A stretch of 64,000 bases of DNA from Candidatus Gastranaerophilales bacterium (lineage in GTDB: Bacteria; Cyanobacteriota; Vampirovibrionia; Gastranaerophilales; Gastranaerophilaceae). Below are positions 1-64,000 of this stretch, piece by piece; the first letter of the stretch is position 1, and every line of letters starts with the position of its first letter. Location: positions 1 to 64,000 of the forward strand of contig CALUWD010000003.1 of NCBI GenBank assembly GCA_944324385.1. The letters are read 5' to 3'. Below the pieces are notes generated by a model. It was not told the origin of the DNA. It saw only the letters and a list, made by a program, of their open reading frames with translations, and ran no database searches. Position numbers and translations under genes: made by a program.

Positions 1-23
1 TTAAAACCACGAAAGGAGATAAA

Positions 24-749
24 ATGTCAAAATTAACAAAGAAAAAACAAAAAATAAAAGAAATGCTTGAAGGTTTTGCGCAGCCATCTTCAGCTAAAGA
101 TGCTATTGAAATGCTGCAAAAAATTTCTAGCGAAGTTGCAAAATTCGACGAAACAGTTGAATGCCACATGAGATTAGGTATCGATGTAAAACATGCTGAT
201 CAACAAATTCGCTCAACCACAGTATTACCTGCTGGTCTTGGTAAAGAAGTTCGCGTTTGCGTTATTGCAAAGGCTGATAAAGCTGCAGCTGCTAAAGATG
301 CTGGCGCAGATGTTGCAGGTGCTGAAGAAATTATCGAAAAAATCGCAGGCGGCTGGTTTGAATTTGATACATTAATTGCAACACCTGATATGATGGCACC
401 ATTAGGTAAATTAGGTCGTGTTTTAGGTCCAAAAGGCTTAATGCCAAACCCTAAAACAGGTACTGTTACACCTGATGTAGCTAAAGCTGTTAAAGATGCT
501 AAAGCTGGTAAAGTTGAATTCCGTGCTGATAAACAAGGTATGATTCACGTGCCTATCGGTAAGGTTAAATTTAGCTCAGAAGATTTAATGAAAAACTTTT
601 CAACTTTGACAGATGCAATCATTAAAGCAAAACCATCTGCAGCTAAAGGTACTTACATTAAGTCTATGTATTTAACAACAACAATGGGCCCTTCAATTAA
701 ACTTGAACCCAAAGACGTTGTTGCAGAAATAAAAGAACATGTTAACTAA
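24..749 (+). CDS. rplA: 50S ribosomal protein L1
   Basis: L1 binds 23S rRNA at the L1 stalk, helps release deacylated tRNA, and in many bacteria represses its own mRNA. The 241-residue length is normal, and the family signature [17 protein letters not shown] is present in the middle of the protein. The start ATG follows a strong Shine-Dalgarno (AAAGGAG) at the proper distance. The usual upstream partner rplK would lie outside the window. The usual downstream partners rplJ and rplL are absent: cell-surface glycan genes follow instead. A hairpin just after the stop (772-803) may end or attenuate the rplA transcript. The identification is secure. Confidence 0.98.
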
Positions 750-1254
750 TTTAGCAACAAAATTTAAAAACAGCACAGTGGGGAACTTTTTTCTCACTGT
801 GCTTTCAAACTTTTTTAACTGGGTGCATCAAAAATCATTTTTTGGAATTTTTAAAAATGTCGACAGAAAATTTATGAAATTCCTTTTTGTTGGTGCACTA
901 AATACAGCCTTTGGCTATAGTGTTTATGCGCTTTTTGTCACATTACATGCTTCTCATAATGTAGCGCTTACAATACAGTATATCTTAGGTGTTTTGTGGA
1001 ATTTTAAAACAACAGGTGTTATTGTGTTCAAAAACCACGATAATACAAGGATTGTCAGGTTTTTCCTGTCTTATGTTGTTACATATTCAATAAATCTTGT
1101 TTGTTTAAATCTTCTTGTAAATTTTGGTGTAGGTAAATATTTGTCACAAGCCATAATGGTTTTGCCAATGGCAGTTTTGTCTTTTATAATTTTTAAGACT
1201 TTTGTATTTAAAGCAAAAAATAAAGGGGTTAATAATGCTGATAATGCGTTATAA
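739..1254 (+). CDS. GtrA-like membrane protein (polyprenyl-linked sugar flippase family)
   Basis: GtrA-family proteins are small four-helix membrane proteins thought to flip polyprenyl-phosphate-linked sugars during surface glycan synthesis. The typical opening [20 protein letters not shown] is followed by three more hydrophobic segments and a basic tail. The 171-residue reading starts at an ATG that overlaps the end of rplA by 11 bases and has no clear ribosome site. An in-frame ATG at 874 would give a 126-residue protein, closer to the usual family size, and would place the hairpin at 772-803 outside the gene. The next gene, a fucosyltransferase, overlaps the 3' end by 20 bases, suggesting joint expression. 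The family is fairly sure; the start is not. Confidence 0.8.
772..803 (+). terminator. Hairpin downstream of rplA (possible terminator or attenuator)
   Basis: AGCACAGTG (772-780) pairs perfectly with CACTGTGCT (795-803) around a 14-base loop. It is followed by TTCAAACTTTTTT, an interrupted T-rich stretch. The hairpin lies 22 bases after the rplA stop but inside the longest reading of the GtrA gene. It is either a leaky terminator or mRNA-stabilising end for rplA, or chance structure within a coding region. Confidence 0.45.
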
Positions 1255-2101
1255 TGGTGGTTTAGGCAACCAAATGTTTCAATATGCCGCTGTTGCCTCT
1301 CTGGCAAATAAGTTAAATACTGATTTTTACTTTGATTGTGATTTTTTTAATCAAAGATATTCAAGACCCTATCAAATGGATATTTTTCAAGAAGATAAAA
1401 GAGAAATAGATGGCTTTAAATATAAGGCACTGTGGGCTTTAAGAAGGTATGTAAAAGATAATTTTTTTGGGTTAAATGTTTATCGAGAAGATGATTTTAA
1501 CTGGGAAGAAAGATTTGACCAAATACATGATAATACTTATATTTATGGTTTTTTCCAAAGTCATAAATATATAAATGAAGAACTTATTAAAAAACTTTTT
1601 TCTTTTAGATATGAACCAAGCACATTTAATTTAGAGCTTATAAACAAAATACATAGCGAAGATTCAATATCTATGCATATAAGACGCGGTGATTATGTTC
1701 AAAAAAAACGCTATGCAAGCGTTTATAATCATCTTGATTTTAATTATTATTCAAAAGCACTTGAAATAATTGCTGATAAGGTTCAATCACCAAAAATATA
1801 TGTTTTTTCTGATGATATTGAGTGGGTAAAAGAAAATTTTAGTTTCAATAATTGCCCAAAATGCATTGAGAAAAAAGCTATTGTTGAATTTGTTTCGCAC
1901 AATCAGGGGGCAAGTTCTTGGGAGGATTTGCGTTTGATGTCAAAATGTAAGCATAATATTATCGCAAATTCCAGTTTTTCTTGGTGGGGTGCTTATTTAA
2001 ATTCAAATCCAAATAAAATGGTTGTAGCGCCTGAAAAATGGTTCCAAAAAATTCAAAACAACCCGCGCGACTTGTATCCTGACAGTTGGATTCTACTTTA
2101 A
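1235..2101 (+). CDS. Alpha-1,2-fucosyltransferase (GT11 family)
   Basis: GT11 enzymes transfer fucose from GDP-fucose to galactose in O-antigens and other surface glycans. The 288-residue protein opens with the family motif [14 protein letters not shown]. It has the GDP-fucose-binding motif HIRRGDYV near residues 148-155, then VFSDDIEWV around 190-198, and ends its catalytic region with NSSFSWWGAYL around 245-255. I chose the ATG at 1235 because TAAAGGGG precedes it at good spacing and the family starts there; longer readings run back into the GtrA gene. No signal peptide is seen, so it is probably cytoplasmic. Fucose addition is inferred from the family; no GDP-fucose synthesis gene is in view. 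Confidence 0.9.
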   Translation: MLIMRYNGGLGNQMFQYAAVASLANKLNTDFYFDCDFFNQRYSRPYQMDIFQEDKREIDGFKYKALWALRRYVKDNFFGLNVYREDDFNWEERFDQIHDNTYIYGFFQSHKYINEELIKKLFSFRYEPSTFNLELINKIHSEDSISMHIRRGDYVQKKRYASVYNHLDFNYYSKALEIIADKVQSPKIYVFSDDIEWVKENFSFNNCPKCIEKKAIVEFVSHNQGASSWEDLRLMSKCKHNIIANSSFSWWGAYLNSNPNKMVVAPEKWFQKIQNNPRDLYPDSWILL

Positions 2102-2721
2102 AATTTTACTGATTTTATGTAATTTGCCGTAATTTGCTGGTTGTATTTTTTGCAATCGCGCATAGAAAGCACCACTTTTGTTGTTTGTGGCTTATCTTTT
2201 TTGCTTACATTTAGGCTTTTATACGCTCCAATTGTGCCTTCAACCGTTTTAAAGGGTACATTTTTTACATCTGCCTTAAAACTTACAAAAGGAACACTTT
2301 TGCCTTTTGCAAAAATTGTGCCTCTCCCTGTTATTTCAAGGTTTTCAAGTGTTATAACAGAATCTTTTAAGTTATTTAATGCGTCATTTATTTTCTTATC
2401 TATTGCTTTTGTACTAAAGTCCTCAGGTGCAATTATATCTTTGTTTTTTAAATCTATTATTGTAATTTTTTGACCTGTTGGCATATATTCTGCGTTAAAT
2501 TTTCTATAGCCAAAAAGATTTATCGAGCGAGTTAGCCTGTAATCACTAGATACAAGCGAAAAATCACCAAAATCTTTTGATTGTTCTAAAAGTTCCTCTC
2601 TTGGTGGGCTTGTGAATTCATTGTATTTTGTCATTACAAAGTCGCAACCGCCAAAAAAGAAAAAGGCCACTAAAAGTGCTATAAATATTATCTTTTTAAC
2701 TATACTTTTTAAACATCCCAT
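2098..2721 (-). CDS. Putative lipoprotein of unknown function
   Basis: I do not recognise this 207-residue protein. It begins with a basic stretch and a strongly hydrophobic segment (residues 10-24) ending in FFFFGGC, which resembles a lipobox with a candidate acylated Cys, so it is probably a membrane-attached lipoprotein. The rest is a soluble domain of mixed strands and charged residues with no motif I can name. It converges with the fucosyltransferase gene (4-base overlap of 3' ends) and diverges from mutS across a 53-base gap that must hold both promoters. Confidence 0.75.
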   Translation of the reverse strand: MGCLKSIVKKIIFIALLVAFFFFGGCDFVMTKYNEFTSPPREELLEQSKDFGDFSLVSSDYRLTRSINLFGYRKFNAEYMPTGQKITIIDLKNKDIIAPEDFSTKAIDKKINDALNNLKDSVITLENLEITGRGTIFAKGKSVPFVSFKADVKNVPFKTVEGTIGAYKSLNVSKKDKPQTTKVVLSMRDCKKYNQQITANYIKSVKF

Positions 2722-2774
2722 TTTAATACTTTCAAATATTTTAATTTTGACAATTTTATTTTATCATATAAAAA

Positions 2775-5117
2775 ATGAGTGATGAAATTTTATCAAATTT
2801 AAAAGACGCAGATTTTTCAAAAGCTACAAAAAGTATGCAAATGTATCTTGAGCTTAAAAAAGAGTATCAAGATAAAATTTTAATGTATAGAATTGGCGAT
2901 TTTTATGAAACTTTTTTTGAGGATGCAATTAATTTTTCAAAAGTCTGCAATATTACTTTGACATCTAAAAAATACGGCGAAATGGGGCGTGTTGCCCTTG
3001 CGGGAATTCCATCAAAAACCTTATCTATATACATAAAACACCTTTTGGAAAATAATTTTAAAGTTGCTCTTGCAGAGCAATTTCAAGATAGTGATGGAAA
3101 TTTTTACAGAAAAGTTGTAAGGGTTTACTCCCCTGCAACAGTTTATGAAACTGAACTTTTAGAGTCAGATAAAAATAGTTATTTAGCTGCAATTTATAAA
3201 AATAAAAATTCTTATGGGTTTTCTTACTGCGATGTGTCAGAGGGTTCATTTTGTGTTACTTACGGCACAAAAGAAGAAATTAACCGCGAAATAGTTAAAA
3301 TTTCCCCAAAAGAAATACTTGTTAATTTGGAAGAAATGATTTTTGAATTTAGAGATTCAATTGATGATTTAAAATCCGTATTTATTTGCCCAAATTACTT
3401 TAACAAAGATAAAATTTCACTGCCTGAGGGTGAATTTCAAGATGGGTATCTTTGTGCTAATGCGATTTTAAATTATCTTTTTGAAAATCAAAAAGAATTT
3501 GCGCCGAAAATGGATGAAATTAGAAAGTATAGTGTTTCAAATTTTTTATCTATGGATTTTATAACGCGCAAGGGGCTTGAGCTAACAAGAACACAGGCTG
3601 ATTTTAAAAAGCGCGGTACTCTTTTTTGGTTTTTAGACTCTACTAAAACCCCAATGGGCAGAAGACTTTTGAGGGAGTGGATGAGCTCGCCTTTAAATAA
3701 TATTGAAAATATTTCAAAAAGAAAAAATATTTTAAAGGAATTTTGTTCAAAGCCACCTTTGCGCAAAATGACAGATGAATTTTTAAATGATTTTTGTGAT
3801 CTTTTAAGGTATGGTGCGAAGATTTCAAACAAAACAATAACTTATAAAGAGCTAATCGAGATTTCCTGTGTGCTTTCAAAGGCGCTAAAAATAAATGATA
3901 TTTTAGCTGAGCTAAAGCAGGATGATTTAGAGATAAACAGGGAATGTGTTGAAATTTTAAATGATTTTTCATCTATTATTACTCGCACTTTTGATGATGA
4001 AGAAACTTGTAAGAATTTTGAATATTTACCCGTAAAAGAAGGTGTAAATCCTCGTCTTGATTTGCTAAGGGACGAACTTGAAGCTTTAAACAAAGAACTT
4101 TTGGTTTTATTGGAAAACCAAAAAAGTAATATTCACAAGGACGCAAAAATAAAATATATGCCAAATATTGGCTATTGCTATGAAGTACCTATAAGTGCTT
4201 ATGAAAAATTAAACTCTGAGCATGTTGTAAAGCAAAGGCTTTCCTCTTTTGTAAGGTATGCAGATAAAAAACTTATAGGGCTTGAGGAGAAAATTTGCTC
4301 TCAAAAATATACAATAAGTACAATCGAAAAAGATATTTTTGAAAAATTAAGAATTTACTGTATGGAATTAACCGAGAAAATAAGAGTATTTGCAAGGGTT
4401 AGTGCTTATTTAGATGTTATTAATTCTCTTTCAAATTGTATTTTAGAAAATGATTTTTGCGAAGTTGATTTTAGTGAAAATTTAAACTATGAGCTAAAAG
4501 ATTCAATGCACCCTTGCGTTTACAAGCTAAAAGGTGATTTTGTAAAAAATGATGTTGCGCTTAGCAAGGAAAAATTTTCCTGCATTTTAACAGGCGCAAA
4601 TATGTCAGGTAAATCAACTTATTTAAAGCAAAATGCACTTTGCGTAATACTTTCGCAAATGTGCGGTTTTACTTGTGCAAAATCTGCAACTATGCCACTT
4701 TTTGACAAAGTTTTCTTTCATTCAATGATTTGCGACAATTTAAAAGAGGGCGAGTCCACATTTTTTGCTGAGATGAAAAATATCGCATACATTTTAAATA
4801 ATTCTACGCAAAAAAGTCTTATACTTTTTGATGAGCCTGCAAAAGGAACAATAAAGGATGATTCAGAGGCTTTATTGCTTGCAATTTTAGAATTTATAGA
4901 AAGAAAAATTTTAGCTAAAACAATAACTGCAACTCATTTTGTTAGTGTTGCAAGGAAAAAGCAAAATTGCCTGTCAAATGAAATTCTTGTAATAGATGAA
5001 AAAACAAGGAAAATTAAAAAAGGTGTGTGTGTTTCATCTAATGCCTACGATGTTGCACTTGAGGCAGGTATAGACAAAAGTATAATAGATGCTGCAAAGG
5101 CTTACTCTTTAGGTTAA
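2775..5117 (+). CDS. mutS: DNA mismatch repair protein MutS
   Basis: MutS recognises base mismatches and starts methyl-independent or MutL-coupled repair. The N-terminal mismatch-binding domain is present, with the Phe-x-Glu wedge in GDFYETF (F43, E45) and the neighbouring block GRVALAGIPSKTLSIYIKHL. A core/lever region follows, then an ABC-type ATPase with Walker A GANMSGKST near residue 610 and the His of ATHF near 725. The Walker B region reads LILFDEPAKGT where MutS1 proteins normally have DEIGRGTST, an unusual divergence. At 780 residues it is somewhat shorter than typical MutS1. The start has no Shine-Dalgarno. No mutL is in the window. Confidence 0.88.
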   Translation: MSDEILSNLKDADFSKATKSMQMYLELKKEYQDKILMYRIGDFYETFFEDAINFSKVCNITLTSKKYGEMGRVALAGIPSKTLSIYIKHLLENNFKVALAEQFQDSDGNFYRKVVRVYSPATVYETELLESDKNSYLAAIYKNKNSYGFSYCDVSEGSFCVTYGTKEEINREIVKISPKEILVNLEEMIFEFRDSIDDLKSVFICPNYFNKDKISLPEGEFQDGYLCANAILNYLFENQKEFAPKMDEIRKYSVSNFLSMDFITRKGLELTRTQADFKKRGTLFWFLDSTKTPMGRRLLREWMSSPLNNIENISKRKNILKEFCSKPPLRKMTDEFLNDFCDLLRYGAKISNKTITYKELIEISCVLSKALKINDILAELKQDDLEINRECVEILNDFSSIITRTFDDEETCKNFEYLPVKEGVNPRLDLLRDELEALNKELLVLLENQKSNIHKDAKIKYMPNIGYCYEVPISAYEKLNSEHVVKQRLSSFVRYADKKLIGLEEKICSQKYTISTIEKDIFEKLRIYCMELTEKIRVFARVSAYLDVINSLSNCILENDFCEVDFSENLNYELKDSMHPCVYKLKGDFVKNDVALSKEKFSCILTGANMSGKSTYLKQNALCVILSQMCGFTCAKSATMPLFDKVFFHSMICDNLKEGESTFFAEMKNIAYILNNSTQKSLILFDEPAKGTIKDDSEALLLAILEFIERKILAKTITATHFVSVARKKQNCLSNEILVIDEKTRKIKKGVCVSSNAYDVALEAGIDKSIIDAAKAYSLG

Positions 5118-5175
5118 ATTTAAAATACTTTTTTTGACGGATAATAAAAAAACAAAATACTGCCATAATGTTTTT

Positions 5176-5295
5176 ATGAATCAAAGGAATTTTATAGCAT
5201 ATATTTGGAATAATTTACACCCTGTTACTCACTTTTGGATTGTAATAAGCACAATAGGTTTTATGTGTCTTTGCGCGCTTTTTAATGTTGGTTAG
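5176..5295 (+). CDS. Small single-pass membrane protein (39 residues), hypothetical
   Basis: A short open frame fills the gap between mutS and the convergent porin gene. It encodes 39 residues: a polar start (MNQRNFIAYIWNNLHPVTH) followed by a hydrophobic helix (FWIVISTIGFMCLCALF). It ends at a TAG that overlaps the porin stop by 4 bases. A TTGACG box lies 37 bases before the start, with only a poor -10. No clear ribosome site is seen. It has the look of a genuine small membrane peptide, but a 120-base frame alone is weak evidence. Confidence 0.45.
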   Translation: MNQRNFIAYIWNNLHPVTHFWIVISTIGFMCLCALFNVG

Positions 5296-6467
5296 ATAAA
5301 AAACTGAGTAAGGAAGTAAATTCCGTTTTTGTTTGTATTTGTTTTTTCGTTATTTGAAAAGACATAATTGAGCGCGAATTTTAGTCTTTGTTTGAAGACA
5401 AAATAGTTTATGCCAACACTATATTCATGGTTGATATCGTTTGATTGTTCAAGGTTTGTGTCAAAATAGTCGTAACGTGCTAAAAGCTGTAGTTTTGGGG
5501 TGAAATTCCAGCTAACTGTTGTAAAAAAGCCCTGACGTTTTCTTGGGTCAAAATAGTCGCCATTTGAGCCATTTGCGTATGCGTATTCAAAATTCATAAG
5601 AAATTTTTTATACTCATATGTCATAGCAGCAGAATACACTCCGTAATTATCGCCCCTGTGCCCAACATCGGCCCCTGCGTAAAATTTTAGGTTTCTAAAA
5701 TAACTGCCCTCTTGATTGTAAAACGGTCTAACACCAACTCTGCCTATGAATTCTGCACCATCTTTAAAGCCTTGCGTAAAGCGCGTACTTGTGTATCCGC
5801 CCAAATTATATTCAAAAGCCCCTTTGTTACCAATAAATGAAATGCCTGTTGAAATAGCGTCACCAAATTCCCTTGAAATTTGCGCCCTGTTTGCAAAAGG
5901 CAGTGAAAAAGAGCTCATTGAGCCCTCCAGCCCAATGGGAGAGCGCGAAACACCTAGGCGCATTTTGTGATTTTTGTTAAAGTTTCTTTCGATGTATAAA
6001 TTTGAAAACTTGCCAAAAAATTCATTGTCTAAGTCATCTACATTTCTTGTAAAAGCGTATTCTGTAAAAAATCTGTATTTGTTATCTAAAAATTTAGACT
6101 CCACAACTGCGTTTATGTCAAAAGGGTAGGTTGTATTTAGATTTCCTCTTTTTTCTTCAAAGCTTGCAATACCTTGAAAACGTAGCTCTCCTGAGATTTC
6201 ATTAATGTATTTGTTGTCGAATCTTACCATTTTTTTCTGGGCAAAAGTTTTTTCGCCAAAAAGTTTAAAATCCCAATCACCATCATCATCAAAGTCGACA
6301 TTTGTTGTAGTGTCACCGTCAATTGTTTCATCAAGTGTGATTATTTTATCTTGCAACACCTCGCCTTTTTTGACATTAGGAATAAACCCGTCATTTTCAG
6401 TTATTGCTAACGTTTGCAAAATGGGGAGTGCAAAAAAACAACACAATGTCATTATGATTTTTTTCAT
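5292..6467 (-). CDS. Outer-membrane porin, phosphate-selective porin O/P-like
   Basis: The 391-residue protein has a signal peptide (MKKIIMTLCCFFALPILQTLA) and, after an acidic linker, a long run of alternating aromatic amphipathic strands typical of a 16-stranded beta-barrel. It ends in a hydrophobic strand (YFLTQFFI) as outer-membrane proteins do. Blocks such as MRLGVSRSPIGLEG and ARYDYFDTN resemble the OprO/OprP (porin O and P) family, which carries phosphate or polyphosphate, but substrate cannot be read here. The gene is solitary and faces away from the rimP leader. It implies a true outer membrane, in agreement with lpxK. Confidence 0.82.
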   Translation of the reverse strand: MKKIIMTLCCFFALPILQTLAITENDGFIPNVKKGEVLQDKIITLDETIDGDTTTNVDFDDDGDWDFKLFGEKTFAQKKMVRFDNKYINEISGELRFQGIASFEEKRGNLNTTYPFDINAVVESKFLDNKYRFFTEYAFTRNVDDLDNEFFGKFSNLYIERNFNKNHKMRLGVSRSPIGLEGSMSSFSLPFANRAQISREFGDAISTGISFIGNKGAFEYNLGGYTSTRFTQGFKDGAEFIGRVGVRPFYNQEGSYFRNLKFYAGADVGHRGDNYGVYSAAMTYEYKKFLMNFEYAYANGSNGDYFDPRKRQGFFTTVSWNFTPKLQLLARYDYFDTNLEQSNDINHEYSVGINYFVFKQRLKFALNYVFSNNEKTNTNKNGIYFLTQFFI

Positions 6468-6540
6468 ACTTTTAAAAAAGGCTTAGATATATATATTAAC
6501 ATAAAACTTAAAAAAATGTTTGTTTTTGTCACTTTTATGT

Positions 6541-6546
6541 TATACT
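6541..6546 (+). promoter_or_regulatory. Candidate -10 box for the rimP-nusA transcript
   Basis: TATACT lies just upstream of the structured leader, so a transcript would begin at about 6552-6553, exactly where the first hairpin starts. No good -35 box is visible at standard spacing, so this is a weak prediction supported mainly by its position. Confidence 0.35.
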
Positions 6547-6552
6547 TTATTT

Positions 6553-6627
6553 AGTATCTCAGGAGAGATACTCGGATTATTTTAAGAGAAAATTCCGGAG
6601 CGGCTTTTTAAAACCGTTCTTTTTTTT
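6553..6627 (+). promoter_or_regulatory. Structured leader with terminator/antiterminator choice before rimP-nusA
   Basis: Three elements are visible. Hairpin 1 is a perfect 8-bp stem, AGTATCTC (6553-6560) with GAGATACT (6565-6572), closed by an AGGA tetraloop. A second pairing joins CTCGGA (6571-6576) to TCCGGAG (6594-6600) with one bulge. A third, GGAGCGG (6597-6603) with CCGTTCT (6614-6620), is followed by seven further T residues and looks like an intrinsic terminator. The second and third pairings share bases 6597-6600, so they exclude one another, as in an attenuator. The ligand or factor is unknown. The GGA-containing loop resembles a CsrA-type site, but no csrA is in view. Confidence 0.6.
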
Positions 6628-6645
6628 CAAAAAAATAGGGTAAAA

Positions 6646-7164
6646 ATGCGCGAACACTTTAATAAAAAAGAAATACTAGAAAAACTTGTGCCTGTTGTAG
6701 AAAATACTGCAATGCGCTACAATATAATACCTCTTGAGGTTTCACTTGAAAAGGAAAATGCACATTGGTTCTTAAGGATATTTATCTATAGCCCTGATCA
6801 TCCTGTTTCTCATCAAGATTGTGAAAATATTACGCGCGGTTTGGGTGATTTTTTAGATGAATTAATTCCTTTTAAATATTACCTTGAAGTGTCCTCCCCA
6901 GGGCTTAATCGCAAAATGAAAAGCACTAGAGAGTATTTAATATTTAAGGGCAAAGATATAATTGTGAAGGTTAAAAATCCGCTAGAGGGTGTGGATACAA
7001 AGACTATAAAAGCAGTTTTAATTGATTATAGAGAAGGTCAAGGGCTTGAAATTCAAACAAAAGAAGAAGGTAAAAACTTTTTAGTGCCTTTGGACAATAT
7101 TTTTAGCGTAAGACTTGATGAAGATATAAAAATAAAACAAAATAAAGGAGAAGATAATGATTAA
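6646..7164 (+). CDS. rimP: Ribosome maturation factor RimP
   Basis: RimP assists assembly of the 30S subunit. The 172-residue protein has the N-terminal alpha/beta domain with the signature YYLEVSSPGLNR near residues 81-92 and a C-terminal SH3-like barrel, ending in a charged tail. The start follows GGG four bases upstream (TAGGGTAAAAATG), a modest ribosome site. It overlaps nusA by 8 bases, the classical rimP-nusA order. A switch-like leader with an intrinsic terminator stands directly upstream. Confidence 0.95.
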   Translation: MREHFNKKEILEKLVPVVENTAMRYNIIPLEVSLEKENAHWFLRIFIYSPDHPVSHQDCENITRGLGDFLDELIPFKYYLEVSSPGLNRKMKSTREYLIFKGKDIIVKVKNPLEGVDTKTIKAVLIDYREGQGLEIQTKEEGKNFLVPLDNIFSVRLDEDIKIKQNKGEDND

Positions 7165-8335
7165 AATTGGTACAGCGCTTTTTGAAGCTGCAGAACAATT
7201 GGAGCGCGAAAAAGGTATTTCTAAAGATGTGCTTGTAAGCTCTCTTTGCGATGCTTTAGTTGCTGCTTATAAAAAACACATTAGAGATAAAGACGCTGAA
7301 AATGTTGAAGCAATTTTAGATGAAACAACAGGTGAAATTGGTGTTTTCAGAACAAAAGTTGTAGTTAGTGAAGTTGAAGACGAGGATACTCAAATTTCAC
7401 TTGAAGATGCCAAAGAAATCGATGAAGAAGTTGAACTTGACGACGAAGTTAAAATTGAAGTAACGCCTGAAAACTTTGGTAGAATTGCTGCACAAAGTGC
7501 AAAACAAGTTATTACTCAAAGAATAAGAGAAGCTGAAAGAAAGCTTGTTTTAGATGAGTTTATGTCTAAAAAAGGAACTCTTATTACAGGTATAATTCAG
7601 CGTAGAGATGACAGAAACGTAATAGTAAATATTGGTAAAACTGACGCTGTTATGCCTTCTCGTGAGCAAATCCCTGGGGAATACTATAAACCTGGTAACA
7701 GAATAAGAGTTTTTGTTTTAGATGTAAAAGAAACATCTCGCTTGCCTCAGGTAATTGTTTCTCAGGCGCACTCTGAAATTGTAAGAGAACTTTTTGAACT
7801 TGAAGTTCCTGAAATTGAGGATGGTATTGTAGAAATTAAATCAATCGCTCGTGAGGCAGGGTTTAGAACAAAGCTTGCAGTATGGTCAAATGACCCTTCA
7901 GTTGATTCTGTTGGCGCGTGCATTGGGCCAAGAGGTTCAAGAATTCAAACAATTGTGGGCGAATTAAAAAATGAAAAAATTGACATTGTAAGATACTCGC
8001 AAGATCCTGTAGAATACATTGTAAACGCTCTTTCACCTGCTCGTATAATATCTGTTGATATTTTAGCGGATGATGAAAACGCAAAAGAGGCTTTTGTTAT
8101 TGTTCCTGACGATCAATTGTCGCTTGCAATTGGTAGAGAAGGTCAAAACGTAAGACTTGCCCACCGTTTGACAGGCTGGAAGATTGACATTAAATCAGAA
8201 TCGCAAGCACGTGCTATGGAAGATGAACGCGAAAGGCAAATGCTTGAAGAAATGAAAGAACAAGAGCAAGCTCAAGAAGTTCAAGAACCTGTTGTTGAAA
8301 ATAGCGAGCAAGAAGTACAAGAGGAAAATGCTTAG
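7157..8335 (+). CDS. nusA: Transcription elongation/termination factor NusA
   Basis: NusA binds RNA polymerase and the nascent RNA and modulates pausing, termination and antitermination. The 392-residue protein shows an N-terminal polymerase-binding domain, an S1 domain (RRDDRNVIVNIGKTDAVMP) and two KH domains with GACIGPRGSRIQ and LAIGREGQNVRLA. It ends in an acidic, Gln/Glu-rich tail without the C-terminal repeats found in proteobacterial NusA. A Shine-Dalgarno (AAAGGAGAAG) lies inside the end of rimP. The next gene is a formyltransferase, not infB as in many genomes. Confidence 0.96.
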   Translation: MIKIGTALFEAAEQLEREKGISKDVLVSSLCDALVAAYKKHIRDKDAENVEAILDETTGEIGVFRTKVVVSEVEDEDTQISLEDAKEIDEEVELDDEVKIEVTPENFGRIAAQSAKQVITQRIREAERKLVLDEFMSKKGTLITGIIQRRDDRNVIVNIGKTDAVMPSREQIPGEYYKPGNRIRVFVLDVKETSRLPQVIVSQAHSEIVRELFELEVPEIEDGIVEIKSIAREAGFRTKLAVWSNDPSVDSVGACIGPRGSRIQTIVGELKNEKIDIVRYSQDPVEYIVNALSPARIISVDILADDENAKEAFVIVPDDQLSLAIGREGQNVRLAHRLTGWKIDIKSESQARAMEDERERQMLEEMKEQEQAQEVQEPVVENSEQEVQEENA

Positions 8336-9203
8336 AGTTCTTGTTGTAGGTTACGACAAAATGCTAAATGCCTTAATCTCGGGTAGTGTCTACTCAGGGC
8401 ACAAGGTAGTTGGTGCGATGAGAATTGACAGGGTAAATCATTCAAAATTTACCCTGTTTTTAAAAGATATTTTTGCCCCAAGTCATGACTTGTCAATAAT
8501 AAAAGCTTTTGGTGCTAAGGATATTAAGGCAAGTTCAATTAATTCAAAGGAATTTATAAAAGAATTTGAAAAATTAAAACCTGATGTTATTTTAGTTGGT
8601 TCGTGGAGTGAAAAAATTTCAAAAGAAATTGCAAGCTTGCCACCTTTAGGCACAATTAATTGCCACCCTTCGCTTTTACCAAAACACAGGGGTGCAAATC
8701 CTTATTTTTGGACCATTTTCAATGGTGAAGATTTAACAGGGGTGACTTTTCACTACGTTAATGAAAAGTTTGACTGTGGTGATATACTTATGCAAGAGGC
8801 TGTTACTATTGATTTAAATATGACAGCTGGCGAACTTCGTGACAGGTGTTCAAAGTTTGCACAGGGTATGGTAGGAGAGCTTTTAAATAAAATTGAAAAA
8901 GGTGAAATAACTGCGCAAAAGCAGGATGACAGCCGCGCAAGTTATGAATCTCAAATTGAATTTAGAGATACAATTGTTGATTTTAAAAAGTCAAAACTGA
9001 ATATTCACAATCATATACGAGCGCTAAAACCTTGGTATACACCAATTTTTAAGGATAACACAAGACATATTGAAATTAAAAAACACAGACTTTTAGCACT
9101 TGATGACAAATATAAAAACGCAAAAATAGGTTCTATTGTTTTTGAAAACAGCAAAACTGTTTTAGTGCGCGCACTTGATTGTCTTGTAGAGATTACTAAG
9201 TAA
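8328..9203 (+). CDS. Formyltransferase-family protein (Fmt-like)
   Basis: The catalytic core of the formyl-THF-dependent transferase fold is intact: TINCHPSLLPKHRGANP supplies the Asn and His, and FDCGDIL the Asp. A smaller C-terminal domain follows, as in methionyl-tRNA formyltransferase. The N-terminus (MLRVLVVGYDKMLNALISG) lacks the FxGTPxFA motif usual in Fmt, and 291 residues is short, so it may instead formylate another substrate such as a nucleotide-sugar. I chose the ATG at 8328, overlapping the nusA stop by 8 bases and preceded by GAGGAAA; longer readings run into nusA. It converges with metF, and both enzymes use folate. Confidence 0.75.
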   Translation: MLRVLVVGYDKMLNALISGSVYSGHKVVGAMRIDRVNHSKFTLFLKDIFAPSHDLSIIKAFGAKDIKASSINSKEFIKEFEKLKPDVILVGSWSEKISKEIASLPPLGTINCHPSLLPKHRGANPYFWTIFNGEDLTGVTFHYVNEKFDCGDILMQEAVTIDLNMTAGELRDRCSKFAQGMVGELLNKIEKGEITAQKQDDSRASYESQIEFRDTIVDFKKSKLNIHNHIRALKPWYTPIFKDNTRHIEIKKHRLLALDDKYKNAKIGSIVFENSKTVLVRALDCLVEITK

Positions 9204-10047
9204 TATTTTTTATAACTTCAACAGAGCTTTGAGCCTTGTTTAGGGTATAAAAGTGCATCCCTTTTGCGCCAAAGTCAATAAGTTTTTCACATTGCAATGT
9301 GGCAAACTCAATCCCTGCCTTAATTGTATCCTCTTTTGAATCTTTATATTTTTCAAAGTAAGCTAAAACTTTTGAATCAATTTTTGTGCCAGAAAGCTCG
9401 ACTATTCTTTTTAGTTGATTAAAACTTGTAATTGGCATAATCCCCGGGATTATCGGGATTTTTATACCTTTTTTGTGGCACAAGTCATAAAATTTATAAA
9501 AGCATTCATTGTCAAAAAACACTTGAGTGTAGGCAACTTTTGCACCGAGATTTTGTTTTTTATAAAGTACATTAATATCATCATCAAAAGTTTTTGCCTT
9601 TGGGTGTTTTTCAGGATAAGCTGCAACTGCAAATTCAAGCTCAGAGTGTTTTTTCAAGTATTCAATTAAATCAAGCGCACTTTTAAAATCTCTGTAGCAA
9701 ACATCAATGTCTTGCGGTTCATCCCCTCTGAGAGCTAAAATATTTGTTATTCCAAGTTCTTCTATTTCTTGAATATATTTTTCTATGTATTTTCTGCTTG
9801 AGCAAACGCAGGTAAAATGAGGCATTACAGGTTGTTTTAAATGATTTTTCAGCTCTTTTACAATTTCAAGAGACAGGTTTCTATTTGAACCGCCTGCGCC
9901 ATAAGTAACTGAAATGAGTGCTGGTTTTTGTTCGTTCATTTTTGCAAGTTCCGCAAAAAGGCTTTCTGTGTTAGCATTTTTGGGTGGAAAAACCTCAAAA
10001 GAAAATATCAATTTGTCGTTATTTTTGTATATTTCACTTAGTTTCAT
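9196..10047 (-). CDS. metF: 5,10-methylenetetrahydrofolate reductase
   Basis: MetF is a flavoprotein that makes 5-methyl-THF for methionine synthesis. The 283-residue length is normal. Recognisable blocks are FSFEVFPPKNANTESL at the start (with the catalytic Glu), SVTYGAGGSNR, the flavin-site segment NILALRGDEPQ, and the late PIIPGIMPITSFNQLKRI. It is the last gene of the mla-lpxK group, overlapping lpxK by 14 bases, with no obvious functional link to it. Confidence 0.95.
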   Translation of the reverse strand: MKLSEIYKNNDKLIFSFEVFPPKNANTESLFAELAKMNEQKPALISVTYGAGGSNRNLSLEIVKELKNHLKQPVMPHFTCVCSSRKYIEKYIQEIEELGITNILALRGDEPQDIDVCYRDFKSALDLIEYLKKHSELEFAVAAYPEKHPKAKTFDDDINVLYKKQNLGAKVAYTQVFFDNECFYKFYDLCHKKGIKIPIIPGIMPITSFNQLKRIVELSGTKIDSKVLAYFEKYKDSKEDTIKAGIEFATLQCEKLIDFGAKGMHFYTLNKAQSSVEVIKNIT

Positions 10048-11119
10048 TTTTTATCCCTTTTTCAATTAGCCAAAAAAGCCCCATATCGTCAAATTGAGCC
10101 TTTAACTTTAAACTTATGAACATATTGTTTATAAACGGTATAATTTTTACTTCATCCTTTTGTGTTGTTATTATTGCATTTGCGCCATTTTTCTTTGCTT
10201 GCTCAATTAAATTATCAATATCATTTTGTGTGTAGCAATAATGGTCTTCAAATGTTTTTGTAAAAGTGACATCAAAGTGTTTTTTTAAATAGTCGTAGAA
10301 CTGCTCAGGCTGCCCAATTGCGCAAAATGCTATAGCTTTTTGATTTGAGGGGACAATCTTTAGACCGTTTTTAATGTTATAAAAATAGCCCTCAACAAAA
10401 TTGCAAACGCTTACTTTATTATTTTTTATTTTCTTTGCAATTTCGCTTACTGCTTTTGTCAACTCTGGGTTGTTTTTATTTGAAATTATAAAATAATCAG
10501 CCCTTTTTGATTCGCTTACAGGTTCTCTAAGTGGACCAAGGGGCAGCAGTGCGCCATTTCCGAATTGTTTTTTTGAATCAATTACAAGTACGGTAAAGTC
10601 TTTTTTAATTTTTCGATTTGAAAATCCGTCATCAAGCACAACAACTTCTGCGCCAAAATTATTGTGTGCAAAATTTGCTGCTTTTACTCTGTTTGAGCAA
10701 GTTAGAACTGCGCAATTGGCTGTATTTTTTGCACATAAAAGAGCTTCATCCCCACAAACTTGTGCGTCATTGAAATAAATTTTTTGGTAATCTTTGATTA
10801 TATTTATATTTTTATTGTTTAATTTTGCGCCATAGCCTCTTGAGATAATTGCAGTTTTTTTACCTAAAGTGTTTGCAATATAGTTTGCAATTTCGCAGAC
10901 AATGGGGGTTTTACCTACTCCGCCTGTAGTTAAGTTGCCAACGCAAATTACATATGGTTTAACTTTTTTTTCTTTTAAAATGCCGATTTTATATAACAGA
11001 TTTTTTGTAAAAATCACAATTGAATAAAAAATGGTTATCAACCCAAGCGGCAAGAAAATTAAGCTTTTAGAGCCCTTCTTGTAGTGATATTCATTTATTA
11101 AAATTTTAATATTTTTCAT
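10034..11119 (-). CDS. lpxK: Tetraacyldisaccharide 4'-kinase (lipid A biosynthesis)
   Basis: LpxK phosphorylates the 4' position of the lipid A precursor at the inner face of the cytoplasmic membrane. The 361-residue protein has an N-terminal membrane-associating helix (LIFLPLGLITIFYSIVIF), the P-loop GNLTTGGVGKTP near residues 61-72, VVLDDGFSNR around 155-164 and the segment GALLPLGPLREP. Its presence implies lipopolysaccharide in the outer membrane. It sits one base after the mlaD-like gene and overlaps metF. Confidence 0.96.
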   Translation of the reverse strand: MKNIKILINEYHYKKGSKSLIFLPLGLITIFYSIVIFTKNLLYKIGILKEKKVKPYVICVGNLTTGGVGKTPIVCEIANYIANTLGKKTAIISRGYGAKLNNKNINIIKDYQKIYFNDAQVCGDEALLCAKNTANCAVLTCSNRVKAANFAHNNFGAEVVVLDDGFSNRKIKKDFTVLVIDSKKQFGNGALLPLGPLREPVSESKRADYFIISNKNNPELTKAVSEIAKKIKNNKVSVCNFVEGYFYNIKNGLKIVPSNQKAIAFCAIGQPEQFYDYLKKHFDVTFTKTFEDHYCYTQNDIDNLIEQAKKNGANAIITTQKDEVKIIPFINNMFISLKLKAQFDDMGLFWLIEKGIKNETK

Positions 11120-11120
11120 T

Positions 11121-12479
11121 TTAGAACATTAATCTAAACAGCAAGAAGCGTTTATTTAATTTTTCCGAAAATTTTCTTAAATTCCTTGATGTTACTACAG
11201 TATCAGATATTATGCTGCTTATATTTGCCTTTTCGCAAGGGTCTAAGTTATTTAAATTGTTTAGCGTTTTGTTTATGTTTGCTGAGATTTTGTTCATGTT
11301 TGAAATTGTTGATGAAATATCTTTTTTAAGTTTGTCATCTTTTGTAAATTCGTTTACGTAAGATGAAATATCTGCAAGATTTCTTGAAATTTCGTCAACG
11401 TTTGTGATTATTTCTTTTGTCTTTTTGTCTTCTAAAAGTGTATTGACGTTTTTAGAGAGCTCTCCAACTGATTTTGTTGTTTCTACAATAGAATTTTTAA
11501 GCTCGTCGTCGTTTGTAATTTCGTTTAAACTGTCAGTCAGAACGATTAATTTTGAAATCAATTTGTTTGATTGACCCAGAACATCCTCAAGTTCGTCTTT
11601 CGATGAGTCTATAAGTATTTGAGCTTTATCAAGGGTAGTTGAGGCATTTATTGTAAGTTCGTTTATATTTTTTATACTTTCTTTTAAATCGCCAACCATT
11701 TCGTCAGATAAAATTTCTGAAATTTTTTCATTTGTTTCGTTTAGTGATTTAGACGCCTTGTAGTTAATTTCCATAAAATCACTAACGCGCATTGGTTCTA
11801 TAACTGTGTATTTTAGGTTTTGGTCAGGCGCATAAAGTTTCTCGCCATCAAGGGTGTAAAAAATCAATTGGTTGTTTACTATTTTTGCACCTATTTCGTC
11901 ATTGTCCAGAATTAACCCTGGCATAGATATTGTATATTTAATTTTTAGTGAATATTTGGTTTTAATTTTGTTTTTTAAATCAAAAGGAATTTGGCTTTTG
12001 GGTAGCACTGTGCACTCGTCAACATTACCTATTTTGTATAATTTTCCTGATAATTCCATAAAAATGTCCTGCCCTTTTTCAATTGCGGTTGTGTCTTTTA
12101 TGGTTTCTACAAAAACTGTTTGAATCTCAGGTGGTGTAATTTCTAAAAACTGTTCGCCAATAAGCCCTGATTGCTGTATTGATATTCTTGATGCAGGTGG
12201 AATTTCGACATCTTTTTCAGTTATTACAAATCTTAATTTTATATAGCTGTCTTTACCATTAATTACAGGTGTAATTTCTTCAACCTGTCCAATTCTTAAA
12301 CCCATCATTTGAACACCAGAGCCTGCGCGCATACCGTTGATGTCTTTAAAAATTACATCAATTCTCTCACCTGAGGATAGGCTCCTGCCTTTTATCCATA
12401 AAACCGTAAATATTAGGATAAAAATTGCACTTAGTGTTAATATTCCTACTTTTAATGATGATGATGTTTTATGTTCCAT
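11121..12479 (-). CDS. mlaD: MlaD/MCE-family substrate-binding protein of a lipid ABC transporter
   Basis: MCE proteins form rings on the periplasmic side that carry phospholipid between membranes. This 452-residue protein has one N-terminal transmembrane helix (residues 10-27), then one MCE domain (IDVIFKDINGMRAGSGVQMM, then GLRIGQVEEI), then a long insert and a coiled-coil region rich in Leu, Ser and Asn (residues 250-440). That tail is much longer than in proteobacterial MlaD (about 180 residues) and resembles the long MCE proteins of cyanobacteria and plastids. It lies between the ATPase gene and lpxK. Confidence 0.88.
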   Translation of the reverse strand: MEHKTSSSLKVGILTLSAIFILIFTVLWIKGRSLSSGERIDVIFKDINGMRAGSGVQMMGLRIGQVEEITPVINGKDSYIKLRFVITEKDVEIPPASRISIQQSGLIGEQFLEITPPEIQTVFVETIKDTTAIEKGQDIFMELSGKLYKIGNVDECTVLPKSQIPFDLKNKIKTKYSLKIKYTISMPGLILDNDEIGAKIVNNQLIFYTLDGEKLYAPDQNLKYTVIEPMRVSDFMEINYKASKSLNETNEKISEILSDEMVGDLKESIKNINELTINASTTLDKAQILIDSSKDELEDVLGQSNKLISKLIVLTDSLNEITNDDELKNSIVETTKSVGELSKNVNTLLEDKKTKEIITNVDEISRNLADISSYVNEFTKDDKLKKDISSTISNMNKISANINKTLNNLNNLDPCEKANISSIISDTVVTSRNLRKFSEKLNKRFLLFRLMF

Positions 12480-12507
12480 AATACTTTCCTATTATACATT
12501 AAAAATT

Positions 12508-13236
12508 TTATAATGACTTAATTTTCATTGGTCCGTTAATCGAGGCTGTTACAAATTGATGAGTGTAAGGGTTTGTGCCTTTTAAAAGTTCGCTTGTTGA
12601 GCCCTTGAATACAATTTGCCCTTCATATAGCATAATTGCCTTGTCTGTAGCGCGTTTTATAGTTGATAGTTGGTGTGTTACAACAAGACAGCTTGCATTG
12701 AGTTCTTTTTTTAGTTCAACTATGTAGTTTTCAATTAATGTTGATGATACAGGATCTAAGCCTGCGGTTGGCTCATCATAGAGAATAATTTTGGGATTTG
12801 TAACAATTGCACGTGCAAAACCGACACGCTTTTGCATACCGCCTGAAAGTTCAGAGGGGTATTTGTTTTCTATTCCTTGTAGGCCTACGATTTTTAGTTT
12901 CTGTGCAACGATTTCTTTTAATTCATTTTGCGTGTACTTGTTTCTAAATTCCTTGCGCTCAGTTAGTGGGAATGCAATGTTTTCAAAAACCGTTAAAAAG
13001 TCAAAAAGTGCACTGTATTGAAAAGTCATTGCAATGTCTGCGTCATTTGGTGTTGTTATAATTTCGCCTGAATTTGGGTATAAAAGCCCGCAAATAATTT
13101 TTAAAAGAGTGCTTTTGCCGCTTCCTGAAAATCCTACAACGCCAAGTGTTTCACCATCTTCAACTTTAAAGTTTATGTTATCTAAAACTTTTTTGCCGTT
13201 AAATTCTTTTGTTAAATTTTTAACCTCTATACCCAT
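12508..13236 (-). CDS. mlaF: ABC transporter ATP-binding protein (MlaF-like)
   Basis: This is the ATPase of the MCE/Mla phospholipid transporter. The 242-residue protein has Walker A GFSGSGKST, the ABC signature LSGGMQKRVGFARAI, Walker B IILYDEPTAGLDP and the switch His in VVTHQ. LSGGM followed by KRVGFARA is typical of MlaF. It sits between the permease (9-base gap) and the MCE protein (28-base gap), which supports the assignment. Confidence 0.92.
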   Translation of the reverse strand: MGIEVKNLTKEFNGKKVLDNINFKVEDGETLGVVGFSGSGKSTLLKIICGLLYPNSGEIITTPNDADIAMTFQYSALFDFLTVFENIAFPLTERKEFRNKYTQNELKEIVAQKLKIVGLQGIENKYPSELSGGMQKRVGFARAIVTNPKIILYDEPTAGLDPVSSTLIENYIVELKKELNASCLVVTHQLSTIKRATDKAIMLYEGQIVFKGSTSELLKGTNPYTHQFVTASINGPMKIKSL

Positions 13237-13245
13237 TTTATACCT

Positions 13246-14043
13246 TTACAGATAAAATATTGACGCAAAAATGTAGTCCCATACCGCAATTGCAACAAAC
13301 GACCAGACAACCGCTTTTGTGGTTGAAGTTCCTACTTCAAGTGCACCTCCGCGTGTTGAATATCCGCATGAGCAACTTATCAATGCTATTGTACCTCCAA
13401 AAAACGAGGATTTTAACAGTGCTACAAAAATATCTTTTACAAAAAGCCCATGCCACATTGAGCTTATAAAATTTAAATAAGTTATTTCAGCTGTCACGTT
13501 TGATACAAAGGCGGCGCAAGCCAGTCCGCAAAACGTTGCCACAATAACTACAAAAGGCATCATAATGACGCCTGATAAAAACCTTGGAACTATTAAATAT
13601 TCAACAGGGTCAACTTTTAGCACTTTCATTGCACTAATTTGATCTGTTACTGCCATAGATGCAATTTCAGAGGCGTAAGATGAACCAATCATTGAAATAA
13701 TTGCAAAACCTGACATGATAGCAGAAAGCTCACGAACCATAACAAGTGCCGATAGTGAGCCAACATAGTTGCCTGCACCTTGTTTTGCAAGCTCTGGTGC
13801 TATTTGCATAGCTATAATTATTGATGTCATGGCAACAATTGTAAGTGTGATAGGTAAAGAATCAACCGAAAACCTTGAGCATTGTTCAATTAGCGCTCCT
13901 TTGTCAAGTTTTAATTTTAGCATTGATTTCACTACTCTGGCAAAATCTTTGCCGACGTTGCCGAGGGTTATTAAAAAATCTTTTAATTCGTATTCAAGCA
14001 AATTTAAAAATTGCCAAAATAGCGTTTTTTTAATGTTAATCAT
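13246..14043 (-). CDS. mlaE: ABC transporter permease (MlaE-like)
   Basis: MlaE-family permeases sit in the inner membrane and pair with MlaF and MlaD. The 265-residue protein has an N-terminal amphipathic region and about five hydrophobic segments. Family motifs include PELAKQGAGNYVGSLSALVM, VRELSAIMSGFAI, GSSYASEIASMAVTDQISAM and the C-terminal GALEVGTSTTKAVVWS. It is the first gene of the mlaE-mlaF-mlaD-lpxK-metF operon. The gap upstream is short and mostly occupied by the terminator of the preceding gene. Confidence 0.93.
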   Translation of the reverse strand: MINIKKTLFWQFLNLLEYELKDFLITLGNVGKDFARVVKSMLKLKLDKGALIEQCSRFSVDSLPITLTIVAMTSIIIAMQIAPELAKQGAGNYVGSLSALVMVRELSAIMSGFAIISMIGSSYASEIASMAVTDQISAMKVLKVDPVEYLIVPRFLSGVIMMPFVVIVATFCGLACAAFVSNVTAEITYLNFISSMWHGLFVKDIFVALLKSSFFGGTIALISCSCGYSTRGGALEVGTSTTKAVVWSFVAIAVWDYIFASIFYL

Positions 14044-14088
14044 TCTTTAATTTTATATTAACAACATTTTTTTTGCAAAACTTTACAA

Positions 14089-14120
14089 TAAAAATCCTAC
14101 CAAATTTGGTAGGATTTTTA
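14089..14120 (-). terminator. Intrinsic terminator after the 14142-14651 gene
   Basis: AAAATCCTACC (14091-14101) pairs with GGTAGGATTTT (14108-14118), an 11-bp stem with a six-base loop. On the minus strand it is followed by a T-rich run. It lies 20 bases past the stop and insulates the mla operon. Confidence 0.85.
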
Positions 14121-14141
14121 TAAATTAAGCTTTTTAGCTAA

Positions 14142-14651
14142 CTATTGAGCTGCTTCTACATCTTCAACTATTGTTTCGACACCTTCAGCTACTGCTTTTT
14201 CGCCTTCAGGAGCAGCTTTTTCAGCTTTATTAGCTAATTTTTCAGTAATTTTATTGATTTTTTCATCAAGTTTATTGATTTTATTTTGAGCTATTTCTGT
14301 GGCTTCTTTTGATAATTCTGTAACTGTGCCGTCTTTACCTTTTTTGCCGTTGTTAATCATGTCTTGAAGGTTTGCTTTAACTTTTTCTAAGTAGTTTTTG
14401 CGACCTTCACCTGCAAATGATTTGAAACCTTCTTTTAATTTTGCGAAGAATTTAGCCTCTTTACCTTCAGTAACAACTTTACCGCGGTGTAGAGCATAAG
14501 CTGTTGTACCAACTGCTACTGCTGCTGCAGCTGCTGTAGCGCCTGCTGCAATAACTGCTTTTTTGTTAATTTGTTTTTTTTCTGCAGCTTCACCTTCATT
14601 GCCAAATGCTACACGTGGTGCGCTGTAAGATCTGATGCTGTTCACTTGCAT
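14142..14651 (-). CDS. Small membrane-anchored protein with N-terminal Phe-Gly motif, unknown function
   Basis: I cannot name this 169-residue protein. It starts with a polar stretch bearing the motif APRVAFGNE (residues 11-19). It then has an Ala-rich hydrophobic helix (residues 31-54), a basic segment (ALHRGKVV), and a Lys/Glu-rich, probably helical C-terminal half. The 14857-15384 protein has the same plan and matches around the helix end (RGKVV...KLKEGFKSF against KGKKV...NLKTGFSEI), so the two are paralogues. The ribosome site and leader (CTAGGAAAGGG) resemble those of the small gene at 21198. It is transcribed alone, with its own terminator. Confidence 0.75.
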   Translation of the reverse strand: MQVNSIRSYSAPRVAFGNEGEAAEKKQINKKAVIAAGATAAAAAVAVGTTAYALHRGKVVTEGKEAKFFAKLKEGFKSFAGEGRKNYLEKVKANLQDMINNGKKGKDGTVTELSKEATEIAQNKINKLDEKINKITEKLANKAEKAAPEGEKAVAEGVETIVEDVEAAQ

Positions 14652-14803
14652 ATTATTTTCCCTTTCCTAGTATTATCAACTTTCCTTCTGCCTTAATAAG
14701 CCATGTAAATTTTTTTATTTGCCATAATTTGTTCATTTTTTTTATTATTGTTACATAACTTAATAAAAAATGCTACCTAACTCGCAAATATTTTATCACA
14801 AAA

Positions 14804-14832
14804 AAAACTCCGAGGGAAGTGCTCGGAGTTTT
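14804..14832 (-). terminator. Intrinsic terminator after the 14857-15384 gene
   Basis: ACTCCGAG (14807-14814) pairs with CTCGGAGT (14822-14829), with a seven-base loop. On the minus strand the stem is followed by a run of eight T. The gap 14652-14856 holds this terminator and the promoter of the downstream gene; nothing else is seen there. Confidence 0.88.
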
Positions 14833-14856
14833 TTAATTTGACTTTATTTAAAATGA

Positions 14857-15384
14857 TTAATTTTTATAAGTGTAATTTAGTGTCTGCGGTATTTCAATTC
14901 TCCCGTAGCGGTCGGTTGCTTCTTGCAGTATTTCATTTCCTTTGTTTATAACTATATTCTTATAGTTATTAATGGCATTATCTAAAGCCTCTGTTGCGCA
15001 AGGTACTCTATTGACGTTTTCTATTTTTTCTGCCGCTTGCTTGAGTTCATTTTCTACACCAGCTCCTTTATTCTTTTTAAATATTTTGCCAATGTTTTTG
15101 CTTATTGTTTTGCCAATTTCACTGAAACCAGTCTTTAGATTTTTCCATAGTGAACCGTTTCCACCGTTTACTTTCTTACCTTTTTTAACTGCATAAATAG
15201 CTGTACCTACTGCTGCAATGCCTGTGCCGATTGCTGCAAGTGTGCCTAAAGAACTATCTTCTTTTTCGCTTGCACTTGTCGTGCTTGTAGTGTTGTATCC
15301 TTGGAAGCTTGTAGCATTTGTTGAGTATGCGTTGTTGTAAGCATAAGGATTGTAAGAGTAAGATGAAACACCGTTTAATGACAT
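14857..15384 (-). CDS. Small membrane-anchored protein, paralogue of the 14142-14651 product
   Basis: This 175-residue protein of unknown function begins with a Ser/Tyr/Asn-rich segment (SYSYNPYAYNNAYSTNATSF) and the motif TSFQGY. It continues with a hydrophobic helix (LGTLAAIGTGIAAVGTAIYA), a basic stop (KKGKK) and a Lys-rich helical tail. The order of parts and the segment after the helix match the neighbouring gene, so the pair probably arose by duplication. The leader (ACGGAAGG) resembles those of the other two Phe-Gly proteins. One inner-membrane helix with the bulk in the cytoplasm is a reasonable guess from the basic residues after the helix. Confidence 0.72.
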   Translation of the reverse strand: MSLNGVSSYSYNPYAYNNAYSTNATSFQGYNTTSTTSASEKEDSSLGTLAAIGTGIAAVGTAIYAVKKGKKVNGGNGSLWKNLKTGFSEIGKTISKNIGKIFKKNKGAGVENELKQAAEKIENVNRVPCATEALDNAINNYKNIVINKGNEILQEATDRYGRIEIPQTLNYTYKN

Positions 15385-15432
15385 AATTTTAACCTTCCGT
15401 AATTCTAACTAACCTATCTATGTATTAATAAA

Positions 15433-15465
15433 AAAAATCCTGCCTAAAAAATTGACAGGATTTTT
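15433..15465 (-). terminator. Intrinsic terminator after serA
   Basis: AAAAATCCTG (15433-15442) pairs with CAGGATTTTT (15456-15465). On the minus strand the stem ends in a run of T. It lies 22 bases past the serA stop and closes the five-gene ribE-serA operon. Confidence 0.85.
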
Positions 15466-15486
15466 TAATTTATTAAGATTTGTTAA

Positions 15487-17097
15487 CTAAACGTTTAATC
15501 TTATATAGTTAGATTCGTAAATACCATTGATTTTAGCTATTTTATCCAAAGTATTTTGTTCTACTTTGTCATCAGTGTTTATAATCATTATGCTTATTTC
15601 ATCTTGTTTTGCCTGACCTTTTGCAAAAGACTTTTGGGCAACTTGCATACGTGAAATATTAACGCCGTCATCGCCCAAAACCGTTGCAACCGCTGCAATC
15701 ATACCCGGTTTATTTTCATGTGGCACAAGGAGCATATGTTTTTCAGGTTTAATTGATGTATTGTAATCATTAATCTTGACAATTCTTTTTATATGTTTTG
15801 CAATTAGTGCACCTGAAACGCTTGTACAGCCTTTATCTGTATTTAAATTAACAGAAATTGAGCCAATGTAGTCTGTTGATTGCTGAGATTTTTTGGTTGA
15901 AATATCTATTCCACGCTTTTTAGCCAAAAGTGGCGCATTTACATAGTTTACGCCTGTTATATTGCTTGATAGTACCCCTTTTAAAATTGCTGTTTCAAGC
16001 GGTGATGTGTCAAGCTCTGCAAGTGTTCCTTTAACCTCGATTTCAATTGATTTTAAGCTACCTTTTGAGATTTGTGATGCCAGTTGTGCAATGTTTTCAG
16101 CTATTGGCATATAATCTTTTACAGGTTCAAGTTTTTGCGGTTTTAAAGATGGAATATTAACTGCACTTGTTGCGTCCCCGCCCGTTAGAACTGACACAAC
16201 TTGATTTGCAACATCAAGCGCTACATTAATTTGCGCCTCATCAGTGCTTGCACCTAAATGCGGGGTTAGAATAACGTTTTTGCCAAAGCCTAAGAGCACA
16301 TTGTTTTGAATATTTTTTTCATCTTCATAAACGTCAAGTGCGCAAGATGCCACCTGTCCTGTTTCAAGAGCTTCCTTAAGGGCAACTTCATCAATTATTC
16401 CGCCACGGGCGCAGTTTACTATTCTAACGCCTTTTTTCATCCTGTTAAGGGTGTTTTTGTTAATTAGTGATGTTGTCTCTTTTGTTTTTGGAGTGTGAAT
16501 AGTTATAAAATCGCATTGACCCCAGAAATCATCAAGGTGCTCAATGTATTTTGCGCCCATGCTCTCAACAGCTTCACGTGATGTATAAGGGTCAAAAACA
16601 ACTATCTTCATACCTAGTGCAAGTGCAACCTCAGCCACGTGATGACCGATTTTGCCCAGCCCTATAACCCCGAGTGTTTTGCCAAAAACTTCAACACCTG
16701 TGAATTTTGAGCGTTCCCATTTACCTTCTTTTACTGATTTTACTGCTTCTGGGATGTTGCGTGCCATAGCAAGCATCATAGCAACAGTGTGTTCTGCAGC
16801 CGCATTTGTATTGCCATCGGGTGAATTTACAACGATAATACCGTTTGCAGTTGCCGCATCAAGGTCGATATTATCCACGCCGACCCCTGCCCTGCCTATG
16901 ATTTTAAGGTTTTTACCTGCTTCAATTATCTTTGCGGTAACTTTTGTTTGGCTTCTGACTAAAAGTGCGTCATATTCGCCAATTATTTTATATAATTCAT
17001 CTTCGTCCATTGTAGGCAAATTGTCTACATGTGCTGCTTTTTCAACAATTTTAACGGCAGCTTCATTTATTTTATCTGTAATTAATACTTTTGCCAT
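15487..17097 (-). CDS. serA: D-3-phosphoglycerate dehydrogenase
   Basis: SerA oxidises 3-phosphoglycerate, the first step of serine synthesis. The 536-residue protein is the long form. It has a substrate domain, the NAD-binding motif GLGKIGHHVAEVAL, the catalytic region GRAGVGVDNIDLDAA, the Arg site in NCARGGIIDE and the catalytic His in LTPHLGASTDEA. A regulatory insert domain follows, then a C-terminal ACT domain (LLVPHENKPGMIAAVATVLG) that normally senses serine. It is the last gene of the operon, 10 bases after the aminotransferase that probably performs the next step. Confidence 0.97.
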   Translation of the reverse strand: MAKVLITDKINEAAVKIVEKAAHVDNLPTMDEDELYKIIGEYDALLVRSQTKVTAKIIEAGKNLKIIGRAGVGVDNIDLDAATANGIIVVNSPDGNTNAAAEHTVAMMLAMARNIPEAVKSVKEGKWERSKFTGVEVFGKTLGVIGLGKIGHHVAEVALALGMKIVVFDPYTSREAVESMGAKYIEHLDDFWGQCDFITIHTPKTKETTSLINKNTLNRMKKGVRIVNCARGGIIDEVALKEALETGQVASCALDVYEDEKNIQNNVLLGFGKNVILTPHLGASTDEAQINVALDVANQVVSVLTGGDATSAVNIPSLKPQKLEPVKDYMPIAENIAQLASQISKGSLKSIEIEVKGTLAELDTSPLETAILKGVLSSNITGVNYVNAPLLAKKRGIDISTKKSQQSTDYIGSISVNLNTDKGCTSVSGALIAKHIKRIVKINDYNTSIKPEKHMLLVPHENKPGMIAAVATVLGDDGVNISRMQVAQKSFAKGQAKQDEISIMIINTDDKVEQNTLDKIAKINGIYESNYIRLNV

Positions 17098-17107
17098 ATT
17101 TTTTTCC

Positions 17108-18208
17108 TTACTTTTTAAGTTTGTCTATAGTAGCCTTTAAGCTTGCAAGAGCTGTCAGTACGTCACGTTCAGATACAAAGCCCAATGTGCCCATTCTGAA
17201 AATTTTATCTTTTAAGTCGTTTTGACCGTTTGCTACGACAATGTTGTAGTCTTCTTTTAAGGTTTTTCTTATGTCAGGCACGCTAATACCTTCTGGTGGT
17301 AGAACAGATGTTATAGCAAAACTTGCTATAGATTCATCTTCTACAAAAAGTTTAAGCCCCATATCTTTAATGCCTTGCCTTAAAAGCATTGCGTTATGTT
17401 TATGGCGTGCAAAAATATTTTCAAGACCTTCTTCTCTCATCATTTCAAGTGCCTTATCTAACGCCACAAAAAGGTTAACAGCCGGTGTCCATGGGGTTGT
17501 GTCTTTATCTAAATTCTTTTTGTAATCATCCCAATTAAAGTAGAAACTTGGGTATTTGCATTGCTTGTGGAGTTCCCAAGCTCTATCATTTGCAACTAAA
17601 AATGCAAGACCCGGAGGAATCATAAAGCCTTTTTGAGAACCTGAAATAAGAACATCAATGCCCCATTCATCCATTTTGCAATCTATTGCACCAATTGATG
17701 TAATACCATCTACAACAGATATTGCGCCGTGTTCACGAATAATTTTTGCAAGTTCTTTTACAGGATTTGTAACACCTGTTGAAGTTTCATTGTGTGTTAA
17801 AGTAACAACTTTAATTTCTTTATTCACATCAGCGTCAAGAATTTTCTTAAGTTCATTTGGGTCAATTGCTTTTCCATATGGTACTTCAAGCTTTTGAACA
17901 TTAGCGCCACGCATAGCAGCTATTTTTGCCCAACGTGCGCCAAAGTTACCAATAATAAGAGATAAAACTTTATCGCCAGCGTTTACAAGGTTAGACATGG
18001 CCGATTCCATAGCGCCCGTGCCTGATGCAGTATAAATTTGTACATCATATTTTGTTTGAAAGACCCATTTTAAGCCTTCTTCAACTCGTCTTACAATTTT
18101 TGAAAACTCGCCGCTTCTGTGTCCTATAGGGTGTTTTGCCATTGCTAAAAGCACGCTTTCAGGTACCGGAGTAGGTCCCGGAATCATTAAAAAATCTTTG
18201 TCTTTCAT
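17108..18208 (-). CDS. Class V PLP aminotransferase, probable phosphoserine aminotransferase substitute
   Basis: The 366-residue protein belongs to the serine-pyruvate/alanine-glyoxylate aminotransferase branch. It opens with MIPGPTPVPESVLLAM, has TASGTGAMESAMSNL for phosphate binding, VDGITSIGAI with the pyridine-binding Asp, and the Schiff-base Lys in SGSQKGFMIPPG. Classical SerC is a different subfamily. Because this gene is 10 bases from serA, it likely converts 3-phosphohydroxypyruvate to phosphoserine, as proposed for similar serA-linked enzymes in other bacteria and archaea. Glyoxylate transamination is the alternative. Confidence 0.88.
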   Translation of the reverse strand: MKDKDFLMIPGPTPVPESVLLAMAKHPIGHRSGEFSKIVRRVEEGLKWVFQTKYDVQIYTASGTGAMESAMSNLVNAGDKVLSLIIGNFGARWAKIAAMRGANVQKLEVPYGKAIDPNELKKILDADVNKEIKVVTLTHNETSTGVTNPVKELAKIIREHGAISVVDGITSIGAIDCKMDEWGIDVLISGSQKGFMIPPGLAFLVANDRAWELHKQCKYPSFYFNWDDYKKNLDKDTTPWTPAVNLFVALDKALEMMREEGLENIFARHKHNAMLLRQGIKDMGLKLFVEDESIASFAITSVLPPEGISVPDIRKTLKEDYNIVVANGQNDLKDKIFRMGTLGFVSERDVLTALASLKATIDKLKK

Positions 18209-18219
18209 TTTTTCTTCCT

Positions 18220-19215
18220 TTATAAAGCTAAACTACTGTCCATACTTTTTGGTAAATATGCCTGAGGGTAGCTGTACGATCGAACAAAACCCGCGTCTTC
18301 GTACATTTTAACGGCATTAGAGTTGTCAAGGTCAACGCTTGCATTTAATTCTGTAAGATTTACAAGTCCTGACTGGTTCAGTTTAATAACGTCACCTACA
18401 ACCGATTTTAAAAGCAGTTTAGACAGCCCCATGCCGCGGTGTTCTCTTAAAATTCCCACAAGCGGAATGTTGCCTATGCGCTCTGCAGTAACATTTGAGA
18501 GGCAAAAACCTATTAATCTATTTTCATGTAATAAAACTTTTGATGAGTGTGTTAAAAATCTTCCATAAACTGATTTTGTGATTTTTTCAACAATGTCTTT
18601 ACAGCCTTCAATTGTTCCAAATCTAATATCAAAGTTAATATCTGAAGAACCGCCAAAGCTTTTTAGAATAACTCCAGCAAGCTCGTCAGCGTATATGTCG
18701 CTGTATGGAACTATTTTGTAACCAATTGGAATTGAGTATAAATTAAGTTGTTCTATTTCTTTTATAAGTCTTTTATTGTTTACATCAAAAACCATTACCC
18801 CAAGTTCAACAAACTTAAAGCCAAATGCTGCAGCTTTTTCTTTGTAATCTGTTTGAACTCCTAGCATGGGGTAGCTTACAAGCGCTTGTTTCCTTTTTTC
18901 GCAAGTTTCAAGCATAAATTTTTCCATAAGCGCATCGCGTTTTTCGTCAATGTTTTCATTTCCTAAAATGTGGATTAAAAACAATTCTATAACATCGGCA
19001 CTTGCGTTTGAGTAAGCAAGAAAACCTGTCGGGATATCGTCTTCAAGTAAAATAATACAGCTTATAAGTTTTTTGTTAAAGTATTCAATAAACTCATCAT
19101 ATTCAAGCGGTTCGATTTCAAATTTGTAATCAACGGCGCATTTTGTTCTAAAGTCGTTATAAACGCCTGTAAAAATTTTAAAATATTTTTCGCTCAAAAC
19201 CTGAGTTTGGTACAT
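18220..19215 (-). CDS. GNAT-family N-acetyltransferase with tandem domains
   Basis: The 331-residue protein appears to hold two GNAT folds. The C-terminal one is clear: LVGILREHRGMGLSKLLLKS carries the acetyl-CoA pyrophosphate loop, and VDLDNSNAVKMYEDAGFVRS is the usual last block. The N-terminal half (IPTGFLAYSNASADVIELFL, then AAFGFKFVELGVMVFD) looks like a weaker, possibly inactive copy. The substrate is unknown. It lies between ribBA and the aminotransferase with gaps of 16 and 11 bases, so it is co-transcribed with riboflavin and serine genes. Confidence 0.82.
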   Translation of the reverse strand: MYQTQVLSEKYFKIFTGVYNDFRTKCAVDYKFEIEPLEYDEFIEYFNKKLISCIILLEDDIPTGFLAYSNASADVIELFLIHILGNENIDEKRDALMEKFMLETCEKRKQALVSYPMLGVQTDYKEKAAAFGFKFVELGVMVFDVNNKRLIKEIEQLNLYSIPIGYKIVPYSDIYADELAGVILKSFGGSSDINFDIRFGTIEGCKDIVEKITKSVYGRFLTHSSKVLLHENRLIGFCLSNVTAERIGNIPLVGILREHRGMGLSKLLLKSVVGDVIKLNQSGLVNLTELNASVDLDNSNAVKMYEDAGFVRSYSYPQAYLPKSMDSSLAL

Positions 19216-19231
19216 CCCTAAGCTTCCTTAA

Positions 19232-20473
19232 TTAATTTGTTGCAATTATATCACAGTGATGTTCTGATATCAAATGATGCATTTTTTCTTTTTTTGTCAT
19301 TATGTATCGTTTGTTGAATTTGTTGATATCAGGTTCTATCGCAACCCTTTCTTGTATCTCAATTCCATAACCTTTTAGTGCGACAATTTTTGTCGGGTTG
19401 TTGGTAATTAACTTAATTTTTTTATACCCCAAATCATATAAAATTTGAGCACCTACACCATAGTTTCGCATATCGCTTTTAAAGCCAAGTGAAATATTTG
19501 CTTCAATTGTGTCTTGCCCTTTGTCTTGCAGTGCATACGCTTTTAGTTTGTTTACAAGACCAATTCCACGACCCTCATGGTCTAAAATGTAGACAAGCGC
19601 GCCCTTTCCGTATTCATTAATCATAGTAAGTGATGAGTGCAGTTGTTGGTTGCAGTCGCATTTTAAACTATGAAAAACATCCCCTGTAAGGCAGCAAGAG
19701 TGGACTCTCACAAGTGGAGTTTTGTCTGTTCCATCATCTTTTACAAGTGCGACATGTTCTTTTTGGGTTAATTCATCAATATAGCCATATATTTCAAATT
19801 CGCCAAAAAGTGTAGGTAGTGATGTTTTTACCTCTCTTTTTACAAATCTTTCTTCTTTTAGCCTGTATTCAATTAGTTGTGCTACGGTTATAAATTTTAA
19901 ATTGTGTTTTTTGGCAAATTCTACAAGGTCGTCGCGGCGAGCCATTGTGCCGTCTTCTTTCATAATTTCACACATAACTGCAGCAGGTTCCAAATTTGCA
20001 AGACGGGCTAAATCAACCCCCGCTTCTGTGTGTCCTGTTCTTTTTAGTACACCGCCTTTCCTTGCAATAATTGGAAAGATGTGTCCGGGGCGTCTTAAAT
20101 CTTCGGGTTTTGAATTTTCATCAAGTATAACTTTTATTGTTTTTGCCCTGTCATAGGCACTTATGCCTGTTGTAACGCCATATTTAGGGTCAGCATCTAC
20201 ACTTTGGGTAAAATTTGTTCCCTTGACATCTGTGTTATGCTCTACCATTGGGTTTATACCAATTTTATTTGCACGTTCTTCATTTATTGCAAGACATACA
20301 AGACCTCGACATTCTCTTGCCATAAAATTTATAACTTCAGGAGTTACAAAAGTTGCCGGAAAAAGCAAATCGCCTTCGTTTTCCCTGTCTTCATCGTCTG
20401 CAACAATGACACCTTTACCGTTTTTAAAGTCTGAAATAGCTTCTTCAATGGTATTGAAAATTATTTTATTCAT
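19232..20473 (-). CDS. ribBA: Bifunctional DHBP synthase / GTP cyclohydrolase II
   Basis: The two entry enzymes of riboflavin synthesis are fused in 413 residues. The N-terminal half makes 3,4-dihydroxybutanone 4-phosphate from ribulose 5-phosphate (DDEDRENEGDL acidic loop, RRPGHIFPIIARKGGV, GHTEAGVDL). The C-terminal half opens GTP; it has the zinc ligands in SCCLTGDVFHSLKCDC and the catalytic segment DHEGRGIGLVNKL. Both halves keep their active-site residues. It starts 11 bases after ribE. No FMN riboswitch is seen upstream of the operon. Confidence 0.96.
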   Translation of the reverse strand: MNKIIFNTIEEAISDFKNGKGVIVADDEDRENEGDLLFPATFVTPEVINFMARECRGLVCLAINEERANKIGINPMVEHNTDVKGTNFTQSVDADPKYGVTTGISAYDRAKTIKVILDENSKPEDLRRPGHIFPIIARKGGVLKRTGHTEAGVDLARLANLEPAAVMCEIMKEDGTMARRDDLVEFAKKHNLKFITVAQLIEYRLKEERFVKREVKTSLPTLFGEFEIYGYIDELTQKEHVALVKDDGTDKTPLVRVHSCCLTGDVFHSLKCDCNQQLHSSLTMINEYGKGALVYILDHEGRGIGLVNKLKAYALQDKGQDTIEANISLGFKSDMRNYGVGAQILYDLGYKKIKLITNNPTKIVALKGYGIEIQERVAIEPDINKFNKRYIMTKKEKMHHLISEHHCDIIATN

Positions 20474-20484
20474 AAAATATCCCT

Positions 20485-21117
20485 TTAATTAAAGCCATTT
20501 TCCATAAGGAATTCTAAGCTTATTTTTTCTTTTTTATTATCTTTTGCTGACAAAAATTTTTCAATATATTTTGCAAATATGTCAACTTCAATGTTTACAA
20601 AATCGCCTGTTTTTAAAAATTTTAAATTTGTTCTCTCAAGTGTTTGCGGAATTGTGCTGACACAAAAATAACCATCCCCAACTTCGCTTACGGTAAGGCT
20701 TATACCATTTATTGCAATCGAGCCTTTTTCAACAATATATTTTGTATCATATTCAAATTTAAAAATTGTCGCCTCACCTTGATTTTTTAAACTTAAAAAT
20801 TTTGCCATAGAGTCAATGTGCCCTTGAACTATGTGTCCATCAAGCCTGTTACCTAAAATCATTGCTCTTTCAAGGTTAACACTGTCGTTAATTTTTAAAT
20901 AATCTAAATTTGTTCTTTTTAAACTTTCCAACATAGAAAAAACACTGAAAGTATTTTGTGTTTTACTTATAACAGACTGGCATGCGCCGTTAATTGCAAC
21001 AGATTCGCCAATTTTTAATTCTTGCGAAAAGTTGGCAGAAATTTCAAAAACCTTGCCGCCGTTTTTTTGCTCTATTTTTTTAACTGTTCCTATTTCTTCA
21101 ATTAATCCTGTAAACAT
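20485..21117 (-). CDS. ribE: Riboflavin synthase, alpha subunit
   Basis: This enzyme dismutates two lumazines to riboflavin and ribityl-aminopyrimidine. The 210-residue protein shows the duplicated beta-barrel of the family: MFTGLIEEIGTV at the start, SVAINGACQSVI and later SIAINGISLTVSEV, and GHIVQGHIDS. It is the first gene of the operon. ribD and ribH are not in the window. Its promoter must lie in the roughly 30 bases before the upstream terminator or further back. The gene is sometimes named ribC. Confidence 0.96.
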   Translation of the reverse strand: MFTGLIEEIGTVKKIEQKNGGKVFEISANFSQELKIGESVAINGACQSVISKTQNTFSVFSMLESLKRTNLDYLKINDSVNLERAMILGNRLDGHIVQGHIDSMAKFLSLKNQGEATIFKFEYDTKYIVEKGSIAINGISLTVSEVGDGYFCVSTIPQTLERTNLKFLKTGDFVNIEVDIFAKYIEKFLSAKDNKKEKISLEFLMENGFN

Positions 21118-21144
21118 AACAACAGATTACCATAAATAATAAAA

Positions 21145-21173
21145 AACACAGAGAGGGTTGCTTACTCTGTGTT
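21145..21173 (-). terminator. Intrinsic terminator after the 21198-21383 gene
   Basis: AACACAGAG (21145-21153) pairs with CTCTGTGTT (21165-21173). On the minus strand a T-rich stretch follows. It separates the small gene from the riboflavin operon and supports the small gene being real. Confidence 0.82.
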
Positions 21174-21197
21174 GTTAATGCGTTGTTAGTGCTTCAA

Positions 21198-21383
21198 CTA
21201 AGCCAATACATCGAGTTTTTGCCCGTTGACGTTAAGTTCACGTCCACCGCAGCAGTTGATGTTTAATTTTTCGCCTTTCTCAAAACGATTCATAGCGCTT
21301 TGGTATTTTTGGTTAGCGCCAAATGTTACCGGTTTTGTGCATTGAGTTTTTGCGGCAATTGCCTGAATGGGTCTTATTAACAT
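21198..21383 (-). CDS. Small protein with N-terminal Phe-Gly motif (61 residues), unknown function
   Basis: This short protein has CTKPVTFGANQKYQ (residues 15-28), a motif like those of the two 14-15 kb proteins, followed by a short basic/polar region with an adjacent Cys pair (INCCGGRELNVNG). It has no membrane helix. Support for a real gene comes from its well-formed ribosome site and leader (CTAGGGAAGGGTAAACAAA before the ATG), nearly the same as that of the 14142 gene, and from a strong terminator directly downstream. Function is unknown. Confidence 0.68.
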   Translation of the reverse strand: MLIRPIQAIAAKTQCTKPVTFGANQKYQSAMNRFEKGEKLNINCCGGRELNVNGQKLDVLA

Positions 21384-21509
21384 TTTGTTTACCCTTCCCT
21401 AGTCTGTGTATCGACTATCGTTCTTCAACGGATTTTTATTTTATAACTCTAAAAAACATGTGTCAACCCTGTTTTACAATTTTTAATATCATCTTTATAT
21501 TTTTTGTTT

Positions 21510-21515
21510 TATAAT
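21510..21515 (+). promoter_or_regulatory. Candidate -10 box of der, implying a leaderless mRNA
   Basis: TATAAT ends seven bases before the der ATG, so transcription would start at or next to the start codon. No ribosome site precedes der. No good -35 box is seen at 17 bases. Confidence 0.38.
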
Positions 21516-21521
21516 TTAGTT

Positions 21522-22838
21522 ATGAAAGATAAAATTGTAGCAATAGTTGGTCGTCCAAATGTTGGCAAGTCAACACTTGTCAATCGTATTGTGGGTGCAA
21601 GAAAATCAATAGTAGATGATATGCCGGGCGTTACTCGTGATAGGATTTATTTTGATGCAAACTGGCAAGGAAAAGATTTTGTAATTATTGATACAGGCGG
21701 TATAATAACTGATGACGATGATGAATTTGTAAGCAATATTTTATCTCAGGCAAAGTTAGCAGTTGAAGAAGCAGATACAATTATTTTTCTAGTTGATGCT
21801 AAACTTGGTTTAAGCCCTTATGACTACGATATTGCAAATATTTTAAGAAAGTCAAAAAAAGAAGTTTTGCTTGTCGCAAATAAAGTTGATTCAAATTCGC
21901 AAAAGGATGATTTAACAGAGTTTTATGCACTGGGTTTTGGGGAAGCTCACCCCTTAAGTGCTCTACATGGTTGCGGCGGTGTTGGAGATTTGCTCGATAT
22001 TATTGTAAAAGATATTGAGCCTAAAAAAACACTTGAAGATGAGCAAGATGTTATAAAAATAGCAATTGTTGGAAAGCCAAATGCAGGCAAAAGCTCTATT
22101 TTAAATAATCTTTTAAATGAACAGCGTGCAATAGTAAGCGATGTTTCAGGCACAACTAGAGATAGTATAAATTCTAAAATTACATATCAAAATCAGGAGT
22201 ATATTTTAGTTGATACTGCAGGAATAAGGAAGAAATCAAAAGTTGACTATGGAGTTGAAGCGTTTGCAGTTGATAGGGCTATTCGAGCAATTCGTGAAGC
22301 TGATGTTGCGCTTTTAGTTGTTGATTGCGTTGAAGGTCTTACTGATCAGGATAAAAAAATTGCACAAATAGCTGAAGAAGCGGGCTGTGGCTTGATTTTA
22401 GTGTTTAATAAATGGGATTTAAAAAAAGGTGTACAAACTCATCTTTATGAAAAAGTAGTTGAGGAAGAAGCTCCTTTTCTAAATTATGCAAAAAAACTTT
22501 TTGTAAGCGCAAAAACCGGTCAAAGGTTAAATCAAATTTTTGATACTGCGCGCGAAGTTGCTTTTGAGAGAGCAAAAAGAATTTCAACAGGACTTTTGAA
22601 TAAGGTTGTAAACGAAGCTTTTGCGCTTAATCCTCCTGTGTCAATTAAGGGTAAAATGCTTAGAGTTTATTATACTACGCAACCAAAAACTAAACCGCCG
22701 ACTTTTGTTTTGTTTATTAATAATAAAGATTTGGTTAAAGATTCTTACAAAAGATATTTACTCAAGAAATTACGTGATGCTTTCGGTTTCTTTGGAGTGC
22801 CGATAAGAATTTCTTTCAGGCAGAAGGGAGATAAATAG
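21522..22838 (+). CDS. der: Ribosome-assembly GTPase Der (EngA)
   Basis: Der is an essential tandem GTPase acting in 50S assembly. The 438-residue protein has two G domains: the first P-loop GRPNVGKST with DTGG and NKVD, the second GKPNAGKSS with DTAG and NKWD. A C-terminal KH-like domain follows (AFALNPPVSIKGKMLRVYY). I chose the ATG at 21522, giving MKDKIVAIVGRPNVGKST as in the family; an upstream in-frame start is unlikely because the -10 box lies between. plsY starts directly at its stop. Confidence 0.96.
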   Translation: MKDKIVAIVGRPNVGKSTLVNRIVGARKSIVDDMPGVTRDRIYFDANWQGKDFVIIDTGGIITDDDDEFVSNILSQAKLAVEEADTIIFLVDAKLGLSPYDYDIANILRKSKKEVLLVANKVDSNSQKDDLTEFYALGFGEAHPLSALHGCGGVGDLLDIIVKDIEPKKTLEDEQDVIKIAIVGKPNAGKSSILNNLLNEQRAIVSDVSGTTRDSINSKITYQNQEYILVDTAGIRKKSKVDYGVEAFAVDRAIRAIREADVALLVVDCVEGLTDQDKKIAQIAEEAGCGLILVFNKWDLKKGVQTHLYEKVVEEEAPFLNYAKKLFVSAKTGQRLNQIFDTAREVAFERAKRISTGLLNKVVNEAFALNPPVSIKGKMLRVYYTTQPKTKPPTFVLFINNKDLVKDSYKRYLLKKLRDAFGFFGVPIRISFRQKGDK

Positions 22839-23492
22839 ATGGAGTTTTTGCTAAACGCTTTTTTGTCGTTTTATTCAATGGAGTCGCTTAAATTTTTAGC
22901 CGGATTTTGTATTCTTGCTTATTTAATTGGCTCAATTCCAACCGGTTACATTATTGTAAAACTCAAGACGGGCAAAGATATAAGGGAGGTTGGCTCAGGT
23001 TCAACCGGCGCAACAAATGTAAAAAGGGTTTTGGGCAAAAAATGGTTTTTTATTGTCATGCTTTTAGATGCATTTAAGGGTGCGCTGCCCGTAATTTTAG
23101 CAAAAGCATCCCTGCAAGCCGGCTTGTTGCTTGACCCTTATGGTATTTACGCGGTTGCCTGTGCGATTTTTGTTATTGTCGGGCACTCAAAACCCTTGTT
23201 TCTTAACTTTAAGGGAGGAAAGTCTGTAGCATCGGGCGTGGGTACAATTCTTGCACTTTCTCCTTTGGCAGGGTTGATTATTGCACTTATTTGGGGTGTT
23301 ATAACTTATATTAGTAAATACGTTTCACTTGGTTCAATTGTAGCGCTTATCTTATCACCCTTTATAATGTATTTTTTAGATGCTCCGATTGCATATGTTG
23401 CTTATTGCGCAATTGCTGCAATATATATTGTTTATTTGCATAGAGAAAATATTAAAAGATTACTTGCAGGAAATGAAAATAAAGTAAGATAA
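22839..23492 (+). CDS. plsY: Acyl-phosphate glycerol-3-phosphate acyltransferase
   Basis: PlsY makes lysophosphatidic acid from acyl-phosphate in the inner membrane. The 217-residue protein has several membrane helices and three typical motifs: GSIPTGYI, GSGSTGATNVKRVLG and GHSKPLFLNFKGGKSVASG. The N-terminus is about 20 residues longer than most, so translation could begin at an internal Met near residue 14, but the ATG touching the der stop has GGAG upstream and fits coupling. plsX, which makes its substrate, is not in the window. Confidence 0.95.
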   Translation: MEFLLNAFLSFYSMESLKFLAGFCILAYLIGSIPTGYIIVKLKTGKDIREVGSGSTGATNVKRVLGKKWFFIVMLLDAFKGALPVILAKASLQAGLLLDPYGIYAVACAIFVIVGHSKPLFLNFKGGKSVASGVGTILALSPLAGLIIALIWGVITYISKYVSLGSIVALILSPFIMYFLDAPIAYVAYCAIAAIYIVYLHRENIKRLLAGNENKVR

Positions 23493-23521
23493 ACCCTTGC
23501 AAAAAAAATATGAGCATGTAT

Positions 23522-23559
23522 TATTAGAGATGTCAGAAAAATTCCCGACATCTCTAATA
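23522..23559 (+). repeat. 13-bp perfect inverted repeat before rpsE
   Basis: TATTAGAGATGTC (23522-23534) pairs perfectly with GACATCTCTAATA (23547-23559) around a 12-base loop. No T-run follows on either strand, so it is not an ordinary terminator. It stands between plsY and rpsE and could be an mRNA-processing or protein-binding site. Confidence 0.6.
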
Positions 23560-23653
23560 GTATAAATAAGCCTTAAAAAGGTTTGTTTTGCTGTTTTTAT
23601 TTTTTTAAAGGGAAAATAATAAGGTATATTATATAATTTGAAAGGTATAAAAC

Positions 23654-24313
23654 GTGGAAGAAAAAGAAACAATTCAAAACGAAACAGTCGAAGAAGTTGT
23701 TGAAACTACTGAAGTAGAAGTAGCAACCGATGAAGCTGTTGTTGATGAAAAAGAAGCAGAAGTTGAAGTTCAACAATTAAAACCTCAAAGAAGAGGACAA
23801 AGAAGAAGAAAAATCGAAACAGTTGAACCTGTTGAATCAGAATGGAAAGAGCAAGTTGTTCAAATTCGCCGTGTAACAAAAGTTGTTAAAGGTGGTAAAA
23901 AACTTAGCTTTAGGGCAATTGTTATCGTTGGTAACAAAAAAGGTCAAGTTGGCATGGGCGTTGCAAAAGCAGCTGAAGTTATCATTGCTATTCAAAAAGC
24001 AGTGGCTGATGCAAGAAAAAATCTTGTTAGCGTACCTATTTTCAAAACTACAATTCCTCACATGGTAACAGGTCGCTCAGGTGCAGGTTCTGTAGTATTA
24101 AAACCTGCTTCACAAGGTACAGGTGTTATCGCAGGTGGTGCAGTTCGTGCGGTGCTTGAATTATCAGGTATTGAAAACATTTTATCAAAATCTCTAGGTT
24201 CAAAATCTCCGTTAAATGCTGCAAATGCTACATTAGATGCTCTTAAAAGTTTAAGGTCATTCTCTGATGTTGCTCGTGCACGAGGCATTGATATGAAGAA
24301 AATGTTAGGTTAG
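23654..24313 (+). CDS. rpsE: 30S ribosomal protein S5 with acidic N-terminal extension
   Basis: S5 lines the mRNA entry and decoding region. The core is normal ([19 protein letters not shown], then VVGNKKG-like [12 protein letters not shown], and the late [12 protein letters not shown]). Ahead of it stands an extra segment of about 60 residues: very Glu/Val-rich for 40 residues, then a basic patch (RRGQRRRK). The start is GTG at 23654 with GAAAGG eight bases before it. It opens a shortened spc-type cluster; rplR and earlier members are missing upstream. Confidence 0.95.
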
Positions 24314-24327
24314 GAAGCAGGTAAGAA

Positions 24328-24516
24328 ATGGCTAAAAAAGAAGAAAAAATAAAAATACAATTAGTAAAAAGTACTATTGGCGCACCTGAAAAACATGTTA
24401 AAATTGTACGTGCGCTTGGTTTAACAAAAACAAACCAAACAGTTGAACACTTACCCTCAGCTACAATTATGGGTATGGTAAATAAAATCCCTCACTTGGT
24501 ACAGATAGTAGAATAG
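24328..24516 (+). CDS. rpmD: 50S ribosomal protein L30
   Basis: A 62-residue protein with the L30 pattern: IKIQLVKSTIGAPEKHVKIV, RALGLTKTNQTVEH and the end MVNKIPHLVQIVE. It follows rpsE by 14 bases and precedes rplO, the conserved spc order. Ribosome site GGAAGCAGG is at the end of rpsE. Confidence 0.95.
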   Translation: MAKKEEKIKIQLVKSTIGAPEKHVKIVRALGLTKTNQTVEHLPSATIMGMVNKIPHLVQIVE

Positions 24517-24533
24517 AAAGTAAAGGTATATAA

Positions 24534-24977
24534 ATGATAACATTAGAAGATTTAAAACCGGCAGAAGGTTCGGTATCCAAATCTAAAAGAGTAGGCAGAG
24601 GCCGTTCATCAGGTCATGGTAAAACATCTTGCCGCGGTCATAACGGTGAAGGTCAAAGATCAGGCAGAAGCTCAAAAAGAGGTTTTGAAGGCGGACAAAT
24701 GCCATCTTACCGTCAAATGCCTAAATTAAAAGGTTTTAAAAACAGATTTGCTCTTAAGGCAGCTGAAATCAACGTAAATGATTTAAATGAAATGAGCGTA
24801 GATACGATTGATTTAACATATTTAATCGAAAATAAAAAAGCTCACCCGTCATGCGTAACATTGCGTGTGTTGGGAAATGGTGAACTTAAAAAAGCTGTTA
24901 CTGTTAAAGCTACATATGTTACACCATCAGCAAAAGAAAAAATTGAAAAAGCAGGCGGAAAGGTTGAATTAGTTTAA
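24534..24977 (+). CDS. rplO: 50S ribosomal protein L15
   Basis: The 147-residue protein has the basic N-terminal tail of L15 (KRVGRGRSSGHGKTSCRG), the block FEGGQMPSYRQMPKLKGF and the C-terminal globular end VTVKATYVTPSAKEKIEKAG. Its stop overlaps the secY start in TAATG, indicating translational coupling. Confidence 0.97.
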   Translation: MITLEDLKPAEGSVSKSKRVGRGRSSGHGKTSCRGHNGEGQRSGRSSKRGFEGGQMPSYRQMPKLKGFKNRFALKAAEINVNDLNEMSVDTIDLTYLIENKKAHPSCVTLRVLGNGELKKAVTVKATYVTPSAKEKIEKAGGKVELV

Positions 24978-26317
24978 TGCAACAACAAGTAAACAGCCAG
25001 CAAATGCTGGAGAGTTTAATGTCAAATTTAAAAGCAAGCGGTTTAAAGCAAAAGTTAATTTTTACTTTTGCTATAATCGCTCTTTTCAGGTTTGGCGCGC
25101 AGTTACCAATTTACGGTATTAATAATGAAGTTTTTCAGGCAATGGCTGCGGGGAATAATATGATAGGTTTCCTTGATTTGTTCTCAGGTGGTGCTTTGGG
25201 CAAAGTTTCAATCTTTGCTTTAGGTATAGGACCTTACATTACCGCATCAATCATTATGCAGCTTTTGGCGGTAATTATACCTTACCTTGAAAAATTGCAA
25301 AAAGAGGAAGGTGAAGCAGGAAGGCGAAAAATCCAGCAACTTACAAGACAATTTACTGTTGTGCTTGCATTATTTCAGTCTTTTGTCTTTGTAACAATAC
25401 TTTCTAAGCTTCCTAATTCTATTATTCATACGGTGAATCCTCCATTGTTCTTTATAGGTTCTATGGCAGCACTTACTGCAGGTTCTGTTTTTGTAATGTG
25501 GCTTGCCGAGCTTATTACAGAAAAAGGCGTGGGTAACGGCGGTTCACTTATAATCTTTATCGGTATTATATCGGGTATTCCTTTGTATGCCTCAAGAACT
25601 GCGACTCTTGTATCTCAGGATACCGCTTTGCAGCTTGGTTTGGTTGGTTTACTTGCGATATTTGTTGCAACTATAATCTTTATTATCGTATTTCAAGATG
25701 CAGTAAGAAAAGTGCCGATTGTGAGCGCAAGGCGTCAAGTTGGCAATAAGGTTTATGGCGGCGCCAATACTAATATTCCCTTTAAACTTAACCCGGGCGG
25801 CGTTATGCCTATTATCTTTGCGGTTGCAATACTTTTGTTTCCTGCAACAATATTGAGTTTTGTGCAGCAAATGAACTTAAAAGAAGGGGTTGTAAGAACT
25901 GTTTTAGAACAAATGAGCTTGTTCTTAAGTCCTTCATCAATTAGTTACTATGTAATTTATTTTCTTTTGATTGTTGCTCTAACTTTCTTTTACGCATCAA
26001 TTATTCCAAGCATGCAACCCAAGGAAATTGCAAATAACCTTAAAAAATACGGCTCGGCTATCCCAGGGGTAAAACCGGGAAAACCAACTGCAGATAAACT
26101 TGATGAAATATTAAGCAGAACAATATTCATAGGCGCGATTTCTCTAGGTATAATTGCACTTATTCCAACAATTGCAAGTAAAATAACGAATATTACTACA
26201 ATGCAAGGTCTTGGTGCTACTTCTTTAATAATCATGGTTGGTGTTGCGCTTGATTTTATTAATCAAATTAAAACACACATGTTGGCAAAGAATTACGAAA
26301 GTTTTCTGCAACAGTAA
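24977..26317 (+). CDS. secY: Protein translocase subunit SecY
   Basis: SecY is the channel of the general secretion pathway. The 446-residue protein has about ten membrane helices with family motifs GIGPYITASIIMQLL, the cytosolic loop QKEEGEAGRRKIQQLTRQF, GNGGSLIIFIGI and FNLKPGG-like FKLNPGGVMPIIFA. It begins at an ATG sharing bases with the rplO stop. adk follows within 11 bases, as in many bacteria. Confidence 0.98.
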   Translation: MQQQVNSQQMLESLMSNLKASGLKQKLIFTFAIIALFRFGAQLPIYGINNEVFQAMAAGNNMIGFLDLFSGGALGKVSIFALGIGPYITASIIMQLLAVIIPYLEKLQKEEGEAGRRKIQQLTRQFTVVLALFQSFVFVTILSKLPNSIIHTVNPPLFFIGSMAALTAGSVFVMWLAELITEKGVGNGGSLIIFIGIISGIPLYASRTATLVSQDTALQLGLVGLLAIFVATIIFIIVFQDAVRKVPIVSARRQVGNKVYGGANTNIPFKLNPGGVMPIIFAVAILLFPATILSFVQQMNLKEGVVRTVLEQMSLFLSPSSISYYVIYFLLIVALTFFYASIIPSMQPKEIANNLKKYGSAIPGVKPGKPTADKLDEILSRTIFIGAISLGIIALIPTIASKITNITTMQGLGATSLIIMVGVALDFINQIKTHMLAKNYESFLQQ

Positions 26318-26328
26318 GGATGGATAAT

Positions 26329-27000
26329 ATGAAAAAAGTATTTATATTTTTAGGCCCTCCGGGGTGCGGTAAGGGAACACAGACAACAAGGTTATCTCAG
26401 AAATTAGATATTCCGCATGTGGATACCGGTTCGCTTTTGAGAAAAAACATACAAGATAATACTCCTTTTGGTATTGAAGCTAAAAAATATATTGATAAAG
26501 GTCAGCTTGTGCCGATTGAAGTTGTTCAAAATGTTATAAAAGACAGAATTAAAAAAGACGATTGTAAAGACGGCTTTATTTTAGACGGTTTCCCGCGCTC
26601 AGTTGAGCAGGCAGACGCACTAAAAGGTATTTTAAAAGAGGTAACAAATTTTAATTTGCAAGATGATGCGCTTGCAATTTACTTCGATATTGAAAATGAA
26701 GTTCTAATTCAAAGGCTTGTAAATAGACGTTCTTGTCCTAAATGTGGTATGATTTATAATTTAATAAGCTCACCGCCTAAAATTATGAACTACTGCGATA
26801 TTTGTGATACTCAACTGGTGCAAAGGAAAGACGATAACGAAGAAACTGCAAGGTTGCGTTTTGAAACTTACGAGAACGAAACAAAACCGCTTTTAGAATA
26901 TTTTGAAAATGAAGGTATTTTAAAAGAAATAAATGCTGATGCTCCTATAACCGATGTTTGGGAAAGTATTAAAGAAATTATTTTTGACGAAGAAGAATAG
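26329..27000 (+). CDS. adk: Adenylate kinase with zinc-binding lid
   Basis: Adk interconverts ATP, ADP and AMP. P-loop GPPGCGKGTQ, the AMP site DTGSLLR and LDGFPRSVEQADAL are intact. The lid holds CPKCGMIYN and CDICDTQL, two Cys pairs that bind zinc in Gram-positive-type enzymes. I chose the ATG at 26329, giving 223 residues (MKKVFIFLGPPGCGKG), because AAGGATG lies six bases before it. An ATG nine bases earlier sits within that ribosome site. Confidence 0.97.
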   Translation: MKKVFIFLGPPGCGKGTQTTRLSQKLDIPHVDTGSLLRKNIQDNTPFGIEAKKYIDKGQLVPIEVVQNVIKDRIKKDDCKDGFILDGFPRSVEQADALKGILKEVTNFNLQDDALAIYFDIENEVLIQRLVNRRSCPKCGMIYNLISSPPKIMNYCDICDTQLVQRKDDNEETARLRFETYENETKPLLEYFENEGILKEINADAPITDVWESIKEIIFDEEE

Positions 27001-27009
27001 GAAAATAAA

Positions 27010-27759
27010 TTGATTTCAAGAAAGTCTCGTGAAGAATTAAAACTTATGCGTCATGCAGGCTCTATTGTAGCGCTTGTGCATCAAGAGATGAAAAAAGTAA
27101 TTTGCGAAGGTATTTCAACCCTTGAACTTGATGAAATAGCACACAGAATAATTAGAGAAAACAAGGCCATACCAACATTTTTAGGCTACCATGGTTTTCC
27201 TGGGTCAATTTGTGCTTCAATAAATGAGCAAGTTGTACATGGAATTCCTTCTAAAGATATAATCTTGCACTCAGGTGATATTGTTTCTATTGATGTAGGT
27301 GCAACTTTTCGTGGTCTTGTAGGGGACGGGGCTTGGACTTATCCTGTAGGAGAGATATCAGATGATAAAAAAATGCTTTTAGAAACTACCGAAAAAGCTC
27401 TAATGGCAGGTGTTGCAAGGATGATGAACGGGAATTTACTGGAAGAAGTGTCTGCTGCTATTGAAGATGTTGCGCTTTCAAAAAATCTTGGAATCGTTCG
27501 TCAATATGGTGGTCATGGGGTTGGACACAGTATGCATGAAGACCCTTTTGTCTTTAACTATCGCACAGGTAATAAAACAATCCTTAAAACAGGCATGACT
27601 ATTGCTATTGAGCCTATGTTAAACTTGGGCAAAGATGATGTTTATGTTTTGGACGACGATTGGACTGTTGTAACTGCTGATGATAAAGCTTCTGCACACT
27701 TTGAGCATACAGTTTTAGTGGGCGAAGACGGACCTGAAATTTTAACAAAATTAAGTTAA
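27010..27759 (+). CDS. map: Methionine aminopeptidase type I
   Basis: Map removes the initiator Met from new proteins. The 249-residue protein has the full set of metal ligands in DVGATFRGLVGDGAW (two Asp), GGHGVGHSMHEDPF (His), IAIEPML (Glu) and FEHTVLV (Glu). It starts with TTG at 27010 preceded by GGAAAA; MISRKSREELKLMRHAG matches the family N-terminus, so the rare start codon is probably right. It follows adk by nine bases. infA and rpmJ, often next, are absent: the gene converges with the nuclease gene and overlaps it by 9 bases. Confidence 0.96.
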   Translation: MISRKSREELKLMRHAGSIVALVHQEMKKVICEGISTLELDEIAHRIIRENKAIPTFLGYHGFPGSICASINEQVVHGIPSKDIILHSGDIVSIDVGATFRGLVGDGAWTYPVGEISDDKKMLLETTEKALMAGVARMMNGNLLEEVSAAIEDVALSKNLGIVRQYGGHGVGHSMHEDPFVFNYRTGNKTILKTGMTIAIEPMLNLGKDDVYVLDDDWTVVTADDKASAHFEHTVLVGEDGPEILTKLS

Positions 27760-28338
27760 ATATTTTTTTGGTAATTTTTTAACTATATTAAAAATCCTTT
27801 CTAAATAAGCGTTTTCGTCTTCAAAATTTGTTTGCGTTATTTGTTGATTTTCAAGCGATATGTATTTTATTGCAATATTTTTTGTATTAAAAATTTTTGA
27901 GGCGCAGTAAAGATAAACTATACTTTGTAAGTTATCCCGCGGATTTTGAGGGATATTTTTTGATTTCCAATCGTATATTGTGTATTTTTCCCCGTCTTTA
28001 AAAATTGCATCAAATCTGCCTGAAAGATAGAAAATTAAGTCATCTTTGCAACATTTTATTAAAAATGTTTCTTCTGATTTTATAAATTTTTCTTTCTCTT
28101 TAAAAATATCAAGTGTGAGAGTTTTTTCTAAAATTTCCTTTTCATCTCTATTAAGTGAGTTTGTCAATTTTGTTATGTCAAAACCCTTTAAGTAGTACGA
28201 AATCATAGCATGTAGGCGTTCTCCGCTTTTTGCACTTTGATTGTATGATAAAAAATCAAGATGCAAAATGTATTTATTTATAAAATCTTCAATATTTTTA
28301 TCCAGTAGTTTGAGTGAATTTACGCTAAACGTATTCAT
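27751..28338 (-). CDS. PD-(D/E)XK nuclease, RecB/Cas4-like
   Basis: The 195-residue protein carries the RecB-type nuclease motifs in order: a His in SGERLHAM (near 43), Asp in SGRFDAIF (110), YDWKSKN with the D-x-K pair (123-125), and Gln/Tyr in NLQSIVYLY (138-142). It is far smaller than AddA, AddB or RecB, whose nuclease domain it resembles. I chose the ATG at 28338 because GAGGTGG precedes it by four bases and it overlaps the helicase stop in ATGA. Tight coupling suggests it is the nuclease subunit of a complex with the large helicase. There are no Cys for a Cas4-like iron-sulfur cluster in the expected positions. Confidence 0.85.
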   Translation of the reverse strand: MNTFSVNSLKLLDKNIEDFINKYILHLDFLSYNQSAKSGERLHAMISYYLKGFDITKLTNSLNRDEKEILEKTLTLDIFKEKEKFIKSEETFLIKCCKDDLIFYLSGRFDAIFKDGEKYTIYDWKSKNIPQNPRDNLQSIVYLYCASKIFNTKNIAIKYISLENQQITQTNFEDENAYLERIFNIVKKLPKKYLT

Positions 28339-31300
28339 TTTGCCACCTCGTTTGTAAAAATTTCGCAAGGGTTTTGAGTTTTTTCTTTGTTGTACATTTT
28401 AAATGTTTTTGCGCAAGTTAAATAAAGTCTTATTTTTGCTCTTGTTATTCCCACATAAAACAATCTGTAATTTTCTTCAAGAATTTCCTGTTTTAAAGTT
28501 TCGCTTGTTTTTGGCTTTTGTTTTATTGATTGAATAAAATCGCTGCTTTCCTTTAGCTTAATGTCTTCAATTTTAAGCCCTAAATTATCTGCGCTCAGCT
28601 CAGGTATAAAGACAAAATCAAACTCATCCCCTTTTGACTTGTGTAATGTCATAACTTTTATTGTGTCAGTATTTTGTGTTTTTTCTTCGCTAAAGAATTT
28701 TGCACTTTTGTTTACCCTGTTTGAAATTTCATTTAACCTTAAAAGTGTTTGCTCAAAGCTTTTGTGGGTTTGATAAATTTTATCAACAATTGAATAAACC
28801 ATTGATACATTTGCAAATTCAAGGGTGTTTTTGTAGTAAAAATCGCCTATTTCAAGCACAAGCTCCATAGGGGTTAGCGTGCTTTTTAACAAAAAATATT
28901 TTAAATCCCACCAAAGAGAATATTTTGACCCTTCTTGCGATAAAAAGTCTTTATTTTGCGCATAGTTTAAAATTTCTCCTTCATCCTTGTATTGGGGCAT
29001 TTCAAGCATAATATTTAGGCACTTTTCAAGATTTTTCTTGCTTTTTGTGTCATTTATAAAGTTGAAAACAGCAAGAACTGTTTTAAACACAGGGTTATCA
29101 TTCAGTATATAGTTATCTTTTTGAACTTTTATATTTTTACCTTCTAAAAAATCGCAAAATGTTTTAATTTGCCAATTGCTTCTTAAAAGTATTCCTATAG
29201 TCTTTTGCGGATATTGTTTTTTTATTTTTGTTATTTTTTCAAAAATAAATTCCTTTTCATCTTGCGATTTTTCAAAAAGTTTCAGAGTTATTGCATCATT
29301 GTTATTGGCATTTTTCCCTTCTACAGGCTGCATTTTGATATTCAAAAATGCCTCAGGAGCAAGTTTTGAGGCTCTATCAATTATTTTATTGGCGTAATCA
29401 ATAATTTTTATTGCGCAGCGTTGTGATTTGTTCATCTCGACGTTAGGGTTTTCTTTTATAAATTTCTTAAATCCTTTGACATCAGAATTTGAAAAAGTTG
29501 CAGTAATTGCCTGGTTAACATCTCCGCATCTTATAATATTTCCCCATTTGCCGCCAATTAAGTTTAAAAGCTCTTGTTGAACAGGTGAGGAGTCTTGTGC
29601 TTCATCCTCAATTATTACCCTTGCAAGGTTTTGATAGTAATTAAGTACATCAGAATTTGTTTTTAAAAGTTTTAGGGCAAAAATTAAAAGGTCGTCATAA
29701 TCAAGGAAATTGTTTTCTTTCATTTCACTGTTATACGTGGTAAAAATTCTTTTAAAACTTGGGCTTTTGATATTTTTTAAATTTTCGCCATCGTTTTTAA
29801 AATCGCTTATAGCGCGCTCGTACAAGTCTGTTTTGCTGTAATCAAGCCCCGCATTAACTGTAGCGCTTGCAATGATTTCGCGTCTTTTATTTTCGTCTAT
29901 TATTTCAAAGTCGTTATCAAGGCCTAAAAAAGTATAGTTGTTGTTTTCTTTTAAAATTCTAAGCGCAAGACCATGGATTGTTGATATTTGAGGCATTTCA
30001 ACCATATCAGGATAATTTTGCTTAATTCTTTCTTTAAAATTTCTTGCCGCAGAATCCATAAAAGTCAGCACAAAGATGTTTTCGCTTTTAAGATTTTTTA
30101 TAATTTCGCCCTCAAGTAATTTAAAAATAAGCGCAAGCATAATTGTAGTTTTGCCTGAGCCTGCAACAGCACTTACTGCCATTTTGCCTGATTTGTATTC
30201 TAATACAGGTTTTTGGTCATCACGAGGGTTAATTTGCATGGATTTTTTAACTTTGTCAGTTTGAGCTATTGTGAAAAATTTGTCTATTGCGCCGAAATTT
30301 TCCATTCCCAAGGAGTCGTAAATGCTTGAATACACGTACATTTTCTCGCTCTGGCACAGGTAGAGTTTGTATAAAATTCTTGCAGTCCTGTCAAGAGTCA
30401 GCTCTATGTTGTCATTTGAGTTAAATTCATTTTTATTCCAATTTTTTTGAAATACCCATGAGTTGTAAAGCATTCCTATGTCTTGTTTTATCCAGTCAGA
30501 ATTTGAGCAATCCAACAAAAATAAATGTTTTACACAAATTTCGCTGTCAATTAATTTTTGCGCACTTGCGATGACTATTGAATTCTTAGGTATTTCATCC
30601 TCACTTAGCGGGTTTTCAGAAATAATTGTGTTTTCAAGTTGTTCAATGAGGGTGGTTTTTTGAAAATCTGAACCGAAAATATCTTCAAAATCGGCAATTT
30701 GTTTTGCAAGTTTATTTAACTTTAAAATGGCATTTTGGTTTTTAATGTCAATTTGTGTGTATTTTGTGCATATTTTGTAGAGTTGTTCGCTTAAGGGAGC
30801 ATTTTTTATTTCTTCAAGAAAGTTTAAAAAATCTTCAATATCAGGGTTTTTAATGTTTTTTAGATATTCTTTAACAAAAGTTTTATACTCTTGATTTTTG
30901 TATGCGTAATTTTGAGAAATTTCAATAGCTTCATCGCCATTAATTTTAAGGATTTCAAGGAGTATTCCTTTTAATATAAATGCGCTAAGGTAGCAGTCAT
31001 CTGTATTTGCAAGTTTTAAAATTTCTATAATCGCTCCTACATGCGGGTTTTGGTTTAATTTTTCACTACCGGATAAGAAAAAGACATCTTGTTTTATTTT
31101 ATTGAAACAAAAGCGCAAATACCTGTCGCAAAGGGGTGTCACAACTGCTATTTCATTTGGTTTGACCCCGTTTTTTATAAGGTTTTCTATTTGTTCAATT
31201 GTTTTAAAAATCATTTCATCTCTGCGCACAAACCCTTTTATATCAATATTTTTAGCTGAAACAGGGGTTTTGTTTTTGACATTTTCAAATATGTTTTTTG

Positions 31301-32105
31301 CGTTTTGTATTTTGATACTGTTCTCTCTTAAATCAATTGCCTTTTCGTTTAAAAATTTTTCAAAATCTATGTGTGTTGCGCTCAAATAGCCTAAACGCGA
31401 AGAACCGCAAGGGTCTTGAGCAACAAAAAATTCCTTAACATCTTTTTTAATGTGTTTTAAATATTCAAAGACAGCAGGTGTTATTTCATCCCCATCGTCT
31501 AAAATAACGTATTTATAAGGGTTTTTGACTTGTTTATACAAATATTCAAAAATGCTTACCTGTCTTAAATAGTCAAAAGCCCTATGCTCAAGAGTTTTGA
31601 GTTTATATAATTTTATAGCCTCTCTTACCTCGCTGCAGTAAGATTCATGTAAGATATTTTCACGAATTTTTATCTCATTATCACTAAGCGCATTTTGAAC
31701 AATTAGCGAGTAACGCCTTAAAAGCTGGTGTAAAAGGTTTACTTTAGAATTGTAGCCCTTAAATTCTATTTCTTTAATGCAGTTTTTAAAAATGTATTGC
31801 GACGCCTCAAGTCCGCAAAGATGCCCAAAAACACAAGGATTTGGATACCTTATGCTATTTTCGACATGTGCCCAATTTTTTTCAATAAAATTTCTTGCAA
31901 GTCCAAAAAAGCTAAATACGTTTAAATTTCCAATATTGCCAACAGGTGAATTTTTTTTTATTTTTTCAACAAAATTTTTCTTTTTTCTTCCGTTTTGAAC
32001 AAGGACAAGAATTTCGTCAGTATTGGCACCATTTTGAACAAGTTGCAAAAATTTTTCAACAAGGATATCTGTTTTATTTGAATTTATGGTTGAGTGTAAA
32101 ATCAT
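28335..32105 (-). CDS. Large SF1 helicase with AddB-like N-terminal half and UvrD/AddA-like C-terminal half
   Basis: The 1256-residue protein has two parts. The C-terminal half (from about 630) is an active UvrD-family helicase: Walker A AVAGSGKTTIM near 648, motif II IIEDEAQDSSPVQQELL near 835, GDVNQAITATFSNSD, TLHKSKGDEFDFVF and LFYVGITRAKIRLY. The N-terminal half looks like a degenerate second helicase: SNKTDIL where a P-loop should be, VILDDGDEITP like motif II, a late TARILYKLYLCQSEKMYVY like motif VI. This is the arrangement of AddB. Its stop overlaps the small nuclease and its start overlaps the priA stop, both by 4 bases. Most likely role: double-strand end processing for recombination, replacing AddAB/RecBCD. 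Confidence 0.85.
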   Translation of the reverse strand: MILHSTINSNKTDILVEKFLQLVQNGANTDEILVLVQNGRKKKNFVEKIKKNSPVGNIGNLNVFSFFGLARNFIEKNWAHVENSIRYPNPCVFGHLCGLEASQYIFKNCIKEIEFKGYNSKVNLLHQLLRRYSLIVQNALSDNEIKIRENILHESYCSEVREAIKLYKLKTLEHRAFDYLRQVSIFEYLYKQVKNPYKYVILDDGDEITPAVFEYLKHIKKDVKEFFVAQDPCGSSRLGYLSATHIDFEKFLNEKAIDLRENSIKIQNAKNIFENVKNKTPVSAKNIDIKGFVRRDEMIFKTIEQIENLIKNGVKPNEIAVVTPLCDRYLRFCFNKIKQDVFFLSGSEKLNQNPHVGAIIEILKLANTDDCYLSAFILKGILLEILKINGDEAIEISQNYAYKNQEYKTFVKEYLKNIKNPDIEDFLNFLEEIKNAPLSEQLYKICTKYTQIDIKNQNAILKLNKLAKQIADFEDIFGSDFQKTTLIEQLENTIISENPLSEDEIPKNSIVIASAQKLIDSEICVKHLFLLDCSNSDWIKQDIGMLYNSWVFQKNWNKNEFNSNDNIELTLDRTARILYKLYLCQSEKMYVYSSIYDSLGMENFGAIDKFFTIAQTDKVKKSMQINPRDDQKPVLEYKSGKMAVSAVAGSGKTTIMLALIFKLLEGEIIKNLKSENIFVLTFMDSAARNFKERIKQNYPDMVEMPQISTIHGLALRILKENNNYTFLGLDNDFEIIDENKRREIIASATVNAGLDYSKTDLYERAISDFKNDGENLKNIKSPSFKRIFTTYNSEMKENNFLDYDDLLIFALKLLKTNSDVLNYYQNLARVIIEDEAQDSSPVQQELLNLIGGKWGNIIRCGDVNQAITATFSNSDVKGFKKFIKENPNVEMNKSQRCAIKIIDYANKIIDRASKLAPEAFLNIKMQPVEGKNANNNDAITLKLFEKSQDEKEFIFEKITKIKKQYPQKTIGILLRSNWQIKTFCDFLEGKNIKVQKDNYILNDNPVFKTVLAVFNFINDTKSKKNLEKCLNIMLEMPQYKDEGEILNYAQNKDFLSQEGSKYSLWWDLKYFLLKSTLTPMELVLEIGDFYYKNTLEFANVSMVYSIVDKIYQTHKSFEQTLLRLNEISNRVNKSAKFFSEEKTQNTDTIKVMTLHKSKGDEFDFVFIPELSADNLGLKIEDIKLKESSDFIQSIKQKPKTSETLKQEILEENYRLFYVGITRAKIRLYLTCAKTFKMYNKEKTQNPCEIFTNEVAK

Positions 32106-34120
32106 AAAATATCGCTCGGATCAACGTCTACTATCATTTTTATTTCATTGTGCAGGCTTATTCTTCTTAAAAAGCCAAGTACAATATCATGTCCTTTTTG
32201 TTCTAATTTGTTTTTTATAAGTATGTTGTAGCGGTATTCGCCACGAATTTTTCCTATAACACAAGGAACAGGGCCAAGGGTTATTATTCTTTCATCAAGA
32301 GAAAGTTTTTTTATGTAATTTTCAAGATGCAGAGCAATTTCGCAGCAGGCATGTTCTGCCATAAAGTCCTCGCAAGAGCTTATAATTATCCTTATTATTT
32401 TTGAATATGGCGGGTAGTCATACTGTTCTCTTAATTCCAGTTCTTTTTCAAAAAAACTTAAATAATCCTGTTCTTTTGCCTTTTGCAATAATAAATTACC
32501 CTCGTTATAAGTTTGAAAAATAACCTTGCCCTTGTTTTTGCCTCTGCCCGAGCGTCCTGCAACTTGAGTAAGCAGGGAAAAACCACGCTCAGAGCTTCTA
32601 TAATCAGGCAAATTAAAGCTTAAATCTGCATTAATAACCCCAACAAGTGTAACATTAGGGTTATCCAGACCTTTTGCTATCATTTGTGTGCCAATTAAAA
32701 TATCTATTTCGCCATTTTGAAATTTTTGCAGAATTTCAATGTGTTCATTTTTTTTACTTAAACTGTCACTGTCAAGGCGCGCAATTCTCATACCTTCAAA
32801 AATTTTATTTGCTATTTCTTCAACTCTTTGCGAACCTGTACCAAAGTTTTCAAGTTCAACGCTAGAGCAGTTTTCGCACTTTGCAACTTTTGTTTCATAT
32901 CCGCAATAATGACATTTATATGAATTTGTTTGAGAGTGGTAAATTAATGGTATTGCGCATTTTTTGCACTCTAAAACCTCTCCACATTCCATGCATTGCG
33001 TGTAGCTTGAAAACCCGCGCCTATTTATTAAAAAAATTACCTGTTCGCCACGCTCAATTGTTTCTTTTGTTTTGTTAATAAGAGTGCGTGAGAATATACC
33101 TAAATTTCCATCCATCCTTTCACTTTTCATATCAATTATACTGACATCAGGCAACTGTGCGTTGTTGTACCTGTTTTTAAGTTCAAAAAGTGAATTTGTA
33201 TTTTGTGCTTCCCAAAAGCTTTCTACATCAGGAGTTGCGCTGCCTGAAATTATTTTTGCCCCGTAAAGTTGTGCAAGTTTTTTTGCAACATGTTTTGCGC
33301 AATATCTTGGATTGGGCATTGTTTGTTTGTAGCTTGTGTCGTGTTCTTCATCAATTATAATCAGCCCTAAGTTGTTAATTGGTGCAAAAACAGCAGAACG
33401 TGCACCAAAGAGTATTTTTATTTCGTTGTTTCTAAGTTTTTCCCAAACGCTGTATTTTTCAGCTTCAGAAATTGACGAGTGCCAGATGGCAACACTTTTA
33501 GAGCCAAAACGTCTTATTGTGCGCATTGTAAGTTGTGATACAAGCGCAATCTCAGGTGCCATAAAAAGCACATTTTTACCTTTTTTTATCGTATCTTCAA
33601 TAAGTTTAAAATATATTTCGGTTTTGCCTGAGCCTGTAATGCCATATAAAAGTGAGTTTTGAGCATTTACATGTTTAATTTCTTCATAAACCTTTTGTTG
33701 CTCGGGGCTTAGTTTATGTTCTGTTTGTTCAGTTTCTTCTTTTAATGCTGCATTTTCTTTTTTTGCTTTTCTATAGTTTTTTACGTTTTTTTCAAAAAAC
33801 TTTTGTGGCAATGCCGTCTTTAAAACTGTAGGCAAGTCGCAAAAGTAATAATTTGCGACCCATTCAAGCAGTTTTAAATATTCTAAATCAAATAATGGTT
33901 CACTCTCTAAAATATCGTCAATGTATTTTGCTTTAATGCCTTCTTCTAAATAATTTGAAAATCCTACAACATAGCCTTTTATTTTTCTTTTAGGCCCAAA
34001 AGGCACAACTACAGCTTGACCGATTTTAATTGTTTCTTTAAAATCATCAGGTATTAAATAGCTAAATGTTTTTGTGCCTAATTTTGCAACATCAACAAGG
34101 ACAAGAGCGTATTTGTACAT
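32102..34120 (-). CDS. priA: Primosomal replication restart helicase PriA
   Basis: PriA reloads the replisome at repaired forks. The 672-residue protein has the DNA-binding N-terminus, helicase Walker A GITGSGKTEIYFK, motif II IIDEEHDTSYKQ and GSATPDVES. Zinc-binding pairs follow in CMECGEVLECKKC and CHYCGYETKVAKCENC, then motifs V/VI (IGTQMIAKGLDNPNVTLVGV, QVAGRSGRG). The stop overlaps the helicase start in ATGA. Co-expression with polA and the helicase/nuclease pair makes this a repair and replication cluster. Confidence 0.97.
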   Translation of the reverse strand: MYKYALVLVDVAKLGTKTFSYLIPDDFKETIKIGQAVVVPFGPKRKIKGYVVGFSNYLEEGIKAKYIDDILESEPLFDLEYLKLLEWVANYYFCDLPTVLKTALPQKFFEKNVKNYRKAKKENAALKEETEQTEHKLSPEQQKVYEEIKHVNAQNSLLYGITGSGKTEIYFKLIEDTIKKGKNVLFMAPEIALVSQLTMRTIRRFGSKSVAIWHSSISEAEKYSVWEKLRNNEIKILFGARSAVFAPINNLGLIIIDEEHDTSYKQTMPNPRYCAKHVAKKLAQLYGAKIISGSATPDVESFWEAQNTNSLFELKNRYNNAQLPDVSIIDMKSERMDGNLGIFSRTLINKTKETIERGEQVIFLINRRGFSSYTQCMECGEVLECKKCAIPLIYHSQTNSYKCHYCGYETKVAKCENCSSVELENFGTGSQRVEEIANKIFEGMRIARLDSDSLSKKNEHIEILQKFQNGEIDILIGTQMIAKGLDNPNVTLVGVINADLSFNLPDYRSSERGFSLLTQVAGRSGRGKNKGKVIFQTYNEGNLLLQKAKEQDYLSFFEKELELREQYDYPPYSKIIRIIISSCEDFMAEHACCEIALHLENYIKKLSLDERIITLGPVPCVIGKIRGEYRYNILIKNKLEQKGHDIVLGFLRRISLHNEIKMIVDVDPSDIL

Positions 34121-34492
34121 TTAAAGCACCTTTTGCGGTATGTTTTTAATGTTCAGGTCAATTAAATCAAAGATACCTTTTTGAACTATAGTACCTTTTG
34201 AAAAATCACTATTTGCAGGCAAAATCTTTATATTTGAACTGGATGAACCTTCTTTTGAAATTGTTACTATATATTTATTTTTATTTGATGTTTGAAACAT
34301 TATGTAGCCGCTTTTAGACTGCATTTCAACAACTTCATATTGCCCTTGAGAATTAAGTGCGCTTAGGGTTAACATGTATAGATTGTCTGCACTTATAGGG
34401 TAATTTTTATTACAATTGGTAAGCATTGATTCGTTAGCAATTGCGCTTGATGACAAAAATATTATTCCAAGAGTTAAAAGAATTTTTTTCAT
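34121..34492 (-). CDS. Secreted protein of unknown function
   Basis: The 123-residue protein has a signal peptide (MKKILLTLGIIFLSSSAIA, cleavage probably before NES) and a small domain with strand-rich segments (YEVVEMQSKSGYIMFQTSNK) that I cannot assign. It follows polA with no gap and priA follows it with no gap, so it is translated within a DNA-repair operon although its product is periplasmic or outer membrane. Confidence 0.75.
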   Translation of the reverse strand: MKKILLTLGIIFLSSSAIANESMLTNCNKNYPISADNLYMLTLSALNSQGQYEVVEMQSKSGYIMFQTSNKNKYIVTISKEGSSSSNIKILPANSDFSKGTIVQKGIFDLIDLNIKNIPQKVL

Positions 34493-37159
34493 TTAATCCC
34501 CCTCTTTCCAAGTTCTACCATACTTTGTGCTAACTTTAAGCGGTACTTTTAGCGGTTGGTCTAATTCCATTGCTTTTATTGTTAAGGTTTTTACAGCTTC
34601 GAGTTCCTCTTTTTGAACTTCAAGAACAAGTTCATCGTGTACCTGTAAAATTATTTTTGATTTAAAATTCTTTAAATCGTTATGCAGCTTAACCATTGCC
34701 ATTTTAATTAAATCGGCACTTGTTCCCTGCAAGGGTGCATTAATTGCGGCACGTTGAGCAAATTCTCTTATTTTTGCGTTTCTCGAGTTTAACTCTGAGC
34801 CTAAATAACGTTTTCTGCCATAAAGTGTTTCAACATAACCTTCCTGATGTGCTTCAATTAAAGTGTTATTCATATAAGTGTTAATTTTAGGATAGGTGGC
34901 AAAATATTTATCTATAAATTCTTGTGCCTCAAATGGTGTTATATTTAGTACAGAAGCTAGTCCATAGCGTGTTTGACCGTATATAAGCCCAAAGTTAACA
35001 GCTTTGGCTTTTCTTCTCATTTCCTTTGTAACTTCATCTTTTTCAACTTCAAATATTTTTGATGCAGTTATAAGGTGTATATCTTCATCACTCTTAAATG
35101 CGTTAATTAGAACTTCATCTCCTGAAAAGTGCGCCAGCAGCCTTAGTTCAATTTGTGAGTAGTCAGCAGAAAATATAAAGGAGTTTTCTCTGTCAGTTGG
35201 TACAAAAGCTGCACGAATGCGATTTGAGAATTCTGTTCTTATTGGTATGTTTTGCAAATTTGGGTCTGAGCTTGATAATCTGCCTGTAGTTGTTACTATT
35301 TGATTAAAATGTGTGTGAATTTTTCCATCGTCTTTTGTAAGCTTTGGCAGGTTATCAATATATGTTGTTTTTAATTTCATTAATTGCCTGTGCTCTAAAA
35401 TATCACGTGCAATTTGGTGTTCAAGTGCAAGCTCATCCAGAATTTTTGCTGATGTTGAGTACCCTGTTTTATTTTTTTTGGAAGGTTTTATTTGTAGTGT
35501 GTTAAAAAGTACATCTGCAACCTGTTTTGGCGAATTTATATTAAATGTAGTGCCTGCCTGTTTGTATATTTTTTCTTCAAAATCAAGAATTTTTTTATCT
35601 ATTTCAACACTTAAGGTCTTTAAGTAGTCAACATCAAGGCTAACGCCTGTGTCTTCAATATCTTTTAAAACATACGCCAGAGGTAGTTCTGTTTCATCTA
35701 ACAGCTTTTTTTCTTTTTCATTAAGTGAGGTTTTATAAAATTCGTGCAGTTTTAAAATATTTCTTGTAAGCTTGTAACCGTCATTTTCATCAGGCATAAA
35801 ATTAAGGTAATTTTGAATTTGTGAAATTAAATCATGCTTTCTTGAGGAGTCTTTAATATAACTTGAGAGCATTACATCTTCAATTACGCCTTTTGGATTT
35901 ATATAATTTAGCTCGCTTTTAATATCGTAGACAATTTTTTTTATTTTTTCATTTTCAAGAATTTCTACAACTTTTTTGTCATCTTTTTTTAAAAGCGCGC
36001 AAGTATTGTTGTGTGCAAGATAAAGCGAATTTGGCATTTGCGGCAAAATTGCAGAAATTGCTACTGTGTCATTTTCTTTTATAGTGTCTAAAAAAGCACT
36101 TGCCTCCTTGGTTGTGTCTAATTTTGTAATTTCTTCATCTTCTTTTGTTTCTTGTGCAAAAAGTCCCAGCTGTATTTGCTCTTGAGGTTCATCTTCTTTT
36201 ATGGTTACAAAACTTTGTTGTTCTGTATCTTCGCAGCTTGTTTCAAAGGGCTTTAGGAGTTTATCTATATTTTTTACAAAGCTGTAAAATTGAACACTCT
36301 GGAAAAAATCAATAACACTTTGCTTGTTTGGTATTTCAAGGCAAGTTCTTGAAAAATCAAAATCAATTTCAACATCTTTTTTTATGGTTGCAAGGAATTG
36401 CGAAAGATATGCCATTTCCTTTTGTTCAATAAGTTTTTCTTTAATTGCTTTTTTAGTTATATTTTCTATATTTTCATAAACACCATCGAGTGTTTTGTAT
36501 TCCCCTAAAAGCCATTGAGCTGTTTTTGCACCTATTCCTTTTACCCCCGGGATATTGTCTGAGCTATCTCCGCAAAGTGCCTTGTAGTCTATAACTTGCT
36601 GTGGTGTAACACCCATATTTTCAAAAACTTGCTCCCAGCCATAGCAGTTAAGTTCACCTTTTTGAGGTATTAAAACATTGATAAAATCTTCTTTGTCCAC
36701 AAGTTGAAAACTGTCTTTATCTCCTGTTAAAATATAGGTTTTATGCCCCATTTGTTTTGCTTTTAGGGAAATTGTACCTATTATATCATCACCTTCAAAG
36801 CCTTCTTTTGTGTAAATCGGTATGTTTAGAGCCTTTAAGCCTTCCATAATGAGCGAGAGCTGAGAGCGTAAAGCGTCAGGCATGGTTTGTCTGTTTGCCT
36901 TGTAATCTTCATATTTTTCAAGACGAAAAGTGTGCCTTGAAACATCAAAAGCAACAGCAATAGAGTTTGGTTTAATGTTTTTTCCGCCCTTAGAGGATGA
37001 AGATAAAAGGTCGAAAATTGCCTTAAAAAACCCGTAAATTGCCCAGGTGGGTTGATGTTCCGTTGTTTGCATGTTTGTGCGCTCAAGGGCAAAAAACATC
37101 CTAAAAGCAAGTGCATGACCGTCAATTAATATTAATGTTTTTTTCTCCTCGCTATTCAT
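34493..37159 (-). CDS. polA: DNA polymerase I
   Basis: The 888-residue protein has three parts. The N-terminal 5'-3' nuclease (LILIDGHALAFRMFFAL, EGFEDDIIGT-like FEGDDIIGT, the H3TH block GVKGIGAKTAQWLL) is intact. The middle 3'-5' exonuclease-like domain has TVAISAILPQ where the DxE of a proofreading enzyme should be, so proofreading is probably lost. The polymerase is intact, with motif A FSADYSQIELRLLAH, motif B RRKAKAVNFGLIYGQ and motif C LQVHDELVLEV. I chose the ATG at 37159, with GAGGA before it, rather than a GTG three codons upstream. Confidence 0.97.
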   Translation of the reverse strand: MNSEEKKTLILIDGHALAFRMFFALERTNMQTTEHQPTWAIYGFFKAIFDLLSSSSKGGKNIKPNSIAVAFDVSRHTFRLEKYEDYKANRQTMPDALRSQLSLIMEGLKALNIPIYTKEGFEGDDIIGTISLKAKQMGHKTYILTGDKDSFQLVDKEDFINVLIPQKGELNCYGWEQVFENMGVTPQQVIDYKALCGDSSDNIPGVKGIGAKTAQWLLGEYKTLDGVYENIENITKKAIKEKLIEQKEMAYLSQFLATIKKDVEIDFDFSRTCLEIPNKQSVIDFFQSVQFYSFVKNIDKLLKPFETSCEDTEQQSFVTIKEDEPQEQIQLGLFAQETKEDEEITKLDTTKEASAFLDTIKENDTVAISAILPQMPNSLYLAHNNTCALLKKDDKKVVEILENEKIKKIVYDIKSELNYINPKGVIEDVMLSSYIKDSSRKHDLISQIQNYLNFMPDENDGYKLTRNILKLHEFYKTSLNEKEKKLLDETELPLAYVLKDIEDTGVSLDVDYLKTLSVEIDKKILDFEEKIYKQAGTTFNINSPKQVADVLFNTLQIKPSKKNKTGYSTSAKILDELALEHQIARDILEHRQLMKLKTTYIDNLPKLTKDDGKIHTHFNQIVTTTGRLSSSDPNLQNIPIRTEFSNRIRAAFVPTDRENSFIFSADYSQIELRLLAHFSGDEVLINAFKSDEDIHLITASKIFEVEKDEVTKEMRRKAKAVNFGLIYGQTRYGLASVLNITPFEAQEFIDKYFATYPKINTYMNNTLIEAHQEGYVETLYGRKRYLGSELNSRNAKIREFAQRAAINAPLQGTSADLIKMAMVKLHNDLKNFKSKIILQVHDELVLEVQKEELEAVKTLTIKAMELDQPLKVPLKVSTKYGRTWKEGD

Positions 37160-37188
37160 TTTCCTCACCCTTTTTATTTTATTTTACA

Positions 37189-37986
37189 TTAAAAATCGTT
37201 CTTTGTAATGAGTTTTACGTTATTTAAAATTCTAATTGTAAAAGAATAATCGTGTTCTTCTGCAAATTTTGCTCTGTATAATCTTAAATAAGAAACGATA
37301 TTTGTATCAACATTTGGTTCACAAGTTTTTGATAAATCAAAATATGTATTGTTTGCACTAATTAAATTGTATTGACTACTCCCAATTTGTTCTAATGTTC
37401 TTGTACTGTCTGCTTTACAGCCAATGTCTGACCACATTATTACTCCGTCATTATTTTTTATTCCTGCAAAAATAAAATAACCTTCGGGCAAATTTGCTGT
37501 TTCTACTTTTATGTCATTTCCGTTTTTTTCTGTCAGTTGATTTTCTAATTCTATTGTGTCACCACTTGTTTTGTCTTCAATAATTTCTTCATAGGCTTGA
37601 GCGTAAGAATTTGCCTTTATGTTAATTTTGCCAACTCCTGCAAACCTGAGGAAAAACGTTGGGCTAACTAGCTTTGCACTTATTTTAACTTTTTTTGAAT
37701 TATCTTCGCTGTCCTTGTATTGTACATTTTCAATTTGTGCATTTTTTAGCACGTCTATTTTTGACCTATAAAGATTAAAAAAATCTTCGCTTTTATCTTG
37801 CGCGCTATTCTTGTATTCAGCTATGCTTGCAAGAGCTGTTGTTTCTACTGCGCGCTGTAGTTTTGCGCGATTTAGCGTAACGTATGCCATATCAACGCCA
37901 AAGGCACAAAATACTAAAAATGCCATACAAAAAACAGCTACCATAATTGAAATGTTTGCACGTTTTTTCTTGCTAAGGAGTTTCAT
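37189..37986 (-). CDS. TadG-like pilus-assembly protein
   Basis: The 265-residue protein has a short basic N-terminus (MKLLSKKKRANISIMVAVF), one hydrophobic helix with the Tad-type pattern (MAFLVFCAFGVDMAYVTLNR), and AKLQRAVETTALASIAEY, typical of TadG/TadE-like pseudopilin proteins. A long extracytoplasmic domain follows. I chose the ATG at 37986, with GGAGGG eight bases before it; it overlaps the TadE-like gene by 14 bases. No Tad ATPase or Flp pilin is in the window, so these may be leftover or repurposed minor pilins. Confidence 0.78.
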   Translation of the reverse strand: MKLLSKKKRANISIMVAVFCMAFLVFCAFGVDMAYVTLNRAKLQRAVETTALASIAEYKNSAQDKSEDFFNLYRSKIDVLKNAQIENVQYKDSEDNSKKVKISAKLVSPTFFLRFAGVGKINIKANSYAQAYEEIIEDKTSGDTIELENQLTEKNGNDIKVETANLPEGYFIFAGIKNNDGVIMWSDIGCKADSTRTLEQIGSSQYNLISANNTYFDLSKTCEPNVDTNIVSYLRLYRAKFAEEHDYSFTIRILNNVKLITKNDF

Positions 37987-38530
37987 TTTGGTTGCCCTCC
38001 TGAGAGTAGTAATATTCAAAGTTTGCACCTAAATCATTGTCATATATATTGTAATTATTTGGCAAAAATAGTGCTTTATTTGTAACCGCTATACTTTTGA
38101 AGTGAAACTTTTCAGGAATTGCGTTGAAAAATAAATTTACAAGTTTAAATGCGTAAGTGTAATCATACGATGCTATATTTACGTAAAAGCCTTGTGTTTC
38201 AAGTGTTTCCACTTTTAGGGTGTCGATGTATGGTATTTTTCTTGCCCTTAAAATTTTATATGTCGTATCATATATTTCATCCTCAATAGTTTCACTTGTG
38301 GCGTCGTTAGCCCATCTTTGTTTTGATGAAACAATGCTCACTGCGTTATTTAGGGCTGAGTTAAGCTCTATTGATGTACTTAAACCATAGCCAATTTCTG
38401 TTAAAATACCTATAATTCCAACTAAAAATGGGAAAAACAACACAAGTTCAACAAGATGTTGAGCCTTTGAGCGTTTAAACCCAAAGGCTTTGTAATCTTG
38501 TTTTTTATTATTCGTCTTCTTGAACTCCAT
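37973..38530 (-). CDS. TadE-like minor pilin
   Basis: The 185-residue protein opens with a basic cytoplasmic stretch, then KAQHLVELVLFFPFLVGIIG. The Glu at the start of the hydrophobic helix and the following LxxxFP pattern are those of TadE-like proteins processed by prepilin peptidase. The rest is probably periplasmic, with SIELNSALNNAVSIVSSKQR after the helix as in the family. It overlaps the lipoprotein upstream by 23 bases and the TadG-like gene downstream by 14. Confidence 0.75.
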   Translation of the reverse strand: MEFKKTNNKKQDYKAFGFKRSKAQHLVELVLFFPFLVGIIGILTEIGYGLSTSIELNSALNNAVSIVSSKQRWANDATSETIEDEIYDTTYKILRARKIPYIDTLKVETLETQGFYVNIASYDYTYAFKLVNLFFNAIPEKFHFKSIAVTNKALFLPNNYNIYDNDLGANFEYYYSQEGNQNETP

Positions 38531-39224
38531 TACCTTTAACCATAAAGCTATATGTTAAATCTTTATAGTCTATTTTTATAGGATACATTGCAGGGTCTTT
38601 TATGAAAATATAAAAGAATTTGTTTTCTTTTGGTTTGATTACAGCAGCGTTGTTGATTGTATGCTGGCTAATCCCTTCAACAACTGCGCTTATTTGCTTG
38701 TAAGCTCCGTCATTTGAACTTACATTTGCAGATTCTGCGACAGGGCTTGTTTGATTCAAGCGCTGATAAGTATTTGCAATATTTGCGATGTTGCCAATTG
38801 TGCTTGAGGCTTGCGACATTGAGGCAAGTGCGCCTGCTTGCGAGCTTTGATAAGCACCCAAATAATTTGATGAGGTAATAAGTTCAACAGGCGCGTTGTT
38901 TGCACTTATAACAAAATCTTTTGTGTAAAATACATAGTCATTTGTTGTTGAATTATTGTTTATTTGAACATATGTTGCAAGAATATCTGGAACAGGAGTT
39001 TTTGAAACACCCACTCTCATTGAAATATCCTCGTCAGTTGATGTTTTGTTGTATGTTGAAAAGTAAAACATCTCATCAGTTTGAATAAATGCCGAATTTT
39101 TAGCATTGTAATCATCGCCAACATAGGACAATGTTGAACAACCGCTTAATGCAAGTGCACCTATTAAAACCGCACCTAGCGCAAGTGTGGTTTTTTTAAA
39201 CCTATTGACAATTAGCTTTTTCAT
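38508..39224 (-). CDS. Lipoprotein of unknown function
   Basis: The 238-residue protein has a lipoprotein signal peptide ending LALSGCSTLSY, a clear lipobox. The mature part has Ser/Ala/Asn-rich stretches (QAGALASMSQASSTIGNIAN) and a C-terminal domain I cannot name. The ribosome site AAAGGAG lies inside the end of pnp, with a 23-base overlap, and its own end overlaps the TadE-like gene. Neighbourhood suggests a part in a Tad-like envelope structure. Confidence 0.78.
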   Translation of the reverse strand: MKKLIVNRFKKTTLALGAVLIGALALSGCSTLSYVGDDYNAKNSAFIQTDEMFYFSTYNKTSTDEDISMRVGVSKTPVPDILATYVQINNNSTTNDYVFYTKDFVISANNAPVELITSSNYLGAYQSSQAGALASMSQASSTIGNIANIANTYQRLNQTSPVAESANVSSNDGAYKQISAVVEGISQHTINNAAVIKPKENKFFYIFIKDPAMYPIKIDYKDLTYSFMVKGNGVQEDE

Positions 39225-41343
39225 CTTCGCTTACTCCTTTGATTGTAAGGTTAACTCTGCCTTTATCATCTATTTTGATAACTTTGACAATTACCTCTTG
39301 ACCAATTGATAAGTGAGGTTCTATTGTTTCAATTCTTTCGTTGCATACTTGCGAAATGTGTACCATGCCGTCTTTTCCGGGGGCAAGTTCTACAAATGCG
39401 CCGATTGGGATGATTCTTACAACCTTACCTTTTACTACCATACCAACCTCAGGTTTAAAAGTAAGGTCTTTAATCATCTTAATTGCTATATCTGCGCCTT
39501 CTTTATCATTTGATGTAACAGTTACTGTACCGTCATCTTGAATATCAATTTCAGCACCTGACGCATCAATTATGCTTCTTATCATTTTTCCACCGGGCCC
39601 GATTACTGTTCCGATGTCATCTTGCGGAATTGTCATTGTAAATAATCTTGGTGCAAATGGCGATAAATCAGCTCTTGGTGCGCTTATTGCTTCTTTCATG
39701 CATTCCATAATGTGTAATCTACCATCTTTTGCTTGATACAATGCACGTCTTAGAGTTTCATTAGATATGCCTTTAATTTTCATATCCATTTGTAGAGCAG
39801 TAATACCTTCAGAGTTGCCTGTGACTTTAAAGTCCATATCGCCTAAAAAGTCCTCTATGCCTTGGATATCAGTTAATACAATGTCTGTGTCACCTTCTTT
39901 AATAAGACCCATTGCAACACCTGAAATCATGCATTTAACAGGAACACCGGCGTCCATTAATGCCATTGAGCTTGCGCAAGTTGACCCCATTGAGGTTGAA
40001 CCGTTTGACTCAAGTACATCTGATGTTACACGAATTGCATAAGGGAATTCTTTTTCATCAGGAAGCGCAGGAACATTAGCGCGTTCTGCCAAGTTTCCAT
40101 GACCTACTTCGCGACGCCCCGGGCCTCTTAGGGGTTTTACTTCGCCAACAGAGAACCCTGGGAAAATGTATTTATGCATATAAGATTTTTTAAGCAAAGG
40201 ATCAACGCCGTCAAGCTCTTGTGCCATATTTGGACCGGCTAGAGTTGCGCAGGATAGGATTTGTGTTTGACCTCTTGTAAATACTGCAGAACCGTGAGCA
40301 CGAGGGATAACACCAACTTCGCACCAGATTGGACGAACTTCGGTAATTTTTCTGCCGTCAGCACGCACGCCTTCATCTTTAATCATTGCACGCATTATTT
40401 TCTTTTCTAATGCTTTAAATTCTTCTGCAACAAAGTCAATGCCTGTTTCTTCCATCATTGTTTTAATAGCGTGGTCTTCTGGCAATGCTTCAATTTTTTC
40501 TTTTACGATATTTTTAGCTTCTTCAAGTTTGTTTTGTCTGTATTCTCTGTCAAAATTGTGATAAGCATCAACAATCATATCGTAAGTGTTGTCTTTAATG
40601 ATTTGTGCTAATTCTGATGTATCATAAGGATTTACAAAGTTTTCTCTTTCAACACCGCAAGCTCTTGCAAATTCAAGTTGAGCGTCGCACTGTTTTCTAA
40701 TTTCAACTTGTGCAAATTCAACTGCTGCCATAATATCGTCTTCCGTTACGAACTTGCAGCCTGCCTCAACCATAATTACACTGTCATGAGTACCTGCTAT
40801 AACAATGTCCATATCGGATTTTTCACACTCTTGGTGTGTTGGGTTTGCAATCATTTGTCCGTCAATTCTACCGACACGAATTGCGCCTACAGGCCCTTCA
40901 AAAGGTGCACCCGTTAACATAAGAGCAGCTGAAGCACCTAAAATCGACAGTACATCAGGTTGATTTTTTTGGTCATAGCTGAATAGCTGCGAAACAATTT
41001 GAACATCGTTTCTGTAACCTTTTGGCCATAATGGACGAATTGGTCTGTCTATTAATCTTGAAACTAAAATCGCTTTTTCGCTTGAGCGACCTTCTGTTCT
41101 TGTATATCCACCAGGGATTCTGCCAATTGCAGACATTCTTTCTTCGTAATCTATTAATAATGGGAAAAAGTCTATACCAACACGTGGTTCTTTACTAACA
41201 ATTGCGTGAATAAAAAGCATTGTATCTTCACATCTTACAGTAACAGAAGATGTTGCTTGTTTTGCGTATTTGCCTGTTTCAATAGTTACAAGTTTATCCC
41301 CTATTGTAACTTCCATTTTTTTAACTTCCGGTTTGTTTGTCAT
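39202..41343 (-). CDS. pnp: Polyribonucleotide nucleotidyltransferase (PNPase)
   Basis: PNPase degrades RNA phosphorolytically from the 3' end. The 713-residue protein contains two RNase PH domains (IGRIPGGYTRTEGRSSEKA; later HGSAVFTRGQTQILSCATLA and GPGRREVGHGNLAERA). It also has a KH domain (DIGTVIGPGGKMIRSIIDAS) and a C-terminal S1 domain (GAFVELAPGKDGMVHISQV). It is the first gene of a nine-gene operon reaching the nuclease at 27.8 kb. A terminator separates it from the pilin gene upstream. Confidence 0.98.
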   Translation of the reverse strand: MTNKPEVKKMEVTIGDKLVTIETGKYAKQATSSVTVRCEDTMLFIHAIVSKEPRVGIDFFPLLIDYEERMSAIGRIPGGYTRTEGRSSEKAILVSRLIDRPIRPLWPKGYRNDVQIVSQLFSYDQKNQPDVLSILGASAALMLTGAPFEGPVGAIRVGRIDGQMIANPTHQECEKSDMDIVIAGTHDSVIMVEAGCKFVTEDDIMAAVEFAQVEIRKQCDAQLEFARACGVERENFVNPYDTSELAQIIKDNTYDMIVDAYHNFDREYRQNKLEEAKNIVKEKIEALPEDHAIKTMMEETGIDFVAEEFKALEKKIMRAMIKDEGVRADGRKITEVRPIWCEVGVIPRAHGSAVFTRGQTQILSCATLAGPNMAQELDGVDPLLKKSYMHKYIFPGFSVGEVKPLRGPGRREVGHGNLAERANVPALPDEKEFPYAIRVTSDVLESNGSTSMGSTCASSMALMDAGVPVKCMISGVAMGLIKEGDTDIVLTDIQGIEDFLGDMDFKVTGNSEGITALQMDMKIKGISNETLRRALYQAKDGRLHIMECMKEAISAPRADLSPFAPRLFTMTIPQDDIGTVIGPGGKMIRSIIDASGAEIDIQDDGTVTVTSNDKEGADIAIKMIKDLTFKPEVGMVVKGKVVRIIPIGAFVELAPGKDGMVHISQVCNERIETIEPHLSIGQEVIVKVIKIDDKGRVNLTIKGVSEDEKANCQ

Positions 41344-41392
41344 CTTTCTTCTTTCTATGTTTTACACTTCTATATCTCAATAGAATTTTATA

Positions 41393-41429
41393 ATAAAAAA
41401 AAGCGCTATGCAAATTTATGCAAAGCGCT
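41393..41429 (-). terminator. Intrinsic terminator between the small prepilin gene and pnp
   Basis: AGCGCTATGCA (41402-41412) pairs with TGCAAAGCGCT (41419-41429), with two mismatches in the stem. On the minus strand the stem is followed by a run of eight T. It ends the prepilin transcript 12 bases past its stop. Confidence 0.85.
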
Positions 41430-41440
41430 GTTAACTTTTT

Positions 41441-41989
41441 TTAATTCTTCGTCCAATATATATAAACATACCCATTCTGACCTTTTGCACCCGTTCCTGG
41501 GGTTGGGTAGTTTACACTATCAAAGCTCCAGCCTCCACCACCATTAGCAGCGTTAGTTTCACTTGCACCACTTACACTTTGACCGCTTGAACCAGCGGCC
41601 CCTGCGCCAGAGCAACTAACAGATGTCCAAGTGCCATTTTGATAAATCTGACAAGTATTTGCAGCTTTTTGAGCTCCGCCTCCGCCACCGCCTGAAACCA
41701 TAACAACACTAACTGATTTTGCACTTGATGGTGCGCTAAATTCACAATCATATGCACGAGAGCCATCTGGGGCAGGTGTGCACTTTGAATCTGTTGCTGC
41801 CTCATCGTAAGTGTATAGTTTAAATTCACTGAGCGTGCTATTGCTAATTTTAATATTATCTGCAACCCTTTTTGTAACAACAGGCGCAAGCGCCACCATG
41901 ATAATTGAGATAATAATCAATGCAAGCGTAAGCTCAGCAAGTGTGAACCCCTTGGCGCACATATGTGCGCCATGATGATGTTTTTTCAT
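41441..41989 (-). CDS. Type IV prepilin-like protein with glycine-rich C-terminus
   Basis: The 182-residue protein has a short leader ending GAHMCAKG, the prepilin cleavage motif G-FTLAEL with Glu at +5, and a hydrophobic helix. The exported part has a Gly-rich stretch (VSGGGGGGAQ) and a C-terminal module starting NTCQIYQNGTWTSVSCSG and ending NGYVYIYWTKN. The same module is found in the larger prepilin upstream, so they are paralogues. Good ribosome site CAGGAG. The leader DNA carries an 18-base perfect palindrome. Function as pilus, secretion pseudopilus or adhesin is unknown. Confidence 0.82.
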   Translation of the reverse strand: MKKHHHGAHMCAKGFTLAELTLALIIISIIMVALAPVVTKRVADNIKISNSTLSEFKLYTYDEAATDSKCTPAPDGSRAYDCEFSAPSSAKSVSVVMVSGGGGGGAQKAANTCQIYQNGTWTSVSCSGAGAAGSSGQSVSGASETNAANGGGGWSFDSVNYPTPGTGAKGQNGYVYIYWTKN

Positions 41990-42015
41990 GTTTACTCCTG
42001 TAAAGAAAATATGCA

Positions 42016-42045
42016 GGGTGTATCATTGCCAAGGTTTATACACCC
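42016..42045 (-). terminator. Hairpin after the large prepilin gene
   Basis: GGGTGTAT (42016-42023) pairs with ATACACCC (42038-42045) around a 14-base loop, starting 12 bases past the stop. No T-run follows on the minus strand, so it may stabilise the upstream mRNA or weakly terminate rather than stop transcription fully. Confidence 0.5.
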
Positions 42046-42056
42046 GTTTTTAAAGT

Positions 42057-50457: not shown

Positions 50458-51756
50458 ATGAACAAAATGCTTGAAAAACCGCTTAAAACAACGCAATACA
50501 GGCCAATGCCGAAGATGCAAAGACGAAGAAGACGCCCAAATAATGCTGGCAGTTTTGTGCGTTCATTTTTAGTTACCCTTATTGCGCTTAGCTCACTTGC
50601 TGCTTTTGCATATAGGAGCGATGTAAAAAATGCTTTTTCAAGCTTTGTGGCAACAATTACCGGTTCAAATTCTGGTAGAGCTGAATTTAACTTACCATTT
50701 TCACCAAGACGACAAAATATCTTGTTTATGGGGGTTGATGTGGCGTCAAATGCGAATGACCCATTTAAAGGTAATCGCTCGGATTCTATGTTGCTTGTGA
50801 GCATTGCACCTTACGGAAAAGATGTAAATATAATTTCTATACCTAGAGATTCAAAAGTTTACATTGCCGATAGAAATAAACCGGATAAAATAAACCATGC
50901 TTTTGCATACGGTGGTGCTGATTTGGCTGTTAAAACAGTTGAAGAAACTTTTGGCGTAAAAATTGATCACTATATAGCATTGAGCAATACAGGTTTAATT
51001 AAATTTATTGATACAATTGGTGGTTTGCCTATTTATGTTGAAAAAGATATGCACTACCATGATTCAACTGCAGGCCTGCATATAGATTTAACTCAAGGTC
51101 AGCACACTTTAAACGGTGAACAAACAGAAGGGTATTTGAGATTTAGAAAAGATGCACTGGGTGACATTGGTCGTATCAGACGTCAACAGTGGTTCTTTAA
51201 TGCACTTATGGCAAGATTAAAAGAGCCTTCAGTATTGGTTAAAATCCCTGAAGTTTTAAAAGTTATGCCAAAGTATATAGAAACTGATCTTTCGGTTTAT
51301 GAGCTATCCCAATATGCCGCAATGGTAAAAGCAATTGATATTTCTTCAATTCAAGTTGCAACGCTTCCTGGAACTCCATCTACAAAAGGCATCGTAAGTT
51401 ATTGGATTTTAGATCCTGATAAAACACAGGAAATTATAAATAAGCTTGTTTATAGAGATAAATCCGCACCATTAAACGAAGCTTTAAATGTTGGCATTTT
51501 ATATACACCTTCAAAAGAAGCAATTGCAAGGGATTTAAAAATGCATTTAGAGCAAAATGGTGTAGTGGTAAAAATGCAAAACAGGTCTAAATTAACCCAT
51601 GATCACATTGCGGTTCATAACCTTGATGTTTCAAGTGATATTATTGAATCCCTCAAAAAGTCAATTCCTGAAATGCAAGAAAAACAAACAGTTTATGACC
51701 CTGTAGGTTTTAATAAAGCTGCAAAAGATTTTACAGTTATACTTGCAGGTTCCTAA
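50458..51756 (+). CDS. LytR-CpsA-Psr (LCP) family phosphotransferase
   Basis: LCP proteins attach polyprenyl-linked glycans to peptidoglycan or other envelope acceptors. The 432-residue protein has a basic cytoplasmic N-terminus (QRRRRRPN), one membrane helix (about 36-54), and an LCP domain with NILFMGVDVA, NRSDSMLLVSI, ISIPRDSKVYI, INHAFAYGG and the Arg-rich FRKDALGDIGRIRRQQ. A C-terminal LytR_C-like domain starts around 350. The outer part carries the active site. Present in Gram-positives and cyanobacteria, it is less common in other diderms, which supports the proposed lineage. Confidence 0.92.
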   Translation: MNKMLEKPLKTTQYRPMPKMQRRRRRPNNAGSFVRSFLVTLIALSSLAAFAYRSDVKNAFSSFVATITGSNSGRAEFNLPFSPRRQNILFMGVDVASNANDPFKGNRSDSMLLVSIAPYGKDVNIISIPRDSKVYIADRNKPDKINHAFAYGGADLAVKTVEETFGVKIDHYIALSNTGLIKFIDTIGGLPIYVEKDMHYHDSTAGLHIDLTQGQHTLNGEQTEGYLRFRKDALGDIGRIRRQQWFFNALMARLKEPSVLVKIPEVLKVMPKYIETDLSVYELSQYAAMVKAIDISSIQVATLPGTPSTKGIVSYWILDPDKTQEIINKLVYRDKSAPLNEALNVGILYTPSKEAIARDLKMHLEQNGVVVKMQNRSKLTHDHIAVHNLDVSSDIIESLKKSIPEMQEKQTVYDPVGFNKAAKDFTVILAGS

Positions 51757-51851
51757 AAACTTGAAAAATCCTATAATTGGTTGAATTTGCGCCGATTAAT
51801 ATTATTCTTATGATTGATTTAATTTTCCCCACACTGTAAGAGAATTTTTGT

Positions 51852-52040
51852 ATGTTGTCTAATTTGAACGAAAAATATCTTCTAAAATTTATTTCAAGTG
51901 CAAATGTGCAATCTGATTGTGAAAATTGCTCTTTAATTGAGCTTTTAAATTCTTTTGGGGTAAAAGTTGTACTGAACGATGAAAATCCCGTATATGATAT
52001 AATTAACAAAATGGAATATTGCGGGATTTGTTATGAATAA
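51852..52040 (+). CDS. Small protein with two CxxC pairs (62 residues), hypothetical
   Basis: This short frame reads from an ATG at 51852 and overlaps the start of the CHASE2-GGDEF gene by 8 bases, which suggests coupling. It has one Cys pair in QSDCENCSL and a second near the C-terminus in EYCGICYE, a spacing that could bind zinc or form disulfides. There is no clear ribosome site and no family I recognise. The 95 bases before it show no clear feature. Confidence 0.5.
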   Translation: MLSNLNEKYLLKFISSANVQSDCENCSLIELLNSFGVKVVLNDENPVYDIINKMEYCGICYE

Positions 52041-53823
52041 AAAGAAATACGATTTTATTATTTATGCTTTAGTTTTTATATTTGTTTTTGTTTCAATAAT
52101 TTACGCGGGTAAGTTTAATGCTTTTGGCAAACTTATTATGGGTATTGAATATAAAACCTTTGATATAAGGCAAAATATAATTCTTCCTCATAAAGAAAAT
52201 AACAAAAATATTGTAATAATCGCGGTAGATGACCAAAGTTATGAATATATAACGGAAAAATTTGGTACTTGGCCTGTGCCAAGGGGTTTCTGGGCAAAAC
52301 TTATTAACGGTCTTGAGCAAGCAAATCCTAAGTTTATTGCTTTTGATTTACTTTTTACAAAGCGTTTAGGTGCGCTTGATGAGGGTGATTTAAAGCTGGT
52401 TAGGGCTGTTGAAAAAAATCAAAACGTGTATTTATCTATGAATTTTGATAATTACCCTTCGCAAGTTAGAATTCCGCCAATTTTGCCAGAGAATTTAAAA
52501 ATAAATTTAAAAAACGGGGATATTATTAAAAAAAGCCCGCTGTTAAATTTTTATAACTGCAGAAATGCTATGAATGAACTTCTTGATGTCACAAGTAATT
52601 TTGGCTTTATAAACGTTACTCGCGATGACGATGGAATTATAAGATATATAGCACCTCTTTTTTACTATAAAGACGGTTATTATCCAAATTTAACAACGCT
52701 TATAGCTCTTAAATATTTAAATATTGACCCTGATTCTATTTATGTAAACAAAGATACATTAGTGCTAAATGATAAATACAAAATCCCTTTAAATCCTGAT
52801 GGCAGGGCAATTATCAACTGGTATGGTAAAGAGGGGACTTTTGAACATGTTAGTTTGTGGCAGGTTGATGATGCTATAAATAATAATGATATAAAATTCT
52901 TGAAAGAAAAATTTGAAAATAAAATTATTTACATTGGTACAACTGTTACCGCTTTAGCTGATATTAAAAGCACGCCTGTTTCTTTTATGTACCCTGGGGT
53001 AGAAACACACGCTACATTTTTAAACAATATTTTAGATAACAATTTTATTACCCATTTTAGCTTTAAAGCTGATTTAATAATTTCTGCAATTTTGTGTTTC
53101 TTGATTGGTATTTGTGTTTTAAGAATTGAATCAGTTGCTTATTCTGTAATATTTTCTGTTTTAATAATTTCTGTTTATTTGTTTATAACAGTTCTTTTGA
53201 TGGACTTTTTCAATATTTGGCTTGGAATAGTTTTACCTGTTTTGTCGGCGGTTTTAATATTTATTGCAGCTTATATTGCAAAATATCTTTTAAAATCAAA
53301 AGACTATGAGCACACTTATAAACTTGCAGTTACCGATGGTTTGACTGAAATGTATAATCACAGATATTTTCAAGAACAAATGATAATGAATGTGGGAAAT
53401 GTTTCGCGCTATGGTGGTAATTTTTCTCTAATTTTAATAGATATTGATTTCTTTAAAAAATTCAATGATAAACATGGTCATCAAAGCGGGGATGCGGTTT
53501 TGAGACAAGTTGCCCAAACTATCAAAAAGAATATAAGAACTTGTGATATTCCTTGTAGGTATGGCGGTGAGGAAATGTCTATAATTCTTGCAAATACTGC
53601 AAAAGAAGATGCTATAACTGTGGCAAGGAAAGTTTGGAGCGCTATTCGCGAGCGTAAGTTTGAACTTGCAGATGGCAACTGGGCAAATGTTACAATTAGC
53701 GTAGGGGTTGCAACCATGCCTGATAACGGAAAAAGCCCCCAAGAGTTAATTGAATATGCTGATAAGTGTCTATATAAAGCTAAACAAAATGGACGCGATC
53801 AAGTAGTAAGTGAAATTGATTAA
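52033..53823 (+). CDS. CHASE2-domain diguanylate cyclase
   Basis: The 596-residue protein senses something outside the membrane and makes cyclic di-GMP inside. Order: an N-terminal membrane helix, an extracytoplasmic CHASE2 domain (FDIRQNIILP, IIAVDDQSYEYI, GTWPVPRGFWAKLI), three membrane helices (about 345-420), then a GGDEF domain. The cyclase site is active in form: ILIDIDFFKKFNDKHGHQSG, then CRYGGEEMSIIL, with GGEE near 510. No obvious RxxD inhibitory site is seen. The ligand is unknown. CHASE2 plus cyclase is a combination often found in cyanobacteria. Confidence 0.94.
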   Translation: MNKKKYDFIIYALVFIFVFVSIIYAGKFNAFGKLIMGIEYKTFDIRQNIILPHKENNKNIVIIAVDDQSYEYITEKFGTWPVPRGFWAKLINGLEQANPKFIAFDLLFTKRLGALDEGDLKLVRAVEKNQNVYLSMNFDNYPSQVRIPPILPENLKINLKNGDIIKKSPLLNFYNCRNAMNELLDVTSNFGFINVTRDDDGIIRYIAPLFYYKDGYYPNLTTLIALKYLNIDPDSIYVNKDTLVLNDKYKIPLNPDGRAIINWYGKEGTFEHVSLWQVDDAINNNDIKFLKEKFENKIIYIGTTVTALADIKSTPVSFMYPGVETHATFLNNILDNNFITHFSFKADLIISAILCFLIGICVLRIESVAYSVIFSVLIISVYLFITVLLMDFFNIWLGIVLPVLSAVLIFIAAYIAKYLLKSKDYEHTYKLAVTDGLTEMYNHRYFQEQMIMNVGNVSRYGGNFSLILIDIDFFKKFNDKHGHQSGDAVLRQVAQTIKKNIRTCDIPCRYGGEEMSIILANTAKEDAITVARKVWSAIRERKFELADGNWANVTISVGVATMPDNGKSPQELIEYADKCLYKAKQNGRDQVVSEID

Positions 53824-53830
53824 CCTTAAT

Positions 53831-53859
53831 TTGCGCATATTTTTTATTCGTAATATAAT
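53831..53859 (+). promoter_or_regulatory. Promoter of ssb and the sugar-acid genes
   Basis: TTGCGC (53831-53836) and TATAAT (53854-53859) are spaced by 17 bases. Transcription would start near 53866, giving a leader of about 23 bases that contains the ribosome site GAAAGG. Confidence 0.6.
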
Positions 53860-53888
53860 TTTTTCAAAAGAATTTGAAAGGTAAATAT

Positions 53889-54218
53889 ATGGTTAATTCG
53901 GTTGTAATAGTGGGCAGAGTTGGTCAAGACCCCGAGATGAAATATTTTGAAAGCGGAAAAGTTCGCACAAGTTTTTCTGTTGCGGTTAATCGTTGGAACC
54001 CCAAGACAAAAGAAGAAACAACCGACTGGTTTAATGTTGAAGTGTGGGATAAACAAGCTGAAATAGTTGGTGAATGGGTAAAAAAAGGCCGACTTGTAGG
54101 AGTTGAAGGCAGGCTTGCGGTTAATAAGTGGCAAACACCAGATGGTGAAATGGCTGAAAGATATTTAATTCGCGGAACAAATATCCGCCTTATGGGATCT
54201 AAAAAAGACGAGAATTAA
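53889..54218 (+). CDS. ssb: Single-stranded DNA-binding protein, short form
   Basis: The OB-fold protein starts MVNSVVIVGRVGQDPEM and contains FSVAVNRWNPKTKEETTDWF and VEGRLAVNKWQTPDGEMAERY. At 109 residues it consists of the DNA-binding domain only. It lacks the flexible Gly/Gln linker and the acidic DDDIPF tail that recruits repair enzymes in E. coli, as also seen in cyanobacterial short SSBs. I chose the ATG at 53889, since GAAAGGTAAAT precedes it. It is followed by the sugar-acid kinase after three bases. Confidence 0.93.
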   Translation: MVNSVVIVGRVGQDPEMKYFESGKVRTSFSVAVNRWNPKTKEETTDWFNVEVWDKQAEIVGEWVKKGRLVGVEGRLAVNKWQTPDGEMAERYLIRGTNIRLMGSKKDEN

Positions 54219-54221
54219 AAC

Positions 54222-55541
54222 ATGATTTTATCAAGCACAATTGGTATTATTGCTGATGATTTAACAGGTGCAAACGATACTGCATTACAGTTTTTTCTAA
54301 AAGGTTCAAATACTGAAATTCTTTTAGGTTATAACGATGAGTTGCAAAATCATATTAATGTTGGCACTTGGGCAATTTCTACTGAAACAAGAAATATTGA
54401 TAAAAACGATGCTGCAAAAATAGTCTACGAAACAGCTGGTGTACTTAAGTCAAAGCTTAATGTAGAACATTTTTATAAAAAAATTGACTCTACATTGCGC
54501 GGAAATATAACTTATGAAATTTTTGCAGCCCTTGAGGCAACAGGAAAAGATGCTGCTGTTGTTGCGCCTGCTTATGTGCAGGAGGGCAGGATTACAATTG
54601 GTGGTTATCAGCTTTTAAAAGGTGTGCCTATTGAACGTACTGATGCTGCGCGTGACCCTGGGGCGCCAATATATGAGTCTTATGTACCAGATATTTTAAG
54701 GAAACCGCTTGGTGACAATGCAAAGACAATGGTTGGTTCAATTGAACTTAATGTTGTTGCAAAAGGTGCAGGCCCGATTGCCCAAAAAATGAATGAGTTG
54801 ATAGAATCCGGTAAAAAGATAATTGTGGCAGATTGCGTATCAACTGTAGATTTTGAGCAAATTGTTCTTGCAATGCAAAAGTCCTCATATAATATTTTGC
54901 CTTGTGGTTCAGCTGGTCTTGCTCAGGCCCTTGCGCCGTTGTGGTTGGGTGATATAAAGGTTAACAAAGCTACAAAAACAGTTCCTAAACTTCCAAAATT
55001 AATACTCTCAGGATCTGCCACTGCTCTTAGTTCAATGCAGCTTCAAAAATTGGAAAATGAAGACGATTTTATAAATAAAACTTACTTTTTATGTCTTACT
55101 TTAAAAGATATTATCGATGGTGTAAGTGAGTCTGTAATCAGAAGAATAGAAGAAAATCTTGTAGATGATAATATTGTAGCGGTTCATGTTTGTAATATTT
55201 TAGAAGAAGTTAAAACAGAAGAAGCTAAAAACTTTTTAATCGATGAAGGTATTACAAAAGAAGCTCTTTCTGATAAAATCACTGGGTATTTAGCTGAGCT
55301 TGCAAGCGTAATCAAAAAAGATAGAGAGTTTATTTTAATTACTATTGGCGGTGAAACTTCCCGCGCTTGTTGCGACGCTATTGGAGCAAAATATTTGCAG
55401 GTAGTTGACGGTATTTTACCTGCTATTCCTTTGTGCATTGATTCAACTGCACAGCTTATAGTTACAAAATCAGGCAATTTGGGTACTACAACTACGCTTG
55501 TTGAAATTGTCCAATATTTGGAACACCATGAAAATGTATAA
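54222..55541 (+). CDS. Four-carbon acid sugar kinase family protein (DUF1537)
   Basis: Kinases of this family phosphorylate D-threonate, D-erythronate or related acids. The 439-residue protein opens with the family motif IGIIADDLTGANDTAL, has KKIDSTLRGNITYEI and APAYVQEGRITIGGYQLL in the N-terminal substrate domain, and a C-terminal nucleotide domain with GSATALSSMQL and the end ITIGGETSRACC and KSGNLG. The adjoining PdxA-like gene is the usual partner, an oxidative decarboxylase acting on the phosphorylated acid. The exact sugar acid is not readable. Confidence 0.9.
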   Translation: MILSSTIGIIADDLTGANDTALQFFLKGSNTEILLGYNDELQNHINVGTWAISTETRNIDKNDAAKIVYETAGVLKSKLNVEHFYKKIDSTLRGNITYEIFAALEATGKDAAVVAPAYVQEGRITIGGYQLLKGVPIERTDAARDPGAPIYESYVPDILRKPLGDNAKTMVGSIELNVVAKGAGPIAQKMNELIESGKKIIVADCVSTVDFEQIVLAMQKSSYNILPCGSAGLAQALAPLWLGDIKVNKATKTVPKLPKLILSGSATALSSMQLQKLENEDDFINKTYFLCLTLKDIIDGVSESVIRRIEENLVDDNIVAVHVCNILEEVKTEEAKNFLIDEGITKEALSDKITGYLAELASVIKKDREFILITIGGETSRACCDAIGAKYLQVVDGILPAIPLCIDSTAQLIVTKSGNLGTTTTLVEIVQYLEHHENV

Positions 55542-56415
55542 AATTGCAATAACAACGGGTGACATTAAGGGTATCGGGGCAGAGATTACAAAAAAGGCCC
55601 TCGATTTTTTGTGTTTAGATAAAAAAGATGTTTTAGTTATCGGGCAAAAAATTGATGACAAGTACGACACAGTAGAGCTTGATGACAGCAATAACGGTGA
55701 ATTTTGTTATCGCTCACTTGAAATTGCAGCAAATCTTGCAAAAGAGGGCAAAATTGGGGCAATTGTAACTGCTCCTGTGTCAAAGTTTGCACTCCTTGAG
55801 GCTGGGTACAATTTTTCAGGGCAAACAGAAGTTTTGCAAAAGCTTTTTAATAAAAAAGCTGAAATGCTCTTTATTGCCGGTGATTTTAGAGTAATGCTTT
55901 TAACAAGACATTTGCCCCTTAGGGATGTTGAAATAAATCCTCAGATGATGAAGGATAAAATTTTGCGCCTTAATAAATTTTTGATTGATTATTGTAAAAT
56001 TAAAATCCCAAAAATAGCGCTGTGTGCGCTAAATCCGCATGCAGGTGAAAATGGTATGCTAGGTAGAGAAGAAATTGAAATCATGTTGCCAACGGTTTAT
56101 GAGTTGAAAAATGAAGGGATTGATATAGCAGAGCCAAAAAGCGCAGATGCGCTTTTTGCAAGCGTGGGCAAAAAATACCTAAATAGCGAAAAGCAGTATT
56201 ATGACGCTATTGTAGCGTGTTACCATGATCAGGGTCTTTGTCCTGTTAAGGCTCTTGCATTTGATAAAACTGTTAACACTTCAATCGGGCTTGATGTTAT
56301 TAGAACATCTCCCTCTTGCGGTACGGCTTATGATATTGCAGGAAAAGGAATTGCCGATGCCACAAGTATGATTGAAGCAATTAAATTGGCTTTTAGCTTA
56401 ACAAAACTTAATTAA
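55528..56415 (+). CDS. PdxA-family dehydrogenase (4-hydroxythreonine-4-phosphate dehydrogenase-like)
   Basis: PdxA oxidises and decarboxylates 4-phosphohydroxythreonine in pyridoxal phosphate synthesis; PdxA2 paralogues act on phosphorylated threonate or erythronate. Present are TTGDIKGIGAEI, TAPVSKFALLEAGY, the metal His in TRHLPLRD, LNPHAGENGMLGREE and CYHDQGLCPVKALAF. The substrate His-Thr pair of PdxA (GHTE) reads GQTE here. At 295 residues it is short for PdxA. The start is at the ATG of 55528 or 55534, both inside the kinase gene. Its coupling to a sugar-acid kinase favours PdxA2; a role in vitamin B6 synthesis remains possible. Confidence 0.87.
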   Translation: MKMYKIAITTGDIKGIGAEITKKALDFLCLDKKDVLVIGQKIDDKYDTVELDDSNNGEFCYRSLEIAANLAKEGKIGAIVTAPVSKFALLEAGYNFSGQTEVLQKLFNKKAEMLFIAGDFRVMLLTRHLPLRDVEINPQMMKDKILRLNKFLIDYCKIKIPKIALCALNPHAGENGMLGREEIEIMLPTVYELKNEGIDIAEPKSADALFASVGKKYLNSEKQYYDAIVACYHDQGLCPVKALAFDKTVNTSIGLDVIRTSPSCGTAYDIAGKGIADATSMIEAIKLAFSLTKLN

Positions 56416-56480
56416 CATGTACTACAATTGTAAAAAATGCGTTATAATTAAATTGTAAAGTTTAATTAAGTTAGGTAAAT

Positions 56481-56786
56481 ATGTCATTTAACATTAATGG
56501 CCCATCAAATATACCTTCAATTCAAGAGACGCAGAACATGAAAAACAACGGCGGCGGCGGTAATTTGGGCTACTTTATGCGCGAAGAAAGTGATGGCATT
56601 ATAAGATTTAGTGATGAGCAGGAAGAAGATTCTTTTGAAAAATCAATAGATTTGCAGGAAGATGAAATGTCTTTTGATTTATTTAAAAAAATTGTGCGTT
56701 TTTTGAAAAAGCTTTGGTATTCATTTGTTAAACTTTTTGCCCCAAGGACAAAAAATACTCAAGATGAATTTATAAAAAATAATTGA
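56481..56786 (+). CDS. Small acidic protein, hypothetical
   Basis: The 101-residue protein has a polar, Asn/Gly-rich start (MKNNGGGGNLGYF), an acidic middle (DEQEEDSFEKS), and a basic, hydrophobic amphipathic helix near the C-terminus (FKKIVRFLKKLWYSFVKLF). That helix could lie on a membrane. I know no family. TATAAT at 56443-56448 is a candidate -10 box, and TTAGGT before the ATG a modest ribosome site. The next gene follows after 30 bases. Confidence 0.65.
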   Translation: MSFNINGPSNIPSIQETQNMKNNGGGGNLGYFMREESDGIIRFSDEQEEDSFEKSIDLQEDEMSFDLFKKIVRFLKKLWYSFVKLFAPRTKNTQDEFIKNN

Positions 56787-56816
56787 CTTTGGTTTTTAAA
56801 ACCTTAAAAACAAGCT

Positions 56817-57200
56817 ATGAAAAGTTTGTTGGATTTATTTTTAAAAAAGTCGACTTGTGCTCACGCTCACGCGTTAATTAACACTAACGAAGGCTATTGC
56901 CCTGACTGTGGCGCGTATTTGAAAAAATATTTTTATATAGTTCGCTGTTCAAGGTGTGACGTTAAAAGAGAGGCAAAAGTCTACTTTGGCGACGTTTTGC
57001 CCAAGGAAAAATTTTGTACAAACTGTGGTTCAAAAGATTATTATATTGAGAAATTAGACACAATAAGTTTTATTGATATTCCATACGCAATTCACACAAA
57101 AGAAGTAATCGTGCCTGAGCAAATTGATATTGTAAGTGCGCAGATTTGGGTGGATGAGAATAAAACAAAGCCCGTTAAATTTTTAACGGGCAGTGTCTAA
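56817..57200 (+). CDS. Zinc-ribbon protein of unknown function
   Basis: The 127-residue protein has several Cys pairs that likely bind zinc: YCPDCGAYL, RCSRCDVKR and FCTNCGSKD, plus one earlier Cys-His stretch (TCAHAHAL). The C-terminal third is strand-rich. No enzyme motif is seen. The last 30 bases of the gene also serve as part of a terminator hairpin for the convergent HExxH gene. Confidence 0.7.
   Translation: MKSLLDLFLKKSTCAHAHALINTNEGYCPDCGAYLKKYFYIVRCSRCDVKREAKVYFGDVLPKEKFCTNCGSKDYYIEKLDTISFIDIPYAIHTKEVIVPEQIDIVSAQIWVDENKTKPVKFLTGSV
57170..57191 (-). terminator. Terminator of the HExxH gene inside the 3' end of the zinc-ribbon gene
   Basis: GCCCGTTAAA (57170-57179) pairs with TTTAACGGGC (57182-57191). 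On the minus strand it is followed by TTTGTTTTATT. It lies 11 bases past the stop of the minus-strand gene and within the coding part of the convergent plus-strand gene. Confidence 0.7.
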
Positions 57201-57201
57201 A

Positions 57202-57870
57202 TTATAAATTTTCTTCAAACCCTGGGGAGCGCTCCGGCAAGTTTTGATACCCTTTGTTTGAAACAACAAATTTTCTTATATATGTACTTGTATAGTTTCC
57301 TTTTTCAAATAATTTCTTGATTACATTTTCTCTCTCTACAAGGGGATGAGAAATTTTTTGTAATTCCGGTTTATTGTCACTTAACTGTGTCCAAACTGCA
57401 GCCTCAAGTGTCCAGGCGTAAGTTTCTTCATTTAGCGAGTTAAGCTCATCCTGATGTATTGCTTCGTGCGCTAAAAGTGCGGCTAGAGCCTCTTTTGGAG
57501 CGTCTTGATGTTTTTTGTTTATGTAGATGTATAATTTTTTATTTTTCTTCCAGCCAAGAGCGTCAAAATTTGTGTAAGCAGGATTAATCTCGGATAGGTT
57601 TTTAAATTCAATTTTAATAGGTTTTGATGTTAAATTGTCCCCTAAAATTGCCTTTCTTGAATACTCTCCACTTGTTTCCCTCAAGGTTTCAAGCGCTTCA
57701 ATAACATTTGTATCCTGTGTGCTTTTTTTGTATGTTTTTAAAAGCTCCTCGCTAACAGGCGCACTGGGTGCCATTGGAGGTTCAACAATAGCAAGAGCAA
57801 AAGGCATTGTTGCCAAGGACAAAATAAGCGTACTAATTCCATAAAATGCTGTTTTTTTATACTTTTTCAT
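57202..57870 (-). CDS. Exported HExxH protein, putative metallopeptidase
   Basis: The 222-residue protein has a signal peptide (FYGISTLILSLATMPFALA), a Pro-rich linker (EPPMAPSAPVSEE), and a domain with the zinc-peptidase motif LAHEAIHQDELNSLNEETYAW. The HEAIH pair and the downstream Glu are as in gluzincin-type enzymes. Overall family is not recognised. I chose the ATG at 57870, with GAGGATGAG at suitable distance; earlier Met codons give a poorer signal peptide. It is probably periplasmic. Confidence 0.75.
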   Translation of the reverse strand: MKKYKKTAFYGISTLILSLATMPFALAIVEPPMAPSAPVSEELLKTYKKSTQDTNVIEALETLRETSGEYSRKAILGDNLTSKPIKIEFKNLSEINPAYTNFDALGWKKNKKLYIYINKKHQDAPKEALAALLAHEAIHQDELNSLNEETYAWTLEAAVWTQLSDNKPELQKISHPLVERENVIKKLFEKGNYTSTYIRKFVVSNKGYQNLPERSPGFEENL

Positions 57871-57945
57871 AATACTCATCCTCAAAAAACTCAACTTATT
57901 AGACATTATTACATATTTATTTTATAAGGAAAGTTTTTTGAAAAT

Positions 57946-59169
57946 CTAAATTTCTTTTTTTTGTTCTTGTTCGCCTGTTAAAAGGTTTTTAACTGTATAA
58001 AAACCTTTTTCAATTTCTTCTTCACCTAAAATTATTGCATAATTTGCAATTTTTGCAGCTTTTTCAAGTTGTTTTGCAAATTTGCGATTTTGCATGTCAA
58101 AGTCGCAGCTGTAGCCTTTTTGTCTTAATTTTTGGCAAAGCTTTATTGCTTCTTTTGGGTATTTAGAAACAACAAAGTAGTCAAGTTTTTTTTCATCAAC
58201 CTTTTTTATAAGTTCAAAAAGTCTTTCAACCCCCATTGCCCAGCCTACAGCAGGTGTTGGGGTACCGCCAAGCATTTCAACAAGCCCATCATACCTGCCA
58301 CCACCGCAAAGCGCACTTTGCGAGCCTAAGGCGCTGCTTTTTATTTCAAAAACCGTTCTGTTGTAGTAGTCAAGTCCTCTTACAAGCATTTTATTGCGGG
58401 TGTATTTTATATTTAGTGCATCTAAAAGCTCTTGAACCCTGCTGAAATGTTCAGCGCAATCTTCGCAAACGTAATCACTTAAAATTACTTTTTTAATTTC
58501 ATCGCTCTCAAAGATTTTTTGACAGTTTTCATCTTTGCAATCAAGCATTCTCAAGGGATTTTTTTCATACCTCACTTTGCAATCTTCACAAAGTTCACCT
58601 AAGTGTGGTTTTAAAATTTCTTTAATAGAATTTCTATAGCTTTCACGGCATTTCGGGCAACCAAGTGTGTTAAGTTCAACCTCAAGATGCTCTAAACCTA
58701 CGGATTTTAAAAATTCTTGTGCCATAAGTATAGCTTCAGCGTCAGCAGTTGGATTTTCTACACCAAATAACTCTATTCCTACCTGATGAAATTGTCTTTG
58801 TCTACCTGCTTGCGGGCGTTCATAGCGAAACATCGGGCCAAAATACCAAAATTTTTGTGGTGGAGATTGACGCGAAATGTTGTGCTCAATGTATGCTCTT
58901 ACTACTCCTGCAGTGTTTTCAGGACGAAGGGTGATTGAGCTTTCGTTTTTGTCTTTTCCGCCAACGCAAAAAGTGTACATCTCTTTGTTTACAATGTCAG
59001 TTGAATCGCCAACCCCTCTTTTAAACAGTTCTGTTGCTTCAAAAATCGGTGTTCTTATTTCGCTGTAGTTTGCGCTTTGAAAAATTCTTTGTGCATTTTG
59101 CTGAATTTTCTGCCAAGTAAGTGTGTCTTGACCAATTATGTCTTTTGTTCCACGCTGTGCTTTTATCAT
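57946..59169 (-). CDS. hisS: Histidyl-tRNA synthetase
   Basis: A class II synthetase of 407 residues. It starts MIKAQRGTKDIIGQD and contains TLRPENTAGVVRAYIEH, motif 2 FRYERPQAGRQRQFHQVGIE, the Cys-rich LGCPKCRESYR with LCEDC, the His-specific block VRGLDYYNRTVFE, and motif 3 AVGWAMGVERLFEL. The start was set at 59169 because AAGGAAAG lies upstream; a start 7 codons earlier overlaps this site. It follows prfB across an 82-base terminator gap. Confidence 0.97.
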   Translation of the reverse strand: MIKAQRGTKDIIGQDTLTWQKIQQNAQRIFQSANYSEIRTPIFEATELFKRGVGDSTDIVNKEMYTFCVGGKDKNESSITLRPENTAGVVRAYIEHNISRQSPPQKFWYFGPMFRYERPQAGRQRQFHQVGIELFGVENPTADAEAILMAQEFLKSVGLEHLEVELNTLGCPKCRESYRNSIKEILKPHLGELCEDCKVRYEKNPLRMLDCKDENCQKIFESDEIKKVILSDYVCEDCAEHFSRVQELLDALNIKYTRNKMLVRGLDYYNRTVFEIKSSALGSQSALCGGGRYDGLVEMLGGTPTPAVGWAMGVERLFELIKKVDEKKLDYFVVSKYPKEAIKLCQKLRQKGYSCDFDMQNRKFAKQLEKAAKIANYAIILGEEEIEKGFYTVKNLLTGEQEQKKEI

Positions 59170-59251
59170 ACTTCTTTCCTTAAATCTCAAGTTTATCTTA
59201 CTATAAAATTATAATTTAATCAGTAAATTGATAATTTTATAGATTTTTTTT

Positions 59252-59278
59252 AAAAAGCGGGCTTTATGCCCGCTTTTT
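59252..59278 (-). terminator. Intrinsic terminator of prfB
   Basis: AAAAAGCGGGC (59252-59262) pairs with GCCCGCTTTTT (59268-59278) around a five-base loop, and on the minus strand runs into a T-stretch. The stem touches the last base of the prfB stop codon. Confidence 0.9.
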
Positions 59279-60382
59279 TAATTCTTCTTTTCGCCAAATT
59301 TCAAATATTCTTCAATAAATCCATCTATTTCACCGTTCATAACGGCATCAACATTACCCATTTCAAACCCTGTCCTGTGGTCTTTTACAAGTTTATACGG
59401 GTGAAAAACATAAGAGCGAATTTGTGAACCAAAATTCACATCCATAACTTCCCCCTTTAATCCTTGAAGTTTTTGCTCGTGTTCAAGTTGTTTCATTGCA
59501 AGCAGTTTTGAGGCAAGCATTTGCATAGCTGTTTCTTTATTTTGCAGTTGTGAGCGTTCCTGCTGACACTTGACCACTATTCCTGTTGGTTTGTGATAAA
59601 TTCTAACCGCTGTTTCTACTTTGTTTACGTTTTGTCCGCCTGCACCACCTGAGCGCATTGTTTCTACTTCTATTTCATCGGGCGGAATTGTTATTTTCTT
59701 TTCAAAGTCTTCTATAACAGGTGTAACTTCAAGAGAGGCAAAGCTTGTTTGTCTTTTGCCGTTTGCATTAAAGGGCGAAATTCTAACTAACCTGTGCACA
59801 CCTTTTTCGGCTTTAGAATACCCGTAAGCCCATTTGCCCGAAATTTTGATTGTAGCAGATTTAATGCCCGCTTCTTCTCCGTCTGATTTGTCTAAAAGCT
59901 CGCAAGTGTAGTTGTGTAATTGTGCCCAGCGCATATACATCCTCAAAAGCATTTGCGCCCAGTCTTGAGCGTCAGTTCCACCTGCGCCTGAGTTTACCGT
60001 TAAAATTGCGTCGTTTTTGTCATACTCGCCACTTAACATTTGCTCTAAATCAAACTTGTCAAGTTCGCGTTCAAGGTTTTTTATGTTTTCAAAGCTTTCT
60101 TCTATAAGCCCCAAATCGTCAAGTTCAAGGCTTAATTGCGCGTCTTCAAAAATACTGCTCCAGTTTTCAAATTTTTCTAAAGTTGCTTTTAAATCTTTTT
60201 GTTCCTTTAAAAGTTTTGAGGCAACTTCTTGATTATTCCAGATATTTTCATCTTGCAATTTTTCATCAAGAGTTTTAAGGGAATTTTTAATACCATCAAG
60301 GTCAAAGACACCTTCTTGCCGCCTCAAGTCGCGGCTTTATGGGTGTGAGCAGTTGTTTTAATTCTTCTTTTATTTCTGACAT
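59278..60382 (-). CDS. prfB: Peptide chain release factor 2, with programmed +1 frameshift
   Basis: RF2 ends translation at UGA and UAA. Reading from the ATG at 60382 gives 26 codons and then an in-frame TGA at 60304-60302 in the context AGG TGT CTT TGA C, nearly the standard RF2 frameshift site (CUU UGA C with AGG upstream). After a +1 shift the protein goes on [13 protein letters not shown] to a total of 367 residues, the normal size. RF2 motifs [15 protein letters not shown] (SPF anticodon-like tripeptide) and [17 protein letters not shown] (GGQ) are present. A database entry starting at 60327 would lack the first segment. RF2 levels are thus self-regulated. Confidence 0.95.
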
Positions 60383-60448
60383 AAAATTATTTTACTATAA
60401 ACATGTTTTTGATAAAATTAAAAACGGTTCACAAAGGAGTTCAAGAAA

Positions 60449-60964
60449 ATGGATGATATAAAAAAGATGATAAGAGATGTTCCTGATTTTCCAAAAAAAG
60501 GGATAATTTTTAGGGACATAACAACTGCCGTAAAAGATGCGAAAACTATGCAAAAAATCGTTGATTTAATGGCAGATGAATATAAAAATGAAAAAATTGA
60601 CTATGTTGCAGGAATTGAATCTCGCGGCTTTATTTTTGGCATGCCAATTGCGTATAAGTTAGGCTGCGGTTTTATTCCGATTAGAAAACCCGGAAAATTG
60701 CCTGCTGAAACTATCTCTCAAGAATATTCTCTTGAATATGGCACTGATAAAATTGAAATGCACAAAGATGCCCTTAAAAAAGGTGATAGAGTACTGATAG
60801 TTGATGATTTGCTTGCAACAGGCGGTACTGCAGCAGCAGCTGTGAAACTTGTGCAAAGTGTAGCAGATGTGGCAGGCATTGCTTTTGTAATTGAGTTAAG
60901 TGATTTAGAAGGCAGGAAAAAGCTCCCTGAAAATACAAAAGTGACTTCACTTGTAAAATACTAA
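60449..60964 (+). CDS. apt: Adenine phosphoribosyltransferase
   Basis: Apt salvages adenine to AMP with PRPP. The 171-residue protein has the family start [50 protein letters not shown] and the PRPP motif [20 protein letters not shown] precedes the ATG. It diverges from prfB across a 66-base gap holding both promoters; TATAGT on the minus strand (60399-60394) is a candidate -10 for prfB. Confidence 0.96.
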
Positions 60965-60988
60965 ATTCCCGTTAAAAAATAAATAGAG

Positions 60989-60994
60989 TATAAT
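60989..60994 (+). promoter_or_regulatory. Candidate -10 box of flhB, implying a leaderless mRNA
   Basis: TATAAT ends seven bases before the flhB ATG at 61001, so the transcript would begin at the start codon. The -35 position holds only TTCCCG. No ribosome site precedes the gene. Confidence 0.4.
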
Positions 60995-61000
60995 TAAACT

Positions 61001-62104
61001 ATGGCTGATGAAGATAAGCAGTTTGAGGCTTCGCAGCAGAAGCTGAACAAAGCGCGCAAAGAAGGTCAGGTTGTGAAATCTAAAGATTTTTCAACCGCGC
61101 TTGCGCTTATTGTTATGTTTAGCGGTATATATGCTCTTGCGCCTTTTATCTGGTCGCAAATTTCAGGACTTTTTACTTTGATTTACGAGCAAATACCAAA
61201 TGCCCATGTTGAAAAAATAGGGTATTCTTATTTGCTTTTTACAACGCTTGTCCCAACTATTTTAATAATAGGCCCAATTCTTTTGCTTGCCTGGTTTATG
61301 GGAATTGTAGGGGATTTAATTCAGGTTGGCCCATTATTTACAATGACTCCACTTGCGCCAAAGTTTGACAAATTAAACCCTACAAAATATTTTAAAAATC
61401 TTATGAGCCCAAAAACTTTATTTGAGCTTGTTAAAAACATTGTAAAAGTTGCAATACTTGGCATTGTCGGCTATATGGTTTATATGGAGCATTTTGAAAG
61501 TATTATCATGCTTGCTGCTATTGATAACCAGTTTGCAGTTTTAATACAGTTTGGTAAACTAGTTGTAGATTTCGTTGTAAAGGCAAGTATTGCTTTTTTA
61601 ATTATTGCGGCTGCTGATTATGGTGTTACAAAGTGGAAATTTTTGCAAGATCAGAAAATGTCTTTTAAAGAGGTAAAAGATGAGTATAAAAACACAGAAG
61701 GTGATCCACATGTTAAGGCAGCTCTAAGGCAAAGGCGTCAACAACTTTTACAAAAAAAGATGATGGATGCAGTCCCGGATGCGGATTTTGTTGTAACTAA
61801 CCCAACTCATATTGCTTGCGCCCTTAAGTATGACCAAAAGACAATGCAGTCTCCAAAACTTGTTGCAAAAGGTACAGAGCTTTTTGCAAAGAAAATAAAA
61901 GAAATAGCACAGCACCATGGCGTTCCTGTTATAGAAAATCCTCCTGTTGCAAGGGCAATTTTTAGATTTGTTGAAATTGACCATGAAATACCTCCTGATT
62001 TATACAAGGCTGTTGCTGAAATTCTTATTTTTGTTTACAACCTTAAAAAGAAAAAAACGCAGCCTCCAACATCTGAGGGAACTAATCCTACTGATAAAGT
62101 GTAA
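61001..62104 (+). CDS. flhB: Flagellar/type III export apparatus protein FlhB
   Basis: FlhB is an inner-membrane component of the flagellar export gate that sets substrate specificity by self-cleavage. The 367-residue protein starts MADEDKQFEASQQKLNKARK (family: QEKTEKATPRR-type start), has about four membrane helices, and the cytoplasmic autocleavage motif TNPTHIACALKY, with NPTH near residue 267. The following PKLVAKGTELFAKKI and PVARAIFRFVEIDHEIPPDL are typical. At 367 residues its size is normal. Other flagellar genes are not in the window. A sigma-70 family factor follows after 59 bases. Confidence 0.92.
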   Translation: MADEDKQFEASQQKLNKARKEGQVVKSKDFSTALALIVMFSGIYALAPFIWSQISGLFTLIYEQIPNAHVEKIGYSYLLFTTLVPTILIIGPILLLAWFMGIVGDLIQVGPLFTMTPLAPKFDKLNPTKYFKNLMSPKTLFELVKNIVKVAILGIVGYMVYMEHFESIIMLAAIDNQFAVLIQFGKLVVDFVVKASIAFLIIAAADYGVTKWKFLQDQKMSFKEVKDEYKNTEGDPHVKAALRQRRQQLLQKKMMDAVPDADFVVTNPTHIACALKYDQKTMQSPKLVAKGTELFAKKIKEIAQHHGVPVIENPPVARAIFRFVEIDHEIPPDLYKAVAEILIFVYNLKKKKTQPPTSEGTNPTDKV

Positions 62105-62163
62105 TATTTGCATTTAAAGCTAAAAGATAGTAAAATTTTTATATAAAAATGTAATCAGGAAAA

Positions 62164-62841
62164 ATGGCAGCAACATTGCAATCAAATCTTAATGACTACA
62201 TAGATATAATTCAGAAAGTAGCACGGGTAGAATACAGGCGGATACCATCGCATATGGTGGAATGCGAGGAGCTTGTTTCTATCGGTATTATTGCAATACA
62301 GGCTCTTATAAAAAATAAAACGCCGGAACAGTTACAAAGGTATAATACCTCATACATTGCAACTGCAGTAAGGTGGGCAATTAGAAATGAGTTAAGAAAC
62401 CGCTATAAGTGGTATACCCTAAAACATAAAAAAGAAGAAGGTGATGAGGAGGATGGCGAAGAGTATTCAAATGATAACTCAAGTCTTGATGTTTCTCCTA
62501 CAAAAGTTCGTGAAGCAATTTATGAAACAATTTTGTCTATTGATTCGATAGCTGCAGCATCTTCTGATAATGATTCACCGTTTGATTTTATAAAAGATAC
62601 ATCAGCTACCCCTGACGAGAAGGCTGAAATATCAGAGTTGGGTAAAATTATAAGAGAAGCAATTGCAACACTACCTCAAAAAGACAGAACAATTGTAGAA
62701 TACAGATTTTACAGAAATATGCAAGTTAAGCAAATTGCAGCTCAAGTTGGTTTATCTAGTTCAAGAATAACGCGTATAGTTCAGGCATCGCTGAATACCG
62801 TGCGAGAGTACCTGCAAAAGCGCGGTTTAACAAGTTATTAA
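62164..62841 (+). CDS. Sigma-70 family factor, FliA/WhiG-like
   Basis: The 225-residue protein has region 2 (VECEELVSIGIIAIQALI and YIATAVRWAIRNELRNRY), a linker with a long acidic run (EEGDEEDGEEYSNDNSSLD), and a clear C-terminal region 4 (IATLPQKDRTIVEYRFYRN and AAQVGLSSSRITRIVQASL) with its helix-turn-helix. It is an alternative, not the housekeeping, sigma factor. Its place beside flhB favours control of flagellar genes (FliA role), but region 3 is modified and a stress or cyanobacterial SigF-like function is possible. The ribosome site AGGAAAA is clear. Confidence 0.85.
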   Translation: MAATLQSNLNDYIDIIQKVARVEYRRIPSHMVECEELVSIGIIAIQALIKNKTPEQLQRYNTSYIATAVRWAIRNELRNRYKWYTLKHKKEEGDEEDGEEYSNDNSSLDVSPTKVREAIYETILSIDSIAAASSDNDSPFDFIKDTSATPDEKAEISELGKIIREAIATLPQKDRTIVEYRFYRNMQVKQIAAQVGLSSSRITRIVQASLNTVREYLQKRGLTSY

Positions 62842-62874
62842 AAGTTAATATTATTTGGGAAGAAAGGTTGATTA

Positions 62875-64000
62875 ATGTTGTGTAAAGAAAATTTCGCGTT
62901 ATCGCAAGAGTATAAAGAAGCAGTTAGCGAAGCATTAAAGGTTTTAGATAAAAAGAACCTTGCGCTTATTTTGCAAGGGGTAAGTTTCCCATCTTCTGAT
63001 GGTGAAAACACAGGTTTTGGTACATATAACTCTCAAGGCGCAAAAAGAGTTTTTGACTTTATGAGTGGTGTATTTAACGCTTTGCAACTAGGGCCTGCTG
63101 GTAAAACAAAAATTTCTGACCCTTCGCCTTATTGCGGTACAGTTTTTTCTAAAAACCCTCTTTTTATTAATCTTCAAGCCCTTACTACAAGTGAGTGGGA
63201 ACATTTATTAAGCGAGTCAACTTTAAAAAACATTGTTGAAAACAACCCTTCAAAAGGTACAAATAGAGCATCTTACGTTTATGCAATTGAAAGATGTGAC
63301 GCTGCAATGAAAGAAGTTTATGAAAACTTTAAAAAGAAAGCATCTTGGAATTTAAAAAGAAAATTTGATAAATTCAAAAAAGACAACGCTTTTTGGCTTG
63401 ATAACGACGCGTTATATGAAGCTTTTTCTCTTGAACACAACAGCGATTATTGGCCTCAATGGCAAAATGAACTTGATAGAAAGCTCTTTTGTGATGTAGA
63501 TAAAAAAGAAGCTAAAAAAAGAATTGAAGAAATTTCAAAAAAATACAAAGATGAAATTGAAAAATATAAGCTTGAGCAGTTTATAGTGGCGCAACAGGGC
63601 GAAGATACTCTTAAATATGCTAAAGATAAGGGTATTAAACTTATTGCAGACAGACAAGTTGCCTTTTCTGACAGAGATAATTGGGCATATCAAGCTTTAT
63701 TTAAAGAAGGCTGGTCTTTGGGTTGTCCTCCTGATTATTTTTCAAAAGACGGTCAAGCTTGGGGGTTTAGCGTAGTTGATCCTGAAAAACTTTTCAATAA
63801 AGACGGTTCGCTAGGCCCTGCGGGTCAGTTACTGTATAAGCTTTATTTAAAAATGTTTAAAGAAAACCCTGGCGGTGTTAGAATTGACCACACTGTAGGC
63901 TTGATTGACCCTTGGGTATACAAGCAAGGTGCGCTTCCAAAAGTAGAAGAAGGCGCTGGCAGATTGTATTCTTCTCCTCAGCATGACGAGTTGAAAAAAT
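62875..64000 (+). CDS. malQ: 4-alpha-glucanotransferase (amylomaltase), 5' part
   Basis: MalQ transfers alpha-1,4-glucan segments between maltodextrins (GH77). The first 375 residues are in the window and run off its end. Matching blocks are SFPSSDGENTGFGTYNSQGA early, LGPAGKTKISDPSPYCG, IADRQVAFSDRDNWA, PPDYFSKDGQAWGFSV and GGVRIDHTVGLIDPWVY with the catalytic nucleophile Asp. The ATG follows GAAAGG by eight bases. With glgA it indicates synthesis and reuse of a storage polyglucan. Partial by window boundary, not by mutation. Confidence 0.93.
   Translation, partial: MLCKENFALSQEYKEAVSEALKVLDKKNLALILQGVSFPSSDGENTGFGTYNSQGAKRVFDFMSGVFNALQLGPAGKTKISDPSPYCGTVFSKNPLFINLQALTTSEWEHLLSESTLKNIVENNPSKGTNRASYVYAIERCDAAMKEVYENFKKKASWNLKRKFDKFKKDNAFWLDNDALYEAFSLEHNSDYWPQWQNELDRKLFCDVDKKEAKKRIEEISKKYKDEIEKYKLEQFIVAQQGEDTLKYAKDKGIKLIADRQVAFSDRDNWAYQALFKEGWSLGCPPDYFSKDGQAWGFSVVDPEKLFNKDGSLGPAGQLLYKLYLKMFKENPGGVRIDHTVGLIDPWVYKQGALPKVEEGAGRLYSSPQHDELKK

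Follow-up and report, generated by a model that had tools for sequence, protein, structure and literature searches.

A fused UvrD-like helicase and a separate RecB-family nuclease as a likely DNA-end resection machine of Gastranaerophilales with an architecture of its own

RecBCD combines one active SF1A motor, the inactivated helicase RecC and a nuclease cutting the unwound strands, AdnAB carries a motor and a nuclease on both of its subunits, and the genes of AddAB stand in the order addB-addA in Bacillus and other Firmicutes. In excerpts of the cyanobacterial literature, model cyanobacteria are reported to be without a complete recBCD (PMC5101192), and S. elongatus is stated to encode AddAB (PMC10269773). 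Our search of the open-licence literature found no paper on the three-gene set described below.

The window, which is the whole 64,000-nucleotide stretch analysed here from a Candidatus Gastranaerophilales bacterium, encodes a large protein with two UvrD-like halves, followed by a small nuclease (Table 1). Both open reading frames were located as the initial annotation had described them, namely a 1256-residue helicase and a 195-residue nuclease joined by an ATGA overlap; the small frame spans 27751-28368(-), and its ATG at 28338, which overlaps the helicase stop, gives the 195-residue product. The proposal of two SF1 halves in one chain was borne out as well, as PF00580 matched both halves and the profile-profile comparison of the N-half with the C-half gave an hhalign probability of 95.3 (E 2e-8). 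Since the fused protein is present in 142 of the 146 genomes of the order Gastranaerophilales, a chance fusion or an assembly artefact was ruled out. The helicase gene is preceded by priA in 13 loci, all of one clade, and the order from polA to priA recurs at locus L097; two neighbouring reading frames are provisionally assigned as polA and map.

Table 1. Features of the helicase-nuclease locus, in coordinates of the window
Feature	Coordinates	Strand	Remarks and basis
PD-(D/E)XK (RecB-family) nuclease	27751..28338	(-)	195 aa; PF12705, catalytic residues
Fused helicase ORF	28335-32105	(-)	1256 aa, two UvrD-like halves
C-half, residues 619-1256	28335..30251	(-)	SF1A motor, intact motifs; PF00580, UvrD_C, clade with stand-alone C-half genes
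Motif VI of C-half, YVGITRAK, residues 1217-1224	28434..28457	(-)	conserved, 81/82
Motif V region of C-half, HKSKG, residues 1155-1159	28629..28643	(-)	conserved, 82/82
Motif II of C-half, EDEAQD, residues 833-838	29592..29609	(-)	invariant columns; 82/82
Motif I of C-half, AVAGSGKT, residues 646-653	30147..30170	(-)	invariant columns
N-half, residues 1-618	30252..32105	(-)	degenerate SF1A helicase fold; PF00580, AF2, Foldseek/VIA, stand-alone cyanobacterial homologues
Degenerate motif II of N-half, DDGDE, residues 203-207	31485..31499	(-)	alignments
Decayed P-loop of N-half, STINSNKT, residues 5-12	32070..32093	(-)	alignments
priA	32102..34120	(-)	directly upstream of helicase, ATGA overlap; Pfam PriA domains
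Protein of unknown family	34121..34492	(-)	123 aa; between polA and priA; no Pfam match
polA	34493..37168	(-)	start of tightly packed run; named from sequence, without family call

Analysis of the C-half revealed matches to PF00580 (175 bits) and UvrD_C (107.5 bits). Among 82 distinct full-length fused relatives, motif II and the motif V box are kept in all 82. The P-loop and motif VI are each kept in 81: in L170 a large insertion shifts the P-loop outside the scanned slice, and L168, which has a broken frame, is the exception for motif VI. This agrees with the initial annotation that the motor motifs of this half are intact. In the phylogenetic tree, the C-halves fall into a single clade (SH-aLRT 100), separate from UvrD/PcrA, from the UvrD-nuclease fusion and from AddA, which is represented by a few Firmicutes rows only. 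Stand-alone C-half genes group in the same clade, and the orthology of the C-half is established. The equivalog cut-offs were missed, with 87.5 bits against 707.65 for the NCBIfam AddA model, 83.8 against 696.05 for RecB and 172.9 against 911.2 for PcrA; by sequence PcrA and Rep outscore AddA, and UvrD/PcrA/Rep are the top matches of the full-length fused-helicase profile.

The N-half alone matched PF00580 with 29.7 bits (cut-off 23), and its AF2 model (pLDDT 88.8, pTM 0.85) displays a full SF1A helicase fold. The model, together with the structure matches obtained with Foldseek and VIA, ruled out a non-helicase fold for this half, which the initial annotation had named as an outcome that would speak against its reading. 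That this half is degenerate, as also claimed there, was confirmed by the state of its motifs I and II, in the latter of which D206 is invariant in the alignments; the P-loop pattern is retained in 21/82 fused relatives and in 12/16 stand-alone homologues. Its assignment as AddB-type was not supported: AddB models gave no match to 44 N-halves at E<=0.1, and the fold is about equally close to UvrD, AdnB and AddB, which are its neighbours in Foldseek and VIA. The top Foldseek TM-score (0.71) was that of the AdnB motor, and VIA aligned the N-half to AddB over 567 residues at 5.2 Å. The VIA Z values descend from UvrD/PcrA (29.6) through AdnB (24.3) to AddB (22.4), whereas by rmsd, taken over more residues, AdnB and AddB come out ahead; since the two measures disagree, the fold leaves the ancestry of the N-half undecided. 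Scans of the stand-alone N-half proteins of L209, L211, L213, L219 and Salinibacter yielded nothing above cut-off in Pfam and nothing in NCBIfam at E<=0.01, so automatic annotation would overlook the trio of N-half, C-half and nuclease.

The small protein matched PF12705 with 36.2 bits (cut-off 22). As the initial annotation had it, the RecB-nuclease motifs are intact: H, D, D/E-x-K and Q-x3-Y occupy invariant columns, and the catalytic H, D, D, K, Q and Y are preserved in all 57 adjacent nucleases. Four Fe-S cysteines occur together in 43 of these 57 and none of them in the window nuclease, which by this comparison has lost all four cysteines of its relatives. The co-occurrence survey suggested in the initial annotation was carried out, and the results showed that the nuclease adjoins the helicase in 57 of the 88 loci extending beyond the helicase stop and that a strong orthologue (E<=1e-30), adjacent or elsewhere, is present in 38 of the 46 helicase-positive genomes searched. 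The eight genomes lacking the small nuclease belong to genera g17 and g20, which implied that the helicase can persist alone; genus g17 has a separate two-gene AddAB-like pair.

Comparison of gene orders allowed us to trace the history of the fusion. The N-half gene lies directly upstream of the C-half gene at L211, L272, L273, L274, L276 and on Salinibacter ruber pSR56, and the nuclease gene directly follows the C-half in four of these six loci (L211, L272, L273 and pSR56), the contig edge being reached before the nuclease position in L274 and L276. The three genes are thus separate and adjacent in non-photosynthetic relatives and on the Salinibacter plasmid, where the trio is SRM_RS00110, SRM_RS00115 and SRM_RS00120 and is followed by recJ, and they are dispersed in photosynthetic cyanobacteria. 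Judged from these arrangements, the fusion of the N-half and C-half is a derived state. The initial annotation had described a detached nuclease; the small nuclease is indeed a separate protein, but it is separate already in the three-gene operons, and it is the helicase halves that were fused. Within the class of the named relatives, which we take to be Vampirovibrionia, no strong N-half match was found in families f8 and f10-f13. Matches in plasmid records came from Salinibacter and Ilyobacter only, and phage records searched with a cyanobacterial N-half gave no match.

To describe the distribution in the phylum, 156 Cyanobacteriota genomes outside this class were sampled. The N-half and the nuclease were both present in 112 and both absent in 39, with the N-half only in three and the nuclease only in two; by these sequence searches, N-half, C-half and nuclease are spread through most of the phylum. 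RecC was found in 35/39 genomes with neither part versus 5/112 with both, and in 35/41 N-half-negative versus 5/115 N-half-positive genomes, the Fisher p-values for this complementarity ignoring relatedness. Of the 40 RecC carriers, 35 belong to the single family f41 (genomes of 1.6-3.7 Mb), which is presumably Prochlorococcus/marine Synechococcus, so the complementarity reflects mainly one replacement event. RecC and the N-half occur together in five genomes; in four of them (f18) the match to the N-half is weaker, with E values from 7e-39 to 2e-65.

The genome of the window itself was searched for addA, addB and recB elsewhere, as the initial annotation had proposed. Besides the fused helicase, its UvrD-like proteins are a UvrD/PcrA (L002), which falls in a clade other than that of the C-halves, and one UvrD-PDDEXK fusion (L003); there are two PDDEXK_1 matches and no RecC (PF04257) match. 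Neither a complete AddAB nor a complete RecBCD, whose presence would likewise have spoken against the initial annotation, was found at any other place in this genome, the AddB search covering AddB with a PF12705-detectable nuclease. The fusion L003 is an alternative candidate resection enzyme in this genome.

We consider it likely that the helicase and the nuclease together resect DNA ends in the manner of AddAB/RecBCD but with an architecture distinct from theirs, and the trio probably fills, across most of the phylum, the broken-DNA processing role that RecBCD has in E. coli. The role at double-strand ends is inferred from the architecture, the co-occurrence and the distribution complementary to that of RecC; complex formation, polarity, RecA delivery and Chi response are predicted properties of the trio. 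Of the two halves, only the C-half is likely to be a 3'-5' ssDNA motor. The inactivated N-half probably packs on it, holding and threading the unwound strand, and may scan this strand for a Chi-like sequence, by analogy with AddB and RecC; the separate nuclease subunit would cut the unwound DNA in trans. A 1200-residue model of the fused helicase (pLDDT 85.2, pTM 0.78) suggests that the two halves pack in a defined manner, and the viral structure library returned ordinary helicases for this model. The ancestral state was probably three separate genes in one operon, with the two helicase halves later fused in Vampirovibrionia and the genes dispersed in photosynthetic cyanobacteria. A broader reading, to which we give an even chance, is that of a new three-subunit RecBCD equivalent ancestral to Cyanobacteriota, composed of an inactivated helicase (often with a P-loop, and possibly an ATP-dependent sequence scanner), an SF1A motor and a stand-alone dockable nuclease; it would have been replaced by true RecBCD in one small-genome family (probably Prochlorococcus/marine Synechococcus), been fused into one motor chain in Vampirovibrionia, and it occurs in at least one other phylum (Salinibacter plasmid).

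The trio could instead be a diverged AddAB rearranged in cyanobacteria, AddB having given rise to the N-half, AddA to the C-half and one of the AddAB nuclease domains to the nuclease. The pairing of an inactivated with an active SF1A half, a gene order matching that of Firmicutes, the Fe-S type cysteines of most nuclease relatives, the high rank of AddB and AdnB in the whole-fold comparison of the N-half and the presence of AddA among the sequence matches are all consistent with this origin. We nevertheless regard it as unlikely, given that the Firmicutes AddA rows fall outside the C-half clade, that AddB models leave the N-half unmatched and that the AddA score is far below its cut-off and exceeded by PcrA and Rep.

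The coupling to priA in the clade of the window, together with the genera that keep the helicase without the nuclease, would fit a recombination or replication-restart helicase acting at gaps or forks with PriA, for which the nuclease is a helper; the adjacency is limited to the 13 loci of one clade, however, and the complementary distribution is with RecC, which makes such a role rather improbable. An anti-phage system akin to Gabija or other helicase-nuclease systems is suggested by the GajB models, the best PADLOC matches of the C-half (E 2e-44), by the Cas4-type nuclease and by the one plasmid-borne copy. The partner at this locus is a PDDEXK nuclease; that of Gabija is GajA, an OLD-family nuclease. 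Any UvrD-like helicase would be expected to match GajB models, however, and near-universality in the order, presence in most of the phylum and the polA-priA housekeeping context in one clade render a defence function very improbable.

Model cyanobacteria are naturally transformed and are engineered through recombination. Should the trio prove to be their end-resection enzyme, it would offer three knock-out targets for Synechocystis or Synechococcus elongatus and would be relevant to genome engineering with linear DNA. With a nuclease acting in trans, the cell could uncouple unwinding and cutting by losing one subunit, and this architecture, with the inactivated half fused or free, would be a new one in which to study the evolution of Chi-type regulation.

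Operons in which uvrD and cas4-like genes are not fused have been described, chiefly from Clostridiales, and proposed to act in DNA repair (PMC5704561, in excerpt). They and the UvrD-Cas4 fusions resemble the present locus in that a UvrD-like helicase is accompanied by a nuclease of the Cas4 type. The inactivated N-half partner and the cyanobacterial set are absent from that excerpt, and the fusion type is represented here by the separate protein L003. UvrD/PcrA/Rep give the best full-length profile matches and the best N-half VIA Z, yet the UvrD/PcrA of this genome sits in another clade. The likeness to AdnAB lies in the AdnB motor, with the highest Foldseek TM-score to the N-half, and the difference in that no nuclease domain was found inside the 1256-residue protein. 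The locus shares with RecBCD the pairing of a single active SF1A motor with an inactivated helicase (both predicted here) and a nuclease for the unwound strands; it differs in having no RecC family match and a nuclease unfused from the motor. Like AddAB, it pairs an inactivated SF1 helicase half with an SF1A motor, whose activity is predicted here, and a RecB-family nuclease. In AddAB, both subunits carry a nuclease domain at the C-terminus, whereas here the nuclease is one small separate protein, the helicase halves are fused (with separate genes in relatives) and the C-half lies outside the AddA rows.

Residues 1-618 and 619-1256 of the fused helicase are each UvrD-like, which bears out the proposal of the initial annotation that two helicase halves lie in one chain. 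As it had also described, the nuclease is a separate protein whose gene overlaps that of the helicase by ATGA in the window sequence. Both genes end a tightly packed run of an ORF that we take from its sequence to be polA, a 123-aa orphan, priA, helicase and nuclease; the little or no intergenic space suggests a single operon. The whole gene order recurs in another locus, L097.

Coordinates of the genes and gene sets discussed in the text
Feature	Sequence	Position	Strand	Remark
Fused helicase gene	window	28335-32105	-	1256 residues
Small nuclease gene	window	27751-28338	-	195 residues
polA-to-nuclease run	window	27751-37168
UvrD-PDDEXK fusion	L003	592-3663		1023 residues; window genome
Fused helicase with DUF559	L055	2560-7011
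Fused helicase with DUF559	L170	2330-7060
Fused helicase with DUF559	L171	2105-6535
Three-gene set and recJ	L292	6770-14653		plasmid pSR56; hypothetical, helicase, nuclease, then recJ

The C-terminal half (C-half) gave strong matches to UvrD_N and UvrD_C. Once three duplicates are removed from 85 records, 82 full-length fused relatives remain; EDEAQD and the motif V box occur in all of them, and the P-loop and motif VI in 81 each, in agreement with the earlier view that this half carries the motifs of a putatively active motor. The N-terminal half (N-half) alone scored 29.7 bits against UvrD_N (gathering score 23), a domain matching 25 of 44 aligned N-halves at E≤0.1, and profile comparison with the C-half gave a probability of 95.3 (E 2e-8, 364 columns). 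Its AF2 model, built from the 44 aligned sequences (pLDDT 88.8, pTM 0.85), matched UvrD (4c2t_A, TM 0.65), AddB (3u44_B, TM 0.66) and AdnB (6ppr_B, TM 0.71) in Foldseek with whole-model coverage. VIA-align gave Z 29.6 (9.5 A over 525 residues) for UvrD, Z 24.3 (4.2 A over 567 residues) for AdnB and Z 22.4 (5.2 A over 567 residues) for AddB. From these structural matches, the modelled N-half is assigned an SF1A helicase fold, which does not settle descent among UvrD, AdnB and AddB. The degenerate AddB-type half of the initial annotation is thus upheld in its fold and decayed motifs but not in its AddB descent, UvrD and AdnB being about as close.

The N-half P-loop pattern is kept in only 21 of the 82 fused relatives (STINSNKT in the window) and in 12 of 16 stand-alone homologues, being missing from loci L211, L216, L273 and L274; motif II reads DDxDE or similar in most aligned rows. 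This pattern is as expected if translocation were lost, with nucleotide binding possibly retained in some lineages. In three members, from genera g7 and g15, a restriction-endonuclease-like DUF559 (PF04480) interrupts the N-half at a point equivalent to about residues 250-270 in the window protein.

Judging from its named relatives, Candidatus Gastranaerophilales and Vampirovibrio, the window genome belongs to the class Vampirovibrionia (Melainabacteria). Of 146 genomes in the order, all but four (142) carry the fused form. Among families drawn from the class, N-half matches were strong in f1, f6, f9, f14 and f15, and absent or at background level in f8 and f10-f13; 119 of 194 genomes matched at E≤1e-5, background included. 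The small nuclease lies directly downstream in 57 of the 88 loci reaching past the helicase stop; two of the other 31 have <200 bases left. Fifty genomes, picked to include those lacking a neighbouring nuclease, were searched for it: 38 hold an orthologue at E≤1e-30, and the 12 without one at that threshold comprise eight of genera g17 and g20 and four lacking a helicase match. Family f12 possibly lacks such a machine altogether: G150, G155, G165 and G169 gave no N-half, nuclease or RecC match, and PDDEXK_1 matches are missing from nine f12 genomes, among them these four.

All 57 adjacent nucleases (one duplicate record, L038/L087) keep H, D, D, K, Q and Y. All four Cas4/AddB-type cysteines are present in 43 and none in 14, without intermediates; the Fe-S cysteines are thus lost all together or not at all, and the window nuclease and the 13 relatives that lost them retain the active site. 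priA lies directly upstream in 13 of these 14 loci (exception L015), and in no other locus with at least 600 bases upstream.

In classes of the phylum other than the window's, the N-half profile picks up stand-alone ORFs, most of them 670-750 residues long. The N-half gene directly precedes the C-half gene in five genomes (L211, L272, L273, L274 and L276); the nuclease follows in the first three, and the other two contigs stop before that point. These five appear to be non-photosynthetic, this label and its opposite being deduced for lineages known only by family number. At 14 other N-half loci examined, neither partner adjoins. A plasmid search revealed the trio in Salinibacter ruber M8 pSR56, where the cyanobacterial-family profiles matched SRM_RS00110, SRM_RS00115 and SRM_RS00120 at E 4e-97, 3e-153 and 2e-52. 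Ilyobacter polytropus has an N-half homologue with neither C-half nor nuclease beside it.

In a quick tree of 65 helicase halves (SH-aLRT support, no bootstrap), 17 fused, 5 operon and 11 dispersed cyanobacterial C-halves share one side of a branch with support 100, within which the fused ones form one group (98). On the opposite side are the window genome's UvrD/PcrA, which has a tudor domain, and its UvrD-nuclease fusion, together with Firmicutes AddA and AddA-like proteins of g14 and g17. A second quick tree, likewise without bootstrap, with Salinibacter added and L032, L101, L120, L130, L156 and L274 dropped, kept all 31 system rows together (SH-aLRT 100). Given this topology, the helicase fusion would most simply be a derived state. 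The nuclease is already a separate gene in the three-gene form, so within this family the "detached nuclease" first proposed gives way to a fusion of the helicase halves as the likelier derived change.

A search for AddAB or RecBCD elsewhere in the window genome, as the initial annotation had envisaged, gave no RecC (PF04257) match, and PDDEXK_1 was found only in the small nuclease and the UvrD-PDDEXK fusion. In the 65-half tree, the latter groups with proteins of Kaiserbacteria, Peregrinibacteria and WWE3. Genera g14 and g17 (L196, L197, L202, L203) carry a separate two-gene AddAB-like pair, of 854-936 aa with a C-terminal PDDEXK and a UvrD-like 816-1125 aa; a gene that looks recA-like by sequence is close to the pair in L202.

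Searches of one set of 292 genomes found the N-half in 243, the nuclease in 236 and RecC in 40. Outside the window's class (156 genomes), N-half and nuclease occur together in 112, N-half only in 3, nuclease only in 2 and neither in 39; RecC is present in 5/112, 0/5 with one only, and 35/39 (Fisher p, ignoring relatedness, 1e-30 for N-half with nuclease and 3e-23 for N-half against RecC). Since all 35 are members of a single family, f41, the cautious interpretation is that the set gave way to RecBCD in one lineage, with N-half and nuclease lost together. N-half, nuclease and RecC coincide in five genomes, of which four come from f18 and have weaker matches (N-half 7e-39 to 2e-65, nuclease 8e-19 to 5e-23); the fifth, G276, has 9% contamination. 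According to passages of PMC5101192, recC is confined to marine Synechococcus and Prochlorococcus, and model strains have an incomplete recBCD, which fits this complementarity. S. elongatus is said in an extract of PMC10269773 to encode AddAB, and the gene so annotated might be the C-half gene.

From the observed domain make-up and gene linkage, we infer each step of the likeliest reaction. Starting at a double-strand end, the motor half would pull on the strand that ends 3', and the separate nuclease would cut the unwound products so that a 3' tail is left to RecA. With the nuclease as a free subunit, the motor could in principle unwind DNA that stays uncut, which may be what happens in genera g17 and g20. 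A second model, of fused residues 1-1200 (pTM 0.78), is compatible with packed halves and does not speak for an AddAB-like interface. The inactive half would grip and thread the strand; the corresponding site in AddB and RecC, according to a portion of PMC4824097, reads Chi.
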